Shown: piece after piece, positions 1-52,418 of the stretch
Position numbering within the stretch: the first letter of the stretch is position 1
Layout: every line of letters starts with the position of its first letter
NCBI GenBank assembly: GCA_012727715.1
Contig: JAAYGN010000031.1
Coordinates: 1-52,418, forward strand
Origin: Desulfovibrionales bacterium
GTDB taxonomy: Bacteria > Desulfobacterota > Desulfovibrionia > Desulfovibrionales > Desulfomicrobiaceae
Reading direction: 5' to 3'
Length of the DNA: 52,418 bases
The notes under the pieces: generated by a model
Databases searched by the model: none
What the model was told of the DNA's origin: nothing
Seen by the model: only the letters and a program-made list of their open reading frames with translations
Program-made: the position numbers and the translations under genes

Positions 1-5
1 ATGCT

Positions 6-587
6 GTGGCCCAAAGGGGACCAGAGCTGGTGGCCAGGACCCAAATTTTGGGTCATGTGCGTGAAATTGTACAAAGTCAGCCCCTGAGCTGGGCATTTTT
101 TTGTGTGGATCTCTCCCGTTTTTCCTTGCCGGCCATATTTTCAGCCATGACCTTGAGCCTGGTAGCCAAGGTTGAGACAATAGTGGTCCATGTGACAGGC
201 CAAATTTCAGACTATTTTTTGTTTGGTTGTGATTTGTTGTCCGTGGATCAAATCTTTACTGGTTCACCCCAAGCAATACTAAATGTTTTATCCCAAGATC
301 AAAAAGGTGTGGTCATTGATCTGGCTGGACTCAACCTTGATTTTGCACCCACTTTTTGTCCTGATCCCTTAAACTATGGAGTGGTCATGGACCTGCCCCA
401 GTCTGCCCAGGTGCAGGCCTATTTGGAAGTGACTGCTCCAGTCCAGGTGCAGGGCCGTCCTTATATCAGTTATGGTGGGCAGCCTGAAAGTGCTCCATTG
501 GTCATGGCCCAAGAATTTTTAGGCTGCTGGGTGTGGGATATTTTATCGCTTCATACCTTTCGACATATCCGTACAACTTATTCCTGA
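6..587 (+). CDS. hypothetical protein; probably the C-terminal part of an ORF that continues upstream of the window
   Basis: Open frame reaches the left edge (codon before the GTG is also open) and ends 4 bp before the EF-G start; no family recognised. Confidence 0.55.
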   Translation: MAQRGPELVARTQILGHVREIVQSQPLSWAFFCVDLSRFSLPAIFSAMTLSLVAKVETIVVHVTGQISDYFLFGCDLLSVDQIFTGSPQAILNVLSQDQKGVVIDLAGLNLDFAPTFCPDPLNYGVVMDLPQSAQVQAYLEVTAPVQVQGRPYISYGGQPESAPLVMAQEFLGCWVWDILSLHTFRHIRTTYS

Positions 588-591
588 GATT

Positions 592-2592
592 ATGAAAAAG
601 ATTGCTCCCTCCAACTTTCGTAATATTGGCATTATTGCCCATATTGATGCTGGCAAGACCACGTTAACCGAACGGCTTCTTTTTTACGCCCACAAAATTC
701 ATAAAACAGGCGAAGTCCATGATGGCAATGCAACCATGGATTTTTTAGAAGAAGAACAAAAACGGGGCATAACCATATCTTCGGCCTGTACGACCATTGA
801 TTGGGCAGGCAACCGGGTCAATATTATTGATACCCCAGGCCATGTGGATTTTAATGTGGAAGTAGAGCGCTCTTTGCGGGTCTGTGACGGTGCAGTAGTT
901 ATTTTTTGCGCCATCAATGGTGTTGAATCCCAAAGTGAAACTGTATGGCGTCAGGCTGCAAAATATCATCTTCCCAAAGTTGTTTTTATCAATAAAATTG
1001 ACCGACCAGGAGCAGACTTTGCGAGGGTCATGGAGGACATGAGTCGCTCTTTTGGGGTTATTCCCTTACCCATGACCATACCCAGCCTTGATGGGGAGGG
1101 TATTATTGATCTTGTACATGAACAAATGCTGATTTTTGACCCCCAGGATCAGGGCAGCACCATTGGTGTAGAACCCATACCCCATACTGATCTCGAAAAA
1201 AGCCAGAGCATGCGCAGGACCTGTATTGAAGCTGTAGCTGATTATGACGATGTGGTCATGGAAAAATATCTGGCTGACGAGCCGATAAGTGTCCAAGAAT
1301 TACTTTTTGCCATACGCCAAGCCACCCTAAGTGGTCAGGCAGTGCCAGTGTATTGTGGTAGTGCACTAAAAAACATGGGCGTGCAGCCCGTCATGGATGG
1401 CATTGTTTCCTTTTTACCAGCACCCCATGAATCTTTTTTTGTCCAACAGGTGAATCAGCAACTGGAGCAGGAAAAGATTAGTCCTGATCAATTGGTAGCT
1501 TTTGTGTTCAAGGTCATGTTTGAAGGGGCCCATAAGAAAAATTTTTTGCGTATCTATCAAGGGCAGATTCGTGAAAATAGTGCAGTATATAATACCCGAT
1601 CCCAGCAGTTTGAAAAAACGCACAAGCTGTATCTGCCTCACGCCAATCGTTCAGAACCATTGATCCAGGCTGTTGCTGGTGAAATTATCGTGGCCACAGG
1701 ACTTAAAGATTGTGTCACGGGTGATACTCTTTTTTCCGGCAAGGCCTCTTTACGATTGGAAAACATTGATATTTTAAAGCCTGTGCTCAGTGTGGCTCTG
1801 GTGCCAGCCAGTGCCAGTGACACAGAAAAGCTGCAATTATTATTGGAGCGTTATTGCGTGGAGGACCCGACCTTACGTGTTTTTGTGGATGAAGATACAG
1901 ACCAACTCATAGTTTCTGGCTTGGGTGAATTGCATTTGGACGTGGTCATGGAGCGCTTACGCCGAGAAAGTAACCTCAATTTTCGCTATGGTAACCCCCA
2001 GGTCATTTTTTTGGAAACCATCCAGGCTGAGGCCCAAGCTGAAGGAAGTTGTATAAAAACCATTGCTGACCAGGTGCATCGTGGTCTGGTGCGTGTGACT
2101 GTGCAAGCAACACCCCGGGGGCAGGGGAATGAAGTCCTTACAGAGTTGCCCCCAAGTGTCCAGGTAGATACAGCTATCCAGGCCATGCATGACGCGTTAC
2201 AAGCCGGAGTTCTTGATGGTTGTGTGGTGACAGATGTGCGAGCTAGGCTAGTCAGCATTGAGCCTTTTGAAGGTGGTCTTTCGGACTTGGGAGTGCGCAT
2301 GGCCACCTTGGAAGCCATGAAAACTGCCTTGGGTCATGCTTCACCCGCACGATTGGAGCCCATCATGGATTTGAAGTTACGTATGCCGGCTGAATATCTA
2401 GGTGATTGCGTGAATTTGCTGGGCACGAAAAATGCCCGCATCCTTGATGTCATCACAGATGAACATGATTCACATATTAAGGCCCAAGCTCCCATGCGTC
2501 AGCTCTTTGGATTTACCACAGAGCTTCGCTCCCGCACCAAAGGTAAAGCCTTTTATGCTCTGGTATTCAGCCATTACGGCCTGGCCGGTTAA
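592..2592 (+). CDS. fusA: elongation factor G (EF-G / EF-G-like translational GTPase)
   Basis: RNIGIIAHIDAGKTTLTERLLFY (G1), RGITI, DTPGHVDF (G3), NKIDRPGADF (G4), domain IV/V motifs (GLGELHLDV, EPIMDLKL). Confidence 0.93.
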   Translation: MKKIAPSNFRNIGIIAHIDAGKTTLTERLLFYAHKIHKTGEVHDGNATMDFLEEEQKRGITISSACTTIDWAGNRVNIIDTPGHVDFNVEVERSLRVCDGAVVIFCAINGVESQSETVWRQAAKYHLPKVVFINKIDRPGADFARVMEDMSRSFGVIPLPMTIPSLDGEGIIDLVHEQMLIFDPQDQGSTIGVEPIPHTDLEKSQSMRRTCIEAVADYDDVVMEKYLADEPISVQELLFAIRQATLSGQAVPVYCGSALKNMGVQPVMDGIVSFLPAPHESFFVQQVNQQLEQEKISPDQLVAFVFKVMFEGAHKKNFLRIYQGQIRENSAVYNTRSQQFEKTHKLYLPHANRSEPLIQAVAGEIIVATGLKDCVTGDTLFSGKASLRLENIDILKPVLSVALVPASASDTEKLQLLLERYCVEDPTLRVFVDEDTDQLIVSGLGELHLDVVMERLRRESNLNFRYGNPQVIFLETIQAEAQAEGSCIKTIADQVHRGLVRVTVQATPRGQGNEVLTELPPSVQVDTAIQAMHDALQAGVLDGCVVTDVRARLVSIEPFEGGLSDLGVRMATLEAMKTALGHASPARLEPIMDLKLRMPAEYLGDCVNLLGTKNARILDVITDEHDSHIKAQAPMRQLFGFTTELRSRTKGKAFYALVFSHYGLAG

Positions 2593-2627
2593 TATTTCAG
2601 AGCAATCAATGTATAAAGGAGGATCTC

Positions 2628-2936
2628 ATGAGCGATAAACCAGAACACTATCAGCAACTGCAAACCAAGTATCCAGCATTACTCAATGCTGCCGAAACCT
2701 TAGGCAAAACAGCACGAGAAGCAGGGCCTTTAAGTGAAAAGGAACGACAATTGGTGCAATTGGGTGCATCAGCAGCTTTGCGCTCTCAAGGTGCTGTACG
2801 CAGTCATGCTCGCCGGGCTTTGGCTGCTGGAGCTACACCAGAAGAAGTGCGCCATGCAGTGATTGTCTTGACCAGTACCATTGGTTTTCCTACGGTTGCT
2901 GCGGCTTTGGATTGGCTGGAAAAGGTCATGGACTAA
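2628..2936 (+). CDS. carboxymuconolactone decarboxylase (AhpD-like) family protein
   Basis: LGASAALRSQGAVRSHARRALAAGATPEEVRHAVIVLTSTIGFPTVAAAL; RBS aaggagg just upstream. Confidence 0.8.
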   Translation: MSDKPEHYQQLQTKYPALLNAAETLGKTAREAGPLSEKERQLVQLGASAALRSQGAVRSHARRALAAGATPEEVRHAVIVLTSTIGFPTVAAALDWLEKVMD

Positions 2937-2987
2937 TCAGTTTTTTGCTCACCTAGCCTGTATTGGCTTTTGAAAAGGAGTTTTTGC

Positions 2988-3386
2988 ATGACGTGTACTT
3001 TAACTTTTATTGCAACAGATAAGGCCCCAGCGGCAGTTGGGCCGTATTCTCAGGCTGTGCGTGCCAATGGTCTGCTCTATGTGAGTGGCCAATTGGGCAT
3101 GAATCCGCAAACCAATACCTTTGCAGGAGATAGCTTTGAAATTCAGGCCAAACAAGCCTTGGCCAACATGGGGGCTATCTTGAATGCTGCTGGTTGTGCC
3201 ATTACTGATATTGTTAGTGTAGATGTATTTATGATTGATCTTGGTAATTTCAAAATTTTTAATGGTCTTTACGATGAATTTATGGCTGGTCATCGTCCTG
3301 CGCGGGCCGCTATTGAGGTTTCAGGCCTGCCCTTGGGTGGGCTGGTAGAACTTAAATGTGTGGCTATCTGTAAGGATCCTGCATGA
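2988..3386 (+). CDS. RidA family (YjgF/UK114) reactive intermediate deaminase
   Basis: TDKAPAAVGPYSQAVRANGLLYVSGQLGMNP and RAAIEVSGLPLGGLVELKCVA; ATG at 2988 after aaaaggag. Confidence 0.92.
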   Translation: MTCTLTFIATDKAPAAVGPYSQAVRANGLLYVSGQLGMNPQTNTFAGDSFEIQAKQALANMGAILNAAGCAITDIVSVDVFMIDLGNFKIFNGLYDEFMAGHRPARAAIEVSGLPLGGLVELKCVAICKDPA

Positions 3387-4273
3387 CCCAAAAAATTTTA
3401 CGTCCAAGAGTATTTCCCTCAGCCAATGAAGACGCCAAGGCAGCCAGGCAGCATGTCAACACTCCTCAGTGTAATTCTCCTTCCTACCGCCTGGCTTTCC
3501 AGGATCAGGACTTTCTTTTACGAGAGGAATTGCGTCCGGTACGTCTCCAATTGGAACTGCTCAAGCCAGAGTTGGCCCTGCAGGAGCAGCAGATTGAATC
3601 CACTATTGTGATTTATGGCAGTGCTCGCATGCTTGATCCTGAATCAGCCAATGTACGCCTGGAAAAAATTCTGGAGGCATTAAAAAAAGATCCTGAAGAT
3701 ACTTTTTTGCAGCAAGAATTAGTCCGGGCCCGCACCATGGTCAGTAATAGCCGATATTATAACGAGTCCCGTAAACTTGGCCGGCTTATTTCTGAAAATA
3801 CAGATGCATACAAATACGTGGTCATGACCGGTGGAGGCTTTGGCATCATGGGTGCAGCCAATCATGGAGCCCATGATGTGGGAGCTAAAAGTATTGGTAT
3901 GAACATTGTGCTGCCCTTTGAACAGGAGCCCAACCCGTATATCACTCCAGAATTGAGCTTTCAATTTCACTATTTTGCCATCCGCAAGATGCACCTTTTA
4001 ATGCGCGCCAAGGCCGTAGTGGCTTTTCCCGGTGGATTTGGAACCTTGGATGAGCTTTTTGAAGTTTTGACCCTGATTCAGACCCGTAAGGTACGCCCCA
4101 TTCCTGTTCTGCTGTTTGGACGTCGTTTTTGGCAGCGAGTCATCAATTTTGATGTTCTGGTAGAGGAGGGCACCATTAACCCTGAGGACGTAAATATTTT
4201 TCAATATGTAAGCACTGCTGAGCAGGCCTGGGAAATTATTGCGGCCAGCAACAATATTGAAGTTCATCCTTAG
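3383..4273 (+). CDS. LOG family protein (TIGR00730-type Rossmann fold, lysine-decarboxylase-like)
   Basis: VIYGSAR, MTGGGFGIMGAANHGA, AFPGGFGTLDELFEVLTLIQT; overlaps ridA stop by 4 bp. Confidence 0.88.
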   Translation: MTQKILRPRVFPSANEDAKAARQHVNTPQCNSPSYRLAFQDQDFLLREELRPVRLQLELLKPELALQEQQIESTIVIYGSARMLDPESANVRLEKILEALKKDPEDTFLQQELVRARTMVSNSRYYNESRKLGRLISENTDAYKYVVMTGGGFGIMGAANHGAHDVGAKSIGMNIVLPFEQEPNPYITPELSFQFHYFAIRKMHLLMRAKAVVAFPGGFGTLDELFEVLTLIQTRKVRPIPVLLFGRRFWQRVINFDVLVEEGTINPEDVNIFQYVSTAEQAWEIIAASNNIEVHP

Positions 4274-4316
4274 TTGTAGTTTGGAAAAGATAGAGTGGAC
4301 AGAGACAGATCCCTTG

Positions 4317-4378
4317 CCCACCAAGGCAAACGGGTAGTTTTCGAGCATTGAACGACCCGTTTATCCTGGTGGGTTTTT
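4317..4378 (+). terminator. rho-independent terminator after the LOG-family gene
   Basis: cccaccaaggcaaacgggt (4317-4335) pairs imperfectly with acccgtttatcctggtggg (4355-4373), followed by ttttt. Confidence 0.75.
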
Positions 4379-4412
4379 GCATAATTCTGCACGTAAATAA
4401 ACCAGATATGCT

Positions 4413-4865
4413 TTATGGTCTTGTGTCTCCAGTCATGGGATCCACAACCAGCTTGATCTTTTGTCTGTCCTTGCGCAGTTTAACTTCCCAAAATCCATCA
4501 TCAAATTCAACTTCTGTTATGGTTCCCTGACCACGAGCTTCAATGGATTGAATGATTATTGAGAGTGCCAGGGAGTTTGCCGGTGGTGTTTCCTCAAAAT
4601 GGGTTGGTCTGCGACGCTGTTCCTGGCCGGTTTCAGGGTTAAGGTACAGCTTCAGACATCCTTGCTCCTGGCAGACCTTGATCTCCCATAAACCGTCGTC
4701 AAATTCAGCCTCTGAGATGCTGCCCAGTTTTTGGTCTTCCACCCCCTTTATAATGCTTGAAAGTGGCTTGCTCGTGGGTGACGGCAGTTCTCCTGCAATT
4801 GCGGTGGCTAACCAGGCACCTACTAAACCAGCCATAAAAAAGATGACCATATTTCTGCCTTGCAT
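4413..4865 (-). CDS. exported protein with two PepSY-like repeats
   Basis: MQGRNMVIFFMAGLVGAWLATAIAG signal/TM; two copies of IxxIExxGxGxIxExEFDDGxWEVK; RBS ggagg before ATG at 4865. Confidence 0.75.
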   Translation of the reverse strand: MQGRNMVIFFMAGLVGAWLATAIAGELPSPTSKPLSSIIKGVEDQKLGSISEAEFDDGLWEIKVCQEQGCLKLYLNPETGQEQRRRPTHFEETPPANSLALSIIIQSIEARGQGTITEVEFDDGFWEVKLRKDRQKIKLVVDPMTGDTRP

Positions 4866-4988
4866 GGTATGCCTCCTTGATGAAAAGTATCGTATCTTTT
4901 TATTTGTTGAATACCAAGGCCATGTTGAACATCCTGGACACAAAATAATGGGGAGCACTTCAAGCTAAGAAAATAAGCAAGGCAGTAC

Positions 4989-5615
4989 TCACAATTTATC
5001 CTGGTGATCCACAATAGCCTGATGGATATCCGCAATAATTTGTGCTGATAACCGGCTCATAACCAGACTCATGGATTCAGCCACGGAGCCAGGATTTTTT
5101 TTGGCACAGGGTTCTGATGCTTTGAACTGGCGTTGAAAAATGACCAGATCTGGGATGTGGCGTACCCGTGCATTCAACAGGGTAATGGTCAGTTCTGCTG
5201 TGGCCAGCCAGCCATCTTCCTCGTCTAACTCCATCCATTCCTCAACCATCCCTTCAACAATATACATGGATGGTACGGATGAGCCTGGACCATTGACAGC
5301 TAAAAAAAGTTTACTGGCAATCATATCTCGTCGCAAATAATCCTGTACCAACACTGGGGGTGTAGCCCGCCAACGGTGATAGGCATATTCCTGACGTCCA
5401 AAAGCTAAGTCGCGGTAAATCATTTTCGGAGTACCAAATTCCGGGGCCACATCAAAACGATTTAAGGTGATGGACACAGGAAGTGGAGCACCAGAAAATT
5501 CAGGGCTATCATATTCCAGGGTATAATAGCGAGTATCAGGAATATGCACACGTGAGGACGTGCATCCGGTTAAAAACAACAATACAAAACAAAGTCCGAT
5601 AGGGTAACGCAACAT
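4989..5615 (-). CDS. PqiC/ABC-type transport auxiliary lipoprotein, last gene of the Mla-type operon
   Basis: Lipobox LFLTGCTSS, YYTLEYDSP, position directly downstream of the MCE gene. Confidence 0.75.
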   Translation of the reverse strand: MLRYPIGLCFVLLFLTGCTSSRVHIPDTRYYTLEYDSPEFSGAPLPVSITLNRFDVAPEFGTPKMIYRDLAFGRQEYAYHRWRATPPVLVQDYLRRDMIASKLFLAVNGPGSSVPSMYIVEGMVEEWMELDEEDGWLATAELTITLLNARVRHIPDLVIFQRQFKASEPCAKKNPGSVAESMSLVMSRLSAQIIADIHQAIVDHQDKL

Positions 5616-5625
5616 TAAAGTTCTC

Positions 5626-6639
5626 CTATTCTTCCACTATTCTGGGCTTTGGAGGCTTGGAAAAAATCAATTGCGATGGTTGATTTTCCACGTTGGAGAT
5701 AAGGCTGTTTAGGCTGGCTGAAGTTTGCTCCAAATTTTCAGCGGTCATGGTCAGTCGTTCTTGTAAGTTTTTGATAGACCATTGCATTTGCAGCATGGTT
5801 GCTTCTCCTTGAGCCACAAATCCTTCGGTTTTGGTCATCGTGTTGGCCAAAGAAATCATGGCTGTATCCACATGAGGACGATTCGTGGCCAGCATGGTTT
5901 GAAATTCCTTTAAAATCTCATCAATGGTGGTCAATTGGGAAGTAGCTCCTTCCATGAGTTGGCGTGAAGCCCGAATAGATTGGTCCATGTTTTGAGCCAT
6001 GGCCTGTAATTGTTTGGGCCCTAGGGCTTCATTGATATTGGCCAAAAGTTGGCGAATATCCCTGGAAATTTCCCCAAGCTCTGTTTCAGCTATGGTTGTG
6101 TGCAAAGTGGTAACGGCAGCCATGGCTTCATCTGAAATACCCTTAAAATCAACAGATTGAATTTTAGCAGTGATTTCATCAACTTCTCTAAAAAATTTTC
6201 GAATTACGGATGGTCTGGAGGCAATGACCGGATGCTCTGGTGTAAAACTTAAGGCTGGAGAAAAATCTTTGCTTTGGGGATCAAGCTTATCGATTTCCAC
6301 AAACATAGCTCCAGTAATGCCCACATTGGAGAGAAAGGCCACGCCATTTTCAAAGCGTGTGGCATCTGTAGTTTCTTTATCCTCAATCATGATAGTTACT
6401 TCAATCAAATGAAAATCCGGGGCAATGCCAATGGATTTAACCCGCCCCACTGGAACTCCACGATATTTAACCGGAGAATCAACTCCCAGGCCTTGTACAG
6501 ATTCATCAAAATAAGTCACAAAAATTTGTCCTCGGCGCAAGAATGAACTCATACCCAGCCAGATAACGGCCAGAGTGGCCAAAGCCAGACCAGCCGTCAT
6601 AAACAAACCCACTGAAAAGTTTACACGCGCAGAGGCCAT
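5626..6639 (-). CDS. MlaD/MCE family lipid-transport protein
   Basis: N-terminal TM, VTYFDESVQGLGVDSPVKYRGVPVGRVKSIGI (MCE domain), long helical tail; ATG at 6639. Confidence 0.9.
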   Translation of the reverse strand: MASARVNFSVGLFMTAGLALATLAVIWLGMSSFLRRGQIFVTYFDESVQGLGVDSPVKYRGVPVGRVKSIGIAPDFHLIEVTIMIEDKETTDATRFENGVAFLSNVGITGAMFVEIDKLDPQSKDFSPALSFTPEHPVIASRPSVIRKFFREVDEITAKIQSVDFKGISDEAMAAVTTLHTTIAETELGEISRDIRQLLANINEALGPKQLQAMAQNMDQSIRASRQLMEGATSQLTTIDEILKEFQTMLATNRPHVDTAMISLANTMTKTEGFVAQGEATMLQMQWSIKNLQERLTMTAENLEQTSASLNSLISNVENQPSQLIFSKPPKPRIVEE

Positions 6640-6649
6640 GTGATCTCCG

Positions 6650-7405
6650 TTATCCTTGACGATTAAAAAATTGGCGCACAAAGGGATGATCGCTCGTATC
6701 TCGTAAAATCCGAGGATCGCCGTCAGCAATGATGGCCTTGGTATTTTTGTCCAACATTATAATACGTGTGGCAATGGCAAAAATAGATGCCAATTCATGG
6801 CTCACAATAACAAAGGTGGTACCCAAGGTACGATTTAATCGTAAAATTAACTCATCCAATTCTGCAGAACTAACGGGGTCAAGGCCAGCTGAAGGTTCAT
6901 CCAAAAACAGGATCTCTGGATTGAGGGCCAGGGCCCTGGCAATGGCAGCCCTTTTTTTCATGCCTCCCGAGAGCTCTTCAGGTAAATGATGTTCAAAGCC
7001 TTCCAGACCCACTTGTTGCAGTTTAAGCCGCACCAAATCGTCAATGGCAGCTTGAGGAAGCAAGGTGTATTCGGCAATGGGCAGAGCGATATTTTCTCCT
7101 AAGGTCATGGATGAAAAAAGGGCCCCAGCCTGGTACATGACTCCAATACGATGTAAAATGTGTCGATATTCTGTGTCATCCTCAGGGTTAAGGGCAAGTC
7201 CAGCAATGGTAATGGTACCGGCCATGGGTTTATACAGACCAATTAAATGCTTGAGCAAGGTTGATTTACCACAGCCACTGCCACCCAAAATAACAAAGAT
7301 TTCACCTGGATGAATGTCGAAATTCAAACCTTGAAGAATAACGCGCTGGCCAAAACCCATGGTCAGGTCACGCACACAGATAATGGGTGTACTCATGGTC
7401 GCCAA
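6650..7405 (-). CDS. MlaF-type ABC transporter ATP-binding protein
   Basis: GGSGCGKSTLLKH Walker A, LSGGMKKRAAIARALALNPEILFLDEPSAGLDP. Confidence 0.94.
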   Translation of the reverse strand: MATMSTPIICVRDLTMGFGQRVILQGLNFDIHPGEIFVILGGSGCGKSTLLKHLIGLYKPMAGTITIAGLALNPEDDTEYRHILHRIGVMYQAGALFSSMTLGENIALPIAEYTLLPQAAIDDLVRLKLQQVGLEGFEHHLPEELSGGMKKRAAIARALALNPEILFLDEPSAGLDPVSSAELDELILRLNRTLGTTFVIVSHELASIFAIATRIIMLDKNTKAIIADGDPRILRDTSDHPFVRQFFNRQG

Positions 7406-8517
7406 TACCTTAAGATTATGGCCAAAATAGAATCCACGAGAATGACCATAAAAATACCGTTTACCACTGCTGAAGTAGTGGCCTGACCCACAGAAGCTGC
7501 TCCTCCGCGCACCTGATATCCTTTAAAGCAGCCAATAACAGAAATAAGAACTGCGAAAATAGCACTTTTAAAAAGACCCCAATTAATATCAAAAATGGTC
7601 AGGGTATTCATGGTTTGCGTCATGTAGGCTGTAGGGGTCAGGCTCAAGGTACCTACCCCAATTAAAAGACCGCCAGCAATGGCAAACAAATTGGAATACA
7701 AAGCCAATAAAGGGACCACCAGCACTGAGGCAATCACCTTGGGAACCACTAAAAACAACGTTGGCCGAAAGCCCATGGTCACCAGAGCATCCACTTCTTC
7801 GGAAACCTTCATGGTGCCTATTTCAGCCGCAAAAGCTGAACCCGAGCGACCAGCCACAATAATAGCGGTCATAATGGGCCCAAGTTCTCTGACCATGGCC
7901 AAGGCGACCAGGGAAGCGACATAAATATTGGCTCCAAATTGTTGCAATTGTACGGCAGACATAAAAGCCATGATCAAACCCAGTAAAAAACTGATCAACC
8001 CCACAATAGGCAGAGCATCCACACCTACCCGTTTCATGTAGTCAATGGTCGTTTTAACACGGAGCTGCCCAGGATGACGTAAAAGAGTAACAAGAGCCAG
8101 GGTCACTTCACCCACAAAGGAAACATGTTTGTTGGCCTGGTCCAGTACCTTTATGGTTTTCTTGCCAAAACGTGTTATTAGCCCTGGAGCAGGGGGCTTG
8201 CTTGGGCCTGAACTGGGTAGAGTATCCAGGTGAAGAAAATCCAAGAGTTCTTGCACATGCTTGGGCACTGCTTCTAATTGCAGGGTAACTCCCTGGTTTT
8301 CAGTCAGACGCATGAGATGAACAATAACCAAGGCACCACAATCATCCATATGCGTCACCGCATGAACATCTACTCGAAGCAATGGTGGGAGAGGAGAAGG
8401 GAGCGTATCCAAGGCTTTCAAAATATCTGCAATAGTACGCAGATCAAGACTCCCGGCCAAATGAATGGTCAAGCTGTGCAAGTCCTGGGTGATCGTGAGT
8501 GCGGTATTGGTCTTCAT
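7393..8517 (-). CDS. STAS-domain-containing MlaE-family ABC transporter permease
   Basis: N-terminal STAS-like region (LHSLTIHLAGSLDLRTIADILKALD...DDCGALVIVHL) followed by MlaE core (VGVDALPIVGLISFLLGLIMAFMSAVQLQQFG, ELGPIMTAIIVAGRSGSAFAAEIGTMKVSEEVDAL). Confidence 0.92.
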   Translation of the reverse strand: MKTNTALTITQDLHSLTIHLAGSLDLRTIADILKALDTLPSPLPPLLRVDVHAVTHMDDCGALVIVHLMRLTENQGVTLQLEAVPKHVQELLDFLHLDTLPSSGPSKPPAPGLITRFGKKTIKVLDQANKHVSFVGEVTLALVTLLRHPGQLRVKTTIDYMKRVGVDALPIVGLISFLLGLIMAFMSAVQLQQFGANIYVASLVALAMVRELGPIMTAIIVAGRSGSAFAAEIGTMKVSEEVDALVTMGFRPTLFLVVPKVIASVLVVPLLALYSNLFAIAGGLLIGVGTLSLTPTAYMTQTMNTLTIFDINWGLFKSAIFAVLISVIGCFKGYQVRGGAASVGQATTSAVVNGIFMVILVDSILAIILRYWRP

Positions 8518-8617
8518 AAATTTTCTCAGGTTAAAGCGCAGGCTTCTGCATAGCTCAGGCCTGTCTACACGTCCAGAACCTCCCTTCAGGCGTATTTATT
8601 TGGTGGCAATGCTTTTC

Positions 8618-8646
8618 TTGAATCCTGTGCTCAAGTATGATAATTT
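8618..8646 (+). promoter_or_regulatory. possible sigma-70-type promoter (TTGAAT-N17-TAATTT, extended TGn)
   Basis: Hexamers with 17-bp spacing about 46 bp upstream of the 8692 ATG. Confidence 0.35.
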
Positions 8647-8691
8647 GCCAGCATAGTTTTTTATAACTCCCAAACGCATAGGAAGAACAAT

Positions 8692-9828
8692 ATGCATATA
8701 CGTATTTTCCTTATTACCCTTCTACTTGGCTTACCTACATGGGCTCAGGCAACTTCTGAAATTCCTGAATCTTTATATTCTGACCTGGAGTATGTGCTCT
8801 CCATGCCATCTTGTACCACAGCCCCAGAGCAAGAAAAACTCTCTGCTCTAGTGCATTTTGTGGCTTCTACTCCATCAGAAACCAGTTTGGACATGCACAA
8901 CCGAGACAAAGCCACAGGCGGATTTCATTCCTTTACTCTACAGGGTGATTTGGAACGAGTCTTGGATTATGCCTACAATCCGGATATCCCTGTATATGTG
9001 ACCATGCCTTCCTCGGTACGCGAACAAGAATGGCTGACCAGCAATGTGGAGCAAGACTTACTTCGACTTCGCCAGGGGTTAACCAGCCCAGAGATCGTCA
9101 TGGTCCGTGGCTCTGAGCGTGAAATCATTACTCCTGATGCCAATACCGGTGGATATTATACCTACAAGCAGGACCGGGCCATACTTGCCTTTCAAGGTCC
9201 AACGGGACCTGTGCTTATTTCTGTGGGCTGTCAGCCAGAACCATCGGATGTTGGGCGCAAGGGTGTTGTTGTGGGTGATGATGCCAATTGGAATTATCTG
9301 TATTCCGATGAAACAGGATTGACCAAGACAGGCTTGGGCTGGGTAGATTCGTACATGTATAATGCCCATTCCATTCTTGTTTTTGTGGCTGATACCTCTG
9401 CCAATGTGGTTCGGGCCGGCTCTTTTAAATGGCTTAATGCAGGCTGGGCTGGGATGAATATGGTAAAATCCAACCATATTATTAACGGCATTAAGCGTTT
9501 CTCCACAGATTTTATTACCGTCTTAGAATCGCCGCATTTACCTGAGGCCGAAGCATTGGCGGACATGTATCGCCATTTTAAAACAGATAGTCTGGAGAAT
9601 CTGCGGGAGAAGGTTGCTCCCTATTTTACCGCTTTGGACCAATCTGGAGATCCTGCGACCAAAACTTCACCTTTTAAAAAATTGCTTGCTTCTGGTGAAT
9701 ACCTGGCCAGCATGAGCCGGGCAGAACTGGTTAAGGTCCTGGTCCAGGAGTATGTCAAAAAGCATGTGGGACGTGAATATTGGATTCAGGTGGCCCAAGT
9801 TTCTGATCCAGGTTCAGTACAGCCTTAA
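8692..9828 (+). CDS. secreted protein of unknown function
   Basis: Sec signal peptide MHIRIFLITLLLGLPTWAQA; 378 aa intact ORF; no recognised domain. Confidence 0.75.
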   Translation: MHIRIFLITLLLGLPTWAQATSEIPESLYSDLEYVLSMPSCTTAPEQEKLSALVHFVASTPSETSLDMHNRDKATGGFHSFTLQGDLERVLDYAYNPDIPVYVTMPSSVREQEWLTSNVEQDLLRLRQGLTSPEIVMVRGSEREIITPDANTGGYYTYKQDRAILAFQGPTGPVLISVGCQPEPSDVGRKGVVVGDDANWNYLYSDETGLTKTGLGWVDSYMYNAHSILVFVADTSANVVRAGSFKWLNAGWAGMNMVKSNHIINGIKRFSTDFITVLESPHLPEAEALADMYRHFKTDSLENLREKVAPYFTALDQSGDPATKTSPFKKLLASGEYLASMSRAELVKVLVQEYVKKHVGREYWIQVAQVSDPGSVQP

Positions 9829-9846
9829 AAAAATGACTGCTGTGCG

Positions 9847-12039
9847 TTACTGAACAACTCTTTTGTTCTTGGAGTGAAAAATGCCATCCCAAGAGCTCGG
9901 TGGAGGATTTTCTTTAAACTGCCTGCACCGGGCCAACATCAACTTGGAGGCTTGGTCCTCAGGATCTAGCTCAAGTACAGCCAGATAGAGTCTGATGGCC
10001 TCATCAAAATGGCGCATGAGATAGGCAGCAAAGGCATCTTCCATGAACTTTGCCATGTGCACCTCTTTTTCTCCCAGCATCTTTTTTTCACCCATCAGTT
10101 CAAAGATCTTAAGACCATTTTTCTTGCCCACAACAGCTACCAGATCGAGAGGGCGCATCACAAAATGGTCTTTAACCAGCTCCTGGGTGTTTTGCCCAAC
10201 GATAATATCGGTTCCGTAACACTTGTTGAGTCCTTCAAAGCGGCTGGCAGCATTAACATGATCTCCAATGGCGGTGTAAGTCATGCGATTTTCACTGCCC
10301 AGATTGCCTACAATGACCTCACCCGTATTCAGACCTATGCGTTGGTAGAAAAGGGGCTTGCCCTCATCCTTCCATTTTTTACGAAGCACAGCCAGTCTTG
10401 ACTGACATCGTAGAGCAGCCTGACACGCAGCCACAGCATGATCAGCATTGGGGATGGGAGCCCCCCAAAAGGCCATGATCGCGTCGCCCATAAACTTGTC
10501 CACAGTACCTTGCTCCTCACGAATCAACTGGTTCATTTCTTTTAAATATTCAGCCAGACTATCTACAACTGCTTCTGGCTCAAGCTCTTCTGAGATGGAT
10601 GTAAAGCCCACAATATCTGAGAAAAAAATGGTCAACCTTGCCTTGCGTCCACCAAGGATAGCCTCTCCACCTGAAGCCATGATATCGCGCACAACATCAG
10701 CGGGCACATATTTACCAAAAGATCGCAATCCTCTTTTCATATCGTCAATAGCCACCATGAGGCAGTCCACTTCCTTAAACATGGAATGTCCCAGGGGCTT
10801 GCCTTCAATTTCAAAGCGGCCAATGGCTTCAGCCTCACTGGATATTTGCTTGAGGGGTTTTGCAATACGTGCAGATATCCATGCACTGGTCAGCAACATA
10901 AACAGAAAGCTGATCAGGGCAATCCCCAGAGTTTCCAGGTTGTTGCGATCAACAAAACCAAGAACTTCCTGGCGAGGAATGATGGAAGCAATGATCCACT
11001 CCGGCATGTTCTCGCCAGATATTTTGCGGTAGCTCCCAAAATACTTTGTGTTGTCAGCCAGAAAGTTGAAAATTTGGATCTGCTCAGTAGCTTGTAGGAG
11101 GTCTTCATGACCCAGTTGTTGTAAAAAGCTGGCTACGCGTACATCTTTAAGCTCTGCGTAGGGAACAAATTCATATCGTGATCGACCCTGTTCATTGACA
11201 ACAGTTTGGGTGAGAATTTCTGGAGTTGGATGAGCAATGACCTGGAGCTGTTCTTGGGCTGTTTTTTCGATGATAAAGGCAAACCCATCTTTTCCCACAG
11301 GATTGGCAGCAAGAAACCTGGATATGGCCACAATATCAAAATCAACGCTGGTCACCCCAAAAAATTCTTTATTTTGCCCGAAAAAGGGTGCTGCATAAGA
11401 AACACCGGCGACCATTTCAGCTCCTTTGCGAATGGTACGAGCCTCTATCCATACTGGTTTTCCTGCCTTTTGGGCCAATTCATACCAAGATTCAAAGGTG
11501 CTGTTCCGATTTGCCCGAGGAGAGAAGGTCAGTTGGTTATAATTATAGGATACGCGTTCCTTGTAATCTTCGGGCCAAAAATCAAAAAATTCAAGAGTCC
11601 TGGCCTCATGGTCAAAGCGGCTTTCACGAATGGAGAATTTACCATCAGCCATGCGCTCAATAGAAAGCATATGACCATCTTCAAGGCGCACAGAGATAAA
11701 GGTGAAGTATGGTTGTGTCTCCATGACCCGTTGCCAATAGTTGCTTAATCTGAAAAAAGTTTCTGGGCCAAGCTTGATCGTACCCAGAGTGGACCGGTTT
11801 AACTGGTTCTGATCATTGGCCTTGGAAAGCAGGTTTTTAATCCAAAGCTCAATACGAGCCGAGGTTTGATCAATGACCTGTGCGGATAAGTTGTCAGCAT
11901 TCTTTCGGATATTCGTATATGAAAAAATGCCGAGCAGACCAATGGCACTCAAGAGAAGCAGGGCAAAAATAGTAGATAGAGCAATGCGAAAGGGGACACG
12001 TACTTTTTTCCCATTAAATTCACCGGATAAGTGTTTCAT
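9847..12039 (-). CDS. class III adenylate/guanylate cyclase with periplasmic Cache-type sensor and HAMP
   Basis: Two TM segments, Cache-like extracellular region, HAMP, FSDIVGFTSISE, DKFMGDAIMAFWGAP, MTYTAIGDHVNAASRFE; ATG at 12039 preceded by ggaggg. Confidence 0.9.
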   Translation of the reverse strand: MKHLSGEFNGKKVRVPFRIALSTIFALLLLSAIGLLGIFSYTNIRKNADNLSAQVIDQTSARIELWIKNLLSKANDQNQLNRSTLGTIKLGPETFFRLSNYWQRVMETQPYFTFISVRLEDGHMLSIERMADGKFSIRESRFDHEARTLEFFDFWPEDYKERVSYNYNQLTFSPRANRNSTFESWYELAQKAGKPVWIEARTIRKGAEMVAGVSYAAPFFGQNKEFFGVTSVDFDIVAISRFLAANPVGKDGFAFIIEKTAQEQLQVIAHPTPEILTQTVVNEQGRSRYEFVPYAELKDVRVASFLQQLGHEDLLQATEQIQIFNFLADNTKYFGSYRKISGENMPEWIIASIIPRQEVLGFVDRNNLETLGIALISFLFMLLTSAWISARIAKPLKQISSEAEAIGRFEIEGKPLGHSMFKEVDCLMVAIDDMKRGLRSFGKYVPADVVRDIMASGGEAILGGRKARLTIFFSDIVGFTSISEELEPEAVVDSLAEYLKEMNQLIREEQGTVDKFMGDAIMAFWGAPIPNADHAVAACQAALRCQSRLAVLRKKWKDEGKPLFYQRIGLNTGEVIVGNLGSENRMTYTAIGDHVNAASRFEGLNKCYGTDIIVGQNTQELVKDHFVMRPLDLVAVVGKKNGLKIFELMGEKKMLGEKEVHMAKFMEDAFAAYLMRHFDEAIRLYLAVLELDPEDQASKLMLARCRQFKENPPPSSWDGIFHSKNKRVVQ

Positions 12040-12406
12040 GTTTTTTCCCTCCAGATTGCAAATAACAAGGGACAGATTTTTTATTGTTCCTGATGGGGCT
12101 TGAAATCCAATTGTTGAGGTACGATACAGTGTTTTCTTACAATCATCTATCCGGACAAGCTGGGCGTACTTGCGATATGAAGGAGTTACAGGCTCTAGGT
12201 CAAGATCCATCTGGCTCTTGTGGATAGCAGGAAAACTCGTTAAATATCAAGAAGATAATCGTTCTTGGGTATGATATGCTAAAAAACTGTTCGTTTATTT
12301 TGTTTATTGCAAGTCCAACAAAGAATATATCAAAGCATTACTGAGTTCATCCTCAAGAAATCTATGGTAAGTATCGCTTGTGTACGTGAGGCAATCAGGA
12401 AGATTC

Positions 12407-13510
12407 ATGAACATCTATTTGGTGGGTGGTGCAGTCCGCGACCGGTTACGGGGTCTAACACCCTTGGATTATGACTATGTGGTTCTTGGGGGCAGTGAAA
12501 AAGATTTGCAGGCCCACATTAGCGGATTGACGCGAGTCGGTCAGGGTGTTCCTGTTTTTGTGCGTGGGAACGAGCAATACACCATTTCCACCTATCCTGA
12601 TATGGCAGCAGACCTGGATTCTCGTGATCTGACCATAAACGCTTTGGCCCAAGATAAACAAGGACAAATTTGGGCCCATCCTCAGGCTTTGGCTGATTTG
12701 CACGATCAGATTTTACGGCCAGTCCGCCTTGAAAATTTTCTTGCTGATCCCTTGCGAGTTTTTCGTGCCGCCCGTTTTGCAGCGACGTTGCCTCATTTTA
12801 GCGTCCATTTTCAACTCATTTTAGCCATGCAGTCAGTGCCCCATAGTGCCTTAAGCCAGGTCGCAGCAGAAAGGGTAGGTCAAGAAGTGCTCAAGGCCTG
12901 CCAGGGAGAACAGCCCGGACGGTTTTTACGCCTTTTATGTCAAGGCCATGCTCTTGATCCCTGGTTTAGAGAATTGGCTCAAGCTGATGGTATTCCTGCC
13001 GGACCTGTTCCGTATCATGATTCCAGCGTACTCGAGCATACGGCTCGGGTTATGGATAATTGTGCTGGTGATACCTTGGCTGTATGGATGGCTCTTTGTC
13101 ATGATTTGGGCAAAACGAGTACTCCTGAAAAAAAGTGGCCGCATCATTTTGGACATGAACAGCGTGGTCAAGCCCTGGCCCAAAGTATGGGACAACGCCT
13201 GCGGCTCCCACGTCGTTATATACAGGCTGGATCTTTGGCGGCTCGTTGGCATATGGCTGGCGGCAACTATCTGGAGTTACGGGAGGCCACCAAAGTCAGG
13301 CTTTTGTTAACTCTGGTCAAAGCCGATATTTTTGACTCTTTTTTTCGCTTGGTCCAGGCAGACGACGGGCATGACCATGGCCCCAGGGCAAAAGCAGACC
13401 TTGAAATAATCCAATCAGTGCGTTTACCTGAAAAGCACCATAATCGTGGTCACCGCAGCGCTGAAATTTTACTCCAACTGAGGTGCGAGGCCCTGGCGAA
13501 ACATGTTTAA
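12407..13510 (+). CDS. cca: CCA tRNA nucleotidyltransferase / poly(A) polymerase family with HD domain
   Basis: MNIYLVGGAVRDRLRG, DYDYVVLGG, SRDLTINALA, CHDLGKT HD motif. Confidence 0.88.
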   Translation: MNIYLVGGAVRDRLRGLTPLDYDYVVLGGSEKDLQAHISGLTRVGQGVPVFVRGNEQYTISTYPDMAADLDSRDLTINALAQDKQGQIWAHPQALADLHDQILRPVRLENFLADPLRVFRAARFAATLPHFSVHFQLILAMQSVPHSALSQVAAERVGQEVLKACQGEQPGRFLRLLCQGHALDPWFRELAQADGIPAGPVPYHDSSVLEHTARVMDNCAGDTLAVWMALCHDLGKTSTPEKKWPHHFGHEQRGQALAQSMGQRLRLPRRYIQAGSLAARWHMAGGNYLELREATKVRLLLTLVKADIFDSFFRLVQADDGHDHGPRAKADLEIIQSVRLPEKHHNRGHRSAEILLQLRCEALAKHV

Positions 13511-13525
13511 CCATGGAGATTCCTT

Positions 13526-14269
13526 ATGGAAAACAACATAGATCAAGCTCAACGTGTTGCCAGGTTATTGGATCTGACCAGCCTACAGGGAAATGAATCT
13601 CAGGAAGATATTAGACAACTTTGTGCTCAATGTGTGGGCAATTTTGGGCACGTGGCTGGCCTGTGTCTCTTTCCCCAGTTTTTATCTCAGGCCCAACAGG
13701 AACTGAAAGCACTGGGCTCACCGCCAATACGCCTGGTGACAGTAGCCAATTTTCCCCATGGATATCTGGATATCTCCAGGGCTGTACAGGAAATACACCA
13801 AGGTCTTGCGGCTGGCGCCCAGGAAATTGACCTGGTCTTTCCCTATGGGTCCTTTACGGCCGGAGCCCAAGATGACGTTGCGCATTTTCTTACAACCTGT
13901 CGTAAAGCTTGCCCGGTAATCTTAAAAATTATCTTGGAAACAGGCGAGTTACGGGACCCAGCCTTGATTCAGGCTGCGAGTGAACTGGCTATTGCCACGG
14001 GTGCTGATTTTTTAAAAACATCCACAGGTAAATCTTCAGTGCATGCAACCCTTACTGCTGCGCGGATCATGCTGGAAACTATTGCTCAAAGTTCGCGCAC
14101 AGTGGGTTTTAAGGCTTCAGGAGGTATTCGCTTGGTGAACGAAGCGGTACAATATCTTGCCTTGGCTGAGGAAATCTTGGGGAAAGACTGGATCGGTCCA
14201 CATACTTTTCGTTTTGGAGCCAGTAGTCTCTTACAGGATATCCTCAAAACTTTGGATCATGGAAAATAG
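13526..14269 (+). CDS. deoC: deoxyribose-phosphate aldolase
   Basis: LLDLTSLQG, LKIILETGEL, ATGADFLKTSTGKS, VGFKASGGIR. Confidence 0.92.
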   Translation: MENNIDQAQRVARLLDLTSLQGNESQEDIRQLCAQCVGNFGHVAGLCLFPQFLSQAQQELKALGSPPIRLVTVANFPHGYLDISRAVQEIHQGLAAGAQEIDLVFPYGSFTAGAQDDVAHFLTTCRKACPVILKIILETGELRDPALIQAASELAIATGADFLKTSTGKSSVHATLTAARIMLETIAQSSRTVGFKASGGIRLVNEAVQYLALAEEILGKDWIGPHTFRFGASSLLQDILKTLDHGK

Positions 14270-14272
14270 ATC

Positions 14273-15511
14273 TTGGCCCGCGTAGCACTGATCATTCTTG
14301 ATTCCTTGGGCGTAGGCGGCGCTCCTGATGCTGGTGCCTTTGGTGATCAAGGAGCAAATACTTTGGGACATATTGCTCTTTATGCGCACCAGGGATTAGC
14401 TGAGCAAGGGCGTAACGGTCCTCTTTGTTTACCCATCTTAACCTCTTTGGGGCTGGGGTTGGCTGCGGCTTTAAGTACAGGACAAGTCCCCCCGGGGCTG
14501 GAGCTGGAACCGGAAAATTGTCTTGGACAGTATGGTTGCGCCACACCCACAAGTCCGGGTAAAGATACTATTAGCGGACATTTTGAACTGGCTGGCGTGC
14601 CCATAACCGAAGATTGGGGATATTTCACAGCCAAGAATAATTCCATACCCAAAAAAATTTTAGATGAGCTTATTCAGCATACAAAAATTCCAGGCTTCTT
14701 GGGGAATTGCCAGGCATCGGGTACTGAAATTTTGGTCCGTCTTGGTGAAGAACATATCACAAGCGGTAAACCGATCATCTATACTTCGGCAGATTCAGTT
14801 CTTCAAATTGCGGCCCATGAAACCTATTTTGGCCTTAGCCGGTTATACGCATTGTGCTTGGCAGCCCGGACCTTGGTGGATGAATATCGTATTGCCCGGG
14901 TCATTGCCCGTCCTTTTATAGGGGAAAATAAAGAAAATTTTGTACGTACTGGACAGCGTCGAGACTATGCCATGCCTGCGCCACAGTTAACAATTTTAGA
15001 CCGAATCTGCCAAGCTGGTGGACAGGTTGTAGCAATATGTAAAGTCCGCGATATTTTTGCTGGACGTGGCGTGAGTCAGAGTTTTTCTGCGCATGGGCAT
15101 GCGCAAATCATGGACCAAGTGCTTTTGGCCCTGGCCCAAACCAAAGAACAGATGGCAGAAATACCTGCACTGCTTATAGCCAATTTTGTTGACTTTGACT
15201 CAGTCTACGGACATCGCCGGGATGTGGCTGGTTATGCCAGAGCCCTGGAGGCATTTGACGAAAACCTCCCAAGGCTTTTAAAGACCTTGGAGCGCGGCGA
15301 TCTGTGTGTCATTACCGCTGATCATGGTTGTGATCCAACCTGGCCGGGCACAGACCATACCCGAGAACAAGTGCCTATTTTGGCCTTTGGACCTGGAATA
15401 AAGCCGGGAAGTATTGGAATTCGTCAAAGTTTTTCTGATGTGGCTGCAACCATAGCTTTATTTTTAGACCTTAATGCTTTGGACTTTGGAAGTCCCTTTC
15501 TTTTGACTTAA
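14273..15511 (+). CDS. deoB: phosphopentomutase
   Basis: LIILDSLGVGGAPDAGAFGDQGANTLGHIA, GKDTISGHFELAGV, ITADHGCDPTWPGTDHTREQVPIL; TTG start likely. Confidence 0.93.
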   Translation: MARVALIILDSLGVGGAPDAGAFGDQGANTLGHIALYAHQGLAEQGRNGPLCLPILTSLGLGLAAALSTGQVPPGLELEPENCLGQYGCATPTSPGKDTISGHFELAGVPITEDWGYFTAKNNSIPKKILDELIQHTKIPGFLGNCQASGTEILVRLGEEHITSGKPIIYTSADSVLQIAAHETYFGLSRLYALCLAARTLVDEYRIARVIARPFIGENKENFVRTGQRRDYAMPAPQLTILDRICQAGGQVVAICKVRDIFAGRGVSQSFSAHGHAQIMDQVLLALAQTKEQMAEIPALLIANFVDFDSVYGHRRDVAGYARALEAFDENLPRLLKTLERGDLCVITADHGCDPTWPGTDHTREQVPILAFGPGIKPGSIGIRQSFSDVAATIALFLDLNALDFGSPFLLT

Positions 15512-15535
15512 CTTGTATCTTGCCAAGGATAACCC

Positions 15536-16711
15536 ATGACCCAACGCAATAGTTTGGACTCGTCCATAGTTGAACGTATCATTCCAGTTTTGCTCAGGCT
15601 TATGGTTTGGGGTGGATTTTTTGCAGTCTTTTATCTTTTACGTTCTTTTTTTCTCCTTTTATTTTTAACTTTTGTTTTTGGATATATCCAAAGCAGAGGA
15701 GTGGATAAGCTGCAAAGATTCATTCCCCACCGAGCCTTGAGGGTCGTGTTGGTCGCGACACTTTTTCTCAGTATCTTGGTGACTGTGGGAATTTTAATTG
15801 TTCCCAAAGCCAAGGACCAAACTGTACTTTTTGTTATTCAACTTCCACAACACGTGGCACGACTGGACCAGGAGCTTTTATCTCTGGCTGAACGCTATCC
15901 CATGATTGCCAATATCATTCCGGAATTGAGCTATGAACATAGTCAATCTCCTTCAGGCTTGGGCAAATCACAAACAGCAATTTTAATTCAACAAATTTTT
16001 GGATTGGGTGAACCGCAAGATGGACAACACAAAATTAATCAAATGCTGGAATTAGTACGGGGGGTAGGAGGACAGGTGGCGGCCATTGCTTCAGCTTTTC
16101 TCCTGGCCCTCTTGTTTTCTTTTTTAATTGTCCTGGATTTGCCCAAATTGACCACCAGTGTAACCAATCTTAAAAACACCAAAGTAGGCTTTATCTATCG
16201 TGAGGTAGCTTATAGCATTCACGATTTTGCTCATGTTTTGGGGCGTGCGCTGGAAGCCCAATTTGTCATTGCTGTGGTCAACTCGTTGCTCACAGCCTTA
16301 GGGGTGCTGGCTTTAGGCATGGGTTCAGCTTTGGCCTTTTTAACGGTCATTGTTTTTCTTTGTAGCTTTATTCCAGTGCTCGGCGTCTTTATCAGTTCTG
16401 TACCCATTTGTCTGATAGCTTTGCAAAGCTCTGGGTTAACAACCATGCTTTTGGCAATTGTTATGATCACAGCCATTCATCTTATTGAAGGCTATGTCTT
16501 AAATCCCAGAATTTATGGCTCCTACATGCGCATCAACCCAGTTATTGTTCTGGTCATCTTAACAGTAGGTGCCAAAATTTTTCACGTCTGGGGACTTGTT
16601 TTAGGCGTACCCATCTGTACCTATTTTTTCGGTCATGTTATTCGCTACCCTGAACAAAAACTCCTCAATGCTCAGGATACAATCGCACACGAGACAGATG
16701 ATGATTTATAA
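15536..16711 (+). CDS. AI-2E family transporter / permease
   Basis: Multi-TM, LVILDLPKL, FIPVLGVFISSVPICLIAL, IEGYVLNPRIYG. Confidence 0.85.
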   Translation: MTQRNSLDSSIVERIIPVLLRLMVWGGFFAVFYLLRSFFLLLFLTFVFGYIQSRGVDKLQRFIPHRALRVVLVATLFLSILVTVGILIVPKAKDQTVLFVIQLPQHVARLDQELLSLAERYPMIANIIPELSYEHSQSPSGLGKSQTAILIQQIFGLGEPQDGQHKINQMLELVRGVGGQVAAIASAFLLALLFSFLIVLDLPKLTTSVTNLKNTKVGFIYREVAYSIHDFAHVLGRALEAQFVIAVVNSLLTALGVLALGMGSALAFLTVIVFLCSFIPVLGVFISSVPICLIALQSSGLTTMLLAIVMITAIHLIEGYVLNPRIYGSYMRINPVIVLVILTVGAKIFHVWGLVLGVPICTYFFGHVIRYPEQKLLNAQDTIAHETDDDL

Positions 16712-17917
16712 TCTTGTTGACCAATGCAGTGCATTTTTTAAAATAGCCATGCCCAGTTCTGGCTGAAAATATTCTTCTTTTTGCTGCACAAAGGGTATAT
16801 ATTCCAAGGTGGCCTTCACAGGGGCAATTTTTCCACCCTGAATCCGTAAAAAAAGACTTTTTCGGGCGGGAGCCATGCGTCCTAAAACAACGGGAATAGC
16901 TTCAAAGGCCTCGTTTTTGGGCAGGGTAACCGGATGTAAAGGAACTTTAGGTAAGGTTGAAGTAACCTGACCAGGCTGATGCAGGGAAACAGCACTGGCT
17001 AAATTTAAAAAAAGTTCGGGCCTGATTTTAAAAGCTGGTACTCGAAAGGTAAAAGGAGTGACAGCCATCCATGGCTGGGGAACCTTGGGTAAATTGGTAA
17101 GCTGGATGAGATCAGACCAGGTTTTCAGGGTAAAGCCTGTAGTCGCAAAATGTACGTTCCAAAAAGGAAGATAAAGATCAGGAGAGCTGACAGAGGTCCT
17201 AAAGCACACCTGCACCTCTTTGCCTTGATTGGGACCAGCTTCCCAGGTTGTCTCACAATGAGAACAGGTCTGGACCAAACTTTGACTATGCCCCTGCAAA
17301 TCCCAACCACATTTGGGACATAGGGTGGAAACAAAACGCAAAGAACTGCTGGCGGGATGAAATTTTTCTCGGTCCACATCCATGGGTCCCAAAATTTTTC
17401 CCGTAAGGCCATCAATAAAATGCTGTTCCAAAGCATAGAGGGGTTGAAAAATGAGGGATAACGAATCCCCAATATAGGCTACCAGGCGTTTTTCATTGGG
17501 TAGGTCAAGACCCGGGATAAACTTTACCAATTGGGCTTTAAGGATTGCACTGGAAAGATCTGGCTGGACAAATGAGCCTGGAGTGGTTGGTTCTACAAAA
17601 TGCAAGGTCATGGCTTGGGCCCTCAAGCCCAAGGTAGGGAGAACACTATTGGTTTTGACTGCCAGGAGGCTGGAATCAAGAATTTTGTGCTGGGTCCTGG
17701 AAGCTGTAAGAACAAATACATTCCCACGCAGTCTCCAATAGGGCATATAAACAAGAGTGCCTGGGGAAGAAATGCGTGGCGGAATAAAAAATTCCAACGG
17801 GCCGCGCCCATAGATAAAGAGCCGAACTTGACAAAAAGGACAAGTAAAAATTCGGTCTGTTTTTTGTAGTTCCACAGGTGCGCCGCATTGCGGGCATTGG
17901 TGGGATAAGCTGCTCAT
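16706..17917 (-). CDS. zinc-ribbon protein of unknown function, partner of the SPFH gene
   Basis: CPQCGAPVELQKTDRIFTCPFC and CPKCGWDLQGHSQSLVQTCSHC; ATG at 17917 overlaps the upstream stop. Confidence 0.8.
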   Translation of the reverse strand: MSSLSHQCPQCGAPVELQKTDRIFTCPFCQVRLFIYGRGPLEFFIPPRISSPGTLVYMPYWRLRGNVFVLTASRTQHKILDSSLLAVKTNSVLPTLGLRAQAMTLHFVEPTTPGSFVQPDLSSAILKAQLVKFIPGLDLPNEKRLVAYIGDSLSLIFQPLYALEQHFIDGLTGKILGPMDVDREKFHPASSSLRFVSTLCPKCGWDLQGHSQSLVQTCSHCETTWEAGPNQGKEVQVCFRTSVSSPDLYLPFWNVHFATTGFTLKTWSDLIQLTNLPKVPQPWMAVTPFTFRVPAFKIRPELFLNLASAVSLHQPGQVTSTLPKVPLHPVTLPKNEAFEAIPVVLGRMAPARKSLFLRIQGGKIAPVKATLEYIPFVQQKEEYFQPELGMAILKNALHWSTRL

Positions 17918-19086
17918 GAACTTTCTTTGACGCGTTCTCCACAATGAACACAAAAAGATGCTGACCGTAAATTATTCCGACCACAAGATGGACAGGGGAT
18001 ATTCTCTTGAACCGGTCCTGCCGCTCGACCACAGCGAGGACAAAACCGGGTATTGTGAGCTAAGTTTTTACCGCAACCCTGGCATTGTTCAAAGACCAGC
18101 AATTGATGTCCACAAGACGAACAAAAACGATCCTCAGTATCTATGGGCTGACGACATTCAGGGCAGCGTAGAGCCGCAGGGCGAGTTATGGTCTGGGCAG
18201 CTGCCAAAGCACCTGGAGTCATGGGGGGCGTGGCAGGCTGATTGTGCATCGCCTGGGCCATGAGGGAGGGCATCATAAAACCTACACCCAGTCCCATGGA
18301 ATCACCAGCACTTCCAGGATTAGTGGCTGCTTTTTCCAGGGCTGTAGCTGCTTTTAATTGCAAAAATTTGTTCATGTCTTCAAACATGCCCAGTTTGGTC
18401 TTGTCATCCATAGCCTTTTGAATTTCAGGCGGTGGGGTGATGGAATTAATATACAATTGGTTGAGAGCCAAACCAAAACGACTAAAATCCTGACTCAGCT
18501 TTTGGCTTAAACCCGCAGACCAGGCTTCATAACGGCTGGGCAAGTTTAATATGGTATCCATGTTTTCGCCCAAGTAATCATTAAAGCGAGAAACAATAAC
18601 CTTGCCCAGATATTCGCTTAAATTGGACACAGAAAAAGAAGCCATGGTGCCCACCAAAGAATTGATGAACAAAAGAGGCTGGACCACCTGGATATTGAAC
18701 ATGCCATAGGCTCGTAAACGAATGAGCCCTAATTGCGCATCTCTAAAAGCCACAGGCTCCCGAGTACCCCATTTTAAATTGGGAAAAATCTTGGTGTTGA
18801 CCAGATAGGCCTCTGCTCGCAAAGGACTTTCCAGGCCCCAGGGAATACCCATAATTTTGTTTAAAATGGGGATATTGGCAGTTTTGAGAGTGTGGCGTCC
18901 TGGTCCAAAAACATGGACAGCCTTACCATTATAGAAAAAAATGCCGGCCTGGGAGTCACGAACTACCATTTGAGCACCGTATTTCACTTCTCCTGAGCCT
19001 TTTTCCGGAAAACGATGCGCGATTTCCTGGCCATTATGATCAAGCCATTCAATGAGTTCTAGGAAAAAAATATTGTGGGTACCCAT
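17914..19086 (-). CDS. SPFH domain protein with C-terminal double zinc ribbon (YdjI / virion-core-like)
   Basis: FPEKGSGEVKYGAQMVVRDSQAGIFFYNGKAVHVFGPGRHTLKTANIP, then CPECRQPIDTEDRFCSSCG, CQGCGKNLAHNTRFCPRCG, CPSCGRNNLRSASFCVHCG; ATG 19086 after ggag. Confidence 0.88.
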   Translation of the reverse strand: MGTHNIFFLELIEWLDHNGQEIAHRFPEKGSGEVKYGAQMVVRDSQAGIFFYNGKAVHVFGPGRHTLKTANIPILNKIMGIPWGLESPLRAEAYLVNTKIFPNLKWGTREPVAFRDAQLGLIRLRAYGMFNIQVVQPLLFINSLVGTMASFSVSNLSEYLGKVIVSRFNDYLGENMDTILNLPSRYEAWSAGLSQKLSQDFSRFGLALNQLYINSITPPPEIQKAMDDKTKLGMFEDMNKFLQLKAATALEKAATNPGSAGDSMGLGVGFMMPSLMAQAMHNQPATPPMTPGALAAAQTITRPAALRCPECRQPIDTEDRFCSSCGHQLLVFEQCQGCGKNLAHNTRFCPRCGRAAGPVQENIPCPSCGRNNLRSASFCVHCGERVKESS

Positions 19087-19119
19087 AGTGTTCTCCGTGT
19101 TCATGATGTAGAGGCAGTG

Positions 19120-19148
19120 GTTATAAGGGGATTTGCTTGCAATTACAA
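19120..19148 (-). promoter_or_regulatory. sigma-70-type promoter for the SPFH/zinc-ribbon pair
   Basis: Minus strand TTGTAA-N17-TATAAC, about 34 bp from the ATG at 19086. Confidence 0.5.
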
Positions 19149-19222
19149 CACAGGAAACGTAGTGCTCAAACAGGACAATACTCCCTGGCATTTTTATCTG
19201 CTGGTCACAGGAGAGAATTTTT

Positions 19223-19756
19223 ATGAAGAAAGAAATTATGTCGAGTACTGATATGCAACAAGCACTAACTGATTTGGCACATCAGGTTCTGGAACAGGTT
19301 GCGGATCACGATTCTTTAGCTCTCATAGGTATTCAGCGTCGTGGTGTAGACTTGGCCAAACGCTTGAGTACACTTCTTTCTGACTTTTTAGGTACAACGG
19401 TTATGTGTGGGGAGCTGGATATCAATTTGTACCGCGATGACTGGACCACGTCATCAGCCACACCCATTATCAGTGCGACACGCATAGATTTTGCGTTGGA
19501 AGACAAAACCATTATCTTGGTGGATGACGTCCTTTTTACTGGTCGCACCATTCGCAGCGCCCTGGAAGCTATTGTGGATTTTGGCCGTCCCCAAGCCGTA
19601 AAACTTTTGGTGCTTATTGATCGCGGCCATCGAGAACTACCCATTCAAGCTGATTTTATTGGCCAAACTGTGGTTACCACACGCGATGAAGTCGTTAATG
19701 TGTTTGTTGTGGAGCGTGACGGACACGATCAAGTAGTTCTGGAAACTGACCAATAA
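19223..19756 (+). CDS. pyrR: bifunctional pyrimidine operon regulator / uracil phosphoribosyltransferase
   Basis: LALIGIQRRGVDLAKRL, IILVDDVLFTGRTIRSALEAI (PRPP motif), VLIDRGHRELPIQADFIG. Confidence 0.92.
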   Translation: MKKEIMSSTDMQQALTDLAHQVLEQVADHDSLALIGIQRRGVDLAKRLSTLLSDFLGTTVMCGELDINLYRDDWTTSSATPIISATRIDFALEDKTIILVDDVLFTGRTIRSALEAIVDFGRPQAVKLLVLIDRGHRELPIQADFIGQTVVTTRDEVVNVFVVERDGHDQVVLETDQ

Positions 19757-19790
19757 AAATGGCGAGGAGCTCCCCATGATGCTCTCGCCA
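19755..19790 (-). terminator. rho-independent terminator downstream of nifU
   Basis: Minus strand tggcgagagc...gctcctcgcca hairpin followed by a T-run (aaaaa at 19755-19759 on plus). Confidence 0.6.
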
Positions 19791-19813
19791 CTTCCTACCT
19801 GAAAACACTTGGG

Positions 19814-20419
19814 CTATAATCCAAAGTGTTTTTGAATATATCCGCTCATAACAGATTGTGCTTCTTCTCGACATTCGCCGCAGCTTGTGGCGATTTTAGT
19901 CATTTCTTGTAATTCGTGAAAGCTGCGTACTCCTTCCAGTACGGCATGCTCAATATCCTCATCAGTAACCTGCATACATTCACATACAATTTTTGCCTTT
20001 GTGGTTGTGATGCGATCTTCCATCCCATTTTTACGGTAATAATCGTCAATGGCGGCCCTTAAGGCTTTATCGCCCAATACTGAACAATGCACTTTATTGT
20101 CCGGTAAACCATCCAAGGCCGCTAAAATATCTTTGGCCTTAATGGTATATGCTTGGTCCAGAGTCATACCCTTGACCATTTCCGAAAGCATGGACGTGCT
20201 GGCAATAGCACTGGCACACCCATAGGTCCGCCACTGACAATCAGTAATGGTCAAGGTCTTGGGATCAACCTTGATATACACAATCATTTCATCGCCGCAT
20301 TTGATATTACCCGTCTGGCCGATACCATCAAAGTCGGCCTCATTATCTTCACGCATAATATTGCGTGGATTCATAAAATGATCCTTCACCTTATCTGAAT
20401 ATGTCCATTTGGCAGCCAT
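19814..20419 (-). CDS. nifU: NifU-type Fe-S cluster scaffold with BFD-like [2Fe-2S] C-terminal domain
   Basis: YSDKVKDHFMNPRN, CQWRTYGCASAIASTSMLSEM, KVHCSVLG, VCECMQVTDEDIEHAV...SCGECREEAQ. Confidence 0.92.
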   Translation of the reverse strand: MAAKWTYSDKVKDHFMNPRNIMREDNEADFDGIGQTGNIKCGDEMIVYIKVDPKTLTITDCQWRTYGCASAIASTSMLSEMVKGMTLDQAYTIKAKDILAALDGLPDNKVHCSVLGDKALRAAIDDYYRKNGMEDRITTTKAKIVCECMQVTDEDIEHAVLEGVRSFHELQEMTKIATSCGECREEAQSVMSGYIQKHFGL

Positions 20420-20420
20420 G

Positions 20421-21605
20421 TTATTTTCTCCTGTACGTAGTCGACATTTCACGAATACGGTTGATGATCGGTGGTAGGTGATGGAGCATGTAGTCCACAT
20501 CATCCTTGGTATTTTCTCGGCCCAAGCTGATACGAATGGAGCCATGAGCATTTTCCACAGGCACACCAGTAGCCATGATGACATGTGAGGGATCCAGGGA
20601 TCCCGATGCACAGGCTGAGCCTGTGGACACAGCAATACCGGCCAAGTCAAGATATAAAAGGATGGCCTCTCCCTCGGCCCCGACAAAGGAGACATTTAAG
20701 GTACCAGGCAGACAATGAGTAGGATGTCCCATAACCAGAACATCAGGAATGGATGCAACAATGCCATCACGTAAGGTTTGTTTGAGGTGGAGCAGTCGGC
20801 TTTCTTCAGCGTGCATTTCCAAGGCCCGCATTTCTACAGCTTTGCCCAGACCAAAAATACCCAAGGAGTTTTCTGTCCCGGCTCTACGGCCTGACTCCTG
20901 GTGTCCGCCCAAAATCAAGGGACAATAGGGCGTGCCCTTCTTAACATACAACGCACCAATACCTTTAGGCCCATAAATTTTATGAGCAGACAAGCTTAAA
21001 AAATCCACATCCAAATCACGAACGTTGACTGGAATTTTCCCTACTGCCTGAACAGCATCAGTATGTACCAACGCCCCTCGTTCATGGGCAATACGAGTGA
21101 TTTCCTTAATATCTTGGATTGTTCCAATTTCATTATTGGCCATCATGATGGAGACTAAGCCAGTTTTGTCGGTGATACTTTGACGCAAGTCATCCAAATC
21201 AATGCGCCCGTATTGGTCAACAGATAAATAGGTCACACCGTGCTTGCCTTGAGCAAGATTGGTCGCAGTACTGAGCACACAAGGGTGCTCAATAGCAGTG
21301 GTGACCAAATCATGGCGACCACTCATGGCACAAGCACATGTAGTACTTTCACAGCGCAAAAGAGAGAGCACTGTATTGTTGGCTTCAGAACCACTGCCTA
21401 CAAATAAAATCTCACCCGCAGCAGCACCTATAAACTGGGCTACGCTGGTACGGGCATCTTCTATTTTTTCTCGGGCTTCACGACCAAAGCTATGCATACT
21501 TGAAGGATTTCCAAACACTTCCAGTCCCTGGATCAATGTTTTTTTCACTTCAGGATGCAGGGGGGTAGTGGCATTATTATCCAAATAGACCGTGCGATGT
21601 TCCAT
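20421..21605 (-). CDS. nifS: cysteine desulfurase NifS
   Basis: VYLDNNATTPLHPEV, TDAVQAVGKIP, SLSAHKIYGPKGIGALYVKKG, STGSACASGSLDPSHV. Confidence 0.95.
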   Translation of the reverse strand: MEHRTVYLDNNATTPLHPEVKKTLIQGLEVFGNPSSMHSFGREAREKIEDARTSVAQFIGAAAGEILFVGSGSEANNTVLSLLRCESTTCACAMSGRHDLVTTAIEHPCVLSTATNLAQGKHGVTYLSVDQYGRIDLDDLRQSITDKTGLVSIMMANNEIGTIQDIKEITRIAHERGALVHTDAVQAVGKIPVNVRDLDVDFLSLSAHKIYGPKGIGALYVKKGTPYCPLILGGHQESGRRAGTENSLGIFGLGKAVEMRALEMHAEESRLLHLKQTLRDGIVASIPDVLVMGHPTHCLPGTLNVSFVGAEGEAILLYLDLAGIAVSTGSACASGSLDPSHVIMATGVPVENAHGSIRISLGRENTKDDVDYMLHHLPPIINRIREMSTTYRRK

Positions 21606-21693
21606 GGCAGCTCCTTGATTGCAAAATAATGACCAGAGAGTAAGACATAAAATGAACCTGTCCACCCAGAACTACGTAAAATTTTATTTTGCC

Positions 21694-22389
21694 TTAAACA
21701 GCAAGGCTTTGCCAACGTTGATCCTTCCAGGAATAGAGCTCATGAGGTCGAAATCCAGCCTTATAGGCCATACGCGCACACCCACGGGTCCAGTAACCCA
21801 GATAATAATGGGATAATCCCAAGGATTGAGCATGGTGTATCTCTTGTAATGCTCCATAAACACCAAGACTTAAATGAGAAAGATCAGGATCAAAGATAAA
21901 ATATATGGAATTCAATGCTGTATTGGACTGGTCCAGATATCCTGCGGCCACCAGACTTTTATCCAGCCAATACCGGGCCAATAATCCTGGACAAGCAGGT
22001 GAATGAAAATGAATGACAAAGTCGGCAAAATTAACTTTTTGCTGAAAGCGTTCCTGGGAATGGACACGGTACAGATTAAAAAGCTGTCGGTGATAGCGCA
22101 AAGGCCCAACCTCAACCTGAACATCCCGACATTTACGCAGCACTCTTTTTTGACTGCGGCTTAAACGAAAGCGTTGGACATCTACACGAATGGGAGTACA
22201 AGCCCGACAATCAGGACAGGCTGGTCTAAAAAAATAATGACCAAATTTACGCCACCCTCGGGACAAAAACCATTCCAGCTCTTCTGCATCCAGCTCACCA
22301 GCAAAAAAATATTCATAGACCATTTTTTGATCCGCCAAATACGGACAGGGCATGGGAGATGAGAACGCAGGATATTGATAAATGAACAT
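21694..22389 (-). CDS. bpt: aspartate/glutamate leucyltransferase (arginyl-tRNA--protein transferase family)
   Basis: YFFAGELDAEELEWFLSRGWRKFGHYFFRPACPDCRACTPIRV, YLGYWTRGCARMAYKAGFRPHE. Confidence 0.88.
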   Translation of the reverse strand: MFIYQYPAFSSPMPCPYLADQKMVYEYFFAGELDAEELEWFLSRGWRKFGHYFFRPACPDCRACTPIRVDVQRFRLSRSQKRVLRKCRDVQVEVGPLRYHRQLFNLYRVHSQERFQQKVNFADFVIHFHSPACPGLLARYWLDKSLVAAGYLDQSNTALNSIYFIFDPDLSHLSLGVYGALQEIHHAQSLGLSHYYLGYWTRGCARMAYKAGFRPHELYSWKDQRWQSLAV

Positions 22390-22430
22390 AGGTGATTTTA
22401 TACTACAATACTGGGTATTTCTTTTCGTAT

Positions 22431-24101
22431 TTACCCAGTTATCTTGGACCAGGAATCTCGCAAGGTCACACTGCGATTAAAGACAAGCCTGCGGGACGAA
22501 TGATCCAGACGATCTGCACAAAAGTATCCCTGACGCTCAAATTGAAAACGATCTTCAGGCAACGCCGTTGCCAAGGATTGTTCTAGCAAACAATGGGGCA
22601 GCACTTCCAGGGATTGAGGATTGATCTGAGTTAAAAAGTCGGCATCCTTTCCTGGGGTTTCCACCATAAACAAGCGGTCATAAAGACGAATCTCAGCCTG
22701 GACGCAATGCTGGGCACTGACCCAATGCAAGGTACCCTTGACCTTGCGTCCATCAGGTGCATCCCCACCACGAGAAGCCGGGTCGTAGGTACAGATTACT
22801 TCCTTGATAGTCCCATCCGGGTTTTTAACCACATTCTCACAAGTAATGAGATATGCTCCACGCAAGCGGACTTCCTTACCTGGTGCCAAACGGAAAAATT
22901 TGGAGCTGGGATTTTCCATAAAGTCCGACTCTTCAATATAAATTTCACGAGAAAATCCGACCTGGCGCGTCCCCATATCTGGATTTTTAGGATGATTAGC
23001 TAAAGTAAAAAAATCTTCCTGATCATCGGGGTAATTGGCAATGACAAGTTTTAAAGGCTTAAGCACAGCCATGGCTCGTGGGGCAGTGGCATCCAAATTT
23101 TCGCGCACACAGTTTTCCAACAACCCCATGTCCACACAACTTTCAGAGCGGCTGACCCCAATGCGCTCGCAAAAGTCGCGTAAAGCAGCAGGAGGAAACC
23201 CTCGCCGGCGCAGGCCGGAGATGGTGGGCATGCGCGGATCTGACCAACTGCCAACAATTTTATTATCGACCAAAAGTTTCAGTCTTCGTTTGGAAGTTAC
23301 GGTGTAGTTGATATTTAACCGATTGAATTCATATTGCCTGGGTCTGGCCGGCACCTGAAGCTGATCTAAAATCCAATCATAAAGCGGTTTGTGATCTGCA
23401 AATTCCAACGTACAGATAGAATGCGTGATATGCTCCAAAGCATCAGACAGGCCATGGGCAAAATCGTACATGGGGTAAATACACCATGCGTCCCCGGTAT
23501 TTTGGTGCTCTTGGTGCAAAATACGATACAAGGCTGGATCACGCATGTTCATATTCGGCGAAGCCATGTCAATTTTAGCTCGTAAAATATGGGCTCCTTC
23601 GGAAAATTCTCCAGCTCTCATGCGGGTAAAAAGATCGAGGTTGTCCTCAATGCTGCGTTCTCGATACGGGCTGTTGGTGCCCGGCTCAGTCAAAGTACCA
23701 CGATACTGACGTACTTCCTCGGCTGACAAGGAACAAACATACGCCTTGCCTTGCTTGATGAGGTCCACGGCAAATTGATACAGCTCTTCAAAATAGTCCG
23801 AAGCATGGTACAAATGTTCGCCCCAATCAAAACCAAGCCAATGCACATCTTCCTTGATGGAAGCAACAAAAATGGGATCTTCCTTGCCAGGATTGGTGTC
23901 ATCAAAACGTAAGTGACAGCGTCCACCATAATCTCTGGCCAGCCCAAAATTTAGACAAATAGACTTGGCATGACCAATATGAAGAAAACCATTGGGCTCA
24001 GGTGGAAAACGGGTAATAACCCGGCCCTGATGTTTGTTGGTTCGTAAATCGTCTTCAATAATTTGGCGTAAAAAATGAGAAGGCAAAGAAGGTTGATCCA
24101 T
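22431..24101 (-). CDS. glnS: glutaminyl-tRNA synthetase
   Basis: [48 protein letters not shown] (KMSKS equivalent). Confidence 0.96.
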
Positions 24102-24151
24102 GAGTTTTCCTTATGTTTTTCTTGGGATGACTTGAGAGATTATTTTCTTTT

Positions 24152-24688
24152 TTAGGGAAACATTGGGCAATATTGTCCTTGAATATATTTCTGTAAGGCA
24201 TCACGGCTGCTGGTGTACGCCAGTTGTGCCCAGGGAAGCTCCTGAGGCGTAAAAAGGGCTAATGTTTTGATTTCGTTATTGGGGTAAGGGTGCCCGGTAT
24301 GCAAATAGGAGTGATAGACAATAATAACAGAAGCACCCTTGGGGTAAGAAAATACTCCCACCAAGCCATCCAGGTGAATATGAAGCCCTGTTTCTTCACG
24401 AATTTCACGCTGGGCAGCATGTTCAACTTGCTCATGGGCATTGACATACCCACCAGGTAACAGCCAGCGCTGTGCATCATCTCGCCTCTTGCGGCGCACC
24501 AGTAAAAGCCGACCATGAATATTGACAATAACACAAGCTACAACCTTTGGATCGGGATACAAGCTGTTTGCACAGGTTGTGCATACCAAAGACTCAACCT
24601 CCCCATTGGGAGCATATTCTTTTTTTAAGGACGCACCACAGCCAGGGCAAAAACGATAGTTTTGAAAAAGAAGGGCGGTACAAGGCAT
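24152..24688 (-). CDS. NUDIX hydrolase with N-terminal zinc ribbon
   Basis: YRFCPGCGASL...CTTCANSLYPDP; Nudix box GGYVNAHEQVEHAAQREIREETGL. Confidence 0.9.
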   Translation of the reverse strand: MPCTALLFQNYRFCPGCGASLKKEYAPNGEVESLVCTTCANSLYPDPKVVACVIVNIHGRLLLVRRKRRDDAQRWLLPGGYVNAHEQVEHAAQREIREETGLHIHLDGLVGVFSYPKGASVIIVYHSYLHTGHPYPNNEIKTLALFTPQELPWAQLAYTSSRDALQKYIQGQYCPMFP

Positions 24689-25209
24689 CACTTAAAAAAG
24701 TTCATTTTGATCTTGTTTTCTTTGAGGCTTTGTCTTTGATGCGCCTGGGCAGTTTTAGCTGGATGGCCGATACTGACTATGGCCAAGACACGAAAATTAT
24801 CTGGAATATGCAAAAGTTCACGGACCCGTTCTTCCGCAGAAACGCCGGGTTGATATTCTCGCCCTCGAATTTGAATCCAGCAACTGCCCAAATCCAAACT
24901 GGTGCAGGCAAGTTGCAAGATAATGGTAGCAATGGAACAATCTTCAATCCAGGTGTCAGCCAGAGAGTCATCTCCTAGAATAACCACACCCAAAGCTGCG
25001 TCACGTAAAAAATGAGCATGTCTGGGCTTGGCAGTAGCCAGGTCCCCAAGAAGATCCTTGTCGGTGACAAAAATAAATTCCCAGGGATCCTGGCCACGGG
25101 AAGAAGGAGAGCGAAGCACTGCTTCTTGGAGCTGCACCATGATCTCCAAGGTCAGAGTCGTTGGGGTATAATGCCGGATACTGCGACGTTGACGTAAAAT
25201 ATTGAGCAT
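24688..25209 (-). CDS. nitroreductase family protein
   Basis: LRQRRSIRHYTPTTL, RSPSSRGQDPWEFIFV, ACTSLDLGSCWIQIRGR, IVSIGHPAK. Confidence 0.88.
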   Translation of the reverse strand: MLNILRQRRSIRHYTPTTLTLEIMVQLQEAVLRSPSSRGQDPWEFIFVTDKDLLGDLATAKPRHAHFLRDAALGVVILGDDSLADTWIEDCSIATIILQLACTSLDLGSCWIQIRGREYQPGVSAEERVRELLHIPDNFRVLAIVSIGHPAKTAQAHQRQSLKENKIKMNFFK

Positions 25210-25338
25210 GAATAGTTCCTTATGTTTTAGGACCCCGAGATGATGGCCCGGGGCTGTTTTTTTCTTATCCTTGATCAGCCGCTCATGTTTTCGTATCAAA
25301 GCCTTTTGGTGGGAGCAATCCCAGGGATTGGAGGACTG

Positions 25339-25782
25339 ATGTATGAAATAATTTTGGTCTTGACACTCTTGGCCGGCTGTCTCATGCCCGTGCAACCAGC
25401 TATGAATGCCATAGTGGCCCAATGGACCAACAGTGCTTTTTTTGCAGCTTTTCTATCTTTTTTTGTGGGCACCGTAGCCCTTGGACTTGTGTGCCAGATC
25501 CTGCCAAACTCCTGGCCTGCTCGTCCAGCCTTATTGCAAATCCCTTGGTGGTGCTGGACAGCAGGTATCCTTGGCGCTTTTTTTGTAACCATGACCCTGG
25601 TGGCTATCCCGCGTCTGGGAGCCCTGACAACCATTGCTCTGCTTGTGGCTGGACAAATGCTCATCTCCTTGGTCATGGATCATTATGGATGGTTTGGAAT
25701 TCCAGTTCAGGTAGCGAGCCCTGGTCGTATGCTGGGCGCTCTTTTTTTAGTGGTGGGAGTACTATGCATCCAAAAATTTTAG
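25339..25782 (+). CDS. YdcZ-type DMT family transporter
   Basis: Four TM segments, QPAMNAIVAQWTNSAFFAAFLSFFVGTVALG, LGALTTIALLVAGQMLISLVMDHYGWFG. Confidence 0.8.
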   Translation: MYEIILVLTLLAGCLMPVQPAMNAIVAQWTNSAFFAAFLSFFVGTVALGLVCQILPNSWPARPALLQIPWWCWTAGILGAFFVTMTLVAIPRLGALTTIALLVAGQMLISLVMDHYGWFGIPVQVASPGRMLGALFLVVGVLCIQKF

Positions 25783-25789
25783 GAGAAAA

Positions 25790-26137
25790 TTGATGAAAAC
25801 CGCTCTCTTTGTTTTTAATGATGATCCCATGTGTTTTATTCATGTTTTGCTTAATGCTCTGGACTTACATGCTCACGAGCAAGAAGTACGGGTGATTATG
25901 GAAGGAGCTTCCGTAACCTTGGTACCCCAGGTCGTTGCCCCTGATCACCCCTTGACCCATCTTTTTGCCCAGGTCAGGGACAAGGGCCTTCTGGATGGAG
26001 CGTGCCGGGCTTGTGCCGTAAAGCTCGGAGTAGCCAAAGATATTGAAGCAACAGGCATAGCTCTTGTGGGTGACATGAATGGTCATCCATCCATGCGAGG
26101 CTATATGGACCAAGGATTTCAGGTCATAACTTTTTAG
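25790..26137 (+). CDS. DsrE family sulfur-relay-like protein
   Basis: ALFVFNDDPMCFIHVLLNAL...VRVIMEGASVTLV...GLLDGACRACAVKLGV. Confidence 0.8.
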   Translation: MMKTALFVFNDDPMCFIHVLLNALDLHAHEQEVRVIMEGASVTLVPQVVAPDHPLTHLFAQVRDKGLLDGACRACAVKLGVAKDIEATGIALVGDMNGHPSMRGYMDQGFQVITF

Positions 26138-26194
26138 TTGCAGTCCAAAGTACGTTTACACTGCACGCCAGTAACTGACCAAGAGGATGCATGG

Positions 26195-26719
26195 ATGCTT
26201 GTTCGCGTTGGTTCTAAAAATCCTGTGAAATTGGCTGCCATCTCAGCAGTCATGAAAAAACGATTTCCTGACGCAATTTTTGAGTCTGTTGCAGTTGCTT
26301 CCCTAGTTGGAGACCAGCCCGTGGGTTTGGAAGAAACTTTGCGGGGAGCTAAAAATCGAGCCAGAGCAGCTTTTGCCATATCCCCAAGCTGTGATTTAGC
26401 TGTGGCCCTTGAATCAGGATTAGTACCTGTGCCTGAGATCCGAACAGGATATATGAATCTCACAGCCTGTGCTATTTTTAATGGTTCTGAAATTTTTGTA
26501 GGCTTGGGTCCGGCCTTTGAATTACCCCTAGAGGTCACTCGTTTGGTGGTTGAGGAGGGTTTGGAACTTGATCCTGCTGTACGCCAGGCTGGGCTCACTG
26601 ACAATGCTCGTATTGGCTATGCCCAGGGGCTTATAGGAATTTTAAGTGGTGGCAGGGTTACCCGTGAAGACTACAGTCGTCCGGCTGTGTCCATGGCCCT
26701 GGTGGCTATGGGAAAATAA
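26195..26719 (+). CDS. yjjX: DUF84/YjjX-type inosine/xanthosine triphosphatase
   Basis: VRVGSKNPVKLAAISAVMKKRFPDA, AVALESGLVP; ATG 26195 after agagg. Confidence 0.85.
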   Translation: MLVRVGSKNPVKLAAISAVMKKRFPDAIFESVAVASLVGDQPVGLEETLRGAKNRARAAFAISPSCDLAVALESGLVPVPEIRTGYMNLTACAIFNGSEIFVGLGPAFELPLEVTRLVVEEGLELDPAVRQAGLTDNARIGYAQGLIGILSGGRVTREDYSRPAVSMALVAMGK

Positions 26720-26747
26720 TATAAATCAAAGTACTACTGAGGTGAGC

Positions 26748-27158
26748 ATGTCTCGTTCTTATCTTGTATATCGTTGCATCAAAGATGAAGCCATTAAAAC
26801 CCCTGAAGCTATTATTGCTTTGTGGGATGAAGATCTGCCCAGATTTACAGAAATTTTGGACGAAGCTACAGCCCAGCGTCCAGACAAGGCCAGAAAAGAA
26901 AATGAATATTGGGAGATCGTGGCCAAAGATCAGGCCGACCCCTATGATTGGGAAAAAGTGGTCGGCCCCATGAAAAATAAAGAGCATGATCCTCTGGGTG
27001 ATATGTGGCGAGATCGGGCCAAGATTGAAAAACTTGTGGAACAAGGAGCGACTTTGGAGCAGGCCATGGATGTCATGACCCCCTTTAGCCATAGTTTTCG
27101 ATATGAGTCAGAAGCCCCCAAAAATCTGCTGCCAAATATGGATGAGATCAAGTCTTAA
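26748..27158 (+). CDS. hypothetical protein
   Basis: Intact 136-codon ORF, ATG at 26748 after gaggtg; no family recognised. Confidence 0.65.
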   Translation: MSRSYLVYRCIKDEAIKTPEAIIALWDEDLPRFTEILDEATAQRPDKARKENEYWEIVAKDQADPYDWEKVVGPMKNKEHDPLGDMWRDRAKIEKLVEQGATLEQAMDVMTPFSHSFRYESEAPKNLLPNMDEIKS

Positions 27159-27198
27159 TCTGGATTCATTGGGAAACAAAGGATTCAAAAGGACAAAT

Positions 27199-27624
27199 AT
27201 GGATGGAATGATAGAGGAATTGGATATTTTTTTTGAAAAATGGGCATCTTGTGATGCGAAAAAGGCATTTCATATTTTTCGCAAGGCACTGGAAAGTGTG
27301 GATAAGGTTATCCTGGATTTCAAGGCCAGGCCCGGTGTGACCTATTCTTTGCGGGGAGCACATCCCCATCACCAGGAACGAGAACTTTTTGTACTTATTG
27401 ATATCATTGACGATGACCCCACACAACGTTGGCTATCTGTATGTTTTTATAATAATATGGTTTCTGATCCGCAAAATTTGGGAGACTGGATTCCTCAGGG
27501 AATTTTGGGGGAAGATGCACGATGCTTTGATGTCGATGAATTAGATGAAAATTTTGTGACCTATGTAGCTCAACGCATCCAGGAAGCTGGTCGTATTGCT
27601 GCCTTAAATACGACTATAACTTAA
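27199..27624 (+). CDS. hypothetical protein
   Basis: Intact ORF from ATG 27199 (MDGMIEELDIFFEKW...) after aaaagga; no family recognised. Confidence 0.65.
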   Translation: MDGMIEELDIFFEKWASCDAKKAFHIFRKALESVDKVILDFKARPGVTYSLRGAHPHHQERELFVLIDIIDDDPTQRWLSVCFYNNMVSDPQNLGDWIPQGILGEDARCFDVDELDENFVTYVAQRIQEAGRIAALNTTIT

Positions 27625-27647
27625 CTCTACACACAACTTGCCAAACA

Positions 27648-27678
27648 GGGCTGGACAGGTATGGGCATTGTCTGGCCC
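27648..27678 (+). other. 10-bp stem-loop upstream of the signalling operon (terminator-like, weak U-tract)
   Basis: gggctggaca / tgtctggccc pair fully (two G-U), 11-nt loop, followed by ttatat. Confidence 0.45.
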
Positions 27679-27780
27679 TTATATGCTTTGAAATTCAAAA
27701 TTCAACCTTTGTGCTTGTCGCAATGTGTTTTTTTGCGTAACTTCACATAGAAAAGATGACAAGCTTGAGGAAGGTTGGCC

Positions 27781-28710
27781 ATGTATCGTTTTTCCATTCT
27801 GCTCGTCTCCGTAGTCTCTTTGTTGTTTTGTCTTTGTGCCTGTTCAGAAAGTGAACCTGTGGTGCGGGTAGACATGAACAAAGTGGAGACCATAGCTCCT
27901 TCAGAATATGAGCATGCCATAACCTACGCCTATTTGCCCCAATATTCTCATTCTGTTTCTTTTGAGCGGCACCGCCGTTTACTGGAATATCTCAGGCACA
28001 AAACAGGTCTGTCCATCCGTCAAGTATTTCCCGATACGTTTTGGGAACATATTAAAATGGTTGAACGTGGGGAAATTGATGTTTCCTTCACCAATCCTTT
28101 TACCTATATTACCATGGCCAATTTTGGGGCAGAAGCCTTTGTCCGGGTTGTGGAAAAAGACCATGGGGCAGATTTTTCAGGTCAGGTTATTATTCGTGCT
28201 GATAATCCAGAGATTCAATCTTTGGGTGATTGTCGTGGCAAGCGTATTATCGCCGTAGATCAAGACTCTGCGGGTGGGTATTTGTATCCCTTGGGACTTT
28301 TTATGGAGCAGGGCATCACCAGAAGTGATTTTCAAGAGATCACCTTTGCTTCCTCCAGCTCAGGCGGCAAGCAAGAGGCTGTGGTTTTGGCTGTCTATGC
28401 AGGAGCCTATGATGTAGGCATGATTCGTAAAGGTACGCTGGAAGTCACTCGAGACAAGGTTGATTTGGAGCAAATCAAGGTCTTAGCTGAAAGCCGTCCT
28501 TATCCTGGCTGGGTATTTTCTGTTCGCAAAGACTTTGACCCAGCCATCAAGGGCAAAATTGCGCGAGCCCTGATGGAACTTGATTATACCCAGGAAGATG
28601 ATGCTCGAATTTTAGAAGCAGCGGGCATGGTCAAGATCATTCCAACCCAAGACAAGGACTATGAAAGTGTTCGCGAGTTAGTACGAACTCTTGGTCTGGA
28701 AAGAGATTAG
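27781..28710 (+). CDS. PhnD-like phosphate/phosphite/phosphonate substrate-binding lipoprotein
   Basis: Lipobox-like LFCLCACSES; YLPQYSHSVSFERHRRLLEYLRHKTGLSIRQVFPDTFWEHIKMVERGEIDVSFTNPFTY, IIAVDQDSAGGYLYPLG. Confidence 0.88.
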   Translation: MYRFSILLVSVVSLLFCLCACSESEPVVRVDMNKVETIAPSEYEHAITYAYLPQYSHSVSFERHRRLLEYLRHKTGLSIRQVFPDTFWEHIKMVERGEIDVSFTNPFTYITMANFGAEAFVRVVEKDHGADFSGQVIIRADNPEIQSLGDCRGKRIIAVDQDSAGGYLYPLGLFMEQGITRSDFQEITFASSSSGGKQEAVVLAVYAGAYDVGMIRKGTLEVTRDKVDLEQIKVLAESRPYPGWVFSVRKDFDPAIKGKIARALMELDYTQEDDARILEAAGMVKIIPTQDKDYESVRELVRTLGLERD

Positions 28711-28711
28711 T

Positions 28712-30748
28712 ATGCGTCCTATTTTTTCTCGTCTTAAATTTGAAACCAAGCTTAACCTTGGTATTTTAACCATTGTTGCCTTTATGGCCTTAACCCTTTT
28801 GCCCATCGTCGCTCGCATGACCTCCTCAGCACTGATCAATGAAAATAAAATGCGAGGACTAGCCCTAACAGAAAGCTTGGCTGCTCGTGCTGTAGATCCC
28901 ATCTTGACCCAAGATTACCTTCGACTCAGAAATTTAGTGGGAGAGCCAGGCGATGCTGTGTATGCCTTCATCTTAAATGATGATGGCCGGGTCATGGGAC
29001 ATTCTTTTTTACGAGGATTTCCCGTTGATCTTATTCAAGCCAATATTGTTGGGTCTAATGAACCATCAGCCATCCAACTTCTGGATACCGGCCAAGAACT
29101 TATCTATGACTTTGCGACCCCAGTGCTCATTGGGGGTGAAAAAATTGGTACAGTTCGTCTGGGGCTATCCAAATCACGCATTACATCCACCACTCGACAA
29201 TTGGTCTCAGCCATTGTTACTGTTTTTGCCGGAACTTTGTTGGCCGCCATGGCCATGGGTAATATTTTTTCTCGCACTGTAACCAGACGACTAGCCTTAT
29301 TACGATCTCATGCCGAGGAACTGGTCACAGGAAGTCTTGACTCCCTGGCTGTTTTACCTGGAGAGCATTTTTGCTGGGAAATTATGCATTGCCAGGATGA
29401 TAGTTGTCCAGCTTTTCAGGATAAAGTACGCCGATGTTGGCATGTACCGAACACCAAATGCTCAGGGCACGCCTGTAGAATTGGGCCCAAGCCAGCAAGT
29501 TGTCGAGGATGTCCAGTATTTTTAGAGGGCACGGGAGATGAAATTCAGGATGTTGCTCAAACTTTTGATTTTATGGCCTATACTTTGCGTGATCATATTC
29601 GTGGTTTGCGCGAGGTACAGCATTCCCTGACTCTACAAAAACGTCTTTTATCGACTGTGTTGGACATGAACCCTGACTTAATTTCTCTGGTAGATACTCG
29701 CATGGTTTACCAGACAGCCAATCGAGCCTTTGCCCAGAACGTGGGACGTACCGTAGATGAAATTCAGGGCTTAAATGATTTCCATCTTTTTTCTGAAGAG
29801 GAGGCTGAGCGCAGGAATCTGGAAGGTCGGGAAGTTCTTTTAACAGGAGCGCGTGTTGACCGTCAGGAACGGGTGGATACTGGTCCTGATTTTTCCAAAT
29901 GGTTTCATGTGGTGCAAATTCCTGTGCAAGATGAATCTGGCCATATTGTTGGGTTGTTACGCATGGATCGTGATATCACAGATATTAAGGCCTATGAACA
30001 GCAACTTATTCAGGCCCAAAAAATGGAGTCCATTGGCAAACTCGCTGGTGGTGTTGCCCATGAAATTAATACCCCTTTGGGCATTATCTTGGGGTATGCC
30101 CAACTGCTTAAAGATGATGTTCCTCAAGAAAGCCAAATGTGGCAAGACTTGGGTATTATTGAAAAACAAACTCAAGTTTGTCGTAAGATTGTCGCAGATC
30201 TTTTGGGTTTTTCACGTCAGGTAGAATCAGATAAAAGAGAAATGTGTTTTAATAATTCAGTTATGGAGGCTATCAGTTTAGTTCGCCATTCCTTTGAACT
30301 TGATCATGTGGAAATCATTAGCAGACTTGATGACAGGTATCCCATTATTTATGGTGATCCTGAAAAACTCAAACAAGTTTGGCTGAATTTACTTAATAAC
30401 GCCAAAGATGCTTTGCCTGCCAGTGGTGGGATCATTGTGGTGACCACATGCCTGAATACACCGCAGGGTATTATTACCCTGCAAGTTGCTGATAGTGGCT
30501 CGGGTATTGATATTGCTTCACAAAAGAAAATTTTTGACCCTTTTTTTACTACCAAGGCCGTAGGTAAAGGGACTGGGTTGGGGCTTTCGGTTTCTTTTGG
30601 AATTGTTAAGGATCACAAAGGTGAAATTCGAGTAGAAAGCCCCATTCCAGATGATTTTGAGATGCCAGAGCGCATCCCACAGGAAGAAAGAGGGCCTGGA
30701 ACTATTTTTATAGTGGATATTCCGTTAGATCACTATTCCATGCCCTAA
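28712..30748 (+). CDS. membrane PAS sensor histidine kinase with Cys-rich (two-CW-like) insert
   Basis: TM segments, [15 protein letters not shown]...RCW...C...[33 protein letters not shown] (HisKA), [30 protein letters not shown]. Confidence 0.93.
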
Positions 30749-30778
30749 TGTAAATTTGGAATACTTATGGAGTAAATA

Positions 30779-31144
30779 ATGGCTGCAATACTTGTTCTTG
30801 ATGATGTTGCTGACGCAGGCGTGCTGGTAAAGCGAATATTAGAACGAAAAGGACACCAGGTTACGACTTTTACAGAAGAAGAAATGGCTATTAAACATGC
30901 GGCCAAAGGTAGTGTGGATTTGGCTATTTTGGATATTAAACTAAAAAAAATGACTGGTGTTGAGGTTTTGGCTGAATTAAAAAAATGTTGCCCCCAAATC
31001 AAAGTTATCATGCTCACAGGCTATCCCACCTTAGAGACAGCACGTGAATCCTTGAAACTCGGGGCCAGTGAATATTGTGTCAAACCCATTGATAAAGAAG
31101 AACTGGAATCCAAAGTTGCTGAAGTATTGGCAATGGAGGAATAA
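30779..31144 (+). CDS. single-domain response regulator (receiver)
   Basis: ILVLDD, LAILDIKLKKMTGVEVL (phosphoacceptor Asp52), IMLTGYPT, VKPIDKEEL. Confidence 0.94.
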   Translation: MAAILVLDDVADAGVLVKRILERKGHQVTTFTEEEMAIKHAAKGSVDLAILDIKLKKMTGVEVLAELKKCCPQIKVIMLTGYPTLETARESLKLGASEYCVKPIDKEELESKVAEVLAMEE

Positions 31145-31164
31145 TTGAACTTTTTGGGAGGAAT

Positions 31165-33597
31165 ATGCGTGCATTCCGACCCCTGAGACAGTGGTTTAGT
31201 CGTTTATTATTTCCAGGCAAGGGTATTCGTCAAAAATACAAGCACTTTAAAGCATTGTTGCGTGCTGATGCCTTGGCTTTGGATATCATAGCTGATTTAG
31301 ACAGTCATTTGTATGGCTATGATCCTGCAGATATGCATAAAATTAAGGCAGAGCTGGACAAGCTTATGGATGCAGTAGGGACCATGGTCTCGGAACTTAT
31401 GCATATGAATGCTGAGTATAAAAATTTAGATCCTGTTTTTCATACAATTTGTGCGGCTCTTCATACACAGCTGCAAACCGAGCCAGTGGACCAGAATCCT
31501 CCTTATGTCATTGCTTTGGATAAAGCTGCTGACCATCCTTTTCTAGTTGGGGGAAAAGCAACCAACTTATCACGAGTAGCAAGATATAGCATACCAACAC
31601 CACCAGGTTTTGTGGTTACTGCCACTGCTTTTTTTCGTTTTTTGCATGACAATAAATTAGAGAAAAAAATTGCTACTGCATTTCAAAACATAGCACTGTC
31701 CAATTTTGATGAAATTATTCAAGTTACAGGAGAAATGCAGGAACGCATTCTTGCTAGCGATATTCCCGATGAAATCATCATCAGTATTGAAACTGCCTTG
31801 CAAGATTTCCCCCCTGATACAACCTTTGCAGTGCGCTCCAGTGCATTATCCGAAGATGGAATCATTTCTTTTGCTGGCCAATATGCCAGTGAATTGCACG
31901 TTCCACGTAAAGAAATCCTGGCTGCATACAAAAGAGTATTGGCCGGAAAATATTGTCCCAGAGCTGTAGCCTATCGAATTCGGCATGGATTGACAGATTT
32001 TGATACAGCTATGGCAGTGTTGATCTTGCCCATGATTCCTGCCTTAGCCGCTGGAGTGGTCTATACCAGTGATCCTGCTTTTTCACTTGATGGTGAAAAA
32101 GCCATGGGCATTTATGTTGTGCCCAGTGTTGCTGATTCTTTGGTTGATGGCTCGGCAACTCCAGAAAAATATTATCTTACTCGTGACCAACAACCACAAA
32201 TACTTTCTGCTCTAAAAAATGATGGGGCTGGATATGTTGCCCATCGTGTACTGGAAAGTCTTGGGGCTTTATGTATGCGCCTGGAACATAAATTTGGCAC
32301 GGAACAAGACGTGGAGTGGGCCTATGTGCAAGATCAACTTTTTATCTTGCAAACCAGACCATTACAGAAAGAAAAACCTATAGAAGAAATAGCGTCGGAG
32401 GAAATCAACAACGCAGAAGTACTCTTTTCTGGCCTGGAATGTGCCTCTCCTGGAGCAGCCTGTGGGCCTGTATTTCATGTGGATCGAGGTTTGGAGTTTC
32501 GAAATATTCCTCAAGGATCAGTGGTTGTTATTAACAGTCTAAAACCTGCTTTGTCACAATTTCTTGATTCCATTGCCGCTATTATTGCCACCCATGGCAG
32601 CAGGGCCAGTCATTTGGCTTCTGTGGCCCGGGAATGGGGCATACCGGTTCTTGTGGGAGAAGGTGGGGCCAGCCTTAATCCAGAAGAGATTGTCACCATT
32701 GATGCCATTAATGGTGCTATTTACTTGGGTTGCTTGCCCAGTCTTTTGGCACAAAATCAATCTGCCCAAAAAGATCAAGCCCTTATTCGAGCAGAAAACA
32801 AGGACCTGGCCAAACTTTCTGTTGTTTTGCATTTAATTGACCCTCAGGCACCCGAGTTTTCTCCTTTGGGCTGCCAATCCTTGCATGATGTGGTCCGATT
32901 TTGTCACGAAAAAAGCATTTTAGAAATGTTTTCCCTGGTCAATCGTGAAGGTCGAGGCATGACGGGTGCAAGAAAAATCATCACAGATTTACCCCTCGTT
33001 ATGTATTTAATTGACCTGGGCGGCGGTTTAAGTCCCCAGGCACAGGGAGCTAAAAATATTGAAGTTGGGTGGCTTAGAGATGGACCATTAAAATCCTTGT
33101 GGGCTGGTCTGTCGGATAAACGTATTCATTGGGATGACTCTCAGACACATATTGACTGGGAAGTATTTGACCGCATCAGCGGTGGTATTTTCAAACTTGA
33201 TTCCAGCATATTAGCTAGTTATGCAGTAATTGCTGAAGATTATTTACATCTTAATGTTCGTTTTGGGTATCATTTCTCCATTATTGACTCTATTTGCAGC
33301 ACAATTTCTGGAGCAAACTATATTAAATTCAAATTTAAAGGTGGCGGTGGTGCTCTGGAACAACGTACTCTACGCTTGCAGTTTATTAAAGAGATACTTG
33401 AACAAGCTGGCTTTGAAGTCACCATTAAAGGTGATATCCTGGACGCAACACTGCAACGTTTGTCAGCCCCAAAAATTCATGACCGTTTGATAACGTTAGG
33501 ACTAATTCTGGCATACACACGGCTCCTGGATATCAAACTCACTGATACCCAAGATGTTACTTGGGAAGTAGAAAAATTTATACACATGTTTTTGTAG
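31165..33597 (+). CDS. PEP/pyruvate-binding-domain protein: ATP-grasp plus swivelling phospho-His domain, with a non-canonical C-terminus
   Basis: LVGGKATNLSRVARYSIPTPPGFVVT, TFAVRSSALSEDGIISFAGQY, EQDVEWAYVQDQLFILQTRPL, THGSRASHLASVAREWGIPVLVG; no PEP-utilising barrel motifs after residue ~540. Confidence 0.9.
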   Translation: MRAFRPLRQWFSRLLFPGKGIRQKYKHFKALLRADALALDIIADLDSHLYGYDPADMHKIKAELDKLMDAVGTMVSELMHMNAEYKNLDPVFHTICAALHTQLQTEPVDQNPPYVIALDKAADHPFLVGGKATNLSRVARYSIPTPPGFVVTATAFFRFLHDNKLEKKIATAFQNIALSNFDEIIQVTGEMQERILASDIPDEIIISIETALQDFPPDTTFAVRSSALSEDGIISFAGQYASELHVPRKEILAAYKRVLAGKYCPRAVAYRIRHGLTDFDTAMAVLILPMIPALAAGVVYTSDPAFSLDGEKAMGIYVVPSVADSLVDGSATPEKYYLTRDQQPQILSALKNDGAGYVAHRVLESLGALCMRLEHKFGTEQDVEWAYVQDQLFILQTRPLQKEKPIEEIASEEINNAEVLFSGLECASPGAACGPVFHVDRGLEFRNIPQGSVVVINSLKPALSQFLDSIAAIIATHGSRASHLASVAREWGIPVLVGEGGASLNPEEIVTIDAINGAIYLGCLPSLLAQNQSAQKDQALIRAENKDLAKLSVVLHLIDPQAPEFSPLGCQSLHDVVRFCHEKSILEMFSLVNREGRGMTGARKIITDLPLVMYLIDLGGGLSPQAQGAKNIEVGWLRDGPLKSLWAGLSDKRIHWDDSQTHIDWEVFDRISGGIFKLDSSILASYAVIAEDYLHLNVRFGYHFSIIDSICSTISGANYIKFKFKGGGGALEQRTLRLQFIKEILEQAGFEVTIKGDILDATLQRLSAPKIHDRLITLGLILAYTRLLDIKLTDTQDVTWEVEKFIHMFL

Positions 33598-33608
33598 AGG
33601 CGTAGTAC

Positions 33609-34646
33609 ATGAGTCCAGTTTATCAACCAACCTGGGTTACAGAACAATTGGCCATTGGAGCGGCTCCCATGAGTCATGCCCAATTGGATGCTCTTCGAGA
33701 AATGGGTATTGCGGCCATTCTTAATTTGTGTGGAGAATTTTGTGATCTCCATGAAATTGAATGTGCAGCTGGATTTGAAGTGTATCATATTCCTTTGGCT
33801 GATGAAGAAGCACCGCAACTTGTGGAGTTGGAAAAGGCCTTGGAATGGCTTGATGAGGCTATCTATTTAGGGAAAAAAGTGCTTATCCATTGCCGTCACG
33901 GTATTGGACGCACAGGAACAGTTCTGAACGCCTACTTATTACGGCGTGGCCTTGGCCACCGGTTAGCCTGGTTTAAAATGCGTCCGTTGCGGGCAAAGCC
34001 AGCCAACTTTGCTCAATGGCGTACAGTACGCAAGTATGGAAAAGAAAGCCCCAAGCTTACCATTCGCGAACCATCTCTAGAAATGCGACGTGCAGTGGAT
34101 TTGTCTCCTTTTTTCCACGATTATGAGGCATTAGTTCATCGTGTGGAGCAGGAAAAAAAGCATGACCCCATGCAGCAATGCGGACAGAACCATACTCAAT
34201 GCTGTTATACCTCCATCTATGTAACATTGGTTGAATCTTTATATGTGACTAATAAAATGAACTTGTGTTTGCAAAGCAGTGAACGTTTACAAGTTATCAA
34301 CCGGGCTGTTGAATCATCAAAAAATGAACGAAAAATTTTACAACAGATGAATAATGCCGACTTGTGTTTGTCGCAAACAACGTTACTCTGTCCTGTTTCT
34401 ATGGAAAATAAATGTCTGCTCTTTGAATATAGACCCATTCAATGCCGAACTTTTGATCTTACCCAAGAACAAGCTTACACTCTTTGGGATGAACTTATCC
34501 AGCCTTCTTTGGACAGGTTATCCAGTGAGTTGTGGATGGCTTTTACTGGTGAGCTTATTAAAGAAGAGTTACCACACTTTTCTTTTGCTGATGTTTTATC
34601 AGGAAAATATATTCAAACTTTATTTCATGTTATGAGTAAAAATTAA
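33609..34646 (+). CDS. dual-specificity protein phosphatase fused to a YkgJ-like Cys-cluster domain
   Basis: VLIHCRHGIGRTGTVLNAYLL (HCX5R, Cys95); C-terminal CGQNHTQCC ... LCPVSMENKCLLFEYRPIQCRTFDL. Confidence 0.85.
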   Translation: MSPVYQPTWVTEQLAIGAAPMSHAQLDALREMGIAAILNLCGEFCDLHEIECAAGFEVYHIPLADEEAPQLVELEKALEWLDEAIYLGKKVLIHCRHGIGRTGTVLNAYLLRRGLGHRLAWFKMRPLRAKPANFAQWRTVRKYGKESPKLTIREPSLEMRRAVDLSPFFHDYEALVHRVEQEKKHDPMQQCGQNHTQCCYTSIYVTLVESLYVTNKMNLCLQSSERLQVINRAVESSKNERKILQQMNNADLCLSQTTLLCPVSMENKCLLFEYRPIQCRTFDLTQEQAYTLWDELIQPSLDRLSSELWMAFTGELIKEELPHFSFADVLSGKYIQTLFHVMSKN

Positions 34647-34685
34647 CATGCAGGGAAAATTTATATCAACTAAGGGGTAACAAAC

Positions 34686-35036
34686 GTGGAGTCCACTACT
34701 TTCCTGGATATTTCCGAGAGTCTGGATCGTCTGGCTGGCGATAAGGAGTTACTCATCAGACTCTATGAGCTTTTTTCCATTGATGCTCCCAAAAAACTTT
34801 CTGAAATCCATCATTTTTCCGATAAAGGGGAGCTATATCAATTAGAACGTACAGCTCATTCTTTGAAGGGTGCAGCAGCCACAGTTGGAGCGACACAACT
34901 CCATGTGTTAGCCCTTCATTTAGAACAAGCCGCCAAGGCTCAGGATATGAATCAAGTATCCTTGCTGTGCAATGAGCTGGACTTGGTTTGTAGCCAAACC
35001 CTGAAGGCCATGCGCACTTATAATGCTTCACCCTGA
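34686..35036 (+). CDS. Hpt domain protein (histidine phosphotransfer)
   Basis: IRLYELFSIDAPKKLSEI...LERTAHSLKGAAATVGATQLHVLALHLEQAAK. Confidence 0.88.
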   Translation: MESTTFLDISESLDRLAGDKELLIRLYELFSIDAPKKLSEIHHFSDKGELYQLERTAHSLKGAAATVGATQLHVLALHLEQAAKAQDMNQVSLLCNELDLVCSQTLKAMRTYNASP

Positions 35037-36235
35037 TCTTGAGTAAACATACCATTTTCATAAATGACCGTCTTTTTGCCATTACGCAAAAAGGCGGTTA
35101 CTTTTTTAGGTTCGGTATTGACCAGATCCCAATGCAGTGCCGAGTTATTAAATCCCAATTCTTCCTTGCGCTCTTGGGTCAGATCATCTGGGTTGCCAGC
35201 ATAGGTATCAGCATACGATGCACCGACAGCCACATGACAATTACCATGGTCACCCCCATAGTTTTCATCAAATAGGGTATGGGCCATAAAGGTGTTAATG
35301 GGCGAGAAACGTTTATCGGTGAGGGAAAACTCTCCCAATTGACAAGCTCCTGGGTCCATTTCCAATTGAGAACGAACAAAATCAGCTCCTTGCGTAGCTC
35401 CGATGAGTTGGGCCCGACCCTCATGAAACTGTAACGTTATGCCTTGAACCAAATTCCCACTGCGATACGACGGCTGATCTGCATGATATATACCGCTGGT
35501 CAGGCGGTAATCTGGCGATAAGAAAAGTTCAAAACTGGGAATATTATGCCCTGATATCCCGATCCAACGTCGGGACTGCCCAGGATAGACTTTCAGGTCT
35601 GTGGAAGCAGATTGGACATGGTAGTACTCAACATCTAAAGCATTGAGCCACGACTTGACCTCTTCAGCTCTGCGAAAAATTTCTTCCCAGGTAGTCACAG
35701 GATCAGGATCATGAAGATAACATGCTCTAATAATTTGATCGGCATACTCACGAACACTTTGTCCGGAATTTTCAGCCAAAGCTTTGGTCGGCATAAGACA
35801 TAAAGTCCATCCAAATTCTCGCTTTAATTCTCTGTGATCAAGAATATCTCTAAGAAATTTTCGAGCTACAGAAAAACTAGCTATTTTTTGCGGTGGAATA
35901 TTTTGTAAATGAGTGATGGAATCAGGGGCAAGCAAGGAAACAAGCCCCCCAATTTTTTCATATAATTCCTGCTCACCAGGAGTCACAAAAGTCAGTTGCT
36001 TGTCTCCGGCCAAAGAAAAGTATTCTTTTTCCAAGGTACTGGGTTGAGCAATGCGAAGGACTGGATTGAGCCCTTTGTGAAGTACGAGTTTTTGAACGGC
36101 ATTGGCCAAAGGCAAAGCATCAATATCTGTCCGGATTAAAATAATATCTTCCGTGGTAAAAGGAGCAACTCTGGCTTTTTGCATACCCCAAAAAAGAACT
36201 TGGGCATATTTATTAAGCTCTATATCTGTAAGCAT
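35018..36235 (-). CDS. M29-like aminopeptidase
   Basis: DLKVYPGQSRRWIGISGHNIPSFELFLSPDYRLTSGIYHADQPSYRSGNLVQGITLQFHEGR, HVAVGASYADTYAG, LHWDLVN. Confidence 0.8.
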   Translation of the reverse strand: MLTDIELNKYAQVLFWGMQKARVAPFTTEDIILIRTDIDALPLANAVQKLVLHKGLNPVLRIAQPSTLEKEYFSLAGDKQLTFVTPGEQELYEKIGGLVSLLAPDSITHLQNIPPQKIASFSVARKFLRDILDHRELKREFGWTLCLMPTKALAENSGQSVREYADQIIRACYLHDPDPVTTWEEIFRRAEEVKSWLNALDVEYYHVQSASTDLKVYPGQSRRWIGISGHNIPSFELFLSPDYRLTSGIYHADQPSYRSGNLVQGITLQFHEGRAQLIGATQGADFVRSQLEMDPGACQLGEFSLTDKRFSPINTFMAHTLFDENYGGDHGNCHVAVGASYADTYAGNPDDLTQERKEELGFNNSALHWDLVNTEPKKVTAFLRNGKKTVIYENGMFTQDQGEAL

Positions 36236-36259
36236 AAAGATCTCTCCTTAATCATTGGC

Positions 36260-36844
36260 CTAAGCCATGAGTAGATGAGTTAAACGTATTTTTTCAGCAG
36301 GTTCAAAGGCGATATGAGTTTCAGGTAAACATCCTTGTTTCTTACACCAGCTGTCATACAAGAAAAGATAGCTTTGGGCTAAGGCCTGTTTGGGATCAAG
36401 ACCTAAGGTTTGGGCCAGATTGGGAATATCTTCGGGTCCGCCTTCAATTTCCAAAAACTTTCCAAAGGGTAAAAGATCAAGATACACTGTACCTTGTCCC
36501 AAGGACCAGATGGATCGAAATTTTTCATAATACACACTGACGCTATAGCCCAGACCCAATAAGATTATCTCCATATTCTGAGGAGTATCAAGGTCACACT
36601 CGACTTCCTGGCGACTTTTGATGTTTTCTTGTGCATAAAACACAGGACCTTTAAAGGTTAAGGTGCTCTTTTGTTCCCTTTGGCGCAGTCGCAGCAGCTT
36701 GCCTTGGCTCCGTAAAATCCCTTGGTAATCATAGAGGGTGTTTTTTTCCAGGTGCCAGGATACAAGTAAGGTTGCCTGGGCACTGAGGAGCTGATGCATG
36801 GGCATAAGCTCTGGCAGTATAAATTTTACCTCGTGTTCAATCAT
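36260..36844 (-). CDS. class IV adenylate cyclase / CYTH domain protein
   Basis: MIEHEVKFIL (ExExK), LYDYQGILRSQGKLLRLRQREQKSTLTFKGP, YEKFRSIW, LDLLPFGKFLEIEGG. Confidence 0.87.
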   Translation of the reverse strand: MIEHEVKFILPELMPMHQLLSAQATLLVSWHLEKNTLYDYQGILRSQGKLLRLRQREQKSTLTFKGPVFYAQENIKSRQEVECDLDTPQNMEIILLGLGYSVSVYYEKFRSIWSLGQGTVYLDLLPFGKFLEIEGGPEDIPNLAQTLGLDPKQALAQSYLFLYDSWCKKQGCLPETHIAFEPAEKIRLTHLLMA

Positions 36845-36848
36845 TTTC

Positions 36849-37640
36849 CTACCAGAATGCCCAAAGAATAAAAGGCACCAGGGCCAGTCGATAACACGCA
36901 AAAGGACGTAAAGTCAGTTTACCCAAAAGAGCAATAAAGGTTTTTACTGCAATGGCTGCCGAGATAAAGGAAAATATAAATCCCAAAGCAATGACAGGAA
37001 TATCATCCGGACGAAATAATTGCCAATTCTTGAACATATCATAGGAAGTAGCCGCAACCATGATGGGTACAGCGGCCACAAAAGAATATTCCGCAGCTAC
37101 CTTGCGATGCAGGCCCAAAAACATTCCGCCCATGATGGTTGAGGCTGATCTTGAAAAACCGGGCCATAAGGCCAAACATTGCCAAAAACCTATGCCCAAA
37201 GCCAACCAAGGAGTGATCTCATCTAAAGTAGTAATGCTCTTTTTTATGGGGAGCTTTTCAACAAGAAAAATGGCCACAGCACCTGTAGCTAAGGCAAAAG
37301 CTACGGTTATGGGCGTAAAGAGATAGGCTTTGATCAGATCATGGGCCAACAAGCCGGCTAAAGAAGCCGGCAGGGAGGTCAAAAAAAGTAAATACAATCC
37401 TTTGACTCCACTAAAGGGACTTGCTGTTGGTCGAACAAGACCCATAAAACGAGGCCAATACAAAATGACCACAGCGAGAATGGCCCCTAATTGAATAACA
37501 ATATCAAACGTTTCCGCTTTGGGACCCGTAAAATTGAGCAGATGCCCAGTAATAATCAAATGGCCTGTGGAGGAAACAGGTAAAAACTCGGTCAATCCTT
37601 CCACAATGCCTAAAATAATGGCATTAAAATATGAAGTCAT
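36849..37640 (-). CDS. uppP: undecaprenyl-diphosphatase
   Basis: IILGIVEGLTEFLPVSSTGHLIITGHLL, WPGFSRSASTIMGGMFLGL. Confidence 0.95.
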   Translation of the reverse strand: MTSYFNAIILGIVEGLTEFLPVSSTGHLIITGHLLNFTGPKAETFDIVIQLGAILAVVILYWPRFMGLVRPTASPFSGVKGLYLLFLTSLPASLAGLLAHDLIKAYLFTPITVAFALATGAVAIFLVEKLPIKKSITTLDEITPWLALGIGFWQCLALWPGFSRSASTIMGGMFLGLHRKVAAEYSFVAAVPIMVAATSYDMFKNWQLFRPDDIPVIALGFIFSFISAAIAVKTFIALLGKLTLRPFACYRLALVPFILWAFW

Positions 37641-37761
37641 GGGGATAATGGCTAAAAGTGAAAAAAAACTTCTAGCTGTACCAACCTCCATGGTCAAGGT
37701 TGCCTTGTTCCACTTTAGGAACTAGAAATCACATTTTACTTGTCTGGACACGGAGAAAAAA

Positions 37762-38583
37762 GTGAAAACATTACGTTTTTATAAGGTCAGCCCAGGAGGA
37801 AACAGCACCATTTTGGTTCTTGACCCTGTACCCAATGCTGATCGAGGTAAGGTTGCTCAAATTTTGATGAGCACACATCACTTGCAAGGGGAGCAGGTGG
37901 GTTTTCTTGACCTTGAGGCTGATCCGGTACGTCTGGATATGATGGGGGGTGAATTCTGCGGCAATGCTTGTCGGGCCAGTGCAGCAGTTATGGTTCAAGA
38001 AAAAATAGGACTAAGAGAACAAGAAGGGCTGTTGCAGGGAAAAATCTCTGTGTCCGGAGCGCAATACCCGTTACACCTCAAGGTGGATATGACCCCAAAA
38101 ATGCCTGTATATTGGTTGGAAATGCCTGTGCAGGGACAAAACCTGACCCATGGTGTGCGTGAGTTGGAACCAGGTCTTGGTTTGGTGTCCTTGCCCGGGA
38201 TTGACCACTTTTGTCTCTATGAACAAATCCACCCCTTCCCGGTTAATTACATTGAACAGGTCCAGAATTTACGGCAACGTTATGGACTGCAAGGGCCAGC
38301 CGTGGGCTGCATCTGGTATCAGACCACGCCAGCATATTGTATCAAACCTGTTGTTTGGGTTCGAGAAACTGCCTCCACACATTTTGAAACAGGATGCGGG
38401 TCAGGCAGTTTGGCCTTGGCCTTATGGCTGGGGTATGGGCAAAAATTTCCCCTGGAACTGGAAATCTTGCAACCCAGTGGGAGTAGTATTTCTGTACTGC
38501 TTTCAAAGCAAAAAGCGACATATAATGCCTGGATTTATGGGCCTGTCAGTATCATTGCCAAAGGGGAGGTCTATTTACCCTAA
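37762..38583 (+). CDS. DapF-fold (diaminopimelate epimerase-like) racemase/epimerase
   Basis: MMGGEFCGNACRASAAVM and HFETGCGSGSLALALWLG keep both catalytic-Cys motifs; atypical N-terminus; GTG start. Confidence 0.8.
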   Translation: MKTLRFYKVSPGGNSTILVLDPVPNADRGKVAQILMSTHHLQGEQVGFLDLEADPVRLDMMGGEFCGNACRASAAVMVQEKIGLREQEGLLQGKISVSGAQYPLHLKVDMTPKMPVYWLEMPVQGQNLTHGVRELEPGLGLVSLPGIDHFCLYEQIHPFPVNYIEQVQNLRQRYGLQGPAVGCIWYQTTPAYCIKPVVWVRETASTHFETGCGSGSLALALWLGYGQKFPLELEILQPSGSSISVLLSKQKATYNAWIYGPVSIIAKGEVYLP

Positions 38584-40124
38584 CGCTTCATCTGAATAGC
38601 AGTTTGAATCACCTGATCACCTGTGGTGATGGATTTACTATTGGCATCAAACCCTCTTTGCGTGATAATCATATCCACAAATTCCGAGGCCAAATCTACA
38701 TTGGAGTTTTCCAAGGTACTGCCGGCAACCCCACCAAAACGTCCTTCCCCGGCCCAACCCAGGGTACTGGATCCAGATTTTTTTGTTGCTGAGAACAAAT
38801 TGCCACCCTCTCGAAAAAGTTCTTGAGGATTGATGAAGTCAGCCAAGGGAATTTTAAATAATGATTGTTCTTGTCCATTGGAATACTTGCCTATAATTAT
38901 ACCCTGGGTGTTTACTGATACAGATTGCAAATATCCACGTTCATATCCATTTTGGGATTGATACAATGTACTGGAGCCAGATCTGTAGTTGGTTACAGAC
39001 ATTATTTGTTTTTCTGGATTATGCATCTTGGGTACAGAGGTAAAAGAAGTATTCAGGTCAGCTAAAGACATGGTTGCAGAAGGAACACTCCATTGTGAAG
39101 AAGATGCCCGAATACCCAAATCCAAAGCACTGGAAAGAGCTTCTCCGCCCATCAAGGTGGCCTGAACAATAGGGTATCCATCAGGTGATAGGGCGACGGG
39201 TGTCCAAGTACTTTTATTATCAGATGATCCCTGAAAGGCGCTCATATTAAAAAGCTCACCTGAGGGAGTAAAAGTAAAAGTGCCGGTCATGAGCACTCCT
39301 TTTTTACTGTCCAAACCAGAACCATCTTCGCCCGGAGGAATGGTCAATAAAAACTCCCACGTTCGATAGCCACTATCAAGATCATCGACATTTGCCACTG
39401 GATCAAAATACGCACTCAGTACATGAGACTTACCGCTGGAGTCGAAAATTTTAATGGAGGATTCATAGGCATAAGCATTGGCGGCCAAAGGTTCTTCATT
39501 ATGGGCATTCCAGGTATCAAAAAGAGCTGTAAAAGGGCTGGTGGTACTGGTACTTTTATCTTCACTACCAGAGTCAAGATTGATCATCATGCGCATTTCT
39601 GTGGTTGCTTCAGGCTCAGACACACTCATGCCATTGTCTTGAACGTCTAAACGAATATCTTGTAGTGGAGCACTCGATGCAGAGGGAATACTGCCTGACC
39701 CTCCCAGTAGTGAAGTTTGTGGCATTTTATACCCCTGCAGAATGTTTCCCCTGGGGTCACGAAGAAATCCAAGCTCATCAAAGCGGAAATTTCCTGCACG
39801 AGTATAATATATCTTGTCGGAATTTTCAGGAGAAACCACAAAAAATCCATGGCCGCCAATGGCGATATCCGTTGAGGTATTGGTGGTTTCCAAGGATCCG
39901 GCTGACATGTTATACAGGGTGGAACTCAGACCAACCCCACGACCGACCTGATTGTTAACACTAGCTCCGGTCAATTCCTGGCTAAGCAAGGTATTGAATA
40001 ACATGCGGGAAGATTTGAAACCCACAGTACTGATATTGGCAATATTATCTGAAATAACCGACATATTTTCCTGGTGGGCAATGACACCAGTTGTGCCGAT
40101 ATAAATGGTCGACGAAATACTCAT
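38580..40124 (-). CDS. flgE: flagellar hook protein FlgE
   Basis: TGVIAHQENMSVISDNIANISTVGFKSSRMLFNTLLSQ, DIAIGGHGFFVV, RAGNFRFDELGFL, C-term NSNVDLASEFVDMIITQRGFDANSKSITTGDQVIQTAIQMKR; RBS ggagg. Confidence 0.93.
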   Translation of the reverse strand: MSISSTIYIGTTGVIAHQENMSVISDNIANISTVGFKSSRMLFNTLLSQELTGASVNNQVGRGVGLSSTLYNMSAGSLETTNTSTDIAIGGHGFFVVSPENSDKIYYTRAGNFRFDELGFLRDPRGNILQGYKMPQTSLLGGSGSIPSASSAPLQDIRLDVQDNGMSVSEPEATTEMRMMINLDSGSEDKSTSTTSPFTALFDTWNAHNEEPLAANAYAYESSIKIFDSSGKSHVLSAYFDPVANVDDLDSGYRTWEFLLTIPPGEDGSGLDSKKGVLMTGTFTFTPSGELFNMSAFQGSSDNKSTWTPVALSPDGYPIVQATLMGGEALSSALDLGIRASSSQWSVPSATMSLADLNTSFTSVPKMHNPEKQIMSVTNYRSGSSTLYQSQNGYERGYLQSVSVNTQGIIIGKYSNGQEQSLFKIPLADFINPQELFREGGNLFSATKKSGSSTLGWAGEGRFGGVAGSTLENSNVDLASEFVDMIITQRGFDANSKSITTGDQVIQTAIQMKR

Positions 40125-40182
40125 GCGCACCTCCGCAAAGAAAAGCATTTGGGCGGAATTTTTTACCGCCTGCTCGTTACAA

Positions 40183-40199
40183 TGCAGGATCAGGACCAG
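40183..40199 (-). promoter_or_regulatory. possible sigma-54 (-24/-12) promoter upstream of flgE
   Basis: Minus strand CTGGTCCTGATCCTGCA: GG-N10-GC spacing, about 60 bp upstream of the flgE ATG. Confidence 0.4.
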
Positions 40200-40296
40200 A
40201 CTGTTAAACAGCTGTGAATGTACGCTGGAGAAGAGGTAAAAGGGAGGCATAACCAGCCGGGGAGACCTTTTGGCCTACCCCGGACATGAACACAAA

Positions 40297-41139
40297 TTAC
40301 ATGGCCATCAGGCGAGCAATGCGATCTTCAGTTGCTGGATGGGTAGAAAATAAAGAGGCAATTTTTGTGTTGGTAAAAGGATTAACAATAAACATGTGTG
40401 CAGTAGCTGGAGTAGCCTCCTGCATGGGTACAGAGTTTGCTGTCATTTGTAATTTTTGGAGGGCACTAGCCAGAGCCTGCGGTTTTCCGCATAATTTTGC
40501 TCCTGTTGCATCAGCCATAAACTCTCTGGAGCGTGATACCGCCATTTGTATAAGCATGGCTGCAATGGGAGCAATAATAGCCATGGCTAGCCCACCCAGC
40601 AATCCACCTCCTCCCTCATCATCTCCGCCACGTCCCATACCCAAAATAGCCCCCCATTTGATCATGCTGCCCAGCATGGAAATGGCACCAGCAAAGGTTG
40701 CGGCAATGGTGGATATAAGGGTGTCTCGATGCAGAACATGGGACAGTTCATGGGCCATGACTCCTTCTAGCTCGTCACGGGAAAGGATACGCATGATGCC
40801 TTGTGTGGCAGCCACAGCAGCATTTTGAGGATTACGCCCCGTAGCAAAAGCATTGGGACTGTCCGAAGGAATAATATAGACCTTGGGCATGGGTATGTTT
40901 GCCTTTTGGGCCAAGGATTCCACCAGGCCATAAAAATCAGGACTGTCAGCCCGGGTAACCTCTTTGGCCTTGTACATGCGCAAGACAATTTTGTCAGAAT
41001 TCCAATATGCAAAAAAATTCATACCTGCGGCCATAAGAAAGGCAATAAGCATACCTGATTGTCCACCAACTGCACCACCCATGGCCATCATAAGCAAGGT
41101 TAAAAGGGTCAATAAAAAAGCAGTTTTAATACGATTCAT
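40297..41139 (-). CDS. htpX: HtpX-type membrane zinc metalloprotease
   Basis: [20 protein letters not shown] (HExxH), [40 protein letters not shown]. Confidence 0.95.
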
Positions 41140-41193
41140 ATTTTCTCCGTATGTTGTCGTTGGTTACGAGGTTAATTTGCATCAAGTATTCAA

Positions 41194-41222
41194 TTTTTAA
41201 ATATCGTATTACAAGGTGTCAA
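41194..41222 (-). promoter_or_regulatory. possible sigma-70-type promoter for htpX (TTGACA-N17-TAAAAA)
   Basis: Perfect -35 hexamer on minus strand ~80 bp upstream of the start. Confidence 0.4.
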
Positions 41223-41352
41223 GGGAGGTTGTGAGCTATGCATATTCAGCTACGTTGATTTGCATTCTTATTTTTTTTACAATATTATTTTGCGTATTCG
41301 CAGCTTGTATTTTTAAAAATTAACTCTTGGTTAATGATGGAGGATTGGTGGT

Positions 41353-41655
41353 ATGAACAAAGAGCAAAGAGTGCATATTCGTAAAGATTGTTTGATTCCA
41401 GTACGTTTTATTTATCAAGGGCAAAATCAAACACACTATGCGCGTATGATAAACTATGGTGACGGGGGATTATGTCTAAAAACCCGAACGCCTATTGCCC
41501 AAGATGCAAAACTTGATCTTGCTTTGGAAGGATACACCCCTGAAGCCTCTTCCTTGGGAGCATTCGAGCGCTATCCTGTAACTGTGTGCTGGAGTAAGAA
41601 AATACCTGAAAGGGGTTTGCCGCTATATGAGACAGGAGTTAAATATATTGGATAA
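41353..41655 (+). CDS. small PilZ domain protein
   Basis: QRVHIRKDCLIPVRFIY (RxxxR), MINYGDGGLCLKT (NxGxxG), VCWSKK, YETGVKYIG. Confidence 0.8.
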   Translation: MNKEQRVHIRKDCLIPVRFIYQGQNQTHYARMINYGDGGLCLKTRTPIAQDAKLDLALEGYTPEASSLGAFERYPVTVCWSKKIPERGLPLYETGVKYIG

Positions 41656-41683
41656 AAAAAAGGCCAGATTTCTGGCCTTTTTT
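41654..41683. terminator. bidirectional rho-independent terminator between convergent genes
   Basis: aaaaaaaggccag-attt-ctggcctttttt perfect palindrome. Confidence 0.88.
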
Positions 41684-41691
41684 CTTTGAAG

Positions 41692-42708
41692 CTAGCCCTT
41701 TTGATGCAAGATAGCAGGGGATACTTCTTGAGTTGTAGCTGTTCCTGTCATAACCATGGCTTGGACCAATTCGACACGCAAGCTTTCGATAAAAGTGGTG
41801 ACACCTTCCTTTAGCCCGCCCATGGCCACAATACTAAAGGGGCGACCAATCATGACTGCATCGGCACCCAAAGCCAACATTTTCAAAACATCTCCACCAG
41901 TTCGTATGCCACCATCCACCAAGATATCTACTTGCCCCTTTAGTTTTTGGGCAATGCCTGGCAACACCTCAGCAGTGCCAGGAGTGTGATCCAAAACTCT
42001 TCCCCCATGATTGGATACCACAATAGCACTGGCTCCAGCCTGTACTGCCAATTGGGCATCTTCTATAGTCATGACCCCTTTAATGATAAATTTTGTGCCT
42101 GTTTTGGATATAATTGCACGAAGTGTATCTAAAGATTTGGGAGAAACAGGGCGGCCCATTTTTCGCAAGGTGACCAGTCCGGCAGCATCAATATCCATAC
42201 CGATAATTTTTGCTCCACTATCCTTGGCTTTGGCGAGTTTTTCATAGAGTTCTGCATCTTCCCAGGGTTTAATAAAGGGGATTCCATGTCCGCCCACAGC
42301 CTTGATGGCCGCCAAGCCTGCTTCATGGATAACAGGTGGCACACCGTCTCCTGTACAGCCAATAATACCGCCTTCTTGGCAACCACCAATAATAGCTTCT
42401 ATATATTCTTCTTCACTGCGCTTTCCACCCATATTAAAAGAAATCCCACCAATGGGTGCAGCCATAACCGGCATGGACAAGTTCAATCCCAAAATGGAAG
42501 TACCCAGCTGAGGTTCCACAACATCATGAACTAAACGCATGGCAAAGGTTTTTTGGGCTAAGGCTGTGACATTGGTCATAAAGGCGGTGCCAGTACCCAG
42601 TCCCCCCATGCCCGGTACTTCACCGGCACAGGCTTTACCATTGCATACCGGGCACACCCGACAAAATCCAGCCATCAGCTCTCGAGCTGTTTTGCGAATT
42701 TCTTTCAT
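41692..42708 (-). CDS. FMN-dependent alpha-hydroxy-acid oxidising protein with N-terminal Cys cluster
   Basis: FIIKGVMTIEDAQLAVQAGASAIVVSNHGGRVLDHTPGTAEVLP, DGGIRTGGDVLKMLALGADAVMIGRP; N-terminal CRVCPVCNGKAC; ATG 42708 after ggag. Confidence 0.9.
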   Translation of the reverse strand: MKEIRKTARELMAGFCRVCPVCNGKACAGEVPGMGGLGTGTAFMTNVTALAQKTFAMRLVHDVVEPQLGTSILGLNLSMPVMAAPIGGISFNMGGKRSEEEYIEAIIGGCQEGGIIGCTGDGVPPVIHEAGLAAIKAVGGHGIPFIKPWEDAELYEKLAKAKDSGAKIIGMDIDAAGLVTLRKMGRPVSPKSLDTLRAIISKTGTKFIIKGVMTIEDAQLAVQAGASAIVVSNHGGRVLDHTPGTAEVLPGIAQKLKGQVDILVDGGIRTGGDVLKMLALGADAVMIGRPFSIVAMGGLKEGVTTFIESLRVELVQAMVMTGTATTQEVSPAILHQKG

Positions 42709-42768
42709 ACTTTTTTCTCCATACCTCATAGTTTAAACGAGTTCAGCAATAAAACTGCCTGGGCCAGA

Positions 42769-44043
42769 CTAGTCTTTACTCATTTCAGTAACAAGGGTCA
42801 GTCCACTTTCCTCCAATACAGTTAAATCATTATACACTTCTCGTTTTCGAGCCAGGATATGATGGGCACCTTGAACAATGACCTCTGCTGCTCGGGGCCG
42901 GGAATTGTACTGGGAGGACATGGTAAAACCATAGGCTCCAGCTGAAAAAATTGCCAATAAATCACCTTGTGCCACTCGTGGCAGGCTACGATCTTTTGCC
43001 AGAAAATCACTAGATTCACAAATGGGGCCAACGACATCAACAACCACTTCCTCACGGTTTTTTTGACAAACAGGAGCAATACGATGATAGGATCCATACA
43101 GAGACGGTCGTACCAAGTCATTCATCGCTGCATCCACAATAACAAAGTTTTTTTCCCCATTTTCTTTGAGATATTGTACCTCTGTTACCAAAATTCCTGT
43201 ATTTCCAGCAATGACCCGACCTGGTTCCAAAATCAAAGTAACATCAAGATCTTGAAGAGACGTACCAATGGCTTCCCCCAATTCTTTGGGGTGGGGCGGT
43301 TCTTCCTCATTATAAGTAATGCCCAAGCCGCCGCCCAAATCAAGATATTGGATAGGAATACCCAGGCCTTGAAGCTCAGTGTAAAACTCTTTTAAACGCC
43401 CCAACGCCTCCATAAAAGGCTCCAGGGAAGTTAATTGTGAACCTATATGACAATCCATGCCAATGGGGTCAACATGGGTCAGTGTTTGGGCTAATTTGTA
43501 GGCTTTTAAGGCTTCTGGACGGGATAAACCAAATTTGTTTTCCTTAAGACCTGTAGAAATATAGGGATGGGTCTTGGGATCCACATCAGGGTTGATGCGC
43601 AGACTAACCCGGGCCACTTTATCCATATCCTGGGCAATGGTATTGATGCGTTCCAGCTCCTGAATGGACTCCACATTGAAGAGTAAAATATCAGCCAATA
43701 ACGCTTCCTGGATTTCACTTACTTCTTTGCCCACACCAGAATAGACAATCTTTTTCGCCGGAATACCGGCTCGTAAGGCTCGAAAAAGTTCCCCCCCAGA
43801 AACAATATCCGCACCACTGCCTTCTTGGCCCAAAATCTTCAGTACACTTAAATTGGAATTGGCTTTGACGGAATAACAGATCAAATGTTTAATATCAGAA
43901 AAAGCTGATTCAAATGCATGGTAGTGACGAGTCAGAGTTGATGCAGAATAAATATATAACGGTGTACCATATTCTTGTACCAATAAGGCAACAGAAACAT
44001 CTTCTGCATAGAGCTGGTCATTTTTATATTGAAAATAATGCAT
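42769..44043 (-). CDS. lysA: diaminopimelate decarboxylase
   Basis: YGTPLYIYSASTL, CYSVKANSNLSVLKIL, MDCHIGSQL, YLDLGGGLGI, GPICESSDFLA, SAGAYGFTMSSQYNSRPR. Confidence 0.95.
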   Translation of the reverse strand: MHYFQYKNDQLYAEDVSVALLVQEYGTPLYIYSASTLTRHYHAFESAFSDIKHLICYSVKANSNLSVLKILGQEGSGADIVSGGELFRALRAGIPAKKIVYSGVGKEVSEIQEALLADILLFNVESIQELERINTIAQDMDKVARVSLRINPDVDPKTHPYISTGLKENKFGLSRPEALKAYKLAQTLTHVDPIGMDCHIGSQLTSLEPFMEALGRLKEFYTELQGLGIPIQYLDLGGGLGITYNEEEPPHPKELGEAIGTSLQDLDVTLILEPGRVIAGNTGILVTEVQYLKENGEKNFVIVDAAMNDLVRPSLYGSYHRIAPVCQKNREEVVVDVVGPICESSDFLAKDRSLPRVAQGDLLAIFSAGAYGFTMSSQYNSRPRAAEVIVQGAHHILARKREVYNDLTVLEESGLTLVTEMSKD

Positions 44044-44059
44044 ATTGTCTCCTTGGAGA

Positions 44060-44470
44060 TTATTTCATGGGGATGGTGATAATTTCAGATATGGCCGGGT
44101 CAATCATACGATGTGTATTATCTGCTTTAAGTCGAATACGTAAAAATTTTCCTGCCAATGGCTCACAAATTGTAAACACAAAACTATTTTCTTTTTGATA
44201 AACCTCAGAACTGAAGGGATAAAATCTTTTTACCAATGAAGGAGTAAAGGGACAGGTCGGACAACCATCTTGCTCAACTTCAACCATAAAATATTCCAGA
44301 TTAATAAGCTTGCCGCCCATTTTAGCGGTAATAAGCAAACAGTTTTGATCCATATTTGCCTCGACATGGTCTATGCGCACCATTTCGTCACTGGCAATGG
44401 GTCTGGGCCATTCTTTTTTGCCACAGGCCACCAAGAGTAACAACATACAGACAAAACATATTTTTTTCAT
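44060..44470 (-). CDS. putative lipoprotein of unknown function
   Basis: MKKICFVCMLLLLVACGKK lipobox; GCPTCPF motif. Confidence 0.7.
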   Translation of the reverse strand: MKKICFVCMLLLLVACGKKEWPRPIASDEMVRIDHVEANMDQNCLLITAKMGGKLINLEYFMVEVEQDGCPTCPFTPSLVKRFYPFSSEVYQKENSFVFTICEPLAGKFLRIRLKADNTHRMIDPAISEIITIPMK

Positions 44471-44473
44471 ACG

Positions 44474-47095
44474 TTATCCCAGAAGAGCTTTCCACTTATG
44501 CAGTAAAGTCAGGGCATCCAGGGGGGAAAGCTCGTTCACATTAAGGGTTTTAAGGGATGAGACAATGGGATGTTCCTTGTCCTGAGGCTCTTTGACAGGG
44601 GAGGGGGCCAGTCCAGGCAAGACGGATTGGCGTGCAACAAGCTCTTGTTGACGGGACTGGCTAGAAGAGTGGCGTTCCAAGATCTCTAAAATTTTTTTAG
44701 CTCTTAAAACCACAGAAGCTGGAACCCCGGCGAGCTTGGCCACTTCAATGCCGTAGCTACGATCAGCAGGGCCTGGTACTAAACGTCGCAAAAAGATAAT
44801 CTCACCTTTCCATTCCTTAATAGCAATATTGTAGTTACGCACCTTGTCCAACCGTTCTTCCAGAGCAGTTAATTCGTGATAATGGGTGGCAAAGAGTGTC
44901 CGTATTCCATCTTGGCGTTTAGCCAGTTCTTCAGCAACAGCCCAAGCCAAGGATAACCCATCAAAAGTACTGGTGCCCCGACCAATTTCGTCTAAAATGA
45001 CCAAAGAGCGCTTGCCAGCCTGACGCAAAATACGAGCTGTTTCTGACATTTCCACCATAAAAGTGGATTGCCCCATGGCCAAGTTGTCCGAAGCCCCAAC
45101 CCGGGAAAAAATACGATCACACAATCCCAGCTTGGCTTGGGTAGCAGGCACAAAGCTCCCCATTTGGGCCAAAATACAAATAAGGGCTGCCTGACGCAAG
45201 ACAGTGGACTTACCAGCCATATTGGGGCCAGTAATAAGAAGTAGTCGCCCCATATCATCAATGGTCAGGTCATTGGGAATAAAGCTGGATTTCCCCTGCA
45301 CAGCCTCCACCACAGGATGACGGCCTTCCTTGATGAATATTTCCAGTCCATTATGCAGGGTAGGGCAAGACCAACTCCATTTACGCGCAGCTTGAGCCAA
45401 GCCTTGAGCATAATCAATTTCAGCCAAAATAGCAGCCATATCCATAAAACGAACACGATGGCCAGCCACTTCCTCCCGCAACTTTAAGAAAAGTTCATAC
45501 TCCTTGGCTTTACGTTGGTCTGAGGCATTGAGCAGGCGATCTTCCAAGGCTTTTAACTCTTCCGTGATATACCGCTCGGCATTGACCAGAGTTTGCCTAC
45601 GAATAAAATGTTCTGGAGGCGTTTGGGTTACGGATCGACTGAGTTCAAAATAGTACCCAAATACCTTGGTAAAACCAAGTTTAAGCTTGGGCAGGTTACA
45701 ACTTTCCCGTTCCCGTTCAAGCATCTGAGTTAAGGCTATTTCACCGTGGTCAGTCAAAGTGATGAGTTGATCCAAGTCTGGATCATAACCAGGACGAAAT
45801 AATCCCCCTTCAGTAATGACTGGGGGCAAGTTGTCGGCCAGAGCATGTTGTAACAAGTTATGCACGTCATCCAAATCATCCCAATCTGCAAGCAAACTGA
45901 CAAGTTTGGCAGGAGGATTTGTACATTCTGCCATGACCATGCGCAAGGCAGGCAGACAGGCCAAGGACGTGCTTAATGCTTGAAAATCTTTGGGGGTAGT
46001 CCGATTGACAACAATACGAGTACACAGCCTCTCCAGGTCATAGACCCGGTTTATATGTCCGCGTATGTCTTCTCTGACGGCATCATGGTCATGAAAATAT
46101 GCAACCAATTCCTGAACAGGGAGAATGGACGACAAGTCTTTAAAAGGTTGGCTTAAACGGGTTGCCAGCAAACGCCCCCCCATGGGGGTTTTAGTCTGAT
46201 CCACAACCTGCCACAAAGTACCCCGACCCTTTTGACCATCCATGGTCTGAAATAATTCCAAATTGCGTTCTGTGACCTCGTCCAACAGCAGGGCAGCGGA
46301 CAAGTTAAGTGGAGTAAAGGGTTCCAAATGATCTAAAGAACGTTTTTGGGTCAGTTCCAAATAGGTCAGCAGAGCACCGCATGAACGAACTAAAGCCGGC
46401 TTGTCATCTAAGTCCAAAATAGTCAGGTTTTGCACATGTTGGGCACGAAGAATTTTTTCTTCAGCCCCACGGCCGTCAAAATAGGTGTTTATAGGATAAC
46501 GGGAAGTCTTTTTTTTCCAGGACTCCAATTCCTTGGGCAGACCAAGACCATCGGGCAAGAGAACCTCCCGCGGATCTATTTTAATCAGCCATTGCCAAAG
46601 GAGATCTTCATTTTTGGTTTGCAGGCCAGACCAGGTACCTGTGGAAAAATCAACCCAGGCCAAGCCTCCTCCCAACTCAGAATCCCAAAATAACGCAGCA
46701 AGAAAATTATGCCCCTTGGAGTCCAGGGCAAGATCTTCCACGACCGTTCCTGGAGTAAAAATACGAGTTACCTCACGGCGAACCAACCCTTTAGCCTGCT
46801 TCGGGTCTTCCACTTGGTCACATAAGGCCACTTTGTACCCTTTTTCCAAAAGTTGGCGTAAATAGTCATCCACAGCGTGATGAGGCATGCCGCACATGGG
46901 GACGGGATTGTCGGCACCAGGATTACGGCTGGTCAAAGTGATTTGGAGTTCTCGGGCTGCAATTTCAGCGTCTTCAAAAAAAAGCTCAAAAAAATCACCC
47001 ATGCGAAAAAAAAGCAGAGTCCCGGGATTGGCCTCCTTAACTCGCAGGTATTGCTCCATCATTGGGGTAAGTTTGGCAGTATGCATTATTTTCAC
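44474..47095 (-). CDS. mutS: DNA mismatch repair protein MutS
   Basis: MMEQYLRVKEANPGTLLFFRMGDFFELFFEDA, ITGPNMAGKSTVLRQ, VILDEIGRGTSTFDGLSLAWA, LFATHYHEL; GTG 47095 overlaps upstream stop, alternative ATG 47086. Confidence 0.97.
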   Translation of the reverse strand: MKIMHTAKLTPMMEQYLRVKEANPGTLLFFRMGDFFELFFEDAEIAARELQITLTSRNPGADNPVPMCGMPHHAVDDYLRQLLEKGYKVALCDQVEDPKQAKGLVRREVTRIFTPGTVVEDLALDSKGHNFLAALFWDSELGGGLAWVDFSTGTWSGLQTKNEDLLWQWLIKIDPREVLLPDGLGLPKELESWKKKTSRYPINTYFDGRGAEEKILRAQHVQNLTILDLDDKPALVRSCGALLTYLELTQKRSLDHLEPFTPLNLSAALLLDEVTERNLELFQTMDGQKGRGTLWQVVDQTKTPMGGRLLATRLSQPFKDLSSILPVQELVAYFHDHDAVREDIRGHINRVYDLERLCTRIVVNRTTPKDFQALSTSLACLPALRMVMAECTNPPAKLVSLLADWDDLDDVHNLLQHALADNLPPVITEGGLFRPGYDPDLDQLITLTDHGEIALTQMLERERESCNLPKLKLGFTKVFGYYFELSRSVTQTPPEHFIRRQTLVNAERYITEELKALEDRLLNASDQRKAKEYELFLKLREEVAGHRVRFMDMAAILAEIDYAQGLAQAARKWSWSCPTLHNGLEIFIKEGRHPVVEAVQGKSSFIPNDLTIDDMGRLLLITGPNMAGKSTVLRQAALICILAQMGSFVPATQAKLGLCDRIFSRVGASDNLAMGQSTFMVEMSETARILRQAGKRSLVILDEIGRGTSTFDGLSLAWAVAEELAKRQDGIRTLFATHYHELTALEERLDKVRNYNIAIKEWKGEIIFLRRLVPGPADRSYGIEVAKLAGVPASVVLRAKKILEILERHSSSQSRQQELVARQSVLPGLAPSPVKEPQDKEHPIVSSLKTLNVNELSPLDALTLLHKWKALLG

Positions 47096-48174
47096 TCAAA
47101 CAATTGACGAAAGGCTATGGAATGCCAGGCAAGACATTTGGGACAGCAAAAAAATATTTGATTGCGCTTGAGTCCACATTGCCGGCAGACAAATCGTTTC
47201 ACTTTTTGTGCTCTGTGCAGTAAAAAATTAAGCTGAAATGCAAAAACCGTCGTCATATTTTGCTCGGGTAAAGCCATGATCAAAAGTTCCAGTCGTGCAG
47301 GCCAAAACTCGGCATTGAGGAGCAAAGCTTTTTCCTGCCAGGTTGTGGCTTCTTCTTTTCTTTCATGGGCTCGTAACAGACAGCCTACATAATGAATTAA
47401 AGATAAATTGGGTGGTTGTTTTTCAATGATATCTACCACTTTATCCAGATATTCTTTGGGTAAAGCTATTACAGTAGGTATTTCAGATGTATCGTAGTCA
47501 AACAGAGGATCCAGGAGTAAAAAAGATAGATCCGGGCCAATAACAGATAAGCCCTGTTCCAAAACTTTTAACATTTCCGACCATTTTTGGTGACGAACCG
47601 TATGGGCGAGACTTTCCAGCCACGACTCAGGGGACGGGGGATAAAGCTCTCGTGCTTCAAGAATAAGGCCCTGATCTGAGGGAGTGTTATTTTGACCAGC
47701 TGCTCGAACCAGGTAATGAGCCGCCTGAGGTGCCATACCTAAAGAATGGTAATAACGGCTCGCTGCCAGAAAATCTCCGCTTTTCACACTAAGTAAAGCC
47801 ATTTCTTCTGTCAGAGCCTGCTCATCCCCCTTGGCATCACGATAATGAGCAAAAGCACTGCGGGCACGATCTATCAAACCTGCCCGGGAATAGTCGCGCC
47901 CCAATTCAAAATAAATCCGAGCTTGATCTTGAGGCTCAAGGTCAGAACGCCGCAACAAGGCCGCCCGAATACGAATGGCCTGATCCAGTTCTCCACGTAA
48001 ACGATGAATATTCCCAAGGGCTGAGCCGATTTCTACAGCACTATGACCAGTGCTTAAGGCCCGTGACAAATCATCAATGGCTGCCAGGCTATCTTGAGCA
48101 GGATTGGAAACAACGGCTGGAAGAGTTTGTTGGGGTTTGCCGAACCCAAGTAAAGCTTTGATCCAGCGCATCAT
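47092..48174 (-). CDS. LapB-like TPR protein with C-terminal rubredoxin-type zinc ribbon
   Basis: TPR helices (GNIHRLRGELDQAIRIRAALLRRSDLEPQDQARIYFELGRDYSRAGLIDRA), C-term FVCRQCG...CCPKCLAWHS; lies in a cluster with lapA. Confidence 0.8.
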   Translation of the reverse strand: MMRWIKALLGFGKPQQTLPAVVSNPAQDSLAAIDDLSRALSTGHSAVEIGSALGNIHRLRGELDQAIRIRAALLRRSDLEPQDQARIYFELGRDYSRAGLIDRARSAFAHYRDAKGDEQALTEEMALLSVKSGDFLAASRYYHSLGMAPQAAHYLVRAAGQNNTPSDQGLILEARELYPPSPESWLESLAHTVRHQKWSEMLKVLEQGLSVIGPDLSFLLLDPLFDYDTSEIPTVIALPKEYLDKVVDIIEKQPPNLSLIHYVGCLLRAHERKEEATTWQEKALLLNAEFWPARLELLIMALPEQNMTTVFAFQLNFLLHRAQKVKRFVCRQCGLKRNQIFFCCPKCLAWHSIAFRQLFE

Positions 48175-48180
48175 ATTCTC

Positions 48181-49200
48181 CTACAGGCAAAGATTTTGAG
48201 CATACCAGGTGCCAGCCTGTCGCAGACCTGCGCGCACATCAAACTGAGGATCATAGCTCAAAAGCTCTCTGCTTTTGGTCAAATCAGCCAGAGAATGTCG
48301 TACATCTCCAGCTCGAAAGTCCCTATAAGAGGGCAGGGCATCCGCACAATGGGGGAAGTGTTGCACAGCCTCGTCCCGAATGAGATAAAAGAGTTCCTGT
48401 AAGGTTGTACTTTGACCATAAGCGACATTAAATACTTGGCCCAGAGCTTTGCAATTAGTCGTGCATGCTGCCAGGATATTAGCCTGGATGCAATTATCGA
48501 TATAACAAAAATCGCGACTGGTCAGACCATCACCATTTATCCATACAGTTTTTTTGTGCATCAAGGCCAAAAACCACTTGGGAATCACAGCAGCATATGC
48601 TCCTTGGGGATCTTGTCTGCGTCCAAAAATATTAAAATAACGTAAACCAATGCATGGCAAACCATAGGTCTTTTCAAAAACATCAGCATAGAGCTCATTG
48701 ACATATTTAGTCACTGCATAGGGTGACAGAGGTTTGCCAATGATATCTTCCACTTTGGGCAGGGCTGGATGATCTCCATAGGTAGAACTGGAGGCTGCAT
48801 AAACAAAACGCTGAACTCCATTTTCCTTGGCTGCAACCAACATATTCAAAAAACCGGTAATATTATTGGCATTGGTGAGCACTGGATCGATGATAGATCT
48901 GGGTACAGACCCAAGGGCTGCTTGATGCAAAACAAATTCAATATTCTCACAGGATTTAAGACAGGTGTCATAATCGCGAATATCCCCTTCGATCATCTGA
49001 AAACGCTGCCATTGATCTGGGTGCACCTGTTGTCTGACATCTTCAAGATTGTGCACATAACCAGTAGAAAAATTGTCCAGGCCCACGACATATTGATCGT
49101 GCAGGAGAAGATATTCCAAAAGATTGGAACCAATAAAACCAGCAACACCGGTTATGAGCCAATGATGAGAAGAAGTGGGAGAAAACATTGCGTCACCCAA
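48181..49200 (-). CDS. NAD-dependent epimerase/dehydratase (extended SDR, WbpP/UDP-GlcNAc 4-epimerase-like)
   Basis: [73 protein letters not shown]. Confidence 0.92.
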
Positions 49201-49222
49201 GAGTATTTTCCTTTAGATTTTG

Positions 49223-49259
49223 AAAAAAATTGCGCCCCAAAGGCAAGCCATCGGGACGC
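49223..49259 (-). terminator. rho-independent terminator between lapA and the epimerase gene
   Basis: Minus strand gcgtcccgatggc-tt-gcctttggggcgc then aattttttt. Confidence 0.8.
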
Positions 49260-49286
49260 ACACAAATACACATGACACCAAAGTGG

Positions 49287-49637
49287 TCAATTTTGATCAG
49301 TGGCACAAGCCTCATCAGTTTCTTGAAAGGTATCATATTTGGGCTGCTGCAAAGAGGCTACTTCCTGTTCCAAGGCAGTATTTTTTTTGCGCAATTGTTT
49401 GCAAAGCTTGGATAGCCGTGCTCGTTCCAAGAAAAAATACAAAGTACAAAGCAGTGCCCCAATAACAAAGGAGAGCAAGATTAATAAATAAAAGGGGACT
49501 GCCTCACTTTGATAGTCCCAGCCAAAAACCTTGAGGCTCAAAGCCAGCTCCTGCATCAGCACTTCATTGTTCTGGACGAAAAAGAGCATGGAGAAAAAGA
49601 AAAGCGCGACAAGGCCGAGTACCTTAATGTATCGCAT
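49287..49637 (-). CDS. LapA/DUF1049 family membrane protein
   Basis: MRYIKVLGLVALFFFSMLFFVQNNEVLMQELALSLKVFG, second TM, coiled-coil tail. Confidence 0.8.
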   Translation of the reverse strand: MRYIKVLGLVALFFFSMLFFVQNNEVLMQELALSLKVFGWDYQSEAVPFYLLILLSFVIGALLCTLYFFLERARLSKLCKQLRKKNTALEQEVASLQQPKYDTFQETDEACATDQN

Positions 49638-49642
49638 CTAGA

Positions 49643-50143
49643 TCACCTCTGATGTTGAAGATTAGTAAAATATGGCTGTAAACGGGCATACGTTGAACGC
49701 AGATGCTCAGGAAGCACTCTTGTTTCGGATATGATGGCCATAAATGAATGATCACCATTCCACCGAGGGACAAGATGAAAGTGCAAATGTTCCTTGATTC
49801 CAGCTCCAGCCGCTTCGCCGATATTCATGCCAATATTTATACCTTGGGGTTTGAAAACTTGTTGTAAAATAAAAGCACAGTGTTGTACATAGTCCATGAT
49901 TTCATGATTCTCGGCCGAGGTTAGTTCTGTGATATGGCTGACATGACGGTAAGGAGTAACCATAAGATGGCCATTGGAATAGGGGAAAATATTCATGATC
50001 ACAAAACAATGCTCAGCACGGTGTAAAACACAACGCTTTTCATCTTCGCTGGTGTCCTTGGGCAAACAAAAGACACAAGCATCAGGCTTGGGGCCCAGAA
50101 TATAGTCGATGCGCCAAGGCGCGTAGATAGTTTTCATACTCAT
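49643..50143 (-). CDS. HIT family hydrolase
   Basis: CVFCLPKDTSEDEKRCVLHRAEHCFVIMNIFPYSNGHLMVTPYRH, EHLHFHLVPRW (HxHxH). Confidence 0.93.
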   Translation of the reverse strand: MSMKTIYAPWRIDYILGPKPDACVFCLPKDTSEDEKRCVLHRAEHCFVIMNIFPYSNGHLMVTPYRHVSHITELTSAENHEIMDYVQHCAFILQQVFKPQGINIGMNIGEAAGAGIKEHLHFHLVPRWNGDHSFMAIISETRVLPEHLRSTYARLQPYFTNLQHQR

Positions 50144-50884
50144 TTATAAAATCTGACTTAAAAATTTTTGGGTACGAGGCTGTTCGGGTTGAGTAAAAAA
50201 TTGTTTGGGCGTGCCTACTTCAACAATTTGGCCGCGGTCCATAAAGATAATCCGATCTGCCACTTCTCGGGCAAAACCCATTTCATGGGTAACCACGACC
50301 ATGGTCATGCCTTCGTTAGCCAGGGTAACCATAACATCGAGTACCTCACCAATCATTTCTGGATCCAGCGCTGAGGTGGGCTCATCAAAAAGCATGATCT
50401 TAGGATTCATAGCCAGTGCCCGAGCAATGGCCACACGTTGTTGTTGGCCACCTGAAAGCATGGATGGATAGACATTCGCCTTGTCTTTGATCCCAACCTT
50501 ATCCAAAAGGTTTAATGCTAATTTTTTGGCTTCCAAGCGTGGAATTTTTTTTAGCTTCATGGGTGCCATGATCAGATTATCCAGGACAGTTTTATGTGGA
50601 AAGAGGTTGAAGTTCTGAAAGACCATGCCCAATTCTTGGCGTATGACATTAATGTCACTTCCGCGAGCATAAATATCCTTACCATTGACTACAATAGAAC
50701 CGCTATCAATGCTCTCCAAGCGATTGATCGTTCGTAGCAAGGTTGATTTTCCCGATCCACTAGGACCGATAATCACCACCTTTTCTCCAGCATTAATGGT
50801 CAAGGTAATATCATTGAGAGCCTGGAGTTGTCCAAAAAACTTATAAACATTGGAGATTTCGATAATGGGCCTAGTCCCGTTCAT
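50144..50884 (-). CDS. amino acid ABC transporter ATP-binding protein (GlnQ-like)
   Basis: [58 protein letters not shown]. Confidence 0.95.
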
Positions 50885-51704
50885 AATAATTCAGCCTTTG
50901 TTCCATTTTGCTAACAGCCTTGGATAAAAACAAGGTAATGACAAGATAAACCAGGGCAACCATGGTATATGTTTCAAAATATAAAAAGGATTCACTGGCA
51001 AATTCACGTCCGCGACGCAAAAGATCCGACACTGCCAAAATAGAAACCAAAGAACTATCTTTAAGCAAAGCAATAAATTCGTTGCCCACTGGAGGGAGAA
51101 TAGTTCGCCAGGCCTGGGGCAAAATAACCAGCATCATGGTTTGCGCCCGGCTAAAACCCAAAGATCTGGCTGCCTCGGTTTGGCCTTTGTCAATGGATTG
51201 GATGCCAGCTCGAAATACTTCTCCCATATAGGCACCATAGCAAATACCCATGGCCACCACAGCCGCAGCCAAGGGTGGCAGATTTTGAAAAAGATTTATG
51301 CGGCCCAGGGCATAATAAATATAAAAAAGTTGAACCAATAATGGAATTCCACGAATAATTTCCACATAGGTCGAGGCAATGAGATTAAAAACCCGGTTGC
51401 GAGATAACCGACCAAGACCGGTAATGAAGCCCAGCATCAAAGAAAGAATAATGGAGAGTACAGTGACCTGGAAAGTCACCAAGACTCCATCAGGAAGAAA
51501 AGTCAGGATGCGCCAATAAGGTTCAGGCTCAACCACACACAAGTAGATGATAATCGCAATAGCACCTAAAAATGTGAGCCACCATGCAGTAAAAAGTCCA
51601 CTATCCTTTTTACATGGAATGGCTGCGCCATCACCAATATTGATTTTAACTACTGTTTGTACACCTTTTTGAGTCATGACAGGCCTTGAACTGAAGACAT
51701 GCAA
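50871..51704 (-). CDS. amino acid ABC transporter permease (HisM/GlnP type)
   Basis: [77 protein letters not shown]. Confidence 0.94.
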
Positions 51705-51733
51705 AGAAAAGCCGGAGCAGATATTGCTCCGGC
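51703..51733 (-). terminator. intergenic attenuator/terminator between the binding-protein and permease genes
   Basis: Minus strand gccggagca-atatc-tgctccggc followed by ttttcttt. Confidence 0.75.
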
Positions 51734-51752
51734 CAAACTATGAAAGAAAAAA

Positions 51753-52418
51753 CTATCTCGCACTGAACCACTTGGCATAAATGGTGTCATATTCACCACT
51801 TTCTTTGACCTTACGTAGGCCGTCATTGATAAGCTCCCGGATCTCATCATTACCTTTTTGCACAGCAATACCCAGATATTCTGGTTCATCAGGAGTGATG
51901 AGATAAGCCAAGGTCAATTTTTCAGAATATTGCTTATGTTGCAAGGCATAGTCAGAGGCTACAGCATCGTCAGCAATAACTGCATCAATACGACCATTAT
52001 AAAGATCTTCAAAGGCGAGACCTATTTCATCGTAAGATTTGGCCTGGACATCTTTAATTTTTTTAGCAGCAAAATATCCGGTAGTACCAATTTGGGAAGC
52101 CACAGTTTTGCCTGCCAAATCATCAACTGAATTTATAACCACACCTTTGGGTACAACCACCCCTTGTTTGACATCAAAATAGGGCTCAGTGAAATCCATG
52201 CCCTTTTTCCGTTCTTCGGTAATGGAAACTGAAGAACATACAGCGTCATATTTGCCTGCTGCCAGGCCGGCAAAGATGCCATCCCAAGCTGTGTTTTTTA
52301 ATATAACATTAAATCCACCAGCCTTGCCAATGGCAACCATAATTTCTGGCCCAAAACCAACAATGTTTTTATCAGCATCAATCATTTCCATGGGCGGGTA
52401 GGTCGCGTCCACAGCAAC
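51753..52418 (-). CDS. polar amino acid ABC transporter substrate-binding protein, truncated at its N-terminus by the window edge
   Basis: TYPPMEMIDADKNIVGFGPEIMVAIGKAGGF, WDGIFAGLAAGKYDAVCSSVSITEERKKGMDFTEPY, C-term DTIYAKWF. Confidence 0.93.
   Translation of the reverse strand, partial: VAVDATYPPMEMIDADKNIVGFGPEIMVAIGKAGGFNVILKNTAWDGIFAGLAAGKYDAVCSSVSITEERKKGMDFTEPYFDVKQGVVVPKGVVINSVDDLAGKTVASQIGTTGYFAAKKIKDVQAKSYDEIGLAFEDLYNGRIDAVIADDAVASDYALQHKQYSEKLTLAYLITPDEPEYLGIAVQKGNDEIRELINDGLRKVKESGEYDTIYAKWFSAR

Follow-up and report, generated by a model that had tools for sequence, protein, structure and literature searches.

The locus described here raises a simple question: to what does a protein pass its phosphate when it keeps the ATP-using parts of PEP synthase but carries another domain in place of the PEP/pyruvate barrel? 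The gene lies in a 52,418-nucleotide stretch (the window) from a Desulfovibrionales bacterium of the Desulfomicrobiaceae (assembly GCA_012727715.1, contig JAAYGN010000031.1, positions 1 to 52,418). It occupies 31165..33597 on the + strand and encodes an 810-residue PEP-synthase-like (PPS-like) phosphotransferase, P0001, with an ATG start at 31165 and a stop at 33597. Twenty bases separate the stop of the preceding receiver gene from the ATG, and a GGGAGG sequence resembling a ribosome-binding site stands just before this start. Relatives in congeners align at full length, over residues 3-809.

The protein consists of an N-terminal helical domain (residues 1-110; 31165..31494, +), an ATP-grasp domain (residues 113-409; 31501..32391, +), a central swivel phosphohistidine domain (residues 418-523; 32416..32733, +) and a C-terminal domain (residues 540-810; 32782..33594, +). 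Pfam assigns residues 127-409 to PPDK_N (1.8e-56) and residues 448-517 to PEP-utilizers (PF00391; 2.2e-15), with no match in residues 1-120 or 540-810. The full-length AlphaFold model (pLDDT 87.5, pTM 0.80) places helices at residues 4-15, 17-49, 57-81 and 88-103 of the N terminus, a domain that is retained in the degenerate clade described below, and its fold matches are rifampin phosphotransferase (RPH), PPS, pyruvate phosphate dikinase (PPDK) and HpeI, over the ATP-grasp part. In a phmmer alignment to RPH (5hv1), K131, R224, E384 and H483 correspond to K22, R117, E297 and H825, whose roles have been described (PMC4844700). These four residues, together with Q396 and R398 of the ATP-grasp domain, are invariant among 60 aligned full-length homologues; the codon of the catalytic His483 lies at 32611..32613 (+).

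The C-terminal domain is modelled with confidence on its own (pLDDT 85.4), and in the AlphaFold model the C terminus is not a (beta-alpha)8 barrel. Fold searches with the domain model returned nothing at E<=0.001, either in the PDB (best E 0.01, TM 0.20) or among the viral structures of BFVD (best 1.4e-3, TM 0.24); weak guanidino-kinase-like and RecJ-like matches were dismissed as not meaningful. A profile of the domain found no relative in the PDB (best E 0.11), its 79 members gave no Pfam match above chance, and hhalign against the barrel of the genome's own PEP-synthase-type protein gave a probability of 0.1. The missing barrel is not a problem of sensitivity, because the same Pfam scan detects PEP-utilizers_C (PF02896) at 4.8e-46 in that PEP-synthase-type protein. 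Pfam, profile, fold and hhalign comparisons thus rule out a hidden or diverged barrel: the ATP-grasp domain and swivel histidine of PEP synthase have been kept and the pyruvate barrel has been replaced. Within the replacement, H574, D575, R578, H581, E582, G701, Y702, H703, G726-G728 and R737 are invariant in 60 full-length proteins. The first-pass annotation, made from the letters alone, had read the ATP-binding motifs as intact, placed the swivel histidine at residue 483, noted a helical N terminus of ~100 residues and taken the ~270 residues after the swivel for a different domain, and it stands on all of these points. It would have given way to a standard barrel or to the loss of ATP-grasp catalytic residues; the structure prediction and fold search of residues 540-810 that it proposed gave a confident model with no barrel match, and the catalytic residues are retained.

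The PPS-like protein belongs to a widespread Desulfobacterota family. Full-length homologues share 53-57% identity in most congeners and 33-48% in other Desulfobacterota, with named relatives including Desulfomicrobium, Pseudodesulfovibrio, Solidesulfovibrio, Desulfopila, Desulfobacula and Desulfobulbaceae. In a sample of 148 genomes from across the phylum, 58 encode the C-terminal domain, with as many as 12 copies in one genome. A plasmid search matched the query only to about residue 564, and the matches listed were mostly annotated ppsA genes. Besides one degenerate homologue and a true PPS on C122, the window genome itself holds two more paralogues of full architecture (contig C249, 889 aa; C263, 859 aa). 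At the paralogue loci (L112:298-2874 and L111:223-2889), one gene lies by a PiT-like transporter and a sigma-54 regulator, and the other is divergent from the dead homologue.

Such a degenerate homologue, ~560-580 aa long and made of N- and C-terminal domains, is found in all 16 genomes of the genus, and the 14 that were aligned have neither a swivel domain nor ATP-grasp motifs. With one sequence from each of two further genera of the family (G017 and G018), they make up the 16 degenerate sequences analysed, which form one clade with one origin across three genera (support 0.979). We compared them at the 26 C-terminal positions that are invariant in 22 full-length enzymes. R578, H581, Y702 and F565 are gone in 16/16 and H703 in 15/16, and the scaffold residues D575, P641, G648, L745 and G779 are retained in every one. 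R578 and H581 belong to an HDxxRFxHE motif (residues 574-582; R578..H581 at 32896..32907, +) and Y702-H703 to RFGYHF (33268..33273, +). Since these polar residues, invariant in active enzymes, vanish along with the catalytic histidine, R578, H581, Y702 and H703 are best read as a candidate second active site on the acceptor side. Their losses represent one evolutionary event rather than independent ones, so the pattern is suggestive and not proof. It nonetheless favours the earlier proposal that the protein is a phosphotransferase for something other than pyruvate and that its acceptor domain has been exchanged, as do the intact catalytic residues and the absence of a barrel. The further suggestion in the first-pass annotation, that the acceptor may be a partner protein from the same operon, is no more than a possibility.

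The degenerate homologue also leads to a permease. In most congeners it lies just downstream of a TauE gene and a gene for a small membrane protein (in G006, contig C7, TauE is at 124652-125656 and the homologue at 126476-128155); in G018 the genes before it are DUF169, TauE and the small membrane protein; the G017 copy comes after PhnD and histidine kinase genes, near TauE. The window genome encodes a TauE/SafE permease of the DVU0251 family (G000:C189:58388-59386; L148, L174), followed by a membrane protein of ~200 aa (DVU0250-like), on another contig than the window cluster. Its degenerate homologue of 579 aa (L115:1405-3141, - strand; G000:C249:9164-10900) adjoins a nad gene on C249, apart from TauE on C189.

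In the window, the PPS-like gene is preceded by genes for a PhnD-like periplasmic binding protein (DVU0249-like; 27775..28710, +; Phosphonate-bd 6.4e-60), an sCache-PAS histidine kinase (DVU0248-like; 28691..30748, +) and a stand-alone receiver domain (DVU0247-like; 30779..31144, +; Response_reg 9e-24). It is followed, in the place of DVU0245, by a dual-specificity phosphatase (DSP) of the CX5R type (33609..34646, +; DSPc 6.6e-15, PF22785 5.3e-20) and then by an Hpt protein (34686..35036, +; Hpt 1.7e-12). The C-terminal half of the DSP is CxxCxxCC-like, a match that falls below the cut-off in orthologues. At L079, L078, L080, L083 and L108 the phosphatase partner seems short (frames of ~180 aa) and devoid of this Cys-rich half.

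The association with the phosphatase is close to obligate. Across 80 named loci, of which 76 were testable, the PPS-like gene is immediately followed by a DSP gene of the same strand in 71, at a median gap of 69 bp. In four of the remaining five (L032, L033, L035 and L054), it is instead immediately preceded by TauE and the gene for the small membrane protein. Among 61 relatives, all 35 with a DSP orthologue carry the PPS-like gene, adjacent in 33 and with contig ends between them in 2; the PPS-like gene occurs without a DSP only in G010, at a contig end, and in G058. Two genomes, G005 and G011, have neither gene and still keep TauE. The PPS-like and DSP genes are gained and lost together. The domains, catalytic residues, phosphatase pairing and TauE linkage can be read in the sequences themselves.

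Other neighbours are more variable. Of the 42 loci that have 5 kb of sequence on either side, 15 carry PhnD, 17 the small membrane protein and 13 TauE. Genes for sigma-54 response regulators also recur, as do those for a molybdopterin oxidoreductase and ferredoxin. The oxidoreductase and ferredoxin lie beside PPS-like and TauE genes in Desulfobulbia and Desulfobacteria (L084:764-2878, L088, L052, L103 and others), and the oxidoreductase is possibly the user of a transported oxyanion. The first-pass annotation had named both the phosphatase and the Hpt as partners; the first is tightly linked, as the pairing above shows, whereas a tblastn search detects the Hpt at none of the other loci in the genus or the family. 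Because it is not conserved in place, the Hpt is probably not core, and we rejected it as a core partner. In two congeners its slot holds a CheX-type phosphatase (G009; L177:3129-3605) or an unannotated 180-aa frame (G006); Hpt and CheX are both protein types that act on receiver phosphate. A role in anti-phage defence was also discarded, as PADLOC gave no match.

The order PhnD-like protein, histidine kinase, receiver, PPS-like protein and DSP is that of DVU0249-0245 in Table 3 of Korte et al. 2014 (PMC4001038), who described the 'nitrate cluster' of Desulfovibrio vulgaris (DVU0251-DVU0245) and D. alaskensis (Dde_0597-0605). That cluster comprises DVU0251 (TauE), DVU0250, DVU0249 (PtxB/PhnD-like), DVU0248 (histidine kinase), DVU0247 (receiver), DVU0246 (PPDK_N and a mobile domain) and DVU0245 (DSP). 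The two share these last five genes, but the window has no adjoining TauE and DVU0250-like genes, which are on C189, and has the Hpt after the DSP. Gene order, annotated domains and the similar lengths of the two proteins make the window gene the probable orthologue of DVU0246, a protein whose C-terminal domain was not analysed and for which no function was proposed (PMC4001038). The first-pass annotation had overlooked this published cluster and its mutants.

Transposon mutants of D. vulgaris in DVU0246, DVU0247, DVU0250 and DVU0251 grow equally with or without 100 mM nitrate, whereas the DVU0245 phosphatase mutant is inhibited by nitrate like the control (PMC4001038). The mutants thus place DVU0246 and TauE in the same direction of effect on nitrate sensitivity, and the phosphatase gene not. 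In D. alaskensis G20, unlike D. vulgaris, mutation of the phosphatase gene likewise confers resistance to nitrate (+2.08), and it is in these two species that resistance on loss of the cluster was shown (PMC4001038). Korte et al. suggested a leaky thiosulfate transporter (PMC4001038), and a later paper ascribed nitrate resistance to the loss of putative thiosulfate transporters (PMC9723548).

The reading that we prefer, at about even chances, is that the PPS-like protein is an ATP-dependent phosphohistidine phosphotransferase of the dikinase type that is opposed by the phosphatase and controls TauE-linked oxyanion uptake. By homology, ATP held in the ATP-grasp domain would phosphorylate His483, probably with release of AMP and phosphate as in PPS and RPH, and the swivel domain would carry the phosphate to the C-terminal domain. 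There, a different, hydroxyl-bearing acceptor would be presented at the site containing R578, H581, Y702 and H703, and the adjacent CX5R phosphatase would remove the resulting O-phosphate. The pair would form the output of the upstream system of PhnD-like sensor, histidine kinase and receiver, and would control the TauE/SafE-type permease of the DVU0251 family either directly or via the small membrane protein; nitrate would then exploit TauE-linked oxyanion uptake. We infer the acceptor site, the acceptor chemistry and the control of TauE. Given the phosphatase neighbour and a cluster whose loss gives Desulfovibrio nitrate resistance, the protein probably switches anion uptake on or off by phosphorylation. 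The opposite phenotypes of DVU0246 and DVU0245 in D. vulgaris fit a kinase/phosphatase model; the resistant DSP mutant of G20 does not. The placement of TauE on a separate contig in the window genome, and its presence in G005 and G011, which have neither the active enzyme nor a DSP, also speak against this reading. A fuller version, in which a PEP-synthase-derived enzyme with an uncharacterised acceptor domain and a DSP form a new reversible phosphorylation switch that sets the activity of a TauE-type permease, with the dead homologue as a docking or decoy partner, is tentative and rather less likely to hold as a whole.

An alternative, which we regard as possible though somewhat unlikely, is that the enzyme is a small-molecule dikinase whose C-terminal domain binds a metabolite on which the phosphatase or the redox enzymes of the cluster also act. 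In the literature searched, the relatives characterised so far that have a dedicated acceptor domain in place of the barrel, RPH (PMC4844700) and HpeHI (PMC12167813), all phosphorylate small molecules, RPH binding rifampin and HpeH phenols, and many loci have genes for a molybdopterin oxidoreductase and ferredoxin close by. However, the company of a sensor kinase, a receiver and a phosphatase suggests a regulatory role, and a metabolic kinase would not account for the retention of a dead homologue alongside the permease across related genera. An analogy with glucan water dikinase and phosphoglucan phosphatase, a dikinase working with a DSP, was also considered and dropped, there being no evidence of glucan binding and the literature search being empty.

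If His483 passed its phosphate to an aspartate or histidine in a second protein, such as a receiver or Hpt, or if the phospho-state alone regulated bound enzymes, the protein would be a histidine kinase resembling VadK; we think this improbable. VadK (Rv1127c) is a barrel-less PPDK that still autophosphorylates, on His422, and binds enzymes of the methylcitrate cycle (PMC13400623), and in the window a stand-alone receiver gene precedes the PPS-like gene and an Hpt follows the DSP. VadK is without any C-terminal domain (PMC13400623), and the comparison therefore leaves the invariant C-terminal domain unexplained. The Hpt, moreover, is not conserved. DSP-type phosphatases usually act on O-phosphate, which also counts against such a transfer. 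Least probable by far is a PEP synthase that is decayed or completed in trans by a separate barrel. Two-component dikinases do exist, as in HpeHI (PMC12167813), and the best NCBIfam matches are PEP synthase models, but these cover just the ATP-grasp and swivel parts and score far under their cut-offs (TIGR01418, the PEP synthase equivalog, 195.9 bits against 739.75; the rifampin phosphotransferase model NF041857 likewise scores 148.8 against 999). The only barrels in the window genome are those of the PEP-synthase-type protein on C122 and a 597-aa PtsI-like frame on C189, a census that largely rules out a barrel encoded in trans, and decay is contradicted by the invariance of the catalytic residues across the family.

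The nitrate cluster and its phenotype are already known. The literature searched describes neither the architecture nor the near-obligate, phylum-wide phosphatase pairing, nor does it mention the candidate acceptor site or the occurrence of a dead homologue next to the permease. Strong mutant phenotypes of the cluster have been on record since 2014, with no mechanism in that literature, and the cluster bears on the escape of sulfate reducers from nitrate treatment in oil fields. With a catalytic histidine, a candidate acceptor site (R578/H581/Y702/H703) and a near-obligate phosphatase partner named, it becomes directly testable. More broadly, a large clade has put parts of PEP synthase to new use in what is probably a signalling phosphotransferase, one that automatic annotation leans towards calling PEP synthase.

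Compared with PEP synthase and PPDK, the PPS-like protein has the same order of ATP-grasp domain and central swivel histidine and the same catalytic residues, but the PF02896 barrel is replaced by an unrelated domain of 270 residues and a helical N terminus is added. With RPH and HpeHI it has in common an ATP-grasp domain and swivel histidine that serve a non-pyruvate acceptor module; in RPH, however, the swivel histidine is C-terminal, after the acceptor domain, whereas here the swivel is central (418-523) and the acceptor domain has no similarity to that of RPH. VadK, like the PPS-like protein, is a barrel-less PPDK relative with an intact ATP-grasp domain and histidine, and is regulatory. 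VadK ends after the swivel domain, with no C-terminal replacement domain and, in the text consulted, no phosphatase partner, whereas the PPS-like protein has the conserved domain at residues 540-810.
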